A stretch of 64,000 nucleotides of DNA from Lactarius indigo (lineage: Eukaryota > Basidiomycota > Agaricomycetes > Russulales > Russulaceae), in NCBI GenBank assembly GCA_025766275.1, contig JAFKAC010000050.1:372001-436000 (forward strand), given 5' to 3'. Shown piece after piece: positions 1-64,000 of the stretch. The notes beneath the pieces are model-generated. The model was not told the DNA's origin. It saw only the letters and a program-made list of their open reading frames with translations, and did no database searches. A program made the translations under genes and the position numbers. Position 1 is the stretch's first letter. Each line of letters opens with the position of its first letter.

Positions 1-860
1 CGTAATGCCGCCTGAGGTGACAAGCGATGTCGCTTGTAAGGGCACTGGCGGCGGAGTTGTCCATCGCCACTGGCGAGGACGAGGAGCCGACACCTGAGTC
101 CGGTACATTTTACTGGCCTTCGATATCCGTACCTTTTCCACCGCTGTCGTGGCGAGTGGTGGCGAGTGGTGACACCCACGCGCTAATTCTGCGGGCTCGT
201 TTTATCGTCCGAGAATCAAAGACCCGTCGCAGAGCGTATTGCGGCAATCTTTCTCTTTGACCCAGCACGGGAGTACCCACCAGCCGACATCGTACCCGTA
301 TAAGGCGTGCCAGACCGTGTCTGTCGGGCTAGCGCACCCTCGCTTGACGTAGGCGTCCTGTGGCTCGTCGGGGCAACAAGCCGATTGCCCAGGAGAAGCA
401 AGAAATCCGACGCCTCTCGTGCCCTTCAGCTGCGTACGTGTGCGCGCCCTGCAGACTGAGAGCGAGAGCGGCCAAGCAAACAGGTCAACGTGGAGCTCTG
501 CAGCGAGTGCTCTGCTTGCGACATCCACTAAAAATGAGACGCAGGCACACCAGCGAAAATCCCAATTGTTGCCCATCTTTTAATCGACGGCGCTGGTGAC
601 AGAAACCTGAACGCGAGGACATCCTGGGCGAAGCCGTGTGGCATGCTAAAAGAGAGGACCATTCATATCCTTCCCCCGGGCTTCGAACGACCGACCCAGG
701 GGCATGGGCTCGACCCGGGGTGGTCCGATGGCAGACCAGTCCGAGTCAGACCACCCACGTAACCCACGACTGACCGAAGGGTGTGCCTGCTAGTGTGCGT
801 CTCCAACCAGTGTGTACCAAGGTATGTGCCTTAGGCGCCGGTATAACACAAGGTATAACA
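1..860 (-). pseudogene. Decayed partial copy of the disordered-protein gene at 7405-11544
   Basis: This stretch aligns base by base, with many substitutions and gaps, to about 9197-10290. That interval spans the end of exon 1, the first intron and the start of exon 2 of the large gene at 7405-11544. Shared landmarks include the block around 120-260 matching 9515-9650 and the block around 600-860 matching 10030-10290. Orientation is the same (coding sense minus). The copy lacks roughly 190 bp present at about 9260-9448, has lost a continuous reading frame, and may continue past the left edge. Because it includes the intron, it arose by DNA duplication, not retroposition. Probably not functional. 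Confidence 0.75.
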
Positions 861-1227
861 ACATTCTGTAGCGTCGGGGCCTCAGGCTAGACGCTGCCAG
901 AGCACACACTGGCACAACGACTAGGTGTACTTCTACCGGATGACGATACCGATGTCCCTATCAAGAGCTCACGTTGGACCGCCCATTCTATGACGTTGTT
1001 GTGTTGGCCGTCCCCCCTCTTACCTTTCGGATGCCGTTCCGAGATTCTTGTTGCTGTTGGCAGTTATCTGGTGTTATTTACTCGGAACTCCGAGTAGAGA
1101 ACTAAAACACGATACGTCCGTTGTTAAATTTATACAGAGCATGATATAGCTAAAGTAAATTGTTCCTCTGCATGCTGTTATTTGCATGTATGCAGTCGCC
1201 ACAGCTAGGGGAGAGTGGAAGATAAAT
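861..1227. other. Intergenic, no feature seen
   Basis: This lies between the end of the decayed gene copy and the stop codon of the F-box gene. No coding frame, repeat or RNA gene was recognised. It should hold the 3' untranslated region of the F-box gene, which reads leftward. Confidence 0.5.
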
Positions 1228-2919
1228 CTAGACGGGTCTCTGATGGTGGTACCTGCGTTTATTAAGAAACTCCTTTGGCGCGTTGGCAACGGTTACGGGG
1301 AGACCAGAGAGCTGGCGCGCTCTGGTGAACCCCCCAACACGTCCTACTGGCTCGTCATCTAAGCAAAGAAAGTGCAGGCCTGGCAACACTTCCGGGACCA
1401 TCTCAGCAGTGACGCCTTTGAGTACATCTACAAAAACCCCTGCTAGCTGAGCAGAAACTCGCAGCGTCTCCACAGTGGTGAATTGACGGAGGAGTTCCAA
1501 CCATTCGCCGTAGTCTATATCGTCTCGCCAACTCGGTTGCATCTGGAACGCACCAATGGAGAGATGGCACACGTTGGAGAGTACAGCGGGAGCTTGGCTG
1601 AGTACCTCGGTTAAGTGCGGAACTTGCCAATCTAACCCTTGACACGAGATGCGAAGGGCGAGATGAGTTCGACGGCTCTCCAATTGTTCAGAATAAAGGT
1701 TGATGTAAACATGGCTACCACGAAAATTTACTTGTGCGTTCTTAAAGCGGGCTGTCTCGAGAACTTGGGTCTGACCGACGAACCTAAACAGTTGAGGCAC
1801 TTGAAAGTCAAGCTGATTGAAGTACGTTATCCTGATGGAAGCGAGGCGAGGCGTGTCGATTTGGGCCAGGAGGTCTTCCAAATACTCGCTGGCACCTCGG
1901 AATTCAAATGAGGTGAGAGCTGGCAAAACAACTCGCGTTAGGGAGGTGGGACGTCTTCTACTACCACTTTGATTGGGACGAGATGTAGATGATTGGAATT
2001 CAATGGAAAGGTCACCGAGTCTGGACAATGCAGCCAGACTCATGACCATCTCCTCTGGTGAAATATACCCAGTGTGGGGTATACGGTGAAGATAGAGAAA
2101 GACGAGGTCGGTGGCAGATAAAAGAAGCGTTGGTAACGTCGGAAAGGGAATGCCTTCTAAATGGATTTCTTGTAAGCACGGGGTAGACACACCCAAGAAT
2201 GTACCAAGAAGGACCGGCACATCCTCTTCTTTCGACGAAAGCCAGAGCTGCGTCAGCATCGGGAACGGCTCCTGCACCACCGTGGCCACCTTTTCCAACA
2301 GCGATCTTGTCACCGGGAGCTTGAGACAGCGAACACGATCAGGGTGCTCAAGTGCAGCGATGATGTTATCTTCGTCGTCAAGAGAAAATTTCTTGCCATT
2401 GTAGTTAGGATAGTTGACATAGTCAATGATGATAGGAAAGGCCGGCCAGCAACCTAGACTCTTCCTGATAGGTGTTCCACACGTGCAGAGAAGAGAGAGA
2501 TCGAGACTGTGAGGTGAAGAAAACACGATCTGTCGCCATCTGTGGCATACGTGGACCAGTATGTGCCATTCCAACACGGGTTGAAAGGGTGACCCGAGAG
2601 GGTTGCGACCTACTTGACAGAAGTCGAATATTTGTAAGAGGACATCGTCTGGGAGGATGTCCATTGTCGTTTCATGTTTATGTTCACGAATCCGGTCTGT
2701 GGTGATGATACTAGTCGACTCTGCACGCGCCACTGGCATATAAGAAATTGAATTTGAGGATTTGGTTCCAAGTTTGGTTCGGACCAATATTTTCCCTAGT
2801 TTTTCGCACAGGCTTTTGACAATCTTTCCCATCTTCTGGGCTTTGTAGGGACCATCTATTTGTGTCGAAGTAGGGCCTGAGGGTGAATAGGGAGAAATAG
2901 TATCCCTTGGCAGCGACAA
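1228..2919 (-). CDS. F-box protein of the basidiomycete F-box/LRR-like type
   Basis: Single-exon frame of 563 codons. Residues about 86-135 form an F-box: it opens MDILPDDVLLQIFDFC and continues with VCHRWRQIVFSSP, the usual basidiomycete pattern of a hydrophobic F-box helix followed by C-x-x-W-R. The remainder is leucine-rich without a clear repeat period, as in the large family of F-box proteins expanded in mushrooms. F-box proteins are substrate adaptors of SCF (Skp1-Cullin-F-box) ubiquitin ligases; the substrate here is unknown. The upstream ATG at 2919 adds 85 residues before the F-box; the ATG at 2664 begins exactly at the F-box and may be the true start. A second, unrelated F-box gene lies at 39558-41396. 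Confidence 0.85.
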   Translation of the reverse strand: MSLPRDTISPYSPSGPTSTQIDGPYKAQKMGKIVKSLCEKLGKILVRTKLGTKSSNSISYMPVARAESTSIITTDRIREHKHETTMDILPDDVLLQIFDFCQVGRNPLGSPFQPVLEWHILVHVCHRWRQIVFSSPHSLDLSLLCTCGTPIRKSLGCWPAFPIIIDYVNYPNYNGKKFSLDDEDNIIAALEHPDRVRCLKLPVTRSLLEKVATVVQEPFPMLTQLWLSSKEEDVPVLLGTFLGVSTPCLQEIHLEGIPFPTLPTLLLSATDLVFLYLHRIPHTGYISPEEMVMSLAALSRLGDLSIEFQSSTSRPNQSGSRRRPTSLTRVVLPALTSFEFRGASEYLEDLLAQIDTPRLASIRITYFNQLDFQVPQLFRFVGQTQVLETARFKNAQVNFRGSHVYINLYSEQLESRRTHLALRISCQGLDWQVPHLTEVLSQAPAVLSNVCHLSIGAFQMQPSWRDDIDYGEWLELLRQFTTVETLRVSAQLAGVFVDVLKGVTAEMVPEVLPGLHFLCLDDEPVGRVGGFTRARQLSGLPVTVANAPKEFLNKRRYHHQRPV

Positions 2920-3297
2920 TAGACGGTAGGTTGTCTTAGAAGACGGCTGATTGGATATTTTACCAGCGAGTACACAGAAAATTAGTTTAGTAATACAGAA
3001 AATGACGGCCTAGAGCGTACCAGTAAGAGTTCTTTCATAGAAACAGTAAGGGTCAAGCTGAGTGGACGAAATGTCAGCTTTATGCTATGATGTACCAAAG
3101 GTCGTCACAGTACAAGTTCAACGTTCACTGGCAGCGTTCAACGTTCAACAATCATCGATCAGCGCCGGTGGTCACGCGCTTTCTCTCCCCAAGAGACCAA
3201 GGTGACGAGTGTACCCCACATACTAGACTCAACTCATACCGCATACCTTTGCTAACCTACGTTCCGTCCGTTCGACCTTCAAATCAGAGGTCTCCAA

Positions 3298-4799
3298 ATG
3301 GTATTGGGGTTTTTGGCCTCCTGGAAGGAACGGCGGGAGGAATGGCGGGTGAAGAAACGGGCAAAAACGCGCTCTGATGAAATTGACCGCCAGATCGAGA
3401 ACGAGTCCATAGCCTTCAAGAGAACATACGATGTCTTGTTGATGGGTTCGTACTCTTTGTATTACATACTAGTGTTAGTATCTCTTGGACTGATTATTTC
3501 CTTGCAAAAGGACTTAGCGACCTCGAGACGTCCGCCATAGGCAGGCAAATGAAGATCATATACCAGGATGGCTACTCTCGTGAAGAACTCCTCAATTTTC
3601 GTCCATCCATTTGGAGATATCTCCTTGAGACTTCCCGTCGTATTGTACAGGATCTACGAGACTTAGGCCTGGAGCCCGCGACTCATGCAAACAAAGTGCG
3701 TATTTCTTACACCGCTTTTTTTTTTTGCGCCGCACGTTATAATCCACTTACAGGCTAACTGCGAGCGCATTTTGAATCACCCAACGGATATTGACCATCC
3801 TGAGTTCTTTTTCCGGCCCGAGTTCGCTGATGCGGTACAGGAACTGTGGGCAGACGACATCGTTCCTGTGTTGCTCGGCAGTCCAACATACTTTCCTTTG
3901 GCTGATAACGTGGCTTAGTGAGTCTTCTTATCTACTCCCGGCTGCTATCGAGCCGCGCTTTATCACATCTCGCGATCAGAGCAGCAACTGGCTGGTCTTC
4001 ATGTGTTATACTGAATGTTGTGTTGATGACCCTCCCATATAGCTTCTTTCCGGATGCACATCGAATGACCTCAAGGGAGTATATCCCGTCGGACAATGAC
4101 ATACTTCGTGCACCCATGGCGTCTCGTGTGAAAGTTATAGAGACCTATTTCCCCATGGGTCAACTGTCGATTCGCTTATGCCACGTTATTGGTCAAAGGA
4201 GCATGCGGACTAGGTGGACTCATATCTTCGAGAGCACCACTTCCATCATATTTTGCGCTTCTCTCCTAGATTATGATCGTTGGGACGAGGACGGAGAGGG
4301 ACGTCCTTCCTTCCCCTCTCCATTGACGTACATGACAGTGATTGCAGGCACTAATATCAAGATCTCTTGCCCTTTTTGAATCAGTCGTCAATTCACGGTG
4401 GTTCTTGCGGACGTCCATTATACTATTTTTGACCGGAATCAAAGAGTTCAAAGACAAACTATACAAGGTACGCTACGACTTGATCTATGCCCTTCTATTG
4501 TCTAGGTTTATTCATGTCATCAGGTTCCCCTGGAAAACTATTTTCCGGAGTATACAGGAGGTGCGGATACTAGCAAGGGGGCCAAGTACATTCTCTGGCG
4601 ATTTATGCAGGCCAATCGTGCACGGTTAAATGTGTACCCTCAGTGAAGACATGTCTCCCTTACCTACGATAGTCGTGGCTGACCTGCTAGCGATTACAGT
4701 GTCACTGATGTCTTTGACACGTCTAACATTCGGCTGGTCTTCATCGCTGTAAAGGAAACGTTCCTTCAGAACGCGCTAAGGGAGAATGGTATCCTTTGA
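3298..4799 (+). CDS. Heterotrimeric G-protein alpha-like protein with altered nucleotide-binding motifs
   Basis: About seven exons splice to a G-alpha-length protein (about 370 aa): 3298-3449, 3518-3695, 3754-3917, 4043 to about 4327, 4348-4467, 4524-4642, 4700-4799. The junction between exons 4 and 5 is not resolved. Clear G-alpha landmarks are [78 protein letters not shown] and the C-terminal receptor-contact end ALRENGIL. All guanine-nucleotide motifs are altered: the P-loop GxGESGKS reads [10 protein letters not shown], the switch I arginine/threonine segment reads [15 protein letters not shown] reads HVIGQ, NKxD reads TGIK, and TCAT reads HVTD. The frame stays open to a proper stop, so this looks like a pseudo-GTPase rather than plain debris, but a young pseudogene cannot be excluded. 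Confidence 0.75.
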
Positions 4800-5228
4800 C
4801 AGACCATCTGTTCTGTGTTCCCTCTGAATTCGCTCGTCAAACCGAACAAAAACGGCCGAACTCCGGTGCTCTACTTATTCTGTTGATGGTGTAAGGATCA
4901 CGTCCGCAGTGGGCCTACTCGATAGACTAACTATATTATTGCTACAGTAAGCTCGTTATGTACCCTATGGTTTTACGAAGAGGGACGTGCCTTTACTTTT
5001 GCGTGAATGATTTCTGTTTGCGTCCACGTCGGTGTCTCTATCTCTATCGTGCTTCCTATCCTCGTTTCTCTCGTCCAAACTTCCACTCGGGTACCACGAC
5101 TGTTACAACCGTCAAACGGGATGTTTGAACATATAGTTGCCTTTGGATGCCAGTCCGGATGGGACGAGATGCGGCGGAGATGTGTTCTATAGACTTGATG
5201 AGGAGATTTACTGTAAAGCTCCACATCC
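4800..5228. other. Intergenic, no gene recognised
   Basis: This is the spacer between the G-alpha-like gene and the SMC1 remnant. Small open frames exist on both strands near 4973-5239, but none shows a recognisable motif or splice context. It could contain further decayed SMC1 sequence that is no longer readable. Confidence 0.4.
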
Positions 5229-6830
5229 GTGGTAGACATCGCCGAAGGTGAAGTCTATGGAGATTCCTGCCGCGGGATGGGCGTGGCGAGCATCCGAGAC
5301 TACGAAGCGCGCCGACTCGAACTTGCGCAGGAAGAAACTGAGGCGCAATTGCGTTTCGAGATGCGAATCGCCTGCCTGACCCATTTGTGTGCTTTCAGCC
5401 CCCCGCCCAAAAGGCTCTCGTTGAGATTGTCACAACAGAAGTGGTAAGCCGCGTGAACCTCGAAAGGAGGAAGAATGAGAAGCAAGAAGAGCTCCTGACG
5501 ATGCAAGAAGGGATCGGGGAGCTTGAGGAAGAAATGTCGCGGCTCAAGGGGAACCCAGACAAGAAGTCGCAGGTGCCGCCTCAAAGGGACCAACCAAGCT
5601 GCCATTGGTCTCAAGAAGAACGTCCCAATGGAGGAGGTCCATCGTCCTTGTTATATCGATGCATATCGATCGAAAAATACATTGCTCTCCGACAGAATAT
5701 ACGCGATGAGGTCGCCATGGACGTTGACGGGAGGGTGATACAGCAAGTGACTCAACACAGCGCATTGCTGTAAGCGAGCTCCCGATTATGGAATCGAGGT
5801 GAACTTTGAGGTCCTCAGCGGGGAGGAGCGAGAAGTAAGCGCTTTAAAACCGGATTATTTCTAGAAATGACTCTGGGGAAACGCTCGCCGAGTTCGACGC
5901 GTCCATAACGAAACTTAACGCCGAGATCGAGCGGATGACACCAAACATGAAGGCCATGGACCGGCATGTGTCATCTTGCCTTCCCGACACTCAGGGCTGA
6001 TGACAGCACTCTTCCCAGTCTCGATGACGTCGAGATCAAGCTAGCCGACACCGAAAAGGAGGCTGATAAAGCCCGGAGAGACTCTAAGAATGCGAGAGAC
6101 ACATCCAACGACGTGAAACAGAGGCGGTACGGGACTCCATCCGTTGTCATCACGGCCCCATGATGAGACCAATCTTTCCCTCAGCATTGAACTGTTCAAC
6201 AAAGCATACAACTACATATCAGAACGTATTGACGAGGTCCACAAGGATTTGACGAAGGGCAAAGCAGCGCCGATGGGTGGTGTGGCTTACCTCAGCCTAG
6301 AAGACAACGAAGTACGGGCGGCAAATTTGAATGTCAAAAGCAGCGCCACACATCTCACTTTTTTTGTTTTTGTTTTTGTTTTTGTTTTTGTTTTTTCGCT
6401 GTCCCCCGGAACGTTCCAGGAACCATGTGCGGGCGGTATGGAATATTTCAATGAAGCGTTCGAGATATGGAGCAGCTGTCCGGCGGCGAAAAGACGGTCG
6501 CGGCGCTAGCCCTTCTATTCGCTACACACCGGTGCGCGTGGCGCTCTTCGTCGGTGTTTAATTACGGGCCTCCCATAGCGGGTGCTGACTTCATGCCATG
6601 TCAGTCACTAGCCCAGCCCAGTTCTTCGTACTCGACGAGGTCGACACGGCGTAGCCGGGTGCAGACGTCGGACACTTTGCAGTTCATCGTGATCAGCCTC
6701 TCTAAGGGGCTCGCTGTACGAGTGCGAGTGTGGGAACTCCCTGGTTGGGGTCCATCGGGACCAGGATCTGAACAGCTCTCACATACTCCGTACCCTTGGA
6801 CGTAAGCGCTTTTCGCTTTCGCTCCTCCGG
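5229..6830 (+). pseudogene. Cohesin SMC1 C-terminal half, degenerate
   Basis: Scattered frames read as the C-terminal half of the cohesin ATPase SMC1, in the right order. At about 5240-5370 is the coiled coil (RDYEARRLELAQEETEAQ). At 5980-6120 is DDVEIKLADTEKEADKARRD. At 6190-6310 is NKAYNYISERIDEVHKDLTK with GKAAPMGGVAYLSLED. At 6467-6520 is the ABC signature helix MEQLSGGEKTVAALALLFA. At 6620-6650 is Walker B FFVLDEVDTA, followed at once by an in-frame stop. At 6680-6800 is QFIVISL, then the GNSLVGVHRDQD segment in another frame. Several frameshifts separate these blocks, and the N-terminal ATPase half is absent. An intron-like segment with a TTTTTG repeat remains at about 6315-6418. Not functional; an intact SMC1 must exist elsewhere because cohesin is essential. 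Confidence 0.85.
6357..6397 (+). repeat. TTTTTG microsatellite
   Basis: About six tandem TTTTTG units lie in the intron-like segment of the SMC1 remnant, just upstream of a candidate 3' splice site ending CCAG at about 6420. Confidence 0.9.
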
Positions 6831-7404
6831 CGTCTCAGGCTGGGAAGAAGCTGACTTATCGACAATAGCTCACGCAATATCGACGAATGAAAGATATCTC
6901 GTTTCCCCTCCCCCTATATCGCTGCTGTCGCTGAGTTCTCGTGACACGTCTTGCTCTTCTGTAGCCCTACCACCGTTATTTCAGACAAAAGGACACTTCT
7001 TATCTCTGTGTGTTATAATTGAAAAAATGATATGCAAATAATGATTTTTTATGTTACGCAGAAATAGGGACAATGTAACTTTGTGTGTTGTCTATCTAAA
7101 TTGTGCCAAGGAACTATGAGAACTGAAGACCAATTGACCGACTGGATGCCTCGAGCAGACTTGGAAAGATTACAACAAGGGAAAAAAAAAAAATTGGCGA
7201 CCGAGTGAAAAGTACCCCGGGGGCTCGTGTGTATTACGCCGTACAAACGAGACATGAAAGAAAACGAAGCAAATAAAATAATTTGAGCAAGAAAGTACTA
7301 TACGAATAAAGTACGGGAAGAAACTTTATGAAACGCAAATGAACCAAGTAGAGAAACACGTGAAAACGAACGAATGAGGGCGAGATGAGTATGTTAAGGT
7401 ATCA
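6831..7404. other. Intergenic, AT-richer spacer
   Basis: No gene was recognised. The right part (7049-7404) is AT-rich with an A-run near 7182-7192 and probably holds the 3' untranslated region of the minus-strand gene that ends at 7405. Confidence 0.4.
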
Positions 7405-10400
7405 CTAGTGGAGCTCATGCTCGCCGTCCGCGGAGCGCTTGCGCGATGATTGACTAGGCCCCGCCAAAGACGGCTGCTCAAGCCGCATAGCCGCGGCAGC
7501 CACGGCAGCGGCTTTGCCAGCGGGGTCGTCGATCTGCGACGCCCTCCGACTGGGGGCGTGCGCGTCGTCGCCAGCAAAGTACGACTTGAGGACCTGGACG
7601 CGGTCGAGCGATACGACGGTCTGGTTCGGGGGCACGGGGAAGTCGGAGAGGCCCGAGATGCGCGAGGCGGTGCCCGTGTCGTTGGTCATGTAGCTCGAGC
7701 GCGTCGCGTCAGTCGTCGCGGCCGAATGTGGCACTGATTGCGGCTCGGCCACGCTGGCGCGCATCGACGGTACGACGAGTAGCGGCGGCAGCGTTGAGTG
7801 CCTCTCCGCCTCTGCTTCCTCCTCCTCCTCGTTGTCGTTACCGTTACCGTCCTCGTCATCATCGTTGTCGGTAGCATCGGCGGTGGACGTGGATGAGGCA
7901 GAGGCCCTGTTAGCTTCATAGTTGCCGAGCGTCAGAGAGTCCTGACTGCGTCCACGGTGCACGTCGCCCACGAAGGAGAGCCGGAGCGTCGAGGTTGTCG
8001 CGAGGGGTGTCGATGCAGCACCGACCGTCCCTACGCGCAACAGCCCTGTTATCATTCCCGATTTAGCGATCAGTTCAGTCAGCGTTTGCAGCCTCGAAGG
8101 ACAGACGCACCGTCATCCACAGCCTCCATTTCCGATCTCTCCAGCACGGACGACGTGTGCGACTCGACATCCTGTGGGATGCCCACCGTGAGCGAGCCCT
8201 GGCTCTGGTGGTGCGCGCTCTGGTGTAAGCTCAGCGGCAGAAACGCCGCATCAGAGTCAGAGGGGTTCGTCGAATTCGACATGGTGGAGGACGCGACGTT
8301 CGTGTCCGTGCGGCCACCCCGCTGTCCGCCAGATCGCGCCCACCACATCTGCGAAGGATCGTCTGTCGTGTCCTGCACCACCCCAAACTCATTGCCCAAC
8401 TGACGCGTGAGCGCAGCCAGGCCGCTATTGCCCGAGACGCTGCCAGTCGAGCTGATCTCCAGGCCAGCCAGCGACGCCGCCGTATCGCGTGAGAATGTCC
8501 GGCGGTGGTCGTCTGATGACGTCCTACTCGCACCCGGGGCCTTCGGGGAGTAAAACAGGTTGCGGTAACGATCGAGGTCATCGTCGATAGTGCCGAAGGG
8601 GCGTGGGCTCTGCAGGGGCGACGAGGCGCGGGATCCAGGCGCGGGCTCGTCGGTTGAGCTCCCCTGCACAGAACGGTGCGAGTCGGCCGACACTGACGCA
8701 GGGAAGACGGGCGGATTGAGGGTCGCAGGAGGAGAAGACGCGACGGTATGACGGGAATGGAGAGAAAGGAACGCGGAGTTGTGCTCGAAATTCGAGCGGA
8801 GGTATTCCGGCGTCGTCGCAAGCGTCACATCGGGGAAGGGCGTCAGGAGCTGCGCAGAGCTTGAGGGCACATCGTAGTGGCTCTCGCTCTCACCAAGGCC
8901 GCTATCTGCGCTACCTCTTCGCTGAAGTCCGTACGACAGTGCGTCTGCGAGGCCAAGTGGACCGCCGCTGAAGCGATTTCCCGCAGCGTACGCATGTGGG
9001 ACTACACGCTCGGACCCTCTGATATCCGACAAGGCCAGCGGATTCCGCAGTGGACTCCGCGGGTTACGCCGCGGACGTAATGACACTGGTGCGTCCGGAA
9101 GAGTTTGATAATGTATACTAGGAGGTGGAGACGGAGCCACCTGAGCGGGTTGCGAAGGAGCCGCGCTTGCTTGAGCCGAGGAGGATGCATAGGGATGTAA
9201 TACCGCCTGCGGTGGCAAGCGATGTCGCGCGGACATGTCACTCGCGAGGGCGCTGGCAGAAGCTGTGACTGCGACCGCGGACGGGTGAGGACCCGCATAA
9301 TCAGAGCTGGAGCGTGCGTGCGAACGCCGCGGAAAGGAATAACCTCCCTGCGCGTAAGGGTGATCCTGCACCACGTAGATGGGTCTTACTGGCGCTGTTG
9401 CGGCAATCTCCTCTGTTGAGGGCGGCGGGGAGGACAGAGCGATACCCACGGCAGAGCTGTCCACCACCGCTGGCGGCGGGGGCGAGGGGTTGGCACCTGA
9501 GTTCTGCACGTTGTGCTGGCCTTCGATACCCGCGCCCTTTCCACCGACGTCAAAGCGGGTAACGTCATTCTGCGAGCTCGTTTTGTCGTCCAAGAAGCAA
9601 AGACCCGTCGCGGCGCGTATTGCGGCAATCTTGCTCTTCGACCCAGCACGGGAGTGCCCACCAGACGATATCGTACGTGCGTGGGAGGTGCCGGAGCGTG
9701 TATGTTGGGTCAGCGTACCCTCGCTCGACGTAGGTGTCCCGACCGTTGGGGCAACGAGTTGATTTCCCAGGAGTGTCTTGGTCGCAAGAAATCCGACGCC
9801 TCCTGTGTCCTTCAGCTGTGCACGTGTGCGCCCTACGGACTGGGAGCGGGAGCGGCCAAGTGAGCGGGTCAACTTGGAGCTCTGGAGCGAGCGCTCTGCC
9901 TGGGACCTCCAAGTAGCACGCTCACGTTCAAAAGATGCGCCCATCTCGAGAACCCTAAAAATGGCATCATTGAGAATCGGGCACACCAGCGAAGAAGATA
10001 CCAATGGTTGCGCACTTTACAATTGACGGCGCTGGTGATGGAAGCGCGAGATCATCTTGGGCGAAGCTGCGCGGCCTGCCAAATGAGGACCATCCATCTC
10101 CTTCGAATGACCCTTTTGGAGCCATGAGCATGGGCTCGGCCCGGGGTGGTCCGTGAGATGAATTTAAGTTGGACACGTGCAGGTTCACTGCAGAGCGAGA
10201 CCCACGTAACCACGACCGACCAAGGGGCGTGCGTGTACGCTCCTCACTATTGTGTGTCAAAGTATGTGCTTTAGGTGCCGGTAGGGCAATATTCCGTTGG
10301 CTTAACGGTTGCGGTGGTTCGCCGTCGATATGCTCCATGAAGCGTGGCCGCGGGAACAGAAGCGCGTCGCACCATGTCTCCGGGGATAACCAACGGTACT

Positions 10401-11544
10401 TCCCACGGGATGGAGTAGTAGACTTGCGGATCGGGAGGCCGCGAGAAAGATTACGCAAATTTGGGGCGGAAATGGTTTTCAACAGAGATGTTCGCGAAGT
10501 CGGCCTCAGATGAGGAGGGACCTCGGCAACGTTCAGGGTATCCGTAGAGGGTGGTTGGGGATACTGGTATGAGCGGTCGACGCCTTTACCCTTGTCCAAG
10601 GAGTGTGAATGGGTGAGGGGGGGCGAAATGATTGGCGCGCGTCGGGGGGCCCCAGAATGAGAAGAAGAATATGCATAAGCATAAGGGTGCGAGGACAACG
10701 GACTATCACGGTGTTGGGAAGAGGGGAAAAAATCAAGCGACGAACTTTGCCCTGGCGCTGGTGACATGGAGGTTCCAACCAGAGTATTCGACCGCTGACG
10801 GGGCGTATACTCGGTTGACGGGCCGACATGCGCCAGGCTGTTGGAGCGTGGTGGAGACCACGTACTATCTATCCCCGTCGCGCGGTTCGACTGCAGCGGA
10901 TCGGGCGTCGGTGGGTCATCGCGATAGCGTTTTACAGACGGTCGATGCACGGAATCTGAACGAGATTTGTGCGTCGCCCCGCCAAAGTGGAGCAAATTTG
11001 CCAGACTGAGGCGGTTCGCGGTGCTCGCTTGGGGCGACGTCTGCTGAGGAGACCGCCGCATCGGCGTCGGAGACTCGCCCACGCCACCGGTGGTGTCGAT
11101 ATGAGCGAACGCGGTCGAGGACGTGATGATCGGCGCCGGGTGCCCACCGCGCGCCCGAGAAGTCGTCGTGGGCAGCAAGCCAGCAGCGTCCTGCGCCGCG
11201 CTCGTTCGATAAGGATGAGAAGAATACGCGCCACTGCCCGGAAAATGGGACGCGGTCCTCCCGCCCGCCACATGCGCGCCGGATCGTTCGTGTGCCCTGT
11301 CCGTAGGTGACGTGGCGCCACTGAAGTTGCTCAGGACAGAGCCGAGCAGCTGACCCCAGCTATCGCGGTTTTGCGAGCGTGGGACGGAGGGGGGCAGTTC
11401 ATAGGGCCCGTTGTACGGTATGTACCAGTCGGGGTCGTCTGGGTTTTCTGGTGGGTCGGGGAGGCGCGTGCGGGACGATTTGTGACCGAAACCGAAGCGG
11501 ATGCGAGGAAAGGTGGATGGGGTGGTCTGGGTTTTGGTAGCCAT
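7405..11544 (-). CDS. Large intrinsically disordered Ser/Pro-rich protein of unknown function
   Basis: Three exons, 11544-10021, 9944-8111 and 8045-7405, join in phase (0, then 1) to a frame of 1332 aa. The introns are 76 and 65 bp with GT-AG ends. The protein begins MATKTQTTPSTFPRIRFGFG. It is dominated by Ser, Pro, Thr, His and Gly, with short basic-aromatic islands (WYIPYNGPYELPPSVPRS; KYRWLSPETWCDALLFPRPR) and a very acidic D/E/N stretch near the C-terminus. No catalytic domain, membrane span or signal peptide was seen. Such proteins are often scaffold or regulatory proteins in fungi; no function is claimed. Part of the gene exists as a decayed copy at 1-860. The junction at 9944/10021 is chosen because it restores the frame; a nearby AG (about 9951) would not. 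Confidence 0.75.
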
Positions 11545-12397
11545 GCGGGCGGGGGGGCTCAGCAGTGAGATAGGCCAAAAGGGCGCATATACAGTAGCGT
11601 GAAGAAGAGCGGGGGAAGGAAATTAGGCGGGAGAGAGGGGAAGGTATCGCACAAGGTTTGATTTTACAATGGAGTAGGCAAACTCGGAAAAGGGATTCTA
11701 TATTTTTTTTGGCTGTGAGACCCGAATGATAGCGTTCGAATTTGGACTTACGTTTAAGGAAAGGAAAACGACTAGCATAACATTGGGGACACTTGCTTGG
11801 TGGTGGTCCACGGTGTCGTCGATGGGTGCTTAAGTTAGTTTAGTGCTGTCCATCTACAAATCCCAGAATGGAATCGTTGCCACGTGCAATCACAATCTCG
11901 GCTCTCCCTCTTCCCGACCTCTTATTTTTTTTTTTTTTTCTCGATTGTGCTGTGCTATAGGCCGGTACGAGTGAATGGGGTCACAAATATCCCGAATTTT
12001 GTGTTTGAGACTGAGACACACCAAACGATTCCTTGTCAATGGTTCAACAACTTTTTGGCCTGGTCCGCTTTCGGTGATGCCTCTGATGGTCCTTACGCGA
12101 TCTCTGTTATTCGAAATGATGCGACACAATCGATGGCACTTGGCGGTGCCTAAGAGCCGTCCAAGTAACGCAACTTCTCACTCCCTGTACTTGTCATCTG
12201 TCATGTTTGTTACCACGGTCCAGTGAAATCCCTCCTCCCAGCGTACAGCACTACCGTAGTAGAAAGATATGAGTTATATTCGCGGCCTCGATCAGCAACC
12301 ACCCCATCTTCAACCTCCAACACAACGCACTTTCCTTATGGCAACCAGATTCGACACCTTGTCCGATGTTGCTCCACGCGCTTTTCGGCCGATACAC
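11545..12397. other. Intergenic between divergent-spaced minus-strand genes
   Basis: This spacer holds the promoter side of the gene that starts at 11544 and the 3' side of the E1 gene that ends at 12398. T-runs occur at about 11703-11710 and 11925-11939. No coding frame with recognisable content was seen. Confidence 0.4.
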
Positions 12398-15300
12398 TCA
12401 GAGGCCCTCATATGCCCCTTTGATTACTGCCTCTTGCTGGGTGCGATACAGCTTACCAACGCCAGGCGCAGGCACCGCGTCCTCGTGACGTCCGTGATAC
12501 ACCAGTGGTCTCCCGAGGACCTGAGCTACGCGTGGTGCGACGTGCGTCCAAGCCCCCTGGTTACGCGGCTCCTCCTGTACCCAGCGCACCTCACCGGCAC
12601 CGCGGAGCACCTCGCGTAGCGCATCGAATGGGAACGGGCACAACTCTTCCAATCTGACGAGCGCGACCCGCTCCTGGAGCCCCAGCGCCTCCCGCTCTTT
12701 TACGAGATCATAGTACAGCTTCCCCGAGACGAGAACAACGCGCTCGGCGTGCTGCGCTTCAACGAGTGGGTCGCGCAGCACCGGCTGGAATGTTCGCGAC
12801 TCCTCCAGATCGGACAATGACGAAGATGCGGCCTGTGGAATCGGATCAATCAACCCTCTCACGCATGAACTAAAAAAAGGTACATACAGGAAGACGCAAA
12901 AGACCTTTCGGCGCACCAACGATCAGCGGCTTCCGGAAGTTGCGCTTGATCTGACGGCGGAGCAGATGGAAGTATTGCGCCGGGGTCGTTGGAAAGGTGA
13001 CGTGCATGTTCACATTCGCACGCGTATCAGTAACCTCGAAGCGGTCATCCGTGAGCTACGTGCGAAGGTCAGTCAAACGTGTCACTCCAGCAGTACTGGA
13101 CCCAACCTGTAGCATGCGCTCCAGCCGTGAGGATGAGTGTTCCGGGCCAGCACCATCAAGGCCGTGAGGGAGAAGTAGGACGATGCCGCTCTGTTTCAGC
13201 CACTTGGCTTTTTAAGAGATCAAAACATCAGATTCAATGGACATCAGGGACATAGCATGGTTTCAAGTTACATACTCTCTGCGGATGAGATGAAAGTGTC
13301 GATGACGACCTGTAGTTATGAATACGAATTAATTTTCCCAGGGGATCCCAATATGCCTCACCTGAGCACCATTAAAAAAGTCCCCAAACTGCAAGCAACG
13401 ATCAACGCGAGATTAGCGTGTTGGCTAGTATTTCCAAATCAAGTCACATGTACCTGAGCTTCCCAAATCGGCAACATGTTCGGCTTCTCCCAGCTCAAGC
13501 CATACTCAAACTGCGCATTTCCAGTTTTAGAAAGTCATGAACCAGTGAATTGAAGCGAGACTTACGCCGAGAACGGCCAGCTCGCTCAAAGAACCTGGAT
13601 AAGATAGAATCGTTTCTCGGTCGATACGCCACATATAGAAGCACATACTATTTGCGAGCTCGAGTTTTCCTGGTGAACCTAATTCCGTATTCAGAGGAAC
13701 GACGACGGACTCCGTCCTCTGGTCAACGAGCATGGCATGCCTGCACAGCCCCACAAATCAGCGCTCTTCACTGGTCCCAATTGACCGGCCACAAACCTCT
13801 GGCTAAATGTTCCGCGACCTACATCTTGCCCCGAGATACGGACATCGCACCCTTCCAACATCAAAGATCCGAACGCCATAGCCTGAGAACCGTTGCCCGA
13901 ACATCAGCCGGAACGTTCCGGAGAGACTGCTCGTTCCTCACCTCGGCGGTAGCCCAGTCCAAACCAACGCCCTTCTCAATAGCCTGCAACCGGTGCTTCA
14001 CGTGGCGTTGCAGTCGTGGATGGATTTCCTGCTCATGCGTCAACAGGTCAAGGCCGTTGTAGTAATGTATGGGCGCACAAAGCCCGCAGGAACCGCGACG
14101 CTCGCACGTCCGGCTTTCTCAAGCACTTCGCGTGCCACGCCCGTCACGGGATCATGTTCGGCTTTTTCGGATGCGGGCCAAACTAGGCCTTCCCATTGGC
14201 CTTGCAACATTGTTGTAGTTGGAACATACGCGTCTGCTTGAGCTAGCTCGGCGTCCAGTTGACCACGTATCGCATCACGCACGCCTCGGGCATCGGCAGA
14301 CGTAAGAACATCATCCGACTGGACTCAAGCCCTTCAGAAACGAGGTCACGAGAGGGGACAGGTCCAAGAAACGCACGATCAGTCCTTCTTCGTACAGCGC
14401 AGGGACCGATTTTCTAGACCTGATCTTCTCGTACATCAACGGCTGAGTGAATGCAGGTTCGTCCAACTCATTGTGGCCCCTGTGAGTGTCGGTATGCTCA
14501 GTACGATCCATGATCGACGGTAGAAGAGACGTGCCAGCGGCGGTAAACGAGAAGGTCGATTATGACATCCTTGCGGAATTGATGCCGATATTGGAAAGCG
14601 ATATCGATAGCGCGAGCGACATCTGCAAAGGGTGGTGAGTAGAAGAAGCTAAGAAAGATGGCCCCCCTGCCTTCCGGGTAGTCTCCATTGACGTGAAGTA
14701 CGGGAGCGTTGATCATCTTGCCAACATCAGAGCAATACAAGGAAGAACGCGCGCTCGAAGCAGGAGTTGTGTACCCAATACTACAGGAACTGTTTCAGCA
14801 GGATGTCGGCTATGTTGAAAAAAGACTTACTTGTTACTAGACATATGAAGTCTACATTAGAAACGAGGTCAAGAAGGCACTCACTTGACAACTATGTGAA
14901 CGCTTCCCCCACTCGTGAAATGGGGAAGATTGCCTGATGTACTTGGTGAATCAAGGGAATTCAAATGCTTTGTACGAACTCACTCAGACCAAGCGTCTCC
15001 ATTACCACGCCCTGCCCGGTGAAGCTTGCATCGCCATGTAATTGAACGCACATTGCCTTGTCACCCAGCTTGCAGTCGCTTGGAGAAATATTGAGGAGCG
15101 AGTATTGCTTCGCCCGCGTTTTCCCGAGCGCAACGGGGCTCACAGCCTCCAAGTGCGAAGGGTTGGGTAACAAAGACAGGTTAATGTCGGAGCCTTCGTA
15201 CGACAACGTTGGCGACGCGGCTGGGGGACTTTCAACATGGGTGGCAGATGGAAGCAGGATGGTCTCACCTAAGTGACTGACGACATCGCCAGTTGCTCCC

Positions 15301-16330
15301 AACTCTTCGGGAATCTCGTAGCCACCCTTGATTTTGTGAAAGAGAGAAGCCGGCGATAGCTGTAGCAAACCCGTCAATAAGTTCAGACGGCCTCTGTGGG
15401 GCATAGCGAGCACGATATGTTCCACACCGGCTGTTACAAAAACTCGAATGAGCGAAGACGTTTTAAATGCCGAGAAATAAAAGGCCTCAGACCTCGAGCC
15501 GCAACCGAGAACAATGCGTCGAGCGCGGGGATCATCGATTCGCCGCCTTCCAGACCATAGCGCTTCAAGTTGGGAAACTTCAGCTGGAGGAACTGATCGA
15601 GCGTCTCGCTGTGCACGAGAAGTTCATGGATGCGCTTCTTCTGGCGAACGTCTAGAAGCGGCGGCGTGCGCGCTTCCAGGATATGCGAGAACCAGAGACG
15701 CTCGGTCTTGGACGAGGAGTGCATGTACTCGTATGCGATGCGCCCCACGTACACCGAGTGGAGGTGGTTCGTGATGTCGTGCAGGGTCCAATGCTCCGGA
15801 GTTTCGGGCGCCTCGCCAACGCGTTTCGTCCATAATATCCCGTTGACGTCGTACGACTTTGCGCCATCAACGAGCCCATACCGCTTGGCGTCGAGCGCGC
15901 CAACGTCCTCGCGATGGAGCAGGTCCAGGGGGTCTATGCGTGCAGCACGGTGCCCATGCATGCGGAGCGAGTCGACATATCGGAGGAGAGGCGCATTTTT
16001 GTCACGGTTCTGCAGTTGCGTGGCAGAATCTGGGGAAGAAGGGAATGTGGTCAGGCACGTCACTTGGTAGAGAATGCAACGGGTCTAGGACTCCGATAAC
16101 GGAGGCATATATGTCGCAGGGCCCCCGCGTGCCAAAAAAACTAACTCACAGTCGGGCAATGTGAACTCGCGTGGCTTGCGAAACCCAAAAGATTCGTCCT
16201 GATAGTACCGGCGTGTATCCAGCGCCTTTCGAAACTGCCGAATGGATGAACGTTGGATCAGAGAGGGCATAATGACTCCCGCACGCGTCTGGCTCCTTGT
16301 GAGCTGCGCGGTTGTATGGCGAGAAAGCAA
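12398..16330 (-). CDS. DHTKD1-type 2-oxo acid (2-oxoadipate/2-oxoglutarate) dehydrogenase E1
   Basis: A thiamine-diphosphate-dependent E1 subunit that decarboxylates a 2-oxo acid and passes the acyl group to the E2 lipoyl protein in mitochondria. About a dozen short exons remain readable to a stop at 12398. In order: a basic, mitochondrial-like N-terminus ([18 protein letters not shown]); [75 protein letters not shown]; the ThDP motif [25 protein letters not shown] and [81 protein letters not shown]; and [18 protein letters not shown] near the end. The pattern fits the DHTKD1 branch (2-oxoadipate, lysine/tryptophan degradation) better than Kgd1, but substrate cannot be fixed from sequence. 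Start is at 16330 or the downstream ATG at 16270. One intron (14480-14534) appears to use a GC donor. Confidence 0.85.
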
Positions 16331-17493
16331 GCACCCAGTTACGTCACAGTCGTCGTAGTCAGTGCGAGAGTGTAACGTGTAACTTTCACAATTGGAGGAA
16401 GGACCATTGGGGTTTCGATCGGCCGGAACTTCTGGTATGGCGTAACATGGCGGCTAGACTGAATAACCGTTGGTCATCGGCGCATCAGCCACCTTACTAG
16501 TTCAACTTGAACACAAACATTATATGTCACTCTAGCAGCACTAGGAGGGACTAGCAGCAGTATTAGTGTGGCACTAGTACTATAGATCTAGTGCACTCTA
16601 ACAGTACTAGTTGCGTTTCCTTTTTCCCATACTGTAAAGTTCAAACGTTCGGGTTTCGCTTACGGTCCTGCCAGTGAGGCCTGAGGCACCTTGGGCCTTG
16701 CCTTGCACCAAGTAAGAAACTGGCAGCGTGAAAATCCTCGTGTTACTACTACTATCTGTTGTTTAAACTTCCGTTCGATTCGGTTCGAGTTATAGTACTG
16801 CTTTGTGGTCAATCCTGCTAGTGGTACAGTGTCAAGCTCCAAGCGAGGACATAGTAACCAACAAGGTAACCAACAACCCACTGACGTCACTCTGCAGCTA
16901 CCCGCAAGTTCTGGAAGCGCACAGGCAACCTGAACTTGAACTGCAAGTCAACATGGAAGTTCCCCTGTGGAATTTACTGGAGTATGCTGTGCTAGGGGTG
17001 CCAATCCGTTGCCTAGATGGCCGACCACAGATCGAAGGTGGATGTCACTGGCACCACTACAGCACCGTGCAGCTGCCACAGCTACTCGGGATCGGTGTTG
17101 AATTCCTCACTTCCGAGTCTTCGGCGACGCCCCAGATAAAGTCACATTCGATATCTGGCCCCGTAATTAGGGCTTCACTGTTGGCCGTAATATCCTGGGA
17201 GATGAGGAAGGCAGCCTGGGGCATACTGCCATGAGGATAGCATCCATTTGGGCTGGTCGTGCGACTCGTGTAACAGTATGCGAGGTCTAGTATCACAATT
17301 ACAAGTTCCGATTTTACCACGGCTAACTCTACTCGTGAACGAGAGACGCACGGAGCTATCGGATCAGAACACTACCTTTCAATAGGACAAGTCATTATGT
17401 ACATAATTCTATTCTGTGACTGTGTTTTGTAGTAATTTTACTTCTTTCAGACGCCCCAATCAGAGCGATAAAGTCCCGTCACTGCTGCCACTA
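16331..17493. other. Intergenic with a short CTAG-rich block
   Basis: No recognised gene. An open frame of 143 codons at 16803-17234 (plus) has no recognisable motif and no splice support. At about 16525-16612 there is a dense run of CACTAG/CTAGTG/AGTACT words, including the small inverted pair GCACTAG...CTAGTGC around 16572-16596. It may be the remnant of a small element, but no target duplication was found. Confidence 0.35.
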
Positions 17494-18736
17494 TCACGAT
17501 AGCATTTTCATCAGCTTCAGAAAAAATGGGCTCGAAGAAGACTTGGGGCACTTGTCCAGGTCCAGGCTGCCATTCATGGTTGTACTAGGGGCGATGCTTT
17601 CATCGTACTCGGGAGTGTCATCTTTGTCTTCACAAGCCTCGCGGCCTGGCTGCTCTTTGTGCGCCCTGAAGCCCCCGCGTCGTGACACCCAGCTCCGCAC
17701 CTTGGATATGACCTCATAACGTGACACCGTGACCAGGTTCCACACCTTGGATATGGCCGCGCAGGAAATACTGCCGATCACCAATATGCACTGTGCCCAC
17801 TGCATTGCGGCTGGTGGCAGTGGCGTGCCGTCGCTACTCACAAGCGTGATGTCCAAAGGTGTGTATGGTGATGAACTAGAAGCAGTTGGCGAGGGACTAG
17901 AAGCCGGTGGAGAGGGATCAGAGGTGGGTGGTGGCGAATTATGAGGATGTGGACCAGGAGGGAATGGTCCGTGAGGGGGTTGGGGATCCCAGGGATTACC
18001 ACCGTCCATCCCGCCTCCGCGCGGGACGAGACTCGACTTTCCACCCGTTGCCACATCAGCTGGGGTGGTCAAAAACGTGCCCAAGACATCGGGCGTTATT
18101 GTGGTCACCATCGGCAGCGCAGTGCCGTCTGTCGCACTAGCGCCGCCAGTGCCAAGCGAGGGCATTGCCTCAAGCACCACTAAGTCGCAGGATCCCATCT
18201 GGGCCAATACCTCAGTAGGCTGAGGCAGCGCAGATGGCTTCACAATAACTGGTCCTGGACCTATGCCCATTCCATTGCTAGATGGCATCGCACTCGTATA
18301 TTCTTTCTCTTCTTGATTCTGTTGTTGCTGCTTTGCCTGTGGTATTGTGGGAGTGGGTCTCTCGTCCTGTCACATACATCGGAATCAATGCCATGACTTC
18401 CACAGAAATATGAAGGATCTCGCGAAGTTACTCACTGTTATCATTTGATCCCTATGGACGAGTGTCGGCCTCAAGCCCGAGCTCGAGCTAGAAGGTGCGA
18501 GGTGCGCTTGTTCATTCAATACACGTGCCGCTGGACTCCTACGATATATGTTCAACAATAAACAAATGACTCAGAATCGTAGGGTAAGGAAGCTCTTACC
18601 TTTCTGTAGCCTGAGGTGGACGCACAGCATACGGGGGCACCGGGGATGCACCGACACAAGTCTTGGGCAGACAGCAGTTCGAAACGACGAAGATAGTAGT
18701 CGCTATCTTGAGCATAGTATACGGAGCCGTCTTCAT
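17494..18736 (-). CDS. Predicted secreted or membrane-anchored proline-rich protein, function unknown
   Basis: Three exons, 18736-18600, 18538-18436 and 18366-17494, join in frame to 370 aa with GT-AG introns. The start MKTAPYTMLKIATTIFVVSN followed by a Cys-rich, small-residue stretch looks like a cleavable signal peptide (about residues 1-30). A Gln-rich segment and a long Pro/Ser/Gly region follow (about residues 200-250). A hydrophobic helix at about residues 268-287 (WAQCILVIGSISCAAISKVW) could span the membrane. The tail is charged (KEQPGREACEDKDDTPEYDE). The layout suggests a cell-wall or surface protein with a short cytoplasmic tail. No family was recognised. Confidence 0.65.
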
Positions 18737-20188
18737 TTTCCTGAGCGAGTGGGAATAACTCAAAAGATGAAGAGGTGTTGTGGTATGCTCCTCTGAGCAC
18801 GGGTATTTAAAGAGTGTCGGTCTCTGGGCACTCCCAGAGCACTCGGCCTAGTATCGCATCCGAGTCGCGCAGTGCTGCGACGAATGTTCGCGAGGAGGAT
18901 GAGTGCCAGGCTGCCAGCTCGGTGCCATGGACTAGCACAATACAGTCTTGAATCCAATACGTCCGATCCTCGGTCGGTACTCAAACACCGACAGAGTCAT
19001 CATTGCAATATGCAGACAATACCGTGACGAGAATGGTGCCAACCAAAGCAACGTTCCTACAGTCCGCAATATACTCACGATAGCCACCGAGATGGCCCAG
19101 CGGCTTCTGTTGACCTGTGCGACGTTATCTGGGACTCACGCGGCCTGAGCTAGAGAGTTTGGCACACAACGCATAGTTCCCGAGCCAAAGCGTGCACTAA
19201 GCTGATCAACGGGAATTATATGGGTCCTTGGAAAGACTTGGTAATTCGGCGCTTTTCGACCCTAGGTCGCGTCTTTGTAATTTAATTGGAGCACCCAACG
19301 GCGTGCCCTTGAGGAATGTACATCAGGTGTTGTGCCCCAACTCCCCACGAGGGCGCCACGTGTTGCAACCTCGAGACGCCTGGGGTCTCTGGTGCCTTTT
19401 TTTTTTTTCCCACACAATGGGCAAAGGCGGTGCCATGAAATTCATACGGTGCCCCCATGACACAACAAACGAAAGAACCCCTAGATCAACAGCGTCTATT
19501 GCACATTTACAGTGGCCAAAGGCAACACAACACAGTCTGTCGCCCCTCATTAATGAGGAATCACCAAACTTGAACCAGATGGTTGGTTCATATACCTCGC
19601 TCTCATCCTGCTTGTTGGTCACTCGGCGGTCACTTCGTATATGAACATATACGAACATTAGTAGTAGATGGGCTGGTTCACGGTGCCCACACGGAGTCAT
19701 GCTGGTTCCTAGTACTTTCGCAACCGCTTACACGCTTTGGTTCCCTTCAGGAAATCTACACACGCCATTCAACCGCAACAGGTCCCGAAATGTTTCTGCA
19801 ATAGCAGTCACGGTCAGCAATGTGAGGGTGCATGGCACGGCCTTGGTTCGCCACACAGAGACTCAGACGAGAATCTGCGGCTCCGTCTAACTCAAACGAG
19901 CGCCAACTATCACGTGCCCGTGGGATACTGCCAGATGCAAATTCGGTGCAGGTTGGACACCAGCGAGCAGAAGTTCATGGATGGCGCGATAGCAGGTAAG
20001 GATTTTCCGAATATTCTTTCAGCTTGTGTTACGTGAATCAACTACATACGGGCTGTCATTTGCGTAGGGGATTGCGTCAGGGAAGTATGAGATGTAGAGA
20101 AACAGGACATGAGTATATGGCGTCATGTAACACCTAAGCCGCATGAAAATGTAGAGTACAGGGCTGATCCTGGCATAAGAAACTGCGT
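18737..20188. other. Intergenic, no gene recognised
   Basis: About 1.45 kb without a convincing gene. The 138-codon frame at 19228-19644 and its overlapping antisense frame have no recognisable motif. A small inverted repeat, GTTCATATAC...GTATATGAAC, lies near 19586-19645. The segment separates the proline-rich protein gene from the 3' end of RPS6. Confidence 0.4.
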
Positions 20189-21201
20189 TTAAGCCGTCCT
20201 GCAAGTTTGAGGTAAGCCTTCCTGCGCTGTCCAACGCATAGATAATAAAACAAACGAACTTCTTATGTGATGCCTTGAAGGCAGCGGCCTTTTCCTTCTT
20301 CTCTGCGATGCGTTTTGCAATAAGGGCGCTGGAAGAAACGTACATAGTCAGACGTTATGAGAAGGGAAGGAGGGATACGACGTACTCGAATTCTGTCTTC
20401 TGTTCCTTCTGGTGTTCAAACCGGCGAATCTTAAGAGCGCGAAGGTGACGACGGCGCTGGAGACGTAAGGGAGTAACCAGCCGCTGGATCTTAGGACTGG
20501 CAAACAAAACAAAAAAGTAGTGTGCGTCAGCCGTCGCGTATTCCTCAGAAGTAGAGTATAATGTGACTCACGCCTTGTGATAGGGCTTGGCACCCTCCTT
20601 CTTTTGGGATGTGACCTCACGCCTGACGACGTACTTGCGCACATCATCCTCCTTGGAGAGGTTGAAGAATTTGCGGATTTTGGTCGCACGCTTGGGGCCG
20701 AGACGCTTGGGTAGGACAGTGTCGGTGAGGCCGGGAAGTTCGTCGTCACCCTTCTTGACGATGATAAGCGAAAGGACGGCAATATCGGGCCCGACGATGC
20801 AGCCGCGGACGGACTTGCGGCGCCGCTCGCCCTTGCGCCGCTCACGATAGCACGAGTGGCCATCGGCAAGAAGGAGGCGGACACGGTGAGGAACGAGGAC
20901 ACCCTGTTTCATGGGGAAACCCTGCTTGTCGTTACCACCAGAGATGCGGAAGATATAGCCCTTAAACTCGTCGCCAACAGCTTCTCCAGGTACTTCTTGG
21001 GACAACTTCTTGTCATAGAAGACGCGACTGGAAAGTAAAGGTCAAACCTCTATGCAAACGAAAGTGGAGATTCCTCACTATTTCCTCTCGTCGTCAATAT
21101 CGATAGTCTTCTGTTGCCCCGTTGCGGGGTCTGTATTACAAAGATCGAGTAAACGGAGAGCGTAGCAAGCATGAGGACGCACTGGCGATGTTGAGCTTCA
21201 T
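20189..21201 (-). CDS. RPS6: 40S ribosomal protein S6 (eS6)
   Basis: Component of the small ribosomal subunit, target of TOR/S6-kinase signalling in many eukaryotes. Six exons: 21201-21183, 21130-21079, 21027-20572, 20496-20386, 20328-20260 and 20198-20189 give 238 aa, the normal eS6 length. Diagnostic text includes [73 protein letters not shown] and the basic C-terminal repeat [20 protein letters not shown]. The last tiny exon (ending KKTA) is inferred from the best donor/acceptor pair and is the least certain part. It is transcribed away from RPS13, with 332 bp between the two start codons. Confidence 0.93.
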
Positions 21202-21533
21202 AGTGGAATAAAGTTAAATTGACCAAAGTGTGGTATTTGGCTAGAAGATGGTTGAATGGCCGTGAGACCGTCGGCGGCGACGACGTCGATAATGAATCAG
21301 TCTAGCGGGAAGCCTTGAAGGCCAACTGAACTAGCAGGGAAAAATAAGGTTTGGAACTGTACAGCTCATCTAAGCCACAAAGTCACGCGTGACACCCACA
21401 CCGCTCGTCGCGTCCACCAACAATCTCAAGTCGGGTATCACCTCAAGTTCAAGACTTTTTCGCCTTAAAATACGTGTGTGACCCGCTGCGGCCTTCAGAC
21501 CATGTTTCTCATTTGTTTCGTTACAGTATCGCC
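21202..21533. promoter_or_regulatory. Shared promoter region of RPS6 and RPS13
   Basis: This 332-bp gap lies between the start codons of two ribosomal protein genes in head-to-head arrangement, so it must carry both promoters and both 5' leaders. A pyrimidine-rich stretch ending TTACAG just before the RPS13 ATG (about 21505-21527) could be the end of a leader intron. No specific ribosomal-protein promoter motif was identified. Confidence 0.55.
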
Positions 21534-22110
21534 ATGGGTCGTATGCACGCTCCCGGAAAGGGCATTTGTACGTTTGACTATACCCCGGAGATCAAGTGAC
21601 ACTTTCTGAAGCCGACTCAATCTAGCGTCCTCTGCCCTACCTTACCGCCGATCCCCTCCATCGTGGTTAAAAACGACACCCGATGACGTTGTCGAGAACA
21701 TCATTAAGCTCGCGCGCAAGGGTCTCACACCGTCGCAGATTGGTGTTGCCCTGCGTGACTCGCACGGTATCCCCCAAGTGCGTTTCGTCACGGGTAACAA
21801 AATCCTACGTATCCTCAAGTCGAATGGTGCGCCTCCTTTCACCCCTTTGCGGAGGTCGGTTCTGACTGGGGCACACGGCGGTTGCGCAGGTCTTGCACCC
21901 TCGATCCCGGAGGACCTCTGGCACTTAATCAAGAAGGCAGTCGCTGTACGAAAGCACCTTGAGACGAACCGCAAGGACAAGGACTCGAAGTTCCGCTTGA
22001 TCTTGATCGAGTCGCGCATTCACCGTCTCGCGCGCTACTATAAGACCAAGCAGCAGATCCCGCCGACATTCAAATATGATTCGGCCACCGCTTCCACACT
22101 GATTGCATGA
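21534..22110 (+). CDS. RPS13: 40S ribosomal protein S13 (uS15)
   Basis: Small-subunit ribosomal protein. Three exons, 21534-21567, 21626-21826 and 21890-22110, encode 151 aa, exactly the usual length. Diagnostic text: [92 protein letters not shown], and the end SATASTLIA. This is the intact copy. A 5'-truncated duplicate of its 3' part lies at 29900-30263, created by the tandem duplication whose left breakpoint falls in exon 2 at 21746-21749. Confidence 0.97.
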
Positions 22111-22684
22111 ACTTCACTGTTTTTGGAGTGTTGGAGGCTGCAGGCATTATTACGGCGCTTTCCTCTGTTCGAGTATGACAATTGGAGAGAATACGATGCA
22201 GGATGTGCGCAAATGGTGTGATATGGTTGGGAATAACCCTTACCAGTAAGATATCTACTTATCACTTCTCTTACGGGGGAGACCTAAGATATAAGAAGAG
22301 GAAGCTGGATAGCGGAGAGACATGGATGTGTAGTATACTGAAAGTGTAGTGCGACAGGGTATTCTGCCCTCAGGCGCACAAAAATGCAAGCAAAAATGAA
22401 TTCAAAAACAAAACAAAAAAACTCTTTGCGAGACGCTACTTGGCTCTCGTTTTGGTGCAGGTTCCGTGGTCACTCGTGGGTAACTGGTGAGAGAAGGAGG
22501 GATGAACAGCACGCGACACGGAACGCTGGCGAAGGGAAAAGGGTGTGCGATTGTTTATTCGGTTTATGAGACAGCGAAGGGGTATCTAATATATATGGGA
22601 GGCAGGTGCATAGAGGATGGGCGAAAGCGCGAAGCGCTTCACGATCGAAAATGAGCACCGGTGGCCGAGCCTACTATGCAACTA
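22111..22684. other. Spacer between convergent RPS13 and glutaminase A
   Basis: Tail-to-tail spacer that must hold both 3' untranslated regions. Up to about 22410 it matches 30264-30570 of unit B; from about 22415 to 22660 the two units differ completely, so one carries an insertion or replacement. No element ends were recognised there. Confidence 0.5.
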
Positions 22685-25600
22685 CTATGCAGCGTCACTG
22701 GCATAACTAGGCGGAAGTTCAGATGTCCCCCCACGAAGTTGTTCTATTTCATGCCTCAAAATGTTGTTTTCCGATTGGAGTCTCTGAGCCAAGCTCTGAG
22801 CTTCAGGTGAAGATGTGGCCGCATTTGCCGCAACCTCGGTGGTGGCGACTAAAGGAGGATCGGATGGCCATCCGCCCGTGGGTTGAGAATGCGATGCGTT
22901 TGCCAACGAACGGAGCCGAGCGAGCTCCTTGCTCGACAAACCAACGGGAACTGTCACCGCAGGTGGGCCCTCTAGGGCAGGTGGGGGGTGGACCAATAGT
23001 TGTCGCAGGTCCGTCTCAGGCCCTGCGTCCAGCGGTGCTACCTCGGTAAGGGCTAGCCCTGTTAGATTGAATGGCGTCACTGTGGCCTGCGTACCCACGG
23101 ATATGATTTCGCTCTGAAACGACGGCCCAACGGATGCGCGCTTGTGACTTTGTCTCCGTCGACGCCATACTACCAAGGCCATGGCCCCAATCCCGAGCAA
23201 AGCCGCAACGCCACCTATGACACCCCTGATAACCACTGAGACGCCGGTGTGCGGAAGAGCTGATGCCGTCAGGACGACGGGTGCTCTGAGAGAAAAGTAA
23301 GTCGGAGCCTCGAAAATAAGGCGCCATATACGAACTTCAGTGCTAAAGGTGCATACATTGCGCCCAGTGCTGGGCTGGTGGAGATGCGATAACATTAATT
23401 CATCCGACAAAATGCAAATTGCGACGAACTTACTCGAACCCTAGTACTACCCCATTAATAACTGCAGCTTCGATGCTTAAAATAAGCTTTGTGCGAATGT
23501 CTTGATCTGGGGTCATTGCGGCCACAAACAAGCCCCATCCTAAACCACATCAGCTGAGACACTTCAAAAAGTTTAAATTTACTGACCGGGTACCGAGACA
23601 CTTGTATCAGAGCCGAGGTTATCGACTGGCACGCCAAGAACGCTGTAGTTCAAAGCCAATAAGAGGCTATTAATGAAATTACTTTGACCATCATAGACCT
23701 GGAAACCGACTCAGATGAGTGTTGGGACGAGACGGATATCAGCAGACACAGACGGATGATTCAACGATACTGGTGTTTAGCCATACATCGGCAAATAGAT
23801 TATAACCTAATGTCCACGAGCCCACTTGCTCGTATGTTGCAAACAAGTGTTTATCACTTGTCAGTGCAAGGCTCTTCCATTGAGCGTAAAGACCCGCAGC
23901 TGTATTCTATAGACCGGTCAATCGCTACGCAACACCCAAAATATTTACACAGACAGAATACTTGTCGACATCAGCATCCTGCTTGACAATTGAGCTCATT
24001 TTAGACATAGCCTCGACGGCAATAATACCCTTGATCGCAAGGTTAGTTTGATTGTCGGCCGACAAACCATCTGCAGAGGACCTATGTAGATATTCATTCA
24101 AGTTATCGATAATAGGAACCATTATATAAAAGAGATAGCGCACTGATCGTGTATCAACAGTGTCGCGTTAGACAAGTAATCAGCCCAGGAAGTCAGCAGA
24201 TCATACTGTCCGGTTTTGTTGGTCCTGTAAGGGTTCCAAAGAGGAGCCTCGTACGTACATATCTGCCTATCAGGCTAACATCTCCACTTGCGCGAGCGTG
24301 GGCATAAGTCATGATCAACATATTCCCAGATTCTTCATAGAGAATGAGAAATTGGTCAAGATCTGATGGAGAGATACAAACGTTCTACTCCTTGGTTATG
24401 TGCGGAATTCGTGAACGTGACATCTGGATAATCCCCCCCTTTGCGTTCTCGTTGATCAGCACTCCGAATCACTTTCCGGTTCCGGGACGCACCGAGATCG
24501 GCTGCAGCGTACGGGTTGGTGTACTTTGGAGATGCTTGAGGCCGAAACAGTGACTCGAGGAAGAGTCCACCTAGCTCGGGATCAATGCACATGAACGCTG
24601 GGAAGGCAGAATAAAGCGTCTCGACGGCATTGACCCGGCTTGACACTGTCACGATAGGTCTCCTGGCCAACGCACAAAGTTAACTTACTATGTTCTCGAC
24701 CCACTACTACTCCTCATTAACGCCATCACATCTGACTTGTTGAAATAACCGTTTGCGTCAATCGAAGTTGTCAGGTGAAAGCTGCCATATACTTGTGCGG
24801 TCGCGAAGGACACCAAATATTCAAGCGGTCCAGAGATAGGAGCACCATACTGGAGTATCTTCTGGTCTAGTTCCTGGGCTCTTGAAGAGGCATTGGCGAA
24901 ATCGCTGATAAAGTCAGACTTATATATGATATGAGACAAATGGTTCATCAACGAATGTGGATACGGACTAAGATGCTGGCGCCGTCATCGTATTGAACCT
25001 TGTAGAACAATCTACGTTGTTGAGGAGGGGCTCCAGATAGGTCTGTGTAATTGATGACTGGGTCTATGTCGTATCCGATAGCCCAGATGACGGGGTCCTG
25101 TGTAGCTTGGATGGTGCCAAGGTCGCGTGATATCGCGAAAACTGTCGAAATTGTCAAGTTGGTGTAATGATCGCCCAGATACACTTCACCATCCAAGACC
25201 CCGTTACGCCGGAATAAATCCCGGGAAACTGAACCATTGGTGGCTAAATTGATTGTGACGACATCAAGACCGTCCTAGAACACCAACTATGAGTGGCAGA
25301 ATGCAAATCGCATCGTGGCCACTCACCAACTTCGCGGCAAAATACAATGTGCTTTGCGATCTGCTCCATTCTGATCCATGGTAGATGGAATAGTAAAAAA
25401 TGTCGGGATTGCTATCAGTATCGCCGGAAAACACCTGGGTTGGGTTCTGCAGCCATACTATGCCAATCATGAGACACAATGGATCCCGAACACTGGCAGA
25501 GGCGACAACTTCACCCACCTATGCGGAGATCCGAATATATCTGCGTAGCATGAGCTGCACCATCCAGAGATCTTGCCGTTAATGACATGTAAGAGAATGG

Positions 25601-26114
25601 GATTGATTGATTGATCCAATCTCTGGGCTACGATGAAAGTAAGCAGATAATTCAGGCAACGAGTAACTCTAGCACGGACCTCAATCGGATTCAAGAAGGT
25701 GAGATTAAATTGCATGGGTCCGGCTTCTGCGGTGAGCTTGGTCTGAGTAGGTGAAATCACCACATTGGTAAAGTTGATAGTTGCGTTGACGGTAGGCGCA
25801 TCTCCTATAAACAAGTAGGTGCTTTTGTCGACACGGACAAGGACGACTAGGTCAAGGACCTAAAGTCGGGTCAGTTTTGGTGTTATGTTGGGCAAGGAAT
25901 GACATGCGTCCAGACTCGGATCCCATCCAGAACGAGGTTGTTGGGTGTCGGAAAAGGCTACTGTTTGTATTTTTAGAGTGTCCCGATAATAAAAGGTACC
26001 CCAACAATTTAGGTATGGTGAGCGAACAAAAAGAGGTATCGTCGCGAGAGGAGACGTTTGCAGAGCTCTTCCGCAGTGAAAAAGGGAAAACAAGAGAATT
26101 AGCAGGTGAATCAT
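22685..26114 (-). CDS. GtaA-type glutaminase with C-terminal membrane anchor (copy A)
   Basis: Many short exons on the minus strand read as a fungal GtaA-like glutaminase (families annotated DUF5127/DUF4965/DUF1793), which hydrolyses glutamine to glutamate outside the cell. A signal peptide (MIHLLILLFSLFHCGRA) leads into VRSPYLNCW, LTAEAGPMQFNLTFLNPIE, TVFAISRDLGTIQATQDPVI, FATAQVYGSFHLTTSIDANG, NAVETLYSAFPAFMCIDPEL, SADNQTNLAIKGIIAVEAMS, SWTLGYNLFADVWL and LNYSVLGVPVDNLGSD. After the enzyme part comes a single membrane helix (about 23165-23225, GVIGGVAALLGIGAMALVVW), a stop-transfer RRRRQSHKR and a tail of about 150 residues ending in a short coiled coil (SLAQRLQSENNILRHEIEQL). The enzyme would thus be tethered to the cell surface. 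The exon near 23455-23500 is shortened compared with copy B. Exact splice sites of the first exons are not all resolved. Confidence 0.8.
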
Positions 26115-26397
26115 TTGCGGTTGTTTTACGAGTCGGTTCTCGACGGTGAAGGAATCTAGCACAGGGAAGTGTTGATCACTCGCGCAGAGAGGCAAAGCGT
26201 TCAGTCAGGATGGGTGCGAGGTTTTGACCAGTAGCATTGGCCATAATCGACGGCGAGTATAAATATAACCTAGCAACCTAGATAAGAAGAACGACGATTT
26301 TTGCAGGGAAGAGCCTCGTTCATCATACATCACGAGAAAGGCTTCTAAATCCGCTGAGTTACGTGCGGCATTGATAACGACCATCAGATGGTAGAAG

Positions 26398-27550
26398 GAG
26401 TATTCGTGCACCCGAGCCTCTTGTAGTGTGTGGTAAGTTAGTATCAAAGGTAGAGACGCCCGGTGTTACGGCTCAGTGGGGCCGTCTGACTTCGGAGACT
26501 TCTTAGTAGAAGCTTCTTCTCGGGGGAACTTCGGAGTGACTGCTGTCAAGGGTTCGACTTTTTAGAAGGTGAGAGCGAGGGACTTGCGGGGGCAAGCGAG
26601 AGGGTAGGGACAAGTCACTGTATTCAAACGAAGAGCAGACTCGGACAAGGTAACTACTGTCTTACAATCCTCTACTTATACTCGTACAATACTAGGTTTT
26701 TCTGTGCTATTTTTCTGCGGACTATGAGCTGGAAAACTGATGAGGTGGCATACATGAGCTGCATCTAAGAGCTGGCAAGAGACAGGTCAACTGATGGAAA
26801 GAACTTATAGAAGAGAGAAGTGGGTTTCTGTGACCGTGATGTCATGGGGGCATGACACCCGGGGTAGTTAGCATCATCACGTGCCAGTGTCCGTCGACTA
26901 AAATCCTCTCGGGCTGTCCACGCAGATCATTGGATCGGGAGTTGCCACAACTCATATTCCCAGTTTTGCAAGCCCTTAGCCATGTATCGCATGGACGATG
27001 TACAAATATAGCCAGTCCCCCAGGTCAACTTGGAACTGTGACAGCACATTTTCCGCCAGGCTGGAACTGGTTGGACAGTGGCCCCTTGGTGCTGAACTGA
27101 TGAGCCTGACTCCCAATAATCCGGTTATGCTTCCGCAAGTTCGCGATCCGTGGGTGTCGCGCGAAGCCCTGCAATAACTTGAAGCAATTGAAGAGCTCTG
27201 TCAAGAACTCCGACTCGGAGTGTGTAGCTTACTAACCCAGGCCGGTCCAGACTCCGTCGGTGTGACGAAGCGTGACGGTAACGATTTGTCGCAGTTCCCA
27301 TTTTCATACACTGTACAGTTGTGCGCCAGTAATCGAAGAAATTGAGAGTGGCGCATAGTGTAAGACTTACGAGAACCAGGCGGTAGCAACAGAGGTACTG
27401 CCAGTGAACAAAGTACCCGTCAGCGGCGGGAACCTTCCGAGTGGCTGGTTCGCACTGGGTCACAGAGACCAGCAGCCTGATACTCCGTCCGCCACTTGCG
27501 CAGGGACGAGACGTGCGGGGCTACTGTAACTACTATGGCCGGGCGTGTTA
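26398..27550. other. Unit A-specific middle segment
   Basis: This part of unit A has no counterpart in unit B, where 34456-35262 takes its place. It contains a solo LTR (26464-26857). The remainder (26863-27550) has no recognised gene; the 112-codon frame at 27125-27463 (minus) shows no motif. Unit homology resumes at about 27551. Confidence 0.6.
26464..26857. mobile_element. Solo LTR with 5-bp target duplication
   Basis: The 394-bp segment begins TGTTACGGCTCAG and ends GGCATGACA, so it has the TG...CA ends of a long terminal repeat. It is flanked on both sides by CCCGG (26459-26463 and 26858-26862), a perfect 5-bp target-site duplication. No internal retrotransposon coding sequence or second LTR is present, so this is a solo LTR left by recombination. 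It is absent from unit B. Whether the parent was Copia or Gypsy cannot be decided from this. Confidence 0.85.
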
Positions 27551-29899
27551 CAGTGCCTGCTTGCGTGAGCTCCGTTAGGATGCACGCGCCTGCCAGTGGC
27601 TGCACTTTCTTTCTTTCAAAGCGTGTTCCGGGACGAATGCTTCTGCCGCGTATCATCCACGCCGCGGGCCTCGGCCGCGGCCTAGCCCTGGTTCGCTCTT
27701 CGACTGGGGCGACTAGTCTCCCTCATCTAGGCCTGCTATGGCCCGTTGTTCTTTTCTTTTTCTGACGTATGTTGGAATACGTCAACTCGTCTTTCGTTTG
27801 CTTCCCCACTTGTATCTACGAGGCTGGAGTAATATGTACGTACTTGATCATCGTATACTAACTGCCCATGCAACACCTATGATGTGCCAAGCGTCAATCA
27901 CGAGTTGAGATGTCATAATAAGGAAGAAAGGTAAAGTGAATAGGGTGTGAATTGCACAGCGCTATCGTTTGTGTGATCAGTTACCTTGATGGGGATTGGG
28001 GGTGCTCTTCAAAGAAGAACCGCGGGCGACCCGGATTCGCGATGCTGAAGCCTTGGGGCATGCACACGCTTTGGCCCTAACTAGACTACACCACTGCCGT
28101 CAATGGTCCACTGGCATGGACAAAAACTTGTGTCTTGAGCAGCTCTGATCTTAAATGCTGCGATGGCATCTCGAGTCGCTTGCCTGTCACCTTGCCCATT
28201 CTTTTGCTTAGAGCCCCTCCCTCACTGTAGCAGTAACAAAATCGGGGGCATCAACAGCAGTGTCGTGCCGATGTACCTGCTACGATGCATGCCTAGTTTC
28301 TGTCGTCTGAGCCACGGGTCCACGGTTTCCGAAATCTGCACCTACTCACACCGAAACATGACCCCGCAGCCGAGATGAGACAATATACGGACCTACGCAC
28401 CGATGGCACCATAAAAACGGAGAGGCCATCCAGCTCGTCGCCTCTCTTCTTCTTTGGGATCCCGCGTCGTGCTCACAGCAAACCTTCGCGTTCCGCTCGT
28501 GCATGCTGCGCTATACAGAACATTATGGAAAACGCCAACCGAATGGCCCATCGCCTGGTCTTTCTTTCCTTGCAGTTCACCGCGGGCGACAGTTGATCGC
28601 GGCGTAACCTGTGGGGTCACCGTCGTTATCACCTGTCACGCCACGCGTCCGCCCACGAGGTCCGAGTCGCTCGTGCGCGTGTGCCATTGCGCAATGCGTC
28701 AGGAAGAGCACCGTATTGCTTGCCATTGGCCCCCCTCGTGGGCCCATCTGGCCGTATCTGTCTTGACGGATTAGAGAGCGTCGCACGCGGACGGGGCTTG
28801 CTTGCCAGTGCACGCCTCGGTTTCAAGGGAGAGATTGGATGGGAACGCGCAAATAGGGGTGGGTGGTTTGTTCTGACTCACCGTGTCGCATACCTTGCCT
28901 CATTTATCGGGCTAGGCCGTGCGAGACAAGAACCTTCCAGGGAGGGGAGGAGGCCCGGAACCTCTCGGTGCTGCGGTGGGGTTTGATTTCCCAGTCGCGA
29001 TGACGTACGGGCGATCCTGTCCAAGTGAGTTAACCTTCGCGATCTTATCATTCATTCAAGCTTTGCTGTACCGAGTTCAGCCATGAATGTGGGATCAAGA
29101 AGAAGACGTATTTCCCATGATGTGGGTCAAAGTCATCGTAGGTTGCCGTGTGTCTTTTATTTCTTTGTCGATCTGATTCGTACGCCCCTGTTTTGGACTG
29201 TACGTCAGATCTGTCTCCAATCCAGTAACAAGGGTCCAGGACAAGGAAGCAGAGAAAACAAACCGCCAGTCTCCACCTTGGCTCCGTTCTGAGGGCGCTC
29301 GAGGAGGGCCACCCTTCCCTTTCGTCCCTGAATACGGGAGTGCTAATCATAGACCTGACCCTCCTGGCCTCGCACACCGGCCGGCGGCTTCTCCAAATGC
29401 CGATCGTGTCTCCAGAAGCACGTCTGATGTAGTAATTTCACCTTGCTCGGCGTGCTTCGCGGGGGGTGGGGTAATCTTCTGGAATAGACACTGTGACGTC
29501 GAAGGCGAGCTTACCGGGGGTCAGGCTCCCGAGGCCGATTTAGACTTTGCTTGCTCGCTGTAGTTGTGATGATGCGCGCATCCGTGTGATGACGTCTTTC
29601 GAGGGGAGAGAGTTATCCTATCTGCCGTTGCTATCTGTGTCGTGGCACGGGACTACGCGCGGGGTGCTGGCTCTGCCGGGTTCTGGGCTCCATGGGCTGT
29701 TTGTTCTGTGGCCCAGCCTGAGGTCGTGGGCATTTCGGCTCACTCTTCTGTCATCCCGATCACTAACGCCAACCCTTCGCGTCGAGTGGCATGTGCAAAA
29801 TGACGTTTATGGAGCCCTCGGACTCTGCCCTGAGAAATGGTGCCTTGCCTTGCAGGCGCAATTCACGAGGGACCTCCTAAGGATGTTCTCTTGTCTTTG
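27551..29899. other. Conserved non-coding 3' half of unit A
   Basis: About 2.35 kb closely matching 35263-37617. Several frames of 60-120 codons occur on both strands (for example 29048-29377 minus and 29547-29909 plus), but none has a recognisable domain. Frames at matching positions survive in both copies only because the DNA is so similar. It could hide a multi-exon gene, a non-coding RNA, or a gene relic carried along in the duplication. Confidence 0.45.
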
Positions 29900-30263
29900 C
29901 CCTGCGTGACTCGCACGGTATCCCCCAAGTGCGTTTCGTCACGGGTAACAAAATCCTCCGTATCCTCAAGTCGAATGGTGCGCCTCCTTTCATCCTTTGC
30001 GGAGGTCGGTTCTGACTGGGGCGCACGCCGGCGGTTGCGCAGGCCTTGCACCCTCGATCCCGGAGGACCTCTGGCACTTAATCAAGAATGCAGTCGCTGT
30101 ACGAAAGCACCTTGAGACGAACCGCAAGGACAAGGACTCGAAGTTCCGCTTGATCTTGATCGAGTCGCGCATTCACCGTCTCGCGCGCTACTATAAGACC
30201 AAGCAGCAGATCCCTCCGACATTCAAATATGATTCGGCCACCGCTTCCACACTGATTGCATGA
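29900..30263 (+). pseudogene. 5'-truncated RPS13 copy
   Basis: This is the start of unit B. It holds the last part of RPS13 exon 2 (from [11 protein letters not shown]), the intron (slightly longer, with an extra GCC-like insertion near 30027) and exon 3 ending SATASTLIA at 30263. It lacks exon 1, the first half of exon 2 and the promoter. One Lys codon has changed to Asn (LIKNAVAV versus LIKKAVAV). It cannot make S13. Confidence 0.93.
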
Positions 30264-30693
30264 AATTCACTGTTTTTGGAGTGTTGCAGGTTGCAGGCAT
30301 TATTATGGCGCTTTCTTCTGTTCGAGTATGACAATTGGAGAGAACACGATGCAGGATGTGCGCAAATGGTGTGATATTGTTGGGAATAGCCCTTACCAGT
30401 AAGATATCTACTTATCGCTCCCCTTACGGGGGGGGGACCTGAGATATAAAAAGAGGAAGCTGGAAAGCGGAGAGACATGAATGTGTAGTACTGTATACTG
30501 AAAGTGTAGTGCGACATAGGGTATTCTGCCCTCCGGAACGCAAAAATGCAAGCAAAAATGAATTCAAAAAACAGAGCTACTTATCGCAAGGAGGGCGGGC
30601 CGGACTTGCTCAGATATGAACCGTGCGCGGAGGTTCTAAGACAATCCTAATATACTCGAATACAGCGAAGGGAGCTAGACTAGTATGCAACTA
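30264..30693. other. Spacer between truncated RPS13 and glutaminase copy B
   Basis: It matches the 22111-22410 spacer up to about 30570, then diverges to about 30660 and rejoins near the glutaminase stop codon. No gene. Confidence 0.5.
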
Positions 30694-33600
30694 CTATGCA
30701 ACGTCACTAGCATAACTAGGCGGAAGTTCAGATGTCCCCCCACGAAGTTGTTCTATTTCATGCCTCAAAATGTTGTTTTCCGATTGGAGTCTCTGAGCCA
30801 AGCTCTGAGCTTCAGGTGAAGATGTGGCCGCATTTGCCGCACCCTCGGTGGTGGCGACTAAAGGAGGATCGGATGGCCACCCGCCCGTGGGTTGAGAATG
30901 CGATGCGTTTGCCAACGAACGGAGCCGAGCGAGCTCCTTGCTCGACAAACCAACGGGAACGGTCACCGCAGGTGGGCCCTCTAGCGCAGGTGGGGGGTGG
31001 ACCAATAGTTGTCGCAGGTCCGTCTCAGGCCCTGCGTCCAGCGGTGCTACCTCGGTAAGGGCTAGCCCTGTTAGATTGAATGGCGTCACTGTGGCCTGCG
31101 TACCCACGGATATAATTTCGCTCTGAAACGACGGCCCAACGGATGCGCGCTTGTGACTTTGTCTCCGTCGACGCCATACTACCAAGGCCATGGCCCCAAT
31201 TGCGAGCAAAGCCGCAGCGCCACCTATGACACCCCTGGTAACCACTGAGACGCCGGTGTGCGGAGGAGTTGATGCCGTCACGGTCCCGGGTGTTATTGGG
31301 ACGACGGGTGCTCTGAGAAAAAAGTAAGCCGGAGCCTCGATAAATAAGGCGCTTGGCATATACGAACTCCAGTGCTAAAGGTGCATACATTGCGCCCATT
31401 GCCGGGCTGGTGGAGACGCGGGCATATTAATTCACCCGACAAAATGCAAATTGCGACGAACTTACTCGGGCCCTACGACATAGATAGTTGGTTCCTCTCC
31501 AGGGGATGGTCTAAACAGTATGGGCTCTCCAGCGTGGGTGCTTAAAATAAGCTTTGTGCGTATGTCTTGATCCGGGGTCATAGCGGCCGCAAACAAGCTC
31601 CATCCTAAACCACATCAGCTGAGACACTTCAAAAAGTTTAAATTTACTGACCGGGTACTGAGACACTTGTATCAGAGCCGAGGTTATCGACTGGCACGCC
31701 AAGAACGCTGTAGTTCGAAGCCAATGAGAGGTTATTAATGAAATTACTTTGACCATCATAGACCTGGAAACCGACTCAGATGAGTGTTGGGACGAGACAG
31801 AAATCAGCAGACACGGACGGATGATTCAACGACGCTGGTGTTTAGCCATACATCGGCAAATAGATTATAACCTAATGTCCACGAGCCCACTCGCTCGTAT
31901 GTTGCAAACAAGTGTTTATCACTTGTTAGCGCAAGGCTCTTCCATTGAGCGTAAAGACCCGCAGCTATATTCTATAGACTGGTCAATTTCGTTACGCGAC
32001 ACCCAAAAAGATTTGCACAAACAGAATACTTGTCGACATCGGCATCCCGCTCGACAATTAAGCTCATTTTAGACATAGCCTCGACAGCAATAATACCCTT
32101 GATCGCAAGATTAGTTTGATTGTCGGCCGACAAACCATCCGCAGAGGACCTACGTAGATAGTCATCCAAGCTGTCGATAATAGGAATCAATAAAAGTGAT
32201 AGCGCACTGATCGTGTGTCAACAGTGTCGCGTTAGACAAATAATCAGCCCAGGAAGTCAGCAGATCATACTGTCCGGCTTTGTTGGTCCTGTAAGGGTTC
32301 CAAGGAGGGACTTTGTGCGTACATATCTGCCTATCAGGCTAAAATCCCCACTTGCGCGAGCGTGGGCATAAGTCATGATCAACATATTCCCAGATTCTTC
32401 ATAGAGAATGAGGAATTGGTCAAGATCTGATGGAGAGATACAAACGTTCTACTCCTTGGTTATGTGCAGAGTTTGTGAGTATGACATCCGGATAATTCAT
32501 CCCTTTGTGTTCTCGTTGATCAGTGCTTCGAATCGCTTTCTGATTCTGGGACGCACCAAGATCGGCCGCAGCGTACGGGTTGGCGTACTTTGGGGATGCC
32601 TGAAGCCGAAACAGAGGCTCGAGGAAGAGTCCACCTAGCTCGGGATCAATGCACATGAACGCTGGGAAGGCAGAATAAAGCGTCTCGACGGCATTGACCC
32701 GGCTTGACATTGTCATGATTGGTCTCCCGGCCAACGCACAAAGTTAACTTACTTTGTTCTCAACCCACCAATATTCTTCATTAACGCCATCACATCTGAC
32801 TTGTTGAAATAACCATTTGCGTCAATCGACGTTGTCAGGTGAAAGCTGCCATATACTTGTGCGGTCGCGAGGGACACCAAATCTCCAAGCGGTCCAAAGA
32901 TAGGAGCAGCATACTGGAGTATCTTCTGGTCTAGTTCCTGGGCTTTTGAAGAGGCATTGGAGAAATCGTTGATAAAATCAGTCTTATATATGATGTGAGA
33001 CAAATTGTCCGTCAACGAACTGAACGTGGATACGGACTAAGATGCTGGCGCCATCATCGTATTGAACCTTGTAGAACAATCTACGTTGTTGAGGAGGGGC
33101 TCCAGATAGGTCTGTGTAATTGATGACTGGGTCTATGTCATATCCGATAGCCCAGATGACGGGATCTTGTGTAGCTTGGATGGTACCAATGTCGCGTGAT
33201 ATCGCGAAAACTGTTGAAACTGTCGAGTTAGAGTTGACCTGACCACCGGTCGGGCCCACTCTTTCATCGTCCAAAGTCCCGTTAAGCCGGAATAAATCAT
33301 GGGAAACTGAACCACTGGCTAACTTGGCTGTGATGTCACCAAGACCGTCCTGGATCACTAACTATGAGTGGCAAAATGCAAATCGCATCGTGGCCACTCA
33401 CCGACTTAATAGCATAATACAATGTGCTCGATTCTAGTAGTAGTCCATTGTGGATGGAATAGTAATAAATGTCGGCACTGTCTACATAATATCTGAAAAA
33501 CACCTGGGTTGGGTTCTGCAGCCATACTAGTATACCAATGATGAGACACAACGGATTCCGAACAGAGGCGACAACTTCACCCACCTATGCGGAGATCCGA

Positions 33601-34185
33601 ATATACCTGCGTAGCATGAGCCGCACCATCCAGAGATTTTGCCGTTAATGACATGTAAGAGAATTGGATTGATTGCTTGACCCAATCTCCAGGCTACGAT
33701 GAAAGTAAGCAGATAATTCAGGCAACAACGACCAACTCTAGTACGGGCCTCAATCGGGTTGAAGAAGGTGAGATTAAATTGCATGGGTCCGGCTTCTGCG
33801 GTGAGCTTGGTCTGAGTAGGTGAAACCACCACGTTGGTGAGGTTGACAGTTGCGTTGACGGTAGGCGCATCTCCTAGAAACAAGTAGGTGCTTTTGTCGA
33901 CACGTACGAGGACGACTAGGTCAAGGAGCTAAAGTTGGGTCAGTTTTGGTGTTATGTTGGGCAAGGAATGACATGCGTCCAGGCTCGGATCCCATCCAGA
34001 ACGAGGTTGTTGGGCGCCGGAAAAGGTTATTGTTTGTACTATGTTTGGATTGTCCTGATCGAAAATGTAACCCCAACAATTTAGGTATGGTGAGCGAACA
34101 AAAGAGGTATCATCGCGGGAGGATACGTTTGCTGAGCTCTTCCACAGTGAAAAAGGGAAAACAAGAGAATTAGCAGGCGAATCAT
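30694..34185 (-). pseudogene. GtaA-type glutaminase with membrane anchor (copy B), frameshifted near the start
   Basis: Duplicate of the gene at 22685-26114 with the same exon order, membrane helix and tail (GVIGGAAALLAIGAMALVVW, then RRRRQSHKR). The first exon has one A fewer in an A-run at 34100-34103 (plus strand) than copy A. This turns the VRSPYLNCW frame into LFAHH followed by a stop after about 28 codons. Unless a different start or splice is used, the product would be truncated. Downstream exons remain well preserved. An exon near 31500-31560 is longer than in copy A (LILSTHAGEPILFRPSPGEE) and looks more like the ancestral form, so each copy carries its own damage. A sequencing error in the A-run is possible. 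Confidence 0.65.
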
Positions 34186-34460
34186 TTGCGGTTGTTTTAC
34201 GAGTCGGTTCTCGACGGTGAAGGAATCTAGCACAGGGAAGTGTTCAGTTGATTACTCGCGCAGAGAGGCAAAGCGTTCAGTCAGGATGGGTGCGAGGTTT
34301 TGACCGGTAACATTGGCTATAATCGACGTCGAGTATAAATATAAGAAGAATGATTCTTGCAGGGAACTTGAAGAGCCCTCGCTCATCGCACATCACGAGC
34401 AAGGCTTCTAAATCCTCTGATTACGTGCGGCATTGCCAACGATCATCAGATGGTAAAAAT

Positions 34461-34625
34461 TAGTAGTGGTTTGCAGGCCCGTCTCGGCCTGAAAGCCTGC
34501 CATTAGGCTCGTCGGGCTTTAGGCCCAGGGATTATAGGGACTGGGACTCTACTCATGGGCCTCAACGTCTTAGGCCAGTCTCGGCCTCAAACGCGGCTGG
34601 CCGCGTCTTTGTAGCACCACTACTA
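34461..34625. mobile_element. Small non-autonomous DNA transposon (MITE)
   Basis: A 165-bp segment with 10-bp perfect terminal inverted repeats, TAGTAGTGGT at the left and ACCACTACTA at the right, flanked by a 3-bp duplication AAT (34458-34460 and 34626-34628). The interior is GC-rich with repeated GGCCT/AGGCC words and no coding frame. It sits exactly where unit B departs from unit A. A 3-bp target duplication fits several fungal DNA transposon superfamilies; none is assigned. Confidence 0.7.
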
Positions 34626-34626
34626 A

Positions 34627-35262
34627 ATAATACATCAAAAAATACAACAGCTACTATGCGAGGAATTCGAAGTTACCGTTGATGTTGTTGCCATCCAAGT
34701 CACCATCACCGTCATCTTCGGCAACCTCCTCCCAACTCCACTCCTCCGAGTCTGTGTCATCAATGGTCTGGCCCACGGGCCCTGATTGCGGTCACTGTTG
34801 GCCCCAAATCAAGCCCCAAATTAAAGCATCACAAATCAAGTGGTGGTGGAGAAACCGCGACTCACGGTTTCTCCACCACCACCTGATCTGTCGGACGGGT
34901 GCAGAACACAAGCCCAAGGGTGCGAGAGAACCAGAGTCCAACATATGGGAAGTTGACGGTTTGACGTCGTGAACTATACATTTGTTAGAACCACGACGTC
35001 CTATTTGATGAGGTGGGTTATGCACTGGTGAGGTATTCCCGAAGAAGAGGCAGAAATTTCTCCATCTCCAGGCATACAGTCAAGGTCACATCAGAGGTGA
35101 GAACCGCGTCATACAACTTGAATTCGAGTTCCCCCTTGTCCTCCCTGAGGACGGAAGAGCTAACATAGATACGTCAGTAGGGGGTCGCTTAGTATCCCCA
35201 AGGAAGTGGTGTCTCACGGTGACGCTGGGTTGGAGGTTGGAGAAGAATCATCTTCAACGACA
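34627..35262 (-). other. Unit B-specific middle segment with possible gene fragment
   Basis: It has no counterpart in unit A. On the minus strand two stretches look coding without forming one frame: about 35150-35037 (DKGELEFKLYDAVLTSDVTL, then a stop) and about 34790-34668, an acidic end (DDTDSEEWSWEEVAEDDGDG) with a stop. They may be ends of a transposon-borne gene or an unrelated gene relic. A long hairpin lies between them at 34835-34887. Confidence 0.45.
34835..34887. repeat. 23-bp inverted repeat with 7-base loop
   Basis: The left arm, 34835-34857, runs ATCAAGTGGTGGTGGAG then AAACCG. The right arm, 34865-34887, is its reverse complement with one mismatch. The loop is CGACTCA. An RNA of either strand would form a very stable hairpin. 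Confidence 0.9.
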
Positions 35263-37617
35263 CCAGTGCCTGCTTGCGTGAGCTCCGTTAGGGGGCACGC
35301 GCCTTCCAGTGGCTGTACTTTCTTTCTTTCAAAGCGTGTTCGGGCCCGGGGACGAATGCTTCTGCGTATCGTCCACGTCGCGGGCCGCGGACGCGGCCTA
35401 GTCCTGGTTCGCTCTTCGACTGGGGCGACTAGTCTCTCTCATCTAGGCCTGCTATGGCCCGTTTTTCTCTTCTTTTCCTGACGTACGCTGGAATACGTCA
35501 ACTCGTCTTTCGTTCTGCTTCCCCACTTGTATCTACGAGGCTGGAGTAATATGTACGTACTTGATCATCGTATACTAACTGCCCATGCAACACCTATGAT
35601 GTGCCAAGCGTCGATCACGAGTTGAGATGTCATAATAAGGACGAAAGGTAAAGTGAATAGGGTGTGAATTGCACAGCGCTATCGTTTGTGTGATCAGTTA
35701 CCTTGATGGGGATTGGGGGTACTCTTCAAAGAAGAACCGCGGGCGACCCGGATTCGCGATGCTGAAGCCTTGGGGCATGCACACGCTTTGGCCCTAACTA
35801 GACTACACCGCTGCCGTCAATGGTCCACTGGCATGGACAAAAACTTGCGTCTTGACCAGCTCTGATCTTAAATGCTGCGATGGCATCTCGGGTCGCTTGC
35901 CTGTCACCTTGCCCATTCTTTTGCTTAGAGCCCCTCCCCCACTGTAGCAGTAACAAAATCGGGGGCATCAACAGCAGTGTCGCGCCGACGTACCTGCTAC
36001 GATGCACGCATAGTTTCTGTCGTCTGAGCCACTGGTCCACGGTTTCCGAAATCTGCACCTACTCACACCGAAACATGACCCCGCAGCCGAGATGAGACAA
36101 CATACGGACCTACGCACCGATGGCACCATACAAACGGAGAGGCCATCCACTCGTCGCAACTCTCTTCTTCTTTGGGATCCCGCGTCGTGCTCACGACAAA
36201 CCTTCGCGTTCCGCTCGTGCATGCTGCGCTATACAGAACATTATGGAAAACGCTAACCGAATGGCCCATCGCCTGGTCTTTCTTTTCTCGCAGTTCACAG
36301 TGGGCGACGGTTGATCGCGGCGTAACCTGTGGGGTCACCGTCGTTATCACCTGTCGCGCCACGCGTCCGCCCACGAGGTCCGAGTCGGTCGTACGGGTGT
36401 GCCATTGCGCAATGCGTCAGGGAGAAGAGCACTATTTTGCTTGCCATTGCTCCCCCCTCGTGGGCCCATCTGGCCGTATCTGCCTTGGCGGATTAGAGAG
36501 CGTCGCACGCGGACGAGGCTTGCTCGCTAGTGCACCTCTCGCTTTCAAGGGAGAGATTGGATGGGAACGCGCGAATAGGGGTGGGTGCTTGTTCTGACTC
36601 ACCGAGTCGCATACCTTGCTTCATTTATCGGGCTGGGCCGTGCGAGACAAGAACCTTCCAGGGAGGGGAGGAGGCCCGGAACTTCTCGGTGCTGCGGTGG
36701 GGTTTGATCTCGCAGTCGCGATGACGTACGGGCGATCCTGTCCAAGTGAGTTAACCTTCGCGATCTTATCATTCATTCAAGCTTTGCTGTACCGAGTTCA
36801 GCCATGAAGGTGGGATCAAGAAGAAGACGTATTTCCCATGATGTGGGTCAAAGTCATCGTAGGTTGCCGTGTGTCTTTTATTTCTTTGTCGATCTGATTC
36901 GTACGCCCCTGTTTTGGGCTGTACGTCAGATCTGTCTCCAATCCAGTAACAAGGGTCCAGGACAAGGAAGCAGAAAAACCAAACCGCCAGTCTCCACCCT
37001 GGCTCCGTTCTGAAGGCGCTCGAGGAGGGCCACCCTTCCCTTTCGTCCCTGAATACGGGCGTACTAATCATAGACCTGACCCTCCTGGCCTCGCACATCG
37101 GCCGGCGGCTTCTCCAAATGCCGATCGTGTCTCAGGAAGCACGTCTGATGTAGTATTTTCACCTTGCTCGGCGTGCTTCGCGGGGGGGTGGGGTAATCTT
37201 CTGGAATAGACACTGTGACGTCGAAGGCTAACTTACCGGGGGTCAGGCTCCCGAGGCCGATTTAGACTTTGCTTGCTCACTGTAGTTGTGATGATGCGCG
37301 CATCCGTGTGATGACGTCTGTCGAGGGGAGAGAGTTATCCTATCTGCCGTTGCTATCTGTGTCGTGGCACGGGACTACGCGCGGGGTGCTGGCTCTGCCG
37401 GGTTCTGGGCTCCATGGGTTGTTTGTTCTGTGGCCCAGGTCGTGGGCATTTCGGCTCGCTCTTCTGTCATCCCCGATCACCAACGCCAACCCTTCGCGTC
37501 GAGTGGCATGTGCAAAATGACGTTTATGGAGCCCTCGGACTCTGCCCTGAGAAATGGTGCCTTGCCTTGCAGGCGCAATTCACGAGGGGACCTCCTAAGG
37601 ATGTTCTCTTGTCTTTG
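35263..37617. other. Conserved non-coding 3' half of unit B
   Basis: Counterpart of 27551-29899 with scattered substitutions and small indels. No recognised gene; see that entry. Confidence 0.45.
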
Positions 37618-39557
37618 TTTGGTTCCCACTAGGCACGATCTGGACAGCACTTCCGCCCCGCAACTTTAACTTGGTGACTCACGTTGGCTGGCCGAGCGAT
37701 CGTCTCACCTTAATCAGTCTACTGCTGGCAGTGCAATAGAACACCGTGACTCACTTTAATGGGCAGTTGTTACTTTGTCTAGTACCTCTTGGCCCACACT
37801 GACACCCATGCACGCACGTCATATTCAGGATCACACGTTCGGCGTATCTGTGGGGTCAACAGTAGCTCATTACCTTGTAGTTCTCCAGCACACCTTCCGA
37901 ATCACTTCTTACCTTTCTTCAATAGTCCCTTCGCGAGGCTCTAGGATTGTGTGAAGAACGGCGGGTATCCCTAAGCAACAGGGAGCACGAGCCGGTGGGC
38001 CTTGGGGAATCTGGTCATCTCGAACATGGGTGGGTGGAAGCAAAGACATTGCAAAATGTCTAAGCGAGCGCGCCACCACTTTCACCGGCTCATTCGGTGC
38101 GGAAGTGGGGTGAGGTACGCGAACTAGTAATGTCGGTTCCCGATTACCGACCGCTCATTGTTCAAGCAAACACCTGGAGATTTCGGCCCCGAGAGCGTAA
38201 CTTCCCAGATTCAATCATCTATTCAACGTTACCCAGCACGTCCGGACAAACACATCCGATGCCAATAGGGCTTCGCTTCTTGAACCGCCTCGTCGAGGTG
38301 TCAATTACGGACACTTCGGTCCGTGCACGCTGCACAGCCGCCCTCGATTGGTCGTGTCGAGAGCGCGCAAGATTCTATCTCTCATTCGTGCGGGGTGCAA
38401 CCCGAGCCATCCGCACCACGTACCCGGCACGCCTCGGCTATAGATGAGATCTCTTCCCAACCTTCCACCCCCACCATCCTCTCTGACCTCGGCGCGAGCA
38501 CCGTTCTTCTCTTGAGGACTAGCATTCTGCAGCGAGTGCTCGAAAACGACGCCCATCAAGCATCAGCTCAGGCCGGGCCGGTACGTGACGCATTACAATG
38601 CCCCAAAATTGCATGTCCCATCACCGCTGGCAAGCAATTGCGCGCACGTTTGATTGAGTTGGCTTGGCTTCAAGAGACTGGGCTCAGATCGGCTCACTGT
38701 GCCCTTGAGAAGGGTAGGAGAGCACGACTTATCGCTAGCAGATGCCGAATCAGTGCAATTCATTGTTCTTTTCTCACATGTCTGGCACTCTCGCGGGACC
38801 CAAGTTGATTGACGACAGTTCATGAGTATTGCCGGGTCACCGCGCCGTGCATGCAGGGGCCCTTGCGCCGCTGCCCCGCCTCCTGGCCCCCCAGTGTTGT
38901 CAATCAACGAACGGTAAGTAAGTTTGAAAGGCCCTCGGTGCCCGTTCCGGAACATATTCAACATTGGCAACCAAACTTGCGGAGATGATAGTGGATCGGA
39001 ATTCGTCCCGCAATCCTCACAAAGGAATGAGCTTGTCGATCTGTCCGTCAAATACACTACGTTGCGGAGGTAACTTCTCTGTCGTGTCTGAAGTGACACG
39101 CTGATCGACAAACAAAGAAACCGGATCCATTGCGGCAACATCGCCCGACTGCTGCTTTGCCCCTCGAACCCCATGGCAATGTAATTTCGGACACATTGTA
39201 TCCGGACAGTTTCCTTTTTGCGTTGAAAGGGTTTCGTATTTCTGCTGCTAGTCTATTATCACGTAAATTTGTATCCACTGGGGCCCGGTAAAAATAGTAT
39301 GCTCGTAAGATAGAGTGATGCAGATATCATCAAATTAACGGACGGAGGCTAAGTTTAACCCGCAGAGATCGCGATTTACTCAACCTATGTGTTTATTTGG
39401 GGTAGCAACGCCTCCGCTTGGCAAGGCGATGCATGAACAACCATATTTGAACTGAGGGATTTGCCCTCGTATTCTGGACGACATGGGAGCCCGCGTTCGC
39501 AGTGCTCAACAAAACCACTGCAATCAATCATTCTGTCAAGACGCGAAAGTTGGGGCA
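37618..39557. other. Intergenic, no gene recognised
   Basis: This is the original flank of the duplicated segment. Open frames such as 38097-38447 and 38323-38808 (plus) and 38593-39174 (minus) overlap each other on opposite strands and lack recognisable motifs or consistent splice sites. I see no supportable gene here. Confidence 0.4.
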
Positions 39558-41396
39558 TCAGCAAAGGAACCGCAATTTCTCGTGAGGACGGGCGGGCTCA
39601 CCAAACGACCGGTATCGTGCCGAATCCATCGTCTCACGCACTCGACGGGGAACGACGACTTGCGTGACAAGCGAAGTAGCAACGCACTCAAAACTGGGGA
39701 CGAGGGCCCGCAGTTCCGCGTCCGTCTCTTTACCTAGGGGCACCGGGCCGCAGTAGCATTTGACGCTGACCATCGGGTTCTCGATGCGGGCGCGATGTTG
39801 CAGGAAGCGCCTCAAGGCGACGTGCGGCGGCTCGGACCCGTCGTCCGGGCAGCGCTCCAGTTCACACACCTCCAGATGGAGATGGCGCAGGTGCGGAAGA
39901 CGATCCGGTCCGTTCGGGATACGGCCCAGCCTGCAAATGGCGTCCAAGGGAGGCGAAAGCGCCGTTTTACACAGGACGAGCGTCTCCAGGGCCGGAAGGT
40001 GAGTGAAGAGCCTTTCCCAGGAGCTGTCATCACCTAGCAAATGCTTGTTTCTCGCGCTGTCCCTGAGCACGGCACTCCACCCGCGCGAGGGCCCCAACGT
40101 GAGAGTATTCACATTCTCTAGCGAGAGCGAACCCAAGCCCAGCGTGCGCGCGCTGGGCACGGAAAATACCACCTCACCATCGACTATTCCCTTCAAGCGA
40201 AGTGGTGCCCTGCTGCCCAGGGTGTCTTCTGCGATGGAGAGACCGGTAAGAGGCTGAGGGAACATACTTGTGACGTGTGATGTGAGCGCGTCCGCGCCGA
40301 AGTTTCCGACCCCCCAGCCAAGGATGGCAAGGTACGCCCCTCCTGTCACCAGCCTTGGGAAGGAAAGACGAGATAAGAAGTTTGAGATGCCGTATATACC
40401 GATAGAAACGCTGTGAACGTAAAGCTCGCGTAGGCAATCCAGACTGACAGGCAGGTCGGAACTCGGCCCCGGTGTCGATGATGATTCGTTTGGAATTGCG
40501 TTGAGCAGCGTGAGCACCTCAACGTTTGCGCATGATTCCAGAATGGATAAAAGGTTGTCGCATGGCCCCAAATCACTCGAATTGATGAGGGTCAACGATG
40601 TGATTGACAAGGAAAGACAGTTGGGCCACGGAAGACACCTCTCAAGGACTAATTCCCGCAGTGACGGCATGCCCCCGCCAAAAAGCATGCCGAGTGTTTT
40701 TGGAGTCGACATTGCGCTGTGAGGTGGGATTGTGACGTAAAGACGTTCTAGTGCTGGCGCAACAGCATACGTCAGACGGGTAAATGGTTCGTGAACCCTT
40801 GCACAAAAATCGACCTCAAAAGAGACGACGCGGTGCATAACGGTCTCTAGGTGCGGCAGGCAATCTAGGAATTCTCTATCATCGTGGCGCGCCACTACTC
40901 CATGAACGCGCAATGGCGAATCCAGCGACCTTTGAAGGAACAGGGGAACCAAACGCGCACACGCCCCAATTACGGACCACAAGGTGGGCGAGGACAATGC
41001 GACGGCCCGCCACCTACGGCATACTTGCGCCAGGGGAAGAATAGCAGGGCCGGTGCCCACGCAATCGAACACCTGGAACAGAAGTTCAGGAGGAAACCTG
41101 TTCATGGGCCGGGACGCATTCACGAGCTCAGCCCGTCTGGGCACCGCATGGGACAATGCGGTCTCTACATGTCGGGACTGAGGACCGGACGTATTCAATG
41201 ATTTGAAACCTAGAGTGGCCAGTGTGCTCACGTTTTCCATCAGCTCGTTCTCAGCAGCTCCAGCCGTTCTACGTCGGAAACCATGTTGCGTAACGCCTAC
41301 GGCCCGGAGCCGCTCTCTCGTCAACGTCTGCATCGGGCCGTCGAAGGAGTCAGGGACGGGAAGGATTACTACTTGAGAGGTCTGAAGAGATTTCAT
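39558..41396 (-). CDS. F-box protein, second family member
   Basis: Single-exon frame of 612 codons. The F-box is at about residues 100-145 (MNRFPPELLFQVFDCV, then LAQVCRRWRAVALSSPTLWS), the canonical basidiomycete form. The rest is leucine-rich, with short sheets and helices typical of irregular LRR-like substrate-binding regions (LYVTIPPHSAMSTPKTLG, LRELYVHSVSIG). It would act as a substrate receptor of an SCF ubiquitin ligase. The ATG at 41102, just before the F-box, is an alternative to the 41396 start. It is only distantly similar to the F-box protein at 1228-2919. Confidence 0.87.
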   Translation of the reverse strand: MKSLQTSQVVILPVPDSFDGPMQTLTRERLRAVGVTQHGFRRRTAGAAENELMENVSTLATLGFKSLNTSGPQSRHVETALSHAVPRRAELVNASRPMNRFPPELLFQVFDCVGTGPAILPLAQVCRRWRAVALSSPTLWSVIGACARLVPLFLQRSLDSPLRVHGVVARHDDREFLDCLPHLETVMHRVVSFEVDFCARVHEPFTRLTYAVAPALERLYVTIPPHSAMSTPKTLGMLFGGGMPSLRELVLERCLPWPNCLSLSITSLTLINSSDLGPCDNLLSILESCANVEVLTLLNAIPNESSSTPGPSSDLPVSLDCLRELYVHSVSIGIYGISNFLSRLSFPRLVTGGAYLAILGWGVGNFGADALTSHVTSMFPQPLTGLSIAEDTLGSRAPLRLKGIVDGEVVFSVPSARTLGLGSLSLENVNTLTLGPSRGWSAVLRDSARNKHLLGDDSSWERLFTHLPALETLVLCKTALSPPLDAICRLGRIPNGPDRLPHLRHLHLEVCELERCPDDGSEPPHVALRRFLQHRARIENPMVSVKCYCGPVPLGKETDAELRALVPSFECVATSLVTQVVVPRRVRETMDSARYRSFGEPARPHEKLRFLC

Positions 41397-44300
41397 GCTC
41401 TTGAAATCGAAAGATATATGGATATGAAAGGGGTGGTATGTCCAAATGGTGGGCGACGTGGCAGACAGAGAAAAAAAAGCGATAATTACTTATTAATAAT
41501 GCGAGCGGCGTATGCGCGTCAGCGCTCGCCTAGCCACCTGTACCAGAGGTCAAACTTCGGCAATTTGTTGATCAACCTAGTGTGTAGGCGACTCGTCGTA
41601 GCCGTCGTGATCTCCAAGTTGTAGTCAGCTGAGGGCAATACTTCGGCCCCTTCCTCATACTCAATCCCGTACGCGTCACTGTATGACTGCCGAATAATTC
41701 TGTGTGGATCGGGAGAAGATAAACACGCTCTGGACCCGGACCGCGAAGAGAGTGCGAGGTAATCGGATCCATGACAGTACACATGTGGCGGTGATAATGA
41801 AACGTGGTCCACAACGACAAGCGCCAAGGTCCAAACTACTGTGGTAAACGATGCCCGAAAGAGGAACAAGGCGGGCACCCTTACGACCGATCCTCCATCA
41901 GATTCGTTGGACAAACGACGCGGCGCATTGCAGAAGCCTAGTGGAGAGTATCCGGCTCGTAGTACTTAGGTGAGACATACAGTAGTTAATATCGACAACT
42001 GATACCAGATTTGCGACCAGCCAGATCCACCGAGTGCCAAGTCAACAGCCCTCCATCCCGTAAACTGTACATTCCGAAAGTCACCAGTGCTGTGGAACCT
42101 AGGATGGAAGGTCGAAGGCCTAGTCACCGCAATGGCACGCCGTAGAGGATACTGTATAACTCCCACAAGTAATGCACCACAACTCTGCGATCGGTAGCAC
42201 GTCCGATGGCATCACAAGACCTGTCTTCGAGCACGACCTGAAAGAAAACGCAGGCCTTTTCGTTGGATAAACTTCCGAATCGGAAAGGAATGTGCGCATG
42301 AGTTAGATCACATTTTGATGCCCGTTCACCAATAACCTTTTTCTTAGGATCCATTACGACTCTCAGAAGTGAAACTTCGGCAAGAGTGTCGAAGATGCGA
42401 AAGACATGATTGACCCGGGCCAACCACGACGAAACTCACATGTTTTGGATTACCGACGACCGGAGCGACACTTGTATGTTGCAACCTTTAAAATCTGCCA
42501 AATAAAATCTGCCAAACTCAGATTGACCATGGTGTTACTATAAAATAACGAGATAAGAACAAGTTCATGATGGTTAGAGCGCCTGGCTCGGCGAACTTCC
42601 CGGAGTCGCTCGATCTTGACCGTTCTCCCACAAGGCGAGCTCGGGCTCACGCGTTGATACAGCTAGCTTCCGCCCTTGCTTCAGCCTCGGTTCTTCCGAC
42701 CATCACTCACTCCTCAGAATGTCGTAACATGGCCATGACCACCTGAATTACGCCACCATAAGGGGATGCGGCACCCTATGCTTTTCATTTGATACTTGTG
42801 CACATCATGTCAGTGCGATGACCTGGATGTTCAAGTTATTAAGCATCGTTGATACCGCGTGTCGCGACTGTTCGGCATCTTTTCGGCAAACCTTCCCTCT
42901 CTTGCACGTGTAAATGGAACGCTGCGAAGTTGACGAAGGGGAGCTCGGTGATTGCCTCAGGTCTTCGGCTCAGGTTACCCCCAGCTACTGTACCAAGCCA
43001 ATATCATGCGAGTGTAAGGCACGCACTATAATTATAAATGCAACGGGCTCCGCCCCGTCGATCCGCGCTGCGGTCTGCCCGCACTTGTGGGTTGAACGCC
43101 CAAAGATCTCCAAGTGGAAAGAGGATCGGCTCGAGTCATCTGTCGGAGGGTCTCAACGTGAACCCATGCATGTCAATCTGTATGATTTGGAGTGATCCTG
43201 TTATTTTGCTGGGCCAACTTCATCCCCGTTGTTCGCGGGTGTGCCTTCAAATTGATTCGCACTGTTCTTTGAGTGAAGCGGGAACACCACTGCCAGCCGC
43301 CTTTCGAAATTTCAGGCCATCCGAATCCCAAGTTACACTATAGGCGAAAACCTCCGACGTACCGATCGGCATGAGGCTATTTCACCGAACGAGACCACAA
43401 TTCATACTGTACCCCCCTCAGTGCCTCGTGCCGATCGTGCTCCTCCCGTCCCCACGCTGTCAGCCACCCCAAAACTAGACAACACTCCCGCGCCTAATGG
43501 GTCGCTCCTCGTCCCGGAGCGTTTTCTAGCGAATACGGCGGTGATTAACTGCCAATGTACAAACGCTGGATTCCACGGACATTCAAGCGGCGTGATGGGT
43601 ACCACCGGCATCGTGGGAAAGCTTGCGACGAACTGGAGCGCATTGGGCTTCGTTAACGTTACGGTCGATGTGGAACTCGAAAAAAAAAAAACGAGAACTC
43701 CACAGAGTCTCGGAATGCGGACAACAGGACATACAGTAAAATCGGCGCAGTAATGACAATGCGTCACATCGCTTCACTTGATTGAAATCGAACTGCCTCT
43801 GGAGGCATTTCTTGGGCATTTCGTTATGGCTGAACACGACATACCCATGGTTTCACACGGACGTAATGCGTGGGCATTGCATTAAAATGTAAGTCCCAAA
43901 TAGGAATGTTCATCAGGGCACTATCTGATTAGTCGGGTTCTCAGATTGGGGAACCTAAGATGGGGACCTCAATCCGGGTATCCTCGCTTGACCTCTTGCC
44001 TGCCGCTGGTCCTTGGGGTCACCCCCGGAAGGAAGTTCGGTTTGTCGACTCCTTGATCCTGATCCTGATCTAGTTTCCAGTTTATTCTATCGCACACTTG
44101 TCATTTACCCATTAGCTTTGTGAAACCAAGTCAAGGGGCTTCTGAGTCTCCATTTATGGGGAAAGCTGCGCTGGGACGACGGTACGCGTGCACTTGCTCG
44201 CTTCTCCGAGAGTTTCCGCTCTGTTGAAGATCGTTTCGCCTTCTCCCGGGGACTGCCCAGCTGAGGGGCGCGTTTCTCCTTGTGCGTCCAAGACGGTTTG

Positions 44301-44494
44301 TTGCTTCTCCACCAGGATCTTACCCCTACTGTTGCCGCACTCCATCGACACAAGATCTGTGCGTAGACGCCAGTGCCCCGCTTCATTCAAAAGGGCACCA
44401 TCTCGTACCGAATTTTTCAGCACAACTACAGCCCTCTGTCGAGTTACTCAGACTTACCACAACCAACCAAAACCAACCACTTCACTTCTCTACA
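41397..44494. other. Long gene-poor stretch
   Basis: About 3.1 kb with no recognised gene. Minus-strand frames at 41519-41914 (131 codons, including a hydrophobic run FLFRASFTTVVWTLALVVVD) and 42124-42423 (99 codons) could be exons of an unrecognised gene, but I could not join them. A plus-strand frame of 110 codons at 43421-43753 has no motif. The last 100 bases are the leader of the inositol oxygenase gene, rich in CCAACCAAAA words. Confidence 0.35.
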
Positions 44495-45812
44495 ATGCCC
44501 GCCCTCACCACCAACACCACCACCAACGCCACCCAGGTCGCCACCAAGAAGCGCGACGGTCGTGAATTCGACGAGATCTCCGACGCTGTCGACGAAGGTT
44601 GGTGTAGCGCACCGACGCTCTTGACCGCGGGGCCACAGACATCTGACACTGCCCAACAGTGAACGTCCAAATGCTGAAGCTTTGGGACGAGGAATCCGAG
44701 TTCGACGCCGAGAAGGACAAGGCACGGTTCCGTCAATACGACGATGCCTGCGATCGTGTCAAAAATTTCTATAAGGAGCAACATGGTACGATGGCGTGCC
44801 TGATTTTTTTGCGGCGGCGCCATCTCACCTTGTTCACGTGGCAAACCACCACCACAGAAAAACAGACTGTTGCTTTCAACATCCAGGCCCGAGTCAACTT
44901 CAAGAGCCGCCGCCGTGCCCGCATGGGCATCTGGGAGGCCATGGAGATGCTCAACACCCTCGTGGACGAGTCCGACCCAGATGTGAGCCTCCGCTCCGCG
45001 ACATCGATCGCGAGTGAACACCGCCACTGACGCCACTTTGCTCCTCGCTTTCCAGACCAGCTTGTCACAGATCGAACATCTGCTCCAAACCGCGGAGGCC
45101 ATTCGCCGCGATGGGAAACCCGAGTGGATGCAAGTGACTGGACTCGTCCACGATCTCGGGAAGTTGCTCTTCCTCTTCGAGTCGGAAGGCCAATGGGACG
45201 TTGTCGGAGTACGTGCATTGTCTCAATTGGCGGTGGCTCGCATAGCTGACATTGAACTCTTCCAGGACACGTTCGTCGTCGGCTGCAAGTTTTCAGACAA
45301 AATCATATACCCCGAGACCTTCGAGGCAAACCCGGATTCGCACGATAGGATCTACTCGACAGAGAATGGTATCTACCAGCCACATTGCGGTCTCGATAAT
45401 GTCATGCTCTCCTGGGGCCACGATGAGGCAAGTATCTAGGTTGCCGATTTCCCCGAGCATGCCACTGACGCAGCGTGGGTTACAGTATCTCTATCACGTC
45501 CTGAAGGGACAGTCCTCCCTACCTGAAGAGGCCCTCGCGATGATCCGTTACCATAGCTTTTACCCGTTAGTACCCCATCTTTTCTCACACATTCGAGATC
45601 CACTGACCCCTCAATCGCCGTACAGATGGCACCGAGAGGGCGCATACTCGCACCTCACAAACGAAAAGGACAAGCGCGCCCTTGCTGCGGTGCGCGCGTT
45701 CAACCCCTACGACCTGTACAGCAAGAGCGACGATCCTGTCAACGCTGAGGCCCTCCGCCCATACTATGAGCGGCTCATCGCCAAGTTCTTCCCCCCGGTC
45801 CTCGACTGGTAG
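44495..45812 (+). CDS. MIOX: Inositol oxygenase (myo-inositol to D-glucuronate)
   Basis: A non-haem di-iron oxygenase that opens myo-inositol to D-glucuronate in the cytosol, the entry of inositol catabolism. Seven exons, 44495-44597, 44660-44785, 44858-44982, 45056-45208, 45266-45427, 45486-45565 and 45626-45812, give 311 aa, a normal length. The metal ligands of the family are all present: the His of [15 protein letters not shown] in LVHDLGKLL, the His of SWGHDEY, the His of RYHSFYPWH and the Asp of FNPYDLYSK. The intron after exon 5 uses a GC donor (GAG|GCAAGT), needed to give WGHDE-YLYHVLK. No neighbouring gene of the glucuronate pathway is visible. Confidence 0.95.
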
Positions 45813-46600
45813 AGGGCACCCTACATATCATATCTCCATGCATTCTTCCGCCCACAGCATCTACGCTTTCTGATGAACATTGCTTTCTCATTCCCATCCC
45901 CATCCGAACGCATTCTACCCTGATTGGTTATCTATATTTTCTTATCGCATGTTTTTGACATGCTTCCTATGGTTCGCTTTGGCTTTCTAGCTAGATTTAG
46001 ACGCCCCCTAATCATCATAGCGGTCTAGACCCTTCATTAAACTTGCACATACTCGTGCTCTGTACTTTACTCTGTAACCTATCTGTGGCGTACTATACCA
46101 ATATATCTATTTGCCACTCTCATCCTGCCCCGCTCTAGACGCAAGTTGCCCTGGATTGCTCCACGAGTCGTTCCCCACGCACATCCGCCGCGCATCATAG
46201 ATTTCCATCAACTCATTCTACGGCGCTTCTGGCATATATTTAACGCGTGATTTCGTTTCCTTTCTCAGGGTTGGTGACGCATGTGGCTGAGGCGCGCTTA
46301 TAATCGCGACCACGATCTGGCGGTAGCCATCAGTGCATCGTCAAACCGAACGTGAAACGAGCGTTGATGTATGTTTATCCTTTGAGAACAGCATCATCAC
46401 GGGGCGGATGTGATTACGCCGAGCAAAACATTCTCGAAGAAAAAGAAAAAAAAGATGCGACTACTGAATTCCTATTCCATCATCCTACACAAGCACAGTG
46501 CTTGCTTTCAGGTATGCTGGGTTTGAAAAGTACAATGATCGTGATCGATGGAGTCCAGCTTACAGTACAGAGTACTTTGTAAAACCTAATTTTATAAGGT
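45813..46600. other. Convergent intergenic region
   Basis: Lies between the 3' ends of inositol oxygenase (plus) and the HAD phosphatase (minus). It is pyrimidine- and AT-rich and should hold both 3' untranslated regions. The 76-codon frame at 46352-46582 has no motif. Confidence 0.45.
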
Positions 46601-47853
46601 TCATGCACGTCCAATACCAAACCACTCCTCGGGTGTCTTGGCGCCTTCTACGATAGAGCGCACCACAGGGAGTGCCTTGGAAAAGTCAGGGAACAGAACA
46701 TGCGAGATGCTCTCCCTCTTGCAGTATGTTGCGAGGTCATTCTCTCCATCCGACTTCTCTTTCACAAAGAGCACGTCGGCGTGTTTCGCCGCCGACAGGT
46801 CTAAAGACGCACACGGCAATTGGAGTACGGTGGATCCGGTTTAACTATGAGACTACCAAGATAGAAGGAGATGCGCACCAGAAACGCCATCCCCGAAGAA
46901 AAAGAGTAGAGGAGGGTTTGTCAAGTTCCGGTACGGGAGGATTGCTTGGGACTTGTCATGCCCATATCCACTGCGGAGATAGAAGATCTAGAATGGGGCG
47001 TGCCAACTGGGGTAAAAGACGTGTGGATTACCTAGAGGGATGACGATACTTGATGTTCCACGAGCCGTCCTTGTGAACTTCGACCGAATTGGATATGATT
47101 TCGATATCGTTCGCGTCGTCACCGACGAGGTTGGAGAGAATGGCGCGGATGAGTGGCTCCATCCCACTGTGACGGAGACGCACAAAACTCGCCGGATCAG
47201 CATTTCAGGGGCTCGCGTGATTGATCGCCGTTTCAGCACACCTCGAGACGATGATCACGGGGATGTCCTGTGACTTGCAATATTGGAAGAACTCTTTGAA
47301 GCCAGAATCGAGCTTGATGTCTACGCGAGGCGGCCGATTGCATATGGGCAGACGCTCGAGATCAGCGGAAAGACGCACTGTCTTTGAGCACCTGCTTGCA
47401 TTCTTCGAAGCTATGCCCGTTCTTGCTAACGCTTTCCAGCATCTCCCGAAAGGCGTCGCTGCGGCATTACGTGAGTTCTGGTGCCCAGTGCCCTCCGCGA
47501 GACGTCCCGTAGGTAGGCACATACCGGAACGTTACGCGGCCGGCGAGGATCTCTAAGTTTCCCTCTCGTCTCTTTTCTTTACCATACCCTAGGAAATCGG
47601 TCATGTCTATCAATCGTTTCGTCACTTGGGATGTTCCGAGGGTAAGGGTGCGGACAGCCCACAATCGTTCGAATCATATGTGGTAATGGTGCCATCCCTG
47701 TGGATCAGCGGAGGTTAGTCGATAGTCGAGCGATCGCCTTGGGCAATAAAACGAGGCATCTGAGGCGTACCAGTCAGATAAGACCACAAACTTCTTATCC
47801 TTGTGGATGGGTGGGTAAGGAAGAGTGCTTTCGGGTGCGTTGTCTGGCGACAT
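46601..47853 (-). CDS. HAD-family phosphatase, yeast YNL010W-like
   Basis: Cytosolic haloacid-dehalogenase-type small-molecule phosphatase. About seven short exons on the minus strand join as: VVLSDW-DGTITTYDSND (motif I, D-x-D-G-T; the W-DGT junction spans the intron near 47698-47770), TDFLGYGKEKRREGNLEILA, DAFREMLESVSKNGHSFEEC, SGFKEFFQYCKSQDIPVIIV (motif II Ser), LVGDDANDIEIISNSVEVHK, the motif III region FGHDKSQAI, and FFFGDGVS-DLSAAKHADVLF (motif IV), ending FGIGRA. The pattern matches yeast YNL010W and the related PHOSPHO-type enzymes; the physiological substrate is uncertain. The start at 47853 (MSPDNAPES) is preferred over 47862. Confidence 0.85.
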
Positions 47854-49027
47854 GATTCCCAATGAACTATCCGACTCTTTGGAAGAGAATTTATTGCAAG
47901 TTGCTTGTTCGCTATGCGGTCTAGTCTAGGACTCTAGGGTCGATGGAGCTGGAGCCAGAGTAGTGAGCAAAAGTCCGACACTCGGAGCGTCAAATGACGC
48001 AATTCTCAATTTTTTTAATTTTTACAAAATAGTGAATTGACAGTACACGACAGCACCAGACCTCGGAAGGCTGGCCCAGGCCATCGAAATTATTACTGTA
48101 GACTGGTGCCTCCCGGATATTAACTGTCATATTTTCTGGGAAAAAAACCCCAACCAAGCCAGCGAAACCGATGGTGTGCCTGTGGGCTGAGTACACACAT
48201 TCACATGCACTGGTACAAGTGGATGTGGCTCGTCGGCGGGGAGCCTCGTCCGTGTCATTCTTCCCCCTTTAGTTAGACGGCGCGTTCAACACGAGGCCAA
48301 CTATGTGCTCATTATCGATCTCGCTCACGATCTAGGGGCACCGTCCTGTGTACTGTGCACCAGGTGCTTGAACCATAAGGCAAGCAGATTCGGACGGGTC
48401 GGACCGAACTTTTTGGCAAAGCGGCGTAGTTTGCAGGGTTGGTTGCAGGAGGTGTTGAGATCGGTAAGAAACCGTCCCTCGAGTCCATCACAGACAGGTT
48501 CAGAACCCCAGTCTCGACAGTTCTGGTACCCCCCGTCGAACTCGTATCATGAAAGAAAAAAGTCAGTTTGTGTGGGCGTGATCGGTCCGCTGGGGCGAGA
48601 CTCGCCGTATATACGGGAGCCATTCGCCATTCGCCCCCCCCCCCCCCCCCTGTTCGCAGCGCCTACGACATTCGTTCACTTCCGTCGAAGGTCTCCGGTT
48701 TAGAGGATCCGGCCCTGGAGCCGCAACACGCCTGAGCGAGCGCGATGCTCCAAGTGATATGACAGCTTCTTCCTTGACTTCCGCCACCGGGTTGTGCAAC
48801 CGATTTTTTCACATTTATTCGTGATCGGTCCGATGCAGGCGATAGATACTTGTTATAGTAGAATTTTGTGAAGTGGGTCGACACATAATGGTGCCGAACT
48901 CTTCTTTTCTTGCGATGGAATTCAGTGACCTGTGAAAATCAGTCGAATGTTGAGAATTCGAAGTGTATGAGGGCACGCACAATTTCAAACTTGTCCGAGT
49001 CATCATGACCGGTAACATAATGCTGCC
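47854..49027. other. Intergenic with a poly-C run
   Basis: No recognised gene. A homopolymer of about 18 C lies at 48636-48653. On the minus strand about 49080-48956 reads without stops as NEDGEWYIMAIVRQHYVTGH then DDSDKFEIVRALIHFEFSTF, which looks coding and might be an exon of the unknown gene at 49028-49606. Confidence 0.35.
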
Positions 49028-49606
49028 TTACAATGGCCATGATGTACCATTCACCGTCCTCATTACTTTTGGAAAGAGGCTACCCGAGGATGAATTGTGC
49101 AGAAGCGATCGATAGCAGCAAGCCACTAGGTCAAGTCCAGTAACTTCTGCGACCACCCCGTTGATCATGATGAATGTTCGATGAATATCATTGGCACGGT
49201 GACAGAAGCCTCTGTAGTCTTTACGGCAAACGGAGTCAACCAACCTAGCAGCATCAGGCCTCAAATGATCACTCACGATTCTCATTGGCACTCGATTGAA
49301 CATGCAGAATGTTGCATTGATGCCAGACGGATTTGCTTGAATCCCTAGTAGGTCAGGCCACTGGCAGGTCGGGATCAAGGAGAATTTGGTAATAGGACAA
49401 CAGGCGACAGCTGTTCCAGCGTGGGTAATTCCAATGACTAACACGGGGTCCAACTTGACATCCTTATCATAGAGTCTGAACACCCCAACCACAGTGTTGG
49501 ATCCATCCAGGGTCGACGAGGGTCTGATGTGGAAAGATCCACCGCCACGCCGAGTTTTGCAGTCGTTGTTAGCATGGCATGAATCAGCGGTAGTTTCAAG
49601 TTTCAA
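49028..49606 (-). CDS. Unrecognised open frame, 192 codons
   Basis: Composition looks coding (DPVLVIGITHAGTAVACCPI; IMINGVVAEVTGLDLVACCY), but I recognise no family, signal peptide or membrane span. A neighbouring stop-free stretch in another frame (49080-48956) suggests the real gene is spliced, perhaps with an intron near 49070-49130, though no clean GT-AG pair restored the frame. It may be a lineage-specific gene or a relic. Confidence 0.35.
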   Translation of the reverse strand: MKLETTADSCHANNDCKTRRGGGSFHIRPSSTLDGSNTVVGVFRLYDKDVKLDPVLVIGITHAGTAVACCPITKFSLIPTCQWPDLLGIQANPSGINATFCMFNRVPMRIVSDHLRPDAARLVDSVCRKDYRGFCHRANDIHRTFIMINGVVAEVTGLDLVACCYRSLLHNSSSGSLFPKVMRTVNGTSWPL

Positions 49607-52600
49607 CGATTTCGGTTAATCTTCAGCCTCGAGCGAACCCCAACCATCTAATCTATTATGTACTACAGGTGCTGCCCGCCCTCGTGACGAGAGTCCATTC
49701 TGAATACACATCGTACTCCCAGCGCTGCCTTTGCCAGTCCCGGCGGTTCACGATGCGTCCCACACTGGGAGGCGAGGACCGCATCCGTTTCCCAGAACGC
49801 CCGACTTGGACGACCGCCGTCGACTGGCCGTGTGCTTGGATTTTAGACGCTGGCTTTTTTCTGCACCAAAAAAGAAGTAAATTCAACGACGACAACAAAT
49901 GACATTATTATATGAGCAGTATGCTTCGTCAGGGTTGGTTTTTGCAAGGAATTGTGGCTAACTGTCATATGCTTTGCGGTGCTGCGGAGAACTCCTGCTT
50001 TCAGTGACAGCCACGGCCGCAACAGCGCACGCGTTGAATACGATGCTGTGCGCTCCGCGGACATGCGCCCAGGTCGGGCTTTCATCAAGACGGCCGCAGT
50101 GGCCGGGGCGCATAGCGCACATTCCCTCATCATCAATGATTTTGGAATAAATGTCAATGACATGGAACCGTAGGTGCTGTCGTACTCGTGGAACATCTCT
50201 GAGGAAGCACCTGGAACTCGGGCGACGCCTTTTGAACTATCGCCGCCGGTCAACCGTTCGTGGGATAACAGGGGGGTTTTTTTTTGGTCAAAATTTTTTT
50301 CTTCTCACAAACAAAGCTGCATTTTCGTTCATCGTTTGCCAGTGGTACATCGTTTGGCATCCAGCTGTTCTCTTGCCACTTCGCCTCCGTGTCTGACGGG
50401 TCTGACCACGGGCGGACGCGGCTTGCTCGCGGAGCCGTAGACTGCGGGGGCGTCCAGGTGCGATTACTGCGGTCCCACATCTTGCTTGTCCCGCAAATAG
50501 CAGATTTTCATCGAAGCTCAACGAGGCCCCATCGACTCCGTGAAACTCTCGACACGTGGGCGAAGTTTGGATGCGGCTCACCGCACTGGGACTCGAGCAA
50601 GGTGGGTGTGAAGAGTTGGTGGTGGCTGGCGAGGAGAGTTTCATTGGTGCATGACGAATATTCCGAGTCGATGTAATGGCCATGCGAGCTCACTCCAAGA
50701 TGTTGCCATTGTCCTGCGCAACGTTTTTTTTTTTTTAAAAAAAAAATAAAACAGTTTTCCTTATTTCACATGGTTGGTCCTAGGGTCGACGACTCCTGCC
50801 AACGTTTGTCCGACTTGCACAGGCAAAGTTTGGAATCCGCACGCTCTCAGATACCAACACGCTGTTCCTTTCCGCCACAACCCCAATGGCTTGTTCCGAG
50901 TCTTCGAACCATGGAACGTGCCAAGCTTGGACGGGGATCCTGATCTGACGACCGCTTGCCATCAATTTCTCCCTGACTCTTATCGTGAGTCACCACGGTT
51001 CCGCGATATGAACAAGGGTGAGCCGGGCGAGGAGACCGGCGGAGGCTTCTCCCGTGCAAATTTACATTATGGCATCAGAGCGAGTGATCCATCAACGGGT
51101 CAAGACATCATATGCACAAACTCGATGCTTCCGCTCCCACTGGGTAAAGTGGAGTAGTTCACGTCCCAGAACTAATTCTTTGGTTTCTTTATATTAATAT
51201 TCCGGAGAACGTAGCTCAGACGGTTTCTCGGACTGGTTCGTTTCTGTGATTTACTAAGGAACGAGTTTCTCTCAGAAGAGCAATTGAGATTCCTAACGAA
51301 GCAGTGGACCGCCCTACCCTTGGCTCCCCCGCATAAGCCGCACTAGGAGCAAGTTTGATACGTATCATCGCTGACTACGGCAGTATCACGAACGGTACAC
51401 ACATTCTCTTGCTCGTTCTTGCCTTCATTTCCTTGCGGCGCAACTCCACCCGTGGTTGTTCTTCGTCCACAGGCGCAACCGAAACACTCTGATACGCCGG
51501 GAGTACTGTGTCTGCAGGGTGCACGGGGACGGTGCCTTGTGCCTCAAAGACCCCGTTCAGATTAGATGCGGGCACTGGCAATGAAAATACTACCGACGTT
51601 TGTATCCGCATCTCTACATCGTGGTTTCTGGAAGGCCCAAAACCCAGATATCGTGCTCCGGGCGCGTTGCTTACTCGATGAAACACGGAGCCAACGTGGA
51701 AAGCTTTGGCACATAGGCGTTGAAGGGAAGACACAGGGCTAGCCCCTTGAACTTTGAGCATTGTTAGTTTTTGCTTGGAAGCAAGACTCGGCGCTGGGCT
51801 TTGTGGAGCCCGACTTCTTGATATTTTTGTAACACGTCTCGCTAAGCAACGCTGTCAGCCAAGTCTGATGCTCTGAAACTGTATATCAAGTTGTGGTTCC
51901 TATGAAACCGCTCCCTCGGGGAAGGAAGAGTTATACCTGAACGGGGAGCTCTCCCTTTTTGTTCTTTACTGACCAGACCTCTGGTGACGCCCGGTCGGGA
52001 ATATGCGATATCGCCGCGGCGTTTTGCAGAGATGGCTCAAGCAAGTACGTACCCCCGGAGAGCTGCTGGAAACGGTAGGAGAAGATAGAGGATGCTTCCC
52101 AGAGACCTGGGACCGCGTGCACCTTGATACCCGGGCAACATCATCCCTGCGGGCCTTGATGGTGTGATGGACAGACTCGGGGTAAACGTGGCCATACAGT
52201 CCCCGCACCTGATGCGAACAGTGGCGGCGCAGCGTATACGGACTGTAACGCAATGCAGATACGATAGTGACTAAGCACTGTCTTGCCGCGTAGACCATCG
52301 GCAAGAGAGAACACGCAAGAGCTTGCACATGGCGACAGATGGACTCAAACCTTTGTGAGCATGCATAATTGGACAAATGGGTACTCGGATTCTGTGATTG
52401 AGCGCTATCCGTTGAACAAATTAAATTAGTGGTGCTCTTCTTTATTTTTCGGTCGCATCGTGAATGATGGAACTTCACTCGGTCATGGAAATGACACTGG
52501 GGATGACACAAAAAGTCATGAGAGCCCATGGTCTGCACTTGAGTACATCTTCCAACACCGATCTACGCCCGATATCACAGGCTGCGGTACCAGGTGCCTA

Positions 52601-52757
52601 GTGGATCCCACAGCGTATTCATCACCCAACTAGTTAAAGGCGGAAGAACGGATAATGCTTCTATCGTCGACCGATTGGTATTGTCAACAAATGTCGAATT
52701 GAACGAACGAACCAGAAAGAATGGACGGGCAGGAGTGCCACCTCCTTCAACTCACCC
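49607..52757. other. Gene-poor stretch
   Basis: About 3.15 kb without a supportable gene. The longer frames (49843-50253 minus, 50774-51157 plus, 51375-51761 minus, 51966-52538 minus) show no recognisable motifs. The homopolymer junction T(12)A(10) at about 50725-50748 is low-complexity. Part of the 51375-51761 frame (DTVLPAYQSVSVAPVDEEQP) could be coding but is unassigned. Confidence 0.35.
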
Positions 52758-53399
52758 TCACACCTCCTCAAGATACCCCTGCACGATGAGGTGCTCGATA
52801 TCAGCACGGCGGACCATGAACCTCTGCCCCTTCCGAAAGTCAATCGTGCCCAGCTCGGTCTGTATCACGCCACAATCGCGCACGACGCGCACGAGCGCAT
52901 GCAAGTCGCGCGGGGGGTGGGTGACCGACGCCGCGACGTCGAGCTCCGCCGAAAAGTCGCCGCGGAAGTCCATGACGGACGCATTATACTCGCGCAGAAA
53001 GTCGACCTCGTGCGGCGACAGGCGCGCGCGCAGATCGCCGTCCGCGAGCAGCGCGGGCAGCGCGGCCCCGAGCGCCCAGTACATGTCCTTGAGGCGGTCG
53101 AGGCGGTGCGCGTGGTACGCGAGCAGACAGCGCTTGTTGCGCAGGACGGCGGTCTGGTAGAGCAGGAGCGCGGGCGCGTCGCCCGTAAACGCGGCGTTGT
53201 CCGCTTGCGCGGCGATGGCGTTGTCGATGAGCTCCTCGAGGTTGCGCTGCTCGCGGATGACGGTGCGCACGAGGCTGTCGTTGTACTTGAGGAGGGTGTC
53301 CGTCAGCGTCGACCTGCGAGATTCTTGTACTAGCTGTGTTGCTAGGTCGCCGAATTGGCGCGAGTCTGCAGAGGCCATGCCACGATGGACTTTGGTCAA
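52758..53399 (-). CDS. PSF1: GINS complex subunit Psf1
   Basis: Essential subunit of the GINS tetramer (Sld5-Psf1-Psf2-Psf3), part of the CMG replicative helicase in the nucleus. A single frame of 213 codons fits the 200-215 aa of the family. Landmarks: FGDLATQLVQESRRS at the N-terminus, RNLEELIDNAIAAQADN, then the core LLLYQTAVLRNKRCLLAYHA with HRLDRLKDMYWALGAALPAL, LSPHEVDFLREYNASVMDFR, PPRDLHALVRVVRDCG and the C-terminal small domain IDFRKGQRFMVRRADIEHLI ending GYLEEV. The ATG at 53378 is an alternative start seven residues in; neither begins directly at FGDL as in many orthologues. Very GC-rich compared with the flanks. Confidence 0.93.
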   Translation of the reverse strand: MTKVHRGMASADSRQFGDLATQLVQESRRSTLTDTLLKYNDSLVRTVIREQRNLEELIDNAIAAQADNAAFTGDAPALLLYQTAVLRNKRCLLAYHAHRLDRLKDMYWALGAALPALLADGDLRARLSPHEVDFLREYNASVMDFRGDFSAELDVAASVTHPPRDLHALVRVVRDCGVIQTELGTIDFRKGQRFMVRRADIEHLIVQGYLEEV

Positions 53400-55617
53400 G
53401 AAATCCTATGGTCGTGGGAATCATTCAAGTTGTTACTCTACTACTTACTCGATCTGTCCTGGTTTCAATCATAAACTCCCTGAGGCATCGTACAAAAAAT
53501 TCTGGAATGGGTCTCTTCTATTCTGAAAGAGTCTTCTACCTAGAGTACTACTCAGAGAGGCCTCTCGGGATTTTCACTATGGCAACTGCTAGCACTTGTC
53601 CTGATGATCGCATCCGAGTCGGGCCAATTCAAGTCCCTAGCAAGAGTCCTAGACTCCATGGTTTTAGCATATATCATGCAGATTCCCCTATGTCTAGGTA
53701 TGATACTTTCGAATTGTCCGAGCGTCTGACGATTCCGGCTTTTCGATGCTAACGATTTAGAAGGTTTTGCGTGGCTCGTCACGTCCTTCTTCGAAGCTCG
53801 TATCCCCGCGCTGCACTGCTTGGTCCGAGTTTGTGTCCTTCCGCATCTTGTCAACTATATCTTGGCACGCAGATCCAGGATGTTTTTATTTCCGACGTAT
53901 CCCAGCTAGTGCCTCGGGGCATTGTATTCCCCAATAGCCTCCGACCACTCTCGTGCTCTCACGGACGGAACTAGGCGACCGATAGTATTCCCGGAGAGTC
54001 AAATGCTACCATTCTATACACGCGCGACACTGACAGCTACTTTCTCCTTCAGTTGTTGATACGCCACTTCGAATGCGCTATGAAAAACCGAACCATGGCA
54101 AGAGAGTTTGAATAGCCATATCGAACCGTCCCGCCCATTTATCCCAAAAATTCACGGGGGGGTCGTTTCTTTTCAAGTTCGCGCCGCCGATCTGGCCATG
54201 GCCATGGCTATGGCCAAACGTTTCGTTGTTTTCCTTAATATCCGCAAAGTGTATTTCACCTCGTTCACGTTAATCTATGAAAAAAAAAAGTGGGGATAGA
54301 CAGCCCTGCCACTGCCTCGGCGTCACATGCGAGATGGGCGCGTCTCCGTCCATCATCTTTGCGCTCGCGCTCACCGCTCGAGTCCACCCTTCTCTCGAAA
54401 TAATAACCCTATACAGTCGCCATTCACAGGACGCGCTTCCAGACTCGTCTTTCTTTTGCTCCTCAAGGCGCCACGCCACGCCACGCCTCTGCAAGACGGT
54501 CTTCGAACGAAACCAAAACTCGGCGGTGCACCGCGCGCGCACGCGCGCGTACCGATTTGGTGGGCGTCGTATCGTTGCTATCCCCCCTGCGCGCAGCAGA
54601 GATAGCAACGACCAATGTTTGATAATTAAAAGAGTCTGGGGTCCGTTCCATGATAAAATAATAATAACGCTTTCCCCTCCAAAAATCGATTGTCGTGCGC
54701 CTGGGTCGGGTGCAAAACCACACTTACCGACATCGTAGCCCGAATACGTCCTCCGAGTCCATTAAGTGGTTAAGAGACTGGCTGGGCCCGGTAACGGAAG
54801 TCCGTGTATATACAATTAGTAACTTACGGACCCGAGTGGTTCGGGCTGGGTTCGGGAAAGTGAATCATTATTCTATCCCGCGATCCACCACCTGTCTATA
54901 TTCCCCGAGGTATTTTTCTTTGAGTATATCTTAGCACACATCACACCGACGCCTTCGTTATACGGGAAGCTTGCAGAGATTCACACCAGACGCGTGCACA
55001 ACAAGTATTGATACACTGTGAATATATACACAAGAAGGCACCTTGCTCGCACATATAGACACCGTGAACACGAGTGACGAGCAGCTGGGGCCAGTTGGCT
55101 ATAATACGAGAAGTGGAGGGGAGGGGGGGGGGGGGGTATGATTACGACCAAAATGGCCCAGAACACGTACTTCGTAGGTGTGAACAAGCAGTATATAGAA
55201 GTCAGTTAGAAGCTACAAAGGGTGAGGGGAATTCCGAGACGAGATAAGAAAAGGGTAGAGATAGAGAAGACGATCGGCATCGATAGTAAGGCTACACAGT
55301 TAGGAGAAGGAAATTATGTACCGAGACGAGACTTGACATTTTTGTTTTCGTTTTTTTTTCTTTCTATGTAGATGAAAAGGATACAAGTTGGGGGGGTGGG
55401 GGGAATGGGGGAATTAGGTTTTGGGACCGTCGAGTGCTTGAAGATCCTGTTTGATCAGAGACGAAGAGTTTGTGCGAAAGCAAAAGAGAGAGAAATGGCA
55501 GCAAGAAATAGAAGCTCCGACGGGTAGATATGTATAGATATGTGTAGTGTAGGGCGATTGCAGTGCGGTGCCAGGCGGGATGGCGGGGGAGGGAGGGAAC
55601 GTGATTGCTCATTGCGT
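53400..55617. other. Intergenic with low-complexity tracts and a small hairpin
   Basis: No recognised gene in 2.2 kb. It contains an alternating CG/CA stretch at 54530-54550, an inverted repeat at 54572-54611, and a G-run of about 15 at 55122-55137. The right part (about 55340-55617) should be the 3' untranslated region of the HMG-box gene. Confidence 0.45.
54572..54611. repeat. 11-bp inverted repeat around a CTGCGCGCAG palindrome
   Basis: The left arm TCGTTGCTATC (54572-54582) and right arm GATAGCAACGA (54601-54611) are perfect reverse complements; the 18-base loop contains the palindrome CTGCGCGCAG. Confidence 0.85.
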
Positions 55618-57229
55618 TCAGAAATCATTAATGACGTCGTTGAAGTCGAATCCAGCGTCGACTGGCATCGCGATCGGAGCCACGATCGGCATCTGCTGCT
55701 GCTGCTGCTGCTGGGCCTGTTGCTGCTGCTGTTGGTGCCGTTGGATCGCATCTGCGAAAAGCTGCTCGGAAATATCGAATGACAGCGGAGGCATCTCCGG
55801 CACGACGTAGGACAAGCCCATGTCAAGAGGGATGCCGAAACTCGCGAGGCCCTGCGAGTATGCGGACATATCCACGTCGAGGTTGACCATGTTGCTCTTC
55901 GCTTGAGACATCTGCGCGCTTTGCGAATGGGACGCGCCAAAGGCGCGCTGCGGCTTTGGTGCTTGCACGGGTAGCGAGAAGTCCGAGGGCGCCGGAGAGC
56001 CAGAGTACGTCGACGGGGGCACGGGGGGCGTCGCGCTGTGTAGATGCGTGAACGCGTGCAGGGACGCGGCAGCCAATGGATTCTGCGAGTCGCACGAGTT
56101 GGAAATGCTGTCCAAGGGCGAGATGAACAACTCCTGTTGTGAATTGACACCTCCGGGGAGCGAACTGAACATCGAACCAAAGTCCTGTGTCGGATCAACG
56201 TCAGTCGTCTCGGTCCACGAATGCGAGGAACAGAGGGCCAAAAATAACTCACGAAGGACGCATCCAGTTGCGCTCCGGAGCCTGGGAACGCGTTGTCAAG
56301 GTATGACCCATTGAACAGGGACGCGTTGATCTCGGGCATCGGGGATGGCTCGCGAGGGATGCTGAAGGGCTCGTTCCAGGAACGGTATAGCGACGGAGCA
56401 GCGCTAGAGGGACGGCGGGGGAGGGTATAACGTGGGGGGATCATGCACTGAGGGGACGAAGGCCGCGAGGGCTCCACGAAAGGCAAAGCAGGGATAGAAA
56501 TGGGAAAGGCGTGGGGGAGCGGAACAGAGGAGGGACGACGAGGAAGATGAAAAGGGGTGTCGGAACGGATGCGATCAAGACGCTTGACGGCGGCGGCAAG
56601 CTCTTCACCCTTCATTCCTTCGAGAAGGAGCTGGGCGACATCTTCACAGCGCTTCTCGTCTTCGGCAGGGATAAGCGCCTTTGGCTTCCTCTCCTTGTTC
56701 TTGTTATGCACGGGGCGGAAGCGATAGTTGGGGTACATCTGCTTGTGCTCCGCCTTGGCATGCTTTGCCTTGACCTCCCAGACACGTTTCTCCTCCAGAG
56801 GTAGAGCGCGCCAGCAGTTGCCTAGATAGAGTGATGTAGATGTGAGAACGGTGAAACGGATAAAAATCAGAACAAGATCTGATGGAGGAGGAACTGACCA
56901 ATGATCTTTGAGAGGGAGCCGTGATTCGTTTCGATGGAGCCGGGGACGTGCTTTTGACGGACGAAATCAGCACGGAAGAGCATGAACGCATTTGGGGGTC
57001 GTGGGATGTAGCCCTGAGAGCGACGCTTTCCTGGTGGGCAGCGTTTGCGGGAAGGGGGGGCAGGCGTGGCAACGGGAGGAAAGAGAGCAGATGTTGGAGA
57101 TTCGGGATCCGATTCGAGACTGTCATTTTCGGGTTCAACGAACGTAACTGGGGTGACGTTGGGAGCAAAGGTAACGCCTTTGGGCGACGCCTGGCCGATA
57201 CCGTGATTACCATGCTTGAGAGTGTTCAT
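55618..57229 (-). CDS. HMG-box transcription factor (MATA_HMG type) with polyglutamine tail
   Basis: Nuclear DNA-binding regulator. Three exons, 57229-56899, 56821-56253 and 56184-55618, join in frame to 488 aa. A sequence-specific HMG box at residues about 76-148 starts IPRPPNAFMLFRADFVRQKH and continues NHGSLSKIIGNCWRALPLEE and KHAKAEHKQMYPNYRFRP; the first intron splits it after SKIIG, a position common in fungal MATA_HMG genes. The rest is Ser/Pro-rich and probably disordered. A glutamine tract (HQQQQQQAQQQQQQQ) lies about 25 residues before the C-terminus, a likely activation region. Related basidiomycete proteins regulate mating, fruiting or stress responses; the target here is unknown. 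No pheromone or receptor genes are nearby, so this is probably not a mating locus. Confidence 0.92.
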
Positions 57230-60200
57230 AGAGACTGGAATGATGGGTTAACAGAGAGCAGCATCGATCGATCAGATAAGAATAGCTCACGGAGGGCGAG
57301 AGAGGAACGCCTGCGACGGGACGATGATGTACGAAGAGCAGGCATGTCAAAGGAAGGTAGTGTCGTGAATGATACCGGATTGAGCGAAACAAAAAGGCAG
57401 ACGAGGTGTGTGGGGGGGAGGTCTGAGGGGAAGGCAAGGGAGAGGATACCGGAATCAATCTCGCTATTGTTCTCCTTCCTTATATTGGCGGTATCACGCC
57501 GGCTCCTCTTACGTACCAAAAGCCCTCGATCCCTAGCCGTCTCCCTCTTTCCCTCTCACCCTTTCCCTCTCCCTCCCTCTTTCCCCTCCCTCGTCCCTCT
57601 CCTCATCCCTCTCATTCACTCCTTCAATCCTATCTCATATCACCCCAAATCCTCCAGGTGTGATGTCTCCCAGAACCTGCACACAGGGAAATACGCACCA
57701 GTCCGGAAATCCCGTTGTGCCTTTTCCAGTTTCCTGATTCGGCCGTTAGTTTGTCCAGCTGTCCAGGGATGGGGTTCCTTTGTACGGCCTCTTGTCCTCA
57801 TCTGTGCCTTCCATCAGAACAATACCCCCCTTTTTCGTACACCCATTCCTTCGCCATGCTCATCCTCGTACCCTCTCTATTCAGCTTACAGGTCAATCTT
57901 TCTACACAACACTCCGCGGATACCTACAATCACCCGTGGAAATCATTCGAACAACTCTGTATTAGGTCAACACGTGCCCCAAATCATCACACACGATAGT
58001 ATTTTGACCGAGACGCCCTAGCGTTCCATTCATCGAGTGAACACCCTCTATACAGTAATACTCAACTCGATTCGAAGCCCGTCGCTTCTGCCTTTTTTAA
58101 TTTAATTTTTTTCCATTCGACATTCTCCCGATTGGTCGCTGGTTCTCGTGGCTCCACAGTACACACTCGATGACACTGACCCCGCGATTGGAGGCCCGAG
58201 GCATCTCAGAACCTTGGCAATAGACAAGCGATTGGCGAAGAACTCCTCTTCCTGCTTCTCACGGATCTTCACCGCATCTCGTCTTATCAAGGAGCTTACA
58301 CTGCAAGCAGGGGACGGTCAAGACGTCTTGAACACTTTGATGTCATCATATGCGTACACTCCTCCCCGTGATCAATGCGCCACTTTCACCGCCTTCGTGT
58401 TATTCTACTGTACTCATCACGCTACCGCCCGTGAAGAGGCCTTGTACTTTCCATTCTATCCTCGCTTCTAGATACCTTGTTCTCAATGCAGGCCCCGCGA
58501 ACCTCGACCCCAAAATCGCGTTTTACCTCCCCTTTCCCTTCAAGTTTGGCGCAGGTGTCTCCCTCGCTACGAGCCAATCTTTAATCCCCTCTCCACAAGG
58601 TTACCTTCTAGTGCTTTATATTTCATCTAGCTTAGATCAGACGCCCGGCCCTATATGTTGCTCTGGAACTCTCGGAATCTCCTCTCTGCTTCTCGTCTCA
58701 CCTCGGGACTTTCTTACTCCCTGTCTTTTCCTAAGGCCTTCCTATGGGACGTTGGAAATACTACGGTATTTCAGGTAAACCCCCGGACGGATTTGTCAAC
58801 TGCTTGGCCTTCCGAATTTTCACGAAAAGGCGATTTTCAAACACGATTAAACAAACGTCGCCCAATCGCAATTGACTGGCCACACAGAGAACGACTACAT
58901 CTCACTGGCGCCCCAATTTCCCGAGCGCTCGCGTCGTATTTCCATTAGCTTCGCAAACACGCCCTTCGCTCTTTAAGACCTCACTGTAATGGCGCAAACG
59001 AATCACTCGTTGGTTTTCCAGGATAAACTCGCTGAGTAACACCTGTCGGGAATGCCAAATAACATTCAGGATCTAACTTACGTGCGTGCAGACGCTCAAG
59101 CGAGACGTCCCGTCTGGAATCCAGGGCAACAACCGCCGTACGCAAGACGTTACGTCCTCTCGCTCCGCGCTACCATGTGTATGTGGAGAGAAGACCGCGT
59201 CCCCATGATGTATGTATGTAACTGAAGATTGATTGCTGTAATACACGCGCTACCATACTTTTATTTGACCTCTACCAAGTGGGGCCTTGCATAACTTACG
59301 GATGCGCAACTTCGACCCGAAATGACAACCATGTTGCCATGTACCACGGTTCCTCCCACGCCGAACTTGGGTCTCGGGTAACTGCAGCCCCCCAGTTCCA
59401 GGGCGCGCAAGCTCCGGACCACCTTGTATATTATAACGCCGTGAAGCTACTATACCCGACGCGTCCGAGTCAACAAAAAAAATCGGTATCGCCGTGCTAA
59501 GTCCGGGCGAATCATAACAAGTCTCTCCAGCCGACGTCAGAATAGCTTCTTCTGTTCCCAAACACGCACGTTCGTTGATTTTATTCATTTATTTTTTTAA
59601 TATACTTTGTAAGCTGGTTTGTTGGGGAGGGTGTCCTTGCGTGGAATCCAAACTGGTACAGTACTGTACGGCCTGAGCTGGGTTAGTAGTAGTTCCCACT
59701 TCCCACCTTGAAAGTCAATGATCGCGTTCTGCTACCACCAAATATGCCCGCTCGTCTTTCTTGTAAGATACCATGGTTCCTCAGTCTCCTTGCCTCTGTT
59801 GTACCGAAAGCCTAACATATAGCCCCCAAAACAGAAAGCCCCCAGGTTTGAGGAGATATTCTATTTTTTTTTGATCTTACATGCAGAATTCGTTGTAGGT
59901 AGCTAGCCGGCACCACCCGAGGCCGAGTAATTAGTAAGTGTTACTTACCAGTGTATACGGTCCGACCGGGTGTGAAAATAGGAGTGAGCGTTCGTGCCAC
60001 ACGCAAAGGGACAACGATGTACTCTATTCTCCATATTTCGTGACCAAAAAGGTTATCGCCCCATTTTGAAGGTCAAGTCACCATTTTCTCGTGGTGGGCC
60101 CATCACAGCATCTAGTTCGCATGGGGAGTCAGGGATACAACGAGAGGTGTAACTGGCCTGACGAGCCCCAACCCGGCGGAAGCATCACGATTGATGCAGG

Positions 60201-61617
60201 AACTCATTAATCGTTGCCCACGGCGTTTGTTCAGCGCCACCTGTTTGTTCTGCTGGTATGATCCTGAAACACTGCTGGCATTGTACAGTGCAGCACTGGT
60301 TCTCTCTCTCTCTCTCTTTGCCCCACTGTGTAGAACGGTTGTTAGGGCAGCCTGATTAAGGTGTGCTCGTCGCGGAAACTAGGTGCGATGAGCCGCGGTC
60401 CAGCGACCCTTCGGCAGCGTCGATCTACGCTTGTAGGTTCTCGCTGTTTAACGACAGCCGAGGAGGTCCCCGGTCGGATCTCTCCCCCAATGACAGACGT
60501 CCCACCGCAGATGCCCAAAACCTCGCGTGTCAGTAGTTGAGAAGAACCAACAATGCTTGCTAATAGCGCGGGCACCGCCAGCACTAGCACCTGCGTCCCC
60601 CCCAGTCCAACCGGGACCTCCTTGGCTGCTGCTCCGGTTCTACTCGGGGAAGGTGCTGGTGGTTGCGTTGTCGTTAGCGTGGTTCTGAAGGGTCATTGTC
60701 GTATGGTTCCTCAGCCAACCACCGACATGCGCTGGTAGAGGTTTTGTGGATTGCGTGCTGGGCATCCGCAGTGGGATGTCCTGTCATCGCGACAGATAAT
60801 TGGAGAGAGGTGGATATCCCCTGCCGTCCCCACTGCAGTCTGACTGAGACCTCATTGGCTGTCACACTCTGGCCTTTACTCTTCCCCCGAACGACGAGAA
60901 TCTACAAGCATGGATTAACGATGCACTCCAAGACATAATCAACCGCCGGAAGGATCGCGGCCATTATTGCACCTAATTTTTCGCGGGTGTGGCCTAGCTT
61001 GAATCTGGTATCGGGCTTGTGTCCTTACCGAGAATAACAAGGTCGTGATCCATGAGCCCGCTCCGGATCACATTTCTTTCTATTCCCAAAGCACTACAGT
61101 ATTCAAATGTTACAATCGTCTCTTTGTCTCTTGCCTTTACCCACCTCCACCCAGACCCATCCCGTGCTCAGCGGTCTAGAACCCCCCCTGAACGGCCTCG
61201 CCCGCGCCAATGACGGTTCGAACAGGCTTTTCGAGAACGCTGAGCTCTAATAACGAGACCCGAAAGAAATCATCTCATCATCGTGACCACGCGGCGATTC
61301 TACATCATGAGAAGTGTACACGCCGCCGTCCGCGCATGCATTCAAGCAATGCTTCGACCATAAGTGCCAAAAAGAATCAGAATCAGAAAAAAAAAAGGTC
61401 TCGTCGCTTGTATAGTCGGTTGATTCGAGGCAGAGAGGACGGGGGAAGCGCGCGTTCGTGCCCTCCGATGCCGTTTAACCCCTCTCCTCCCCCCCTCCTC
61501 ATCTTTCCCTATCACAACAAAAAGAAAGAAAAAACATGAACGCGAAAAAAAAAGAACAGCTAAAATTTGGATAACGAAGGCGTGAAAGAAAGAAAGTGCG
61601 AATGAAGGGAGAGTGAA
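57230..61617. other. Long intergenic region with polypyrimidine tracts
   Basis: 4.4 kb between two minus-strand genes without a recognised gene. A CT-rich tract with repeated TCCCTC/TTTCCC words runs at about 57535-57645 and a (TC)n run at 60300-60318. The minus-strand frame at 60342-60590 (82 codons) has a hydrophobic patch (VLVLAVPALLASIVG) but no start or splice support. The left part contains the promoter of the HMG gene. Confidence 0.4.
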
Positions 61618-64000
61618 CTAGTCAAACGGTACCCTGCAAGTCGGGCATGTACGATTCCCACGGTCGAAGCCAGCTACCTGCACACCGCTCATGGAAACTG
61701 CGACGTCAAGTTCCTCGTTAGCACAGCTGACAAAGAAAAAAAACACACGCACGCAAAAAGGAAAAAGACTCACGCGTGCTGGCAGCGCGGGCCCAGAGCG
61801 GCGCTCTCACGGTCGCGGAACTGCGTCGCGCATAACACGCACCGGTCCACGGTCGCGCCAAGCAGCACCAACTTGAGTTTCACGCGCCCACTGCGCGTCA
61901 CCCGCCGACGCACCACCTCTACGCGTCCCAGCTGCGCCCCATTCACACTGTACTGCGCACCCCCTGCCTGCGGCGGCGTCGTCGTCGTCGTCGCAGCCAT
62001 AGTCCTGGGGGGAGTAGTCGTCGTCGTCGTCGTTGTCGTCGTCGGCACCGCACGCGCGGCGGCGAACTTGGCTCCCTGTGCGAGAAACAGGTTCTGCGGG
62101 GGGTACGGGGGAGCGACGGTCAGCGACGCGGTACGGCGGCAGAGCAAGGGAGAGGTGGCGCGCCTCGCGGTAGCGTCTGCCCATCGTCGTGGTAGTCGCT
62201 TCGTTCCCGTCGTCGTGGTTAGGGTCGCTTGCGAATTCGCGCAACGTCGAGGACGGTGTGGACGGCGGCATCTCGTACGTACTCCCCGGCGAGGAGGGCT
62301 CCGACGCGTCCTCATCGAAGACGGTGAATAGCTCTGACGGTGCGCCGCGCGGAGGGGTGCGTGGGCCGGGCTGGTTCACAAGCGGAGAAGGTGGGAGACA
62401 GGGTGCATTCGAAACCGGCTTGGTTTGCGAGAACGGCAGGGTATGCCAAAGTCCCTGCCTCTCGAGTTCTATTTCTTCGTACGGAGGCAGGCCGCCAGGG
62501 ATGTTGCCCGCAAGGAACGTGTCGAGTAAAACCGGTCGTACGGGGCCAGACTGCGAAGCGCCCGGCGGGTGAGGAAGCGGACGGCCGGGGTAATGGTACT
62601 GCTTGGGGTCTCCGCTGCTCGCTGGCATCCACTCATCAAGCTCGCTATCGGTGGAAGCGGCAGGTGCTACAGAGTCGGCCATCGGAGGGGTGGAAGCTGA
62701 TTGCACGTAAAGCTCGATGAGAGACTCCGTGTCGCCGACCGACATGACAGTATCTCGTCTCGGGAGTGTGGGCGAGGGCGGGGCGGGTGGGATCAAAGCC
62801 TGCCTTTCGAACGACTGGTTCGCAAGTGGGCTAGGATTCGGCGGCGCGAACGCGTGCAGCGCGTTGACAGAGGGCCGGGGTGTTATCGTCGGCGTGCGCG
62901 CAGGTTCGTGCGTGTGCCTCCGAACGCGCGGGACTCACTGAGGGCACGGGGCCATCATCGCGGAGGGTGACCCCTATCCGACCTTCGTGACGCACCGGGG
63001 ACGGGTGCCTGCTGCCGCCGATGGTAGGGATCGGAAGTGTCAAGAGGCTGCGAACGGGGCTGCCAGGGTGGCGTCACGAAATTCTCCTCCTCTTCTTCCT
63101 GCACGAGCGACGGGGGCAAAGCGCCAAGGACGGCTTCCTGGTCATGGCCGACCAGAGTTGCAGGAGTAACCGCATCATAGTCGACATTGGTGACGCCCGA
63201 CTGTAGCGAGGCCGTAGATGGGGAAGTGGGCGTTGTAGTAGAACGAGTGGGTGACGGAACAGGCGAATAACTGTTTGCGGGGGCTCCAAATCATCGAGGC
63301 AGTGGCCCGCAAGGAACGACCCTCGTGCGGGGCTATCGATGGCCGTATGGGGTTGTTGAGGCACCTGCGCCGATTGCATCGGCAACCTCTGGGAAGGTGA
63401 GGAAGGTGAAGGCACCGCCGCACTAGCTGAGGCAGTAGCCGAGACTGCAAATGTCGTCGGCTGTCGTTGGAGGGACGCGAAGACGGCCGCCGCGCGAAGG
63501 TCCATATGCGTGTTCGAACGCTGGGTTGCTGTCGGAGTAAGCGGTGATGTCGGAGGTGGGACCGGGTGATTTAGCATAGAGTGGTGCTTGGGGCGTGTAC
63601 CTTCACGACGCAGACCAGGTGACAGGTGGATCGCCGGGTCAGACTGCCTGGGTGTGCTGGGAAAATGCTCGGAAGCCGGAGAGACAGGGGGCATGGGGTA
63701 GCCGGAACCAGAAGCAGGAGGAGTTTCGCGCTCAACATCGCTAAGCATATCCCATGTGTCGAGAGGTTCAGGTGGCCCCCCGATCTGGGGTTCGGTGTTT
63801 CTATCCTTTCCCTTATTCCCGAATAGCTTGCGTGAGATGAGACCTTCCCCACGATGAGATTTGCTGGGGCTTCCCGGGCGATTAAGGAAATGGATTGGGA
63901 GCGAAAGCTGGGATGCAGCAGCATGCGTAGGAGTAGAAGGCGCAGAAGCAGGATGATCCCTCGACTTGAGGAGGCCTGAAAGAAGATGAAGACGCCGTCT
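61618..64000 (-). CDS. RING-finger protein with long disordered N-terminal region (partial, runs off right edge)
   Basis: Coding potential on the minus strand runs from the right edge to a stop at 61618. Upstream exons give Pro/Ser/Thr-rich sequence (LPIHFLNRPGSPSKSHRG; IGGPPEPLDTWDMLSDVERE; SLIELYVQSASTPPMADSVA; LPPYEEIELERQGLWHTLPF, which contains a PPYE motif). The last exons give VKLKLVLLGATVDRCVLCAT, PRCQHAC, then GNRTCPTCRVPFD and the stop. The two CxxC pairs resemble the ends of a RING zinc finger of ubiquitin ligases, but the middle C-x-H-x2-H/C-x2-C spacing is not canonical. Frames change near 62120 and 63290 without a clean intron, so parts of the exon structure are unresolved. The 5' end lies beyond the window. 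Confidence 0.55.

Follow-up and report, generated by a model that had tools for sequence, protein, structure and literature searches.

The G-alpha-like gene at positions 3298-4799 of the window (the whole 64,000-nucleotide stretch that was analysed, positions 372001-436000 of Lactarius indigo contig C238) has lost the motifs of guanine nucleotide binding, and the same losses recur in a single clade of proteins from Lactarius, Lactifluus and Russula. G-alpha subunits are the textbook GTP switch. On balance we think it somewhat probable that this gene encodes a pseudo-GTPase G-alpha whose nucleotide motifs were lost, most simply, once, whose fold would be held nucleotide-free, and which may serve as a GTP-independent partner or decoy tuning canonical G-alpha. 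The observation made in the original prediction for this one gene holds and is larger than was then seen, extending to an allele, two tandem paralogues, a fourth locus and a wider family. The family and its P1-type members are better objects of study than the window copy itself.

Structure of the window gene

Lactarius belongs to the Russulaceae (Russulales), and the L. indigo assembly (90.3 Mb, 291 contigs) appears to comprise two haplotypes. The window gene corresponds to the NCBI protein model P0003 (L. indigo, 370 aa). Spliced alignment and comparison with paralogues place its start ATG at 3298 and its stop TGA at 4797-4799, with seven exons between them (Table 1), so that the coordinates originally given for a seven-exon gene with a G-alpha-length product and a normal stop were exact.

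Table 1. Parts of the G-alpha-like gene, in window positions
Feature	Position	Strand	Content	Basis
Exon 1	3298..3445	+	N-terminal helix, without MGxC lipidation signal; VLLMG at end, the P-loop glycine	spliced alignment, paralogue comparison; donor GTTCGT at 3446
Exon 2	3511..3695	+	replaced P-loop (for GSGESGKSTI), alpha-1, start of helical domain	spliced alignment, paralogues
Exon 3	3754..3917	+	helical domain	spliced alignment, paralogues
Exon 4	4043..4302, may reach 4327	+	replaced switch I, G3 as HVIGQ	spliced alignment, paralogues, NCBI model
Intron 4 zone, uncertain	4303..4384	+	34-nt intron 4328-4361 or 82-nt intron 4303-4384	spliced alignment, paralogues, NCBI model
Exon 5	4385..4467 (start at 4362 if intron 4 is 34 nt)	+	replaced G4, TGIK for NKID	spliced alignment, paralogues, NCBI model
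Exon 6	4524..4642	+		spliced alignment, paralogues
Exon 7	4700..4799	+	replaced G5 VTDVF, helix alpha-5, C-terminal tail ALRENGIL, stop 4797-4799	spliced alignment, paralogues

Intron 1, at 3446-3510, has a donor/acceptor pair homologous to that of the paralogues, and with this intron each residue of the P-loop site lines up with one of GSGESGKSTI. In P0003, the NCBI model, the site instead reads GSYSFDLETSAI, which fits an acceptor at 3517. None of the three readings (the paralogue-type intron 1, P0003 and the original prediction) restores a P-loop. Because the paralogues P1 and P2 carry the collinear sequences GLNDPDTSAI and GLNDSDMSAI, the changes are residue-by-residue replacements rather than a splice artefact. 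Further, GK[ST] is absent from all plus-strand frames of window positions 3101-5000, as is NKxD, the sole NKxD-like match being TKRD at 4975, past the stop. We therefore rejected alternative splicing that would restore the P-loop or NKxD, an outcome that would have spoken against the original prediction.

The substitutions named in that prediction are present in the sequence, although its description of all motifs as altered was slightly too strong, as the G3 site keeps the GQ of DVGGQ. Switch II/alpha-2 shows several changes (SERKKWIH to SMRTRWTH). The C-terminal tail is kept as described, and two predicted structures retain the G-alpha fold with its Ras-like and helical domains. Matches to the Pfam G-alpha family PF00503 reach 250.4 bits for P0003 and 286.7 bits for P0004, against a cut-off of 48.8.

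Intron 4 is the weak point of the gene, which has AT where the P1 model uses the acceptor AG. The 34-nt option fits the NCBI protein and is shorter than the P1 and P2 introns as placed (53-124 nt), and the 82-nt option deletes part of helix alpha-3. Intron 4 is badly annotated across the degenerate family.

Several minor observations concern gene models and the neighbourhood. The NCBI model of P2, P0002, apparently skips only 13 nt at intron 4, where our P2 model has a 58-nt intron, and it begins MLDSTLTLRPL, an extension found in several other Lactarius models; at P2 itself (L010, C238:338512-339982), the ATG start common to the window gene and P1 is ACG in both haplotypes. P0015 has extra residues at the intron-4 position that resemble a retained in-frame intron. 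Adjoining the gene is a 593-codon open frame on the minus strand (window 1228-3009) that weakly resembles an F-box (E 0.00076; its 19.6 bits do not reach the Pfam cut-off of 24.3). On the plus strand, window 6455-6802 encodes part of an SMC-like protein, with an SMC_N match at E 9.3e-7 and 28.9 bits that falls short of the cut-off of 40; judged by eye, frames that resemble coiled coils and start near 5236 may be remains of the same relic.

A degenerate family in the Russulaceae

An allele of the window gene with 98% identity and the same motif losses is carried by the other haplotype, on C240. The tandem paralogues P1 and P2 (79% and 76% DNA identity to the window gene) lie 35-41 kb upstream on C238, each with an allele on C240. 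At a fourth locus, on C179 with a counterpart on C233, P-loop, G3 and G4 are gone too (GCNDYDVSI, ITGRP and FTGFNEF) and the QAT of G5 is retained. Because the same loss is found in the C240 allele and at three further loci, we rejected assembly error as its source.

Among 22 L. indigo loci fetched and scanned in the three gene-strand frames, only four lack all of the G1, G3 and G4 strings inside the gene: L009, L010, L020 and L021, the degenerate loci of P1/P2/window type and C179 type. One or two of these strings are absent at L017, L018, L024, L028, L029 and L030. Re-splicing of six divergent loci (L017, L018, L025, L026, L028 and L030) yielded ESGKS in five of the six, the L017 model starting downstream of the P-loop, and NKCD, NKTD or NKSD in all six; L024 (C35) reads GAGESGKS. 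The canonical loci L012-L016 have GSGESGKS, DVGGQ and NKID intact, and L031, with GLDAAGKT, resembles an Arf-type GTPase rather than a G-alpha. One of the divergent G-alphas, L018 (G000:C248:1992084-1993235), has DVGSS at G3 in its spliced model, with P-loop and NKCD present. Altered P-loops in the tandem genes on C113 (GLLSSGKST, GGGDHHIST) were rejected as aligner artefacts produced when introns were limited to 160 nt, the true sequence being GSGESGKS, as in P0041. A link between the window gene and a pheromone-receptor locus was likewise rejected, since all 11 STE3 matches lie on C113 and none on C238 or C240.

Three protein searches, from which we took the best 120 of 993, the best 120 of 1485 and the best 120 of 1044 matches, gave 153 distinct proteins and, with L. 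indigo P1, 154 G-alpha sequences. Among these listed matches, 42 of the 154 have lost G1, G3 and G4 wherever the site is covered: G1 is covered in 39, G3 in 42 and G4 in 40, and each is changed at every one (P0141, P0143 and P0144 start after the P-loop site; P0135 and P0147 do not cover G4). In the 111 sequences left when P0079 is set aside too, G3 is present in 110 and G4 in 111. P0079 was rejected as a G1-less member because it merely has an insertion before SGESGKST, which reduced the sequences without GxxxxGK[ST] from 43 to 42. The degenerate members comprise 18 from Lactarius (9 species, P1 included), 2 from Lactifluus subvellereus, 12 from Russula (6 species) and 10 from further contigs. 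Relatives with the same lost motifs, which the original prediction had called for, thus come from three genera and 16 named species; no degenerate member among the best 120 matches per search is named outside the Russulaceae.

In a tree of 39 of the 42 degenerate and 36 canonical sequences, built after removing the columns of the P-loop, switch I, G3, G4, G5 and N-terminus and leaving out the fragments P0143, P0144 and P0147, the degenerate members form a single clade (100/100) inside the Russulaceae. A single clade was also recovered with 28 degenerate members in two trees, one of which used all columns. The degenerate label changes twice on a quick tree in which P0079 counts as degenerate, and once when P0079 is relabelled and the three fragments are dropped. 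Within the clade, a Russula and Lactifluus side of 18 rows (100/98) stands opposite a Lactarius side of 21 rows (96/69). Support is weak (82/69) for the window protein as the first branch among 17 Lactarius-type members. Because the motif loss is common to 42 of 154 sequences, 39 of which have been placed and fall in one clade, its pattern, as read from the alignments, is not due to chance. Together, these proteins apparently constitute a pseudo-GTPase G-alpha family with one origin.

The nearest canonical row, weakly, is P0055 from Gloeopeniophorella (86/81 in the 39-member tree, 81/82 in the 28-member tree). We rejected it as a stable sister of the degenerate clade because it groups with canonical sequences in the all-column tree. 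This protein, from G. convolvens, has canonical motifs with small oddities (GSDESGKS, DVGGQWSERKKW) on a long branch, and might be an intermediate.

In the listed matches from open-licence papers, neither fungal G-alphas of the nucleotide-dead kind nor this Russulaceae family were reported, which is weak evidence of absence; within its main text, a Lactarius-pine transcriptome paper (PMC8417538) does not contain the term 'g-alpha'.

Lost residues, retained residues and selection

We scored 28 degenerate sequences at 164 positions whose conservation across 104 canonical sequences is 95% or more, assigning positions to classes by lists of presumed contact residues rather than by computation from coordinates. 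At the nucleotide-contact positions (n=19) the canonical residue is kept in 28% on average, with 11 of the 19 kept in at most 20%; at the remaining positions (n=115) it is kept in 71%, with 19 of the 115 kept in at most 20% (p=8e-6 against the nucleotide sites). Loss is thus concentrated at the positions classed as nucleotide-contacting. Gly43, Gly46, Lys47, Arg181, Asp203 and Lys273 (P0025 numbering) are kept in 0 of the 27 or 28 members scored per site, the switch I Arg among them in 0 of 27.

Some remnants of the motifs persist: GQ of G3 in many members, QAT of G5 at the C179 locus and Asp of G4 in a quarter. That these proteins still bind guanine nucleotide through a non-canonical pocket is a reading we consider very improbable. 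It could draw on the frequent retention of three residues, Gly at the P-loop start (82%), Asp in the helical domain (85%) and Gln in G3 (79%), but no scored member keeps the P-loop Lys, the Gly preceding it, the switch I Arg, the G3 Asp or the G4 Lys. Moreover, acidic residues often stand at the would-be phosphate position, and of the 28 members tried, 26 could be scored, 21 of which, across genera, have a [DE]x[DE] pattern within the replaced P-loop, although its column varies. There is strong reason to infer that the family is one of degenerate G-alphas without nucleotide binding.

Partner surfaces present a different picture. Canonical residues are kept in 77% at switch II/alpha-2 (11 sites), 88% in the N-helix (4 sites) and 78% in alpha-5 (14 sites), yet in the 28 degenerate sequences retention at these supposed G-beta-gamma and receptor surfaces is not significantly higher than at the rest positions (p 0.79, 0.18 and 0.33). 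These data point to lost nucleotide binding, and not to special protection of the G-beta-gamma and alpha-5 surfaces. The N-terminus has also changed: in place of MGxC, 24 of 28 members have, somewhere in their first 60 residues, a Trp with K, R, E, N or Q directly after it. These 24 span genera and include P0014, whose N-terminus is unrelated. A Cys occurs among the first six residues in 0 of 28 and an MG start in 2 of 28, gene starts being predictions. With the lipidation signal lost, recruitment to the membrane would need another route.

That surface positions are retained no better than others, and that the lipidation signal has given way to a different start containing Trp and basic residues, would also suit a functional adaptor on the G-alpha fold, a scaffold or effector-binding protein that has given up contact with G-beta-gamma and receptors. 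We regard this as rather unlikely, because S-ID of the N-helix, W-I-H-F-E of switch II/alpha-2 and much of alpha-5 are kept in most of the 28 members, across genera.

Selection was estimated on the L. indigo copies only, using GY94-type codon models in our own implementation. The degenerate branches gave omega 0.40, against 0.10 for the canonical C259 branch. A value of 1 for the degenerate branches was rejected with 336 codons (2dlnL 74), a set in which a handful of N-terminal codons of canonical C259 were mis-spliced, and with 289 codons (2dlnL 65), from which these were removed along with the P-loop and everything upstream, leading to the same conclusion. The degenerate copies in L. indigo are under purifying selection. 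The window gene, P1 and P2 alone gave omega 0.47 (2dlnL 31.5 against omega=1). On the C179 branch, 2dlnL against omega=1 was 4.3 with 336 codons and 2.8 with 289, where 1 was not rejected; for internal branches it was 2.7 and 3.0, again with 1 not rejected in the 289-codon set. Taken alone, both the C179 and the internal branches give a weak rejection or none. Between alleles, omega was 0.16 for P1 (3 nonsynonymous and 8 synonymous codons; 1 rejected), 0.46 for P2 (6 and 4), 0.58 for the window gene (12 and 9) and 0.81 for C179/C233 (19 and 9), with 1 not rejected in the last three. Constraint on the degenerate copies is real yet relaxed, and uneven among them.

It is very improbable, in our estimate, that the whole clade consists of pseudogenes called as genes by annotation pipelines. 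Elevated omega would fit such a history, as would odd models such as P0001 and P0008 with their repeated P-loop segments, P0010 without switch I, and P0002 with its short skip at intron 4. But omega=1 is rejected in the L. indigo members, and a single clade spans three genera with frames that are mostly full-length. A third argument comes from three short contigs, of 1321 bp (P0012, 360 aa), 1363 bp (P0136, 376 aa) and 1156 bp (P0137, 333 aa). They leave too little room for a gene with introns like those of L. indigo, where six introns total about 400 nt, which suggests that they are spliced transcripts. They probably are, the alternative being intron-poorer gene copies; the window gene is not among them. 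In the models of P0001 (L. deliciosus) and P0008 (L. sanguifluus), the repeated stretch includes the N-terminal and the replaced P-loop segment, and may reflect tandem exon duplications or fused gene predictions.

For the window copy taken singly, the case is shaky: the P1-type splice acceptor is lost, and allelic omega is not different from 1. It is possible, if in our judgement somewhat improbable, that this copy is a decaying member of the family, an incipient pseudogene, and that P1, P2 and relatives are the working copies. Besides the lost acceptor, the contrast between its alleles and those of P1 speaks for decay, as does its solitary branch, for which no clear one-to-one relative in other Lactarius appears among the matches listed. 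Against decay, the frame is open on both haplotypes, the intron-4 question aside, and omega on the window branch lies below 1 in every set, as the original prediction had anticipated: 0.54 in the trio (2dlnL 7.8, p 0.005) and, in the five-taxon sets, 0.46 (2dlnL 6.3, p 0.012) and 0.36 (2dlnL 7.5, p 0.006). In a rough neutral simulation, moreover, a frame stayed free of stops in 1.6% of cases after 160 substitutions and in 4-17% after 60-120. The argument that random decay should have struck splice sites and frame alike holds only in part, given the lost P1-type acceptor and the allelic omega that cannot be told from 1. The pseudo-GTPase part of the prediction is well supported by the recurrence of the losses in 16 species, omega below 1, the predicted G-alpha fold and the lack of any frame with a P-loop or NKxD.

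Proposed role and known counterparts

A history of the pseudo-GTPase reading can be outlined as follows. The ancestor would have been a paralogue of the canonical Russulaceae G-alpha of the P0025 type, whose relatives in other mushrooms are labelled GPA3-like. The P-loop, switch I Arg, G3 Asp and G4 Lys would, most simply, have been lost once, before the family's Lactarius members parted from its Russula and Lactifluus members as judged by the tree, and the protein would afterwards have been retained as a moderately constrained family. Most likely neither GTP nor GDP would be bound. Retained surfaces may still be in use, the N-terminal helix and switch II/alpha-2 for G-beta-gamma and the alpha-5 tail for receptors, in which case the protein could act as a GTP-independent partner, or as a competitor (decoy), that tunes canonical G-alpha.

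Compared with the canonical fungal G-alpha (GPA3-like; L. indigo P0025), the family agrees in PF00503 membership, in fold and length and in a large part of the alpha-5 tail, whereas it lacks the P-loop, switch I Arg, G3 Asp, G4 Lys and MGxC start and has an omega about fourfold higher. By Pfam match and predicted fold its members would be classed as G-alphas by descent, without the G1, switch I Arg, G3, G4 and MGxC features of a working GTPase. The family also resembles pseudoGTPases in combining a GTPase fold, here predicted, with lost nucleotide motifs and conservation over evolution.

We favour a GTP-independent partner or decoy because of two precedents, the plant XLGs and G-alpha(G42R). 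XLGs are G-alpha-derived proteins with degenerate nucleotide motifs that are reported to bind G-beta-gamma independently of nucleotide and to act without it (PMC8584482). The fungal family resembles them in G-alpha descent and degenerate motifs. XLGs have additional regions that contain zinc-finger-like cysteines and localisation signals. By contrast, the fungal proteins have roughly ordinary G-alpha length, the 370 aa of P0003 leaving no room for an XLG-type Cys-rich region, and they arose separately, as the tree nests them among the G-alphas of Russulaceae. The P-loop mutant G-alpha(G42R) is reported to bind G-beta-gamma in both nucleotide states tested, and the change favours G-beta-gamma and GoLoco partners (PMC3285607). 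It is a point mutant made in the laboratory in which GTP binding and hydrolysis persist, whereas in the Russulaceae several motifs have been replaced in nature; by motif alignment, the equivalent of G42 is position 43 (P0025 numbering), where Gly is kept in 0 of 28 members. Degenerate septins and the p190RhoGAP domains are reported to keep the GTPase fold after nucleotide motifs were changed or lost (PMC10731463, PMC5593906), and they belong to GTPase families other than the heterotrimeric G-alphas.

The Lactarius, Lactifluus and Russula part of the Russulaceae is ectomycorrhizal. With confidence a little short of even, we propose that the Russulaceae evolved, a single time, a class of G-alpha that signals or blocks with no guanine nucleotide at all, near the base of this ectomycorrhizal part, an independent counterpart of XLG at normal length, with four loci per haplotype in L. 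indigo. A fungal clade that has lost the nucleotide motifs and kept the protein would make the GTP need of G-protein function testable outside plants, and would offer structural work a natural candidate for a nucleotide-free G-alpha and the study of major ectomycorrhizal mushrooms a candidate regulator. Databases label the degenerate members as plain G-protein alpha subunits, so that G-alpha counts in Russulaceae genomes are misleading.

Competition by degenerate G-alphas for G-beta-gamma or receptors is speculative and argued by analogy. The two-haplotype assembly of L. indigo contains three G-gamma matches, from which it would follow that several G-alphas could compete for few G-beta-gammas.
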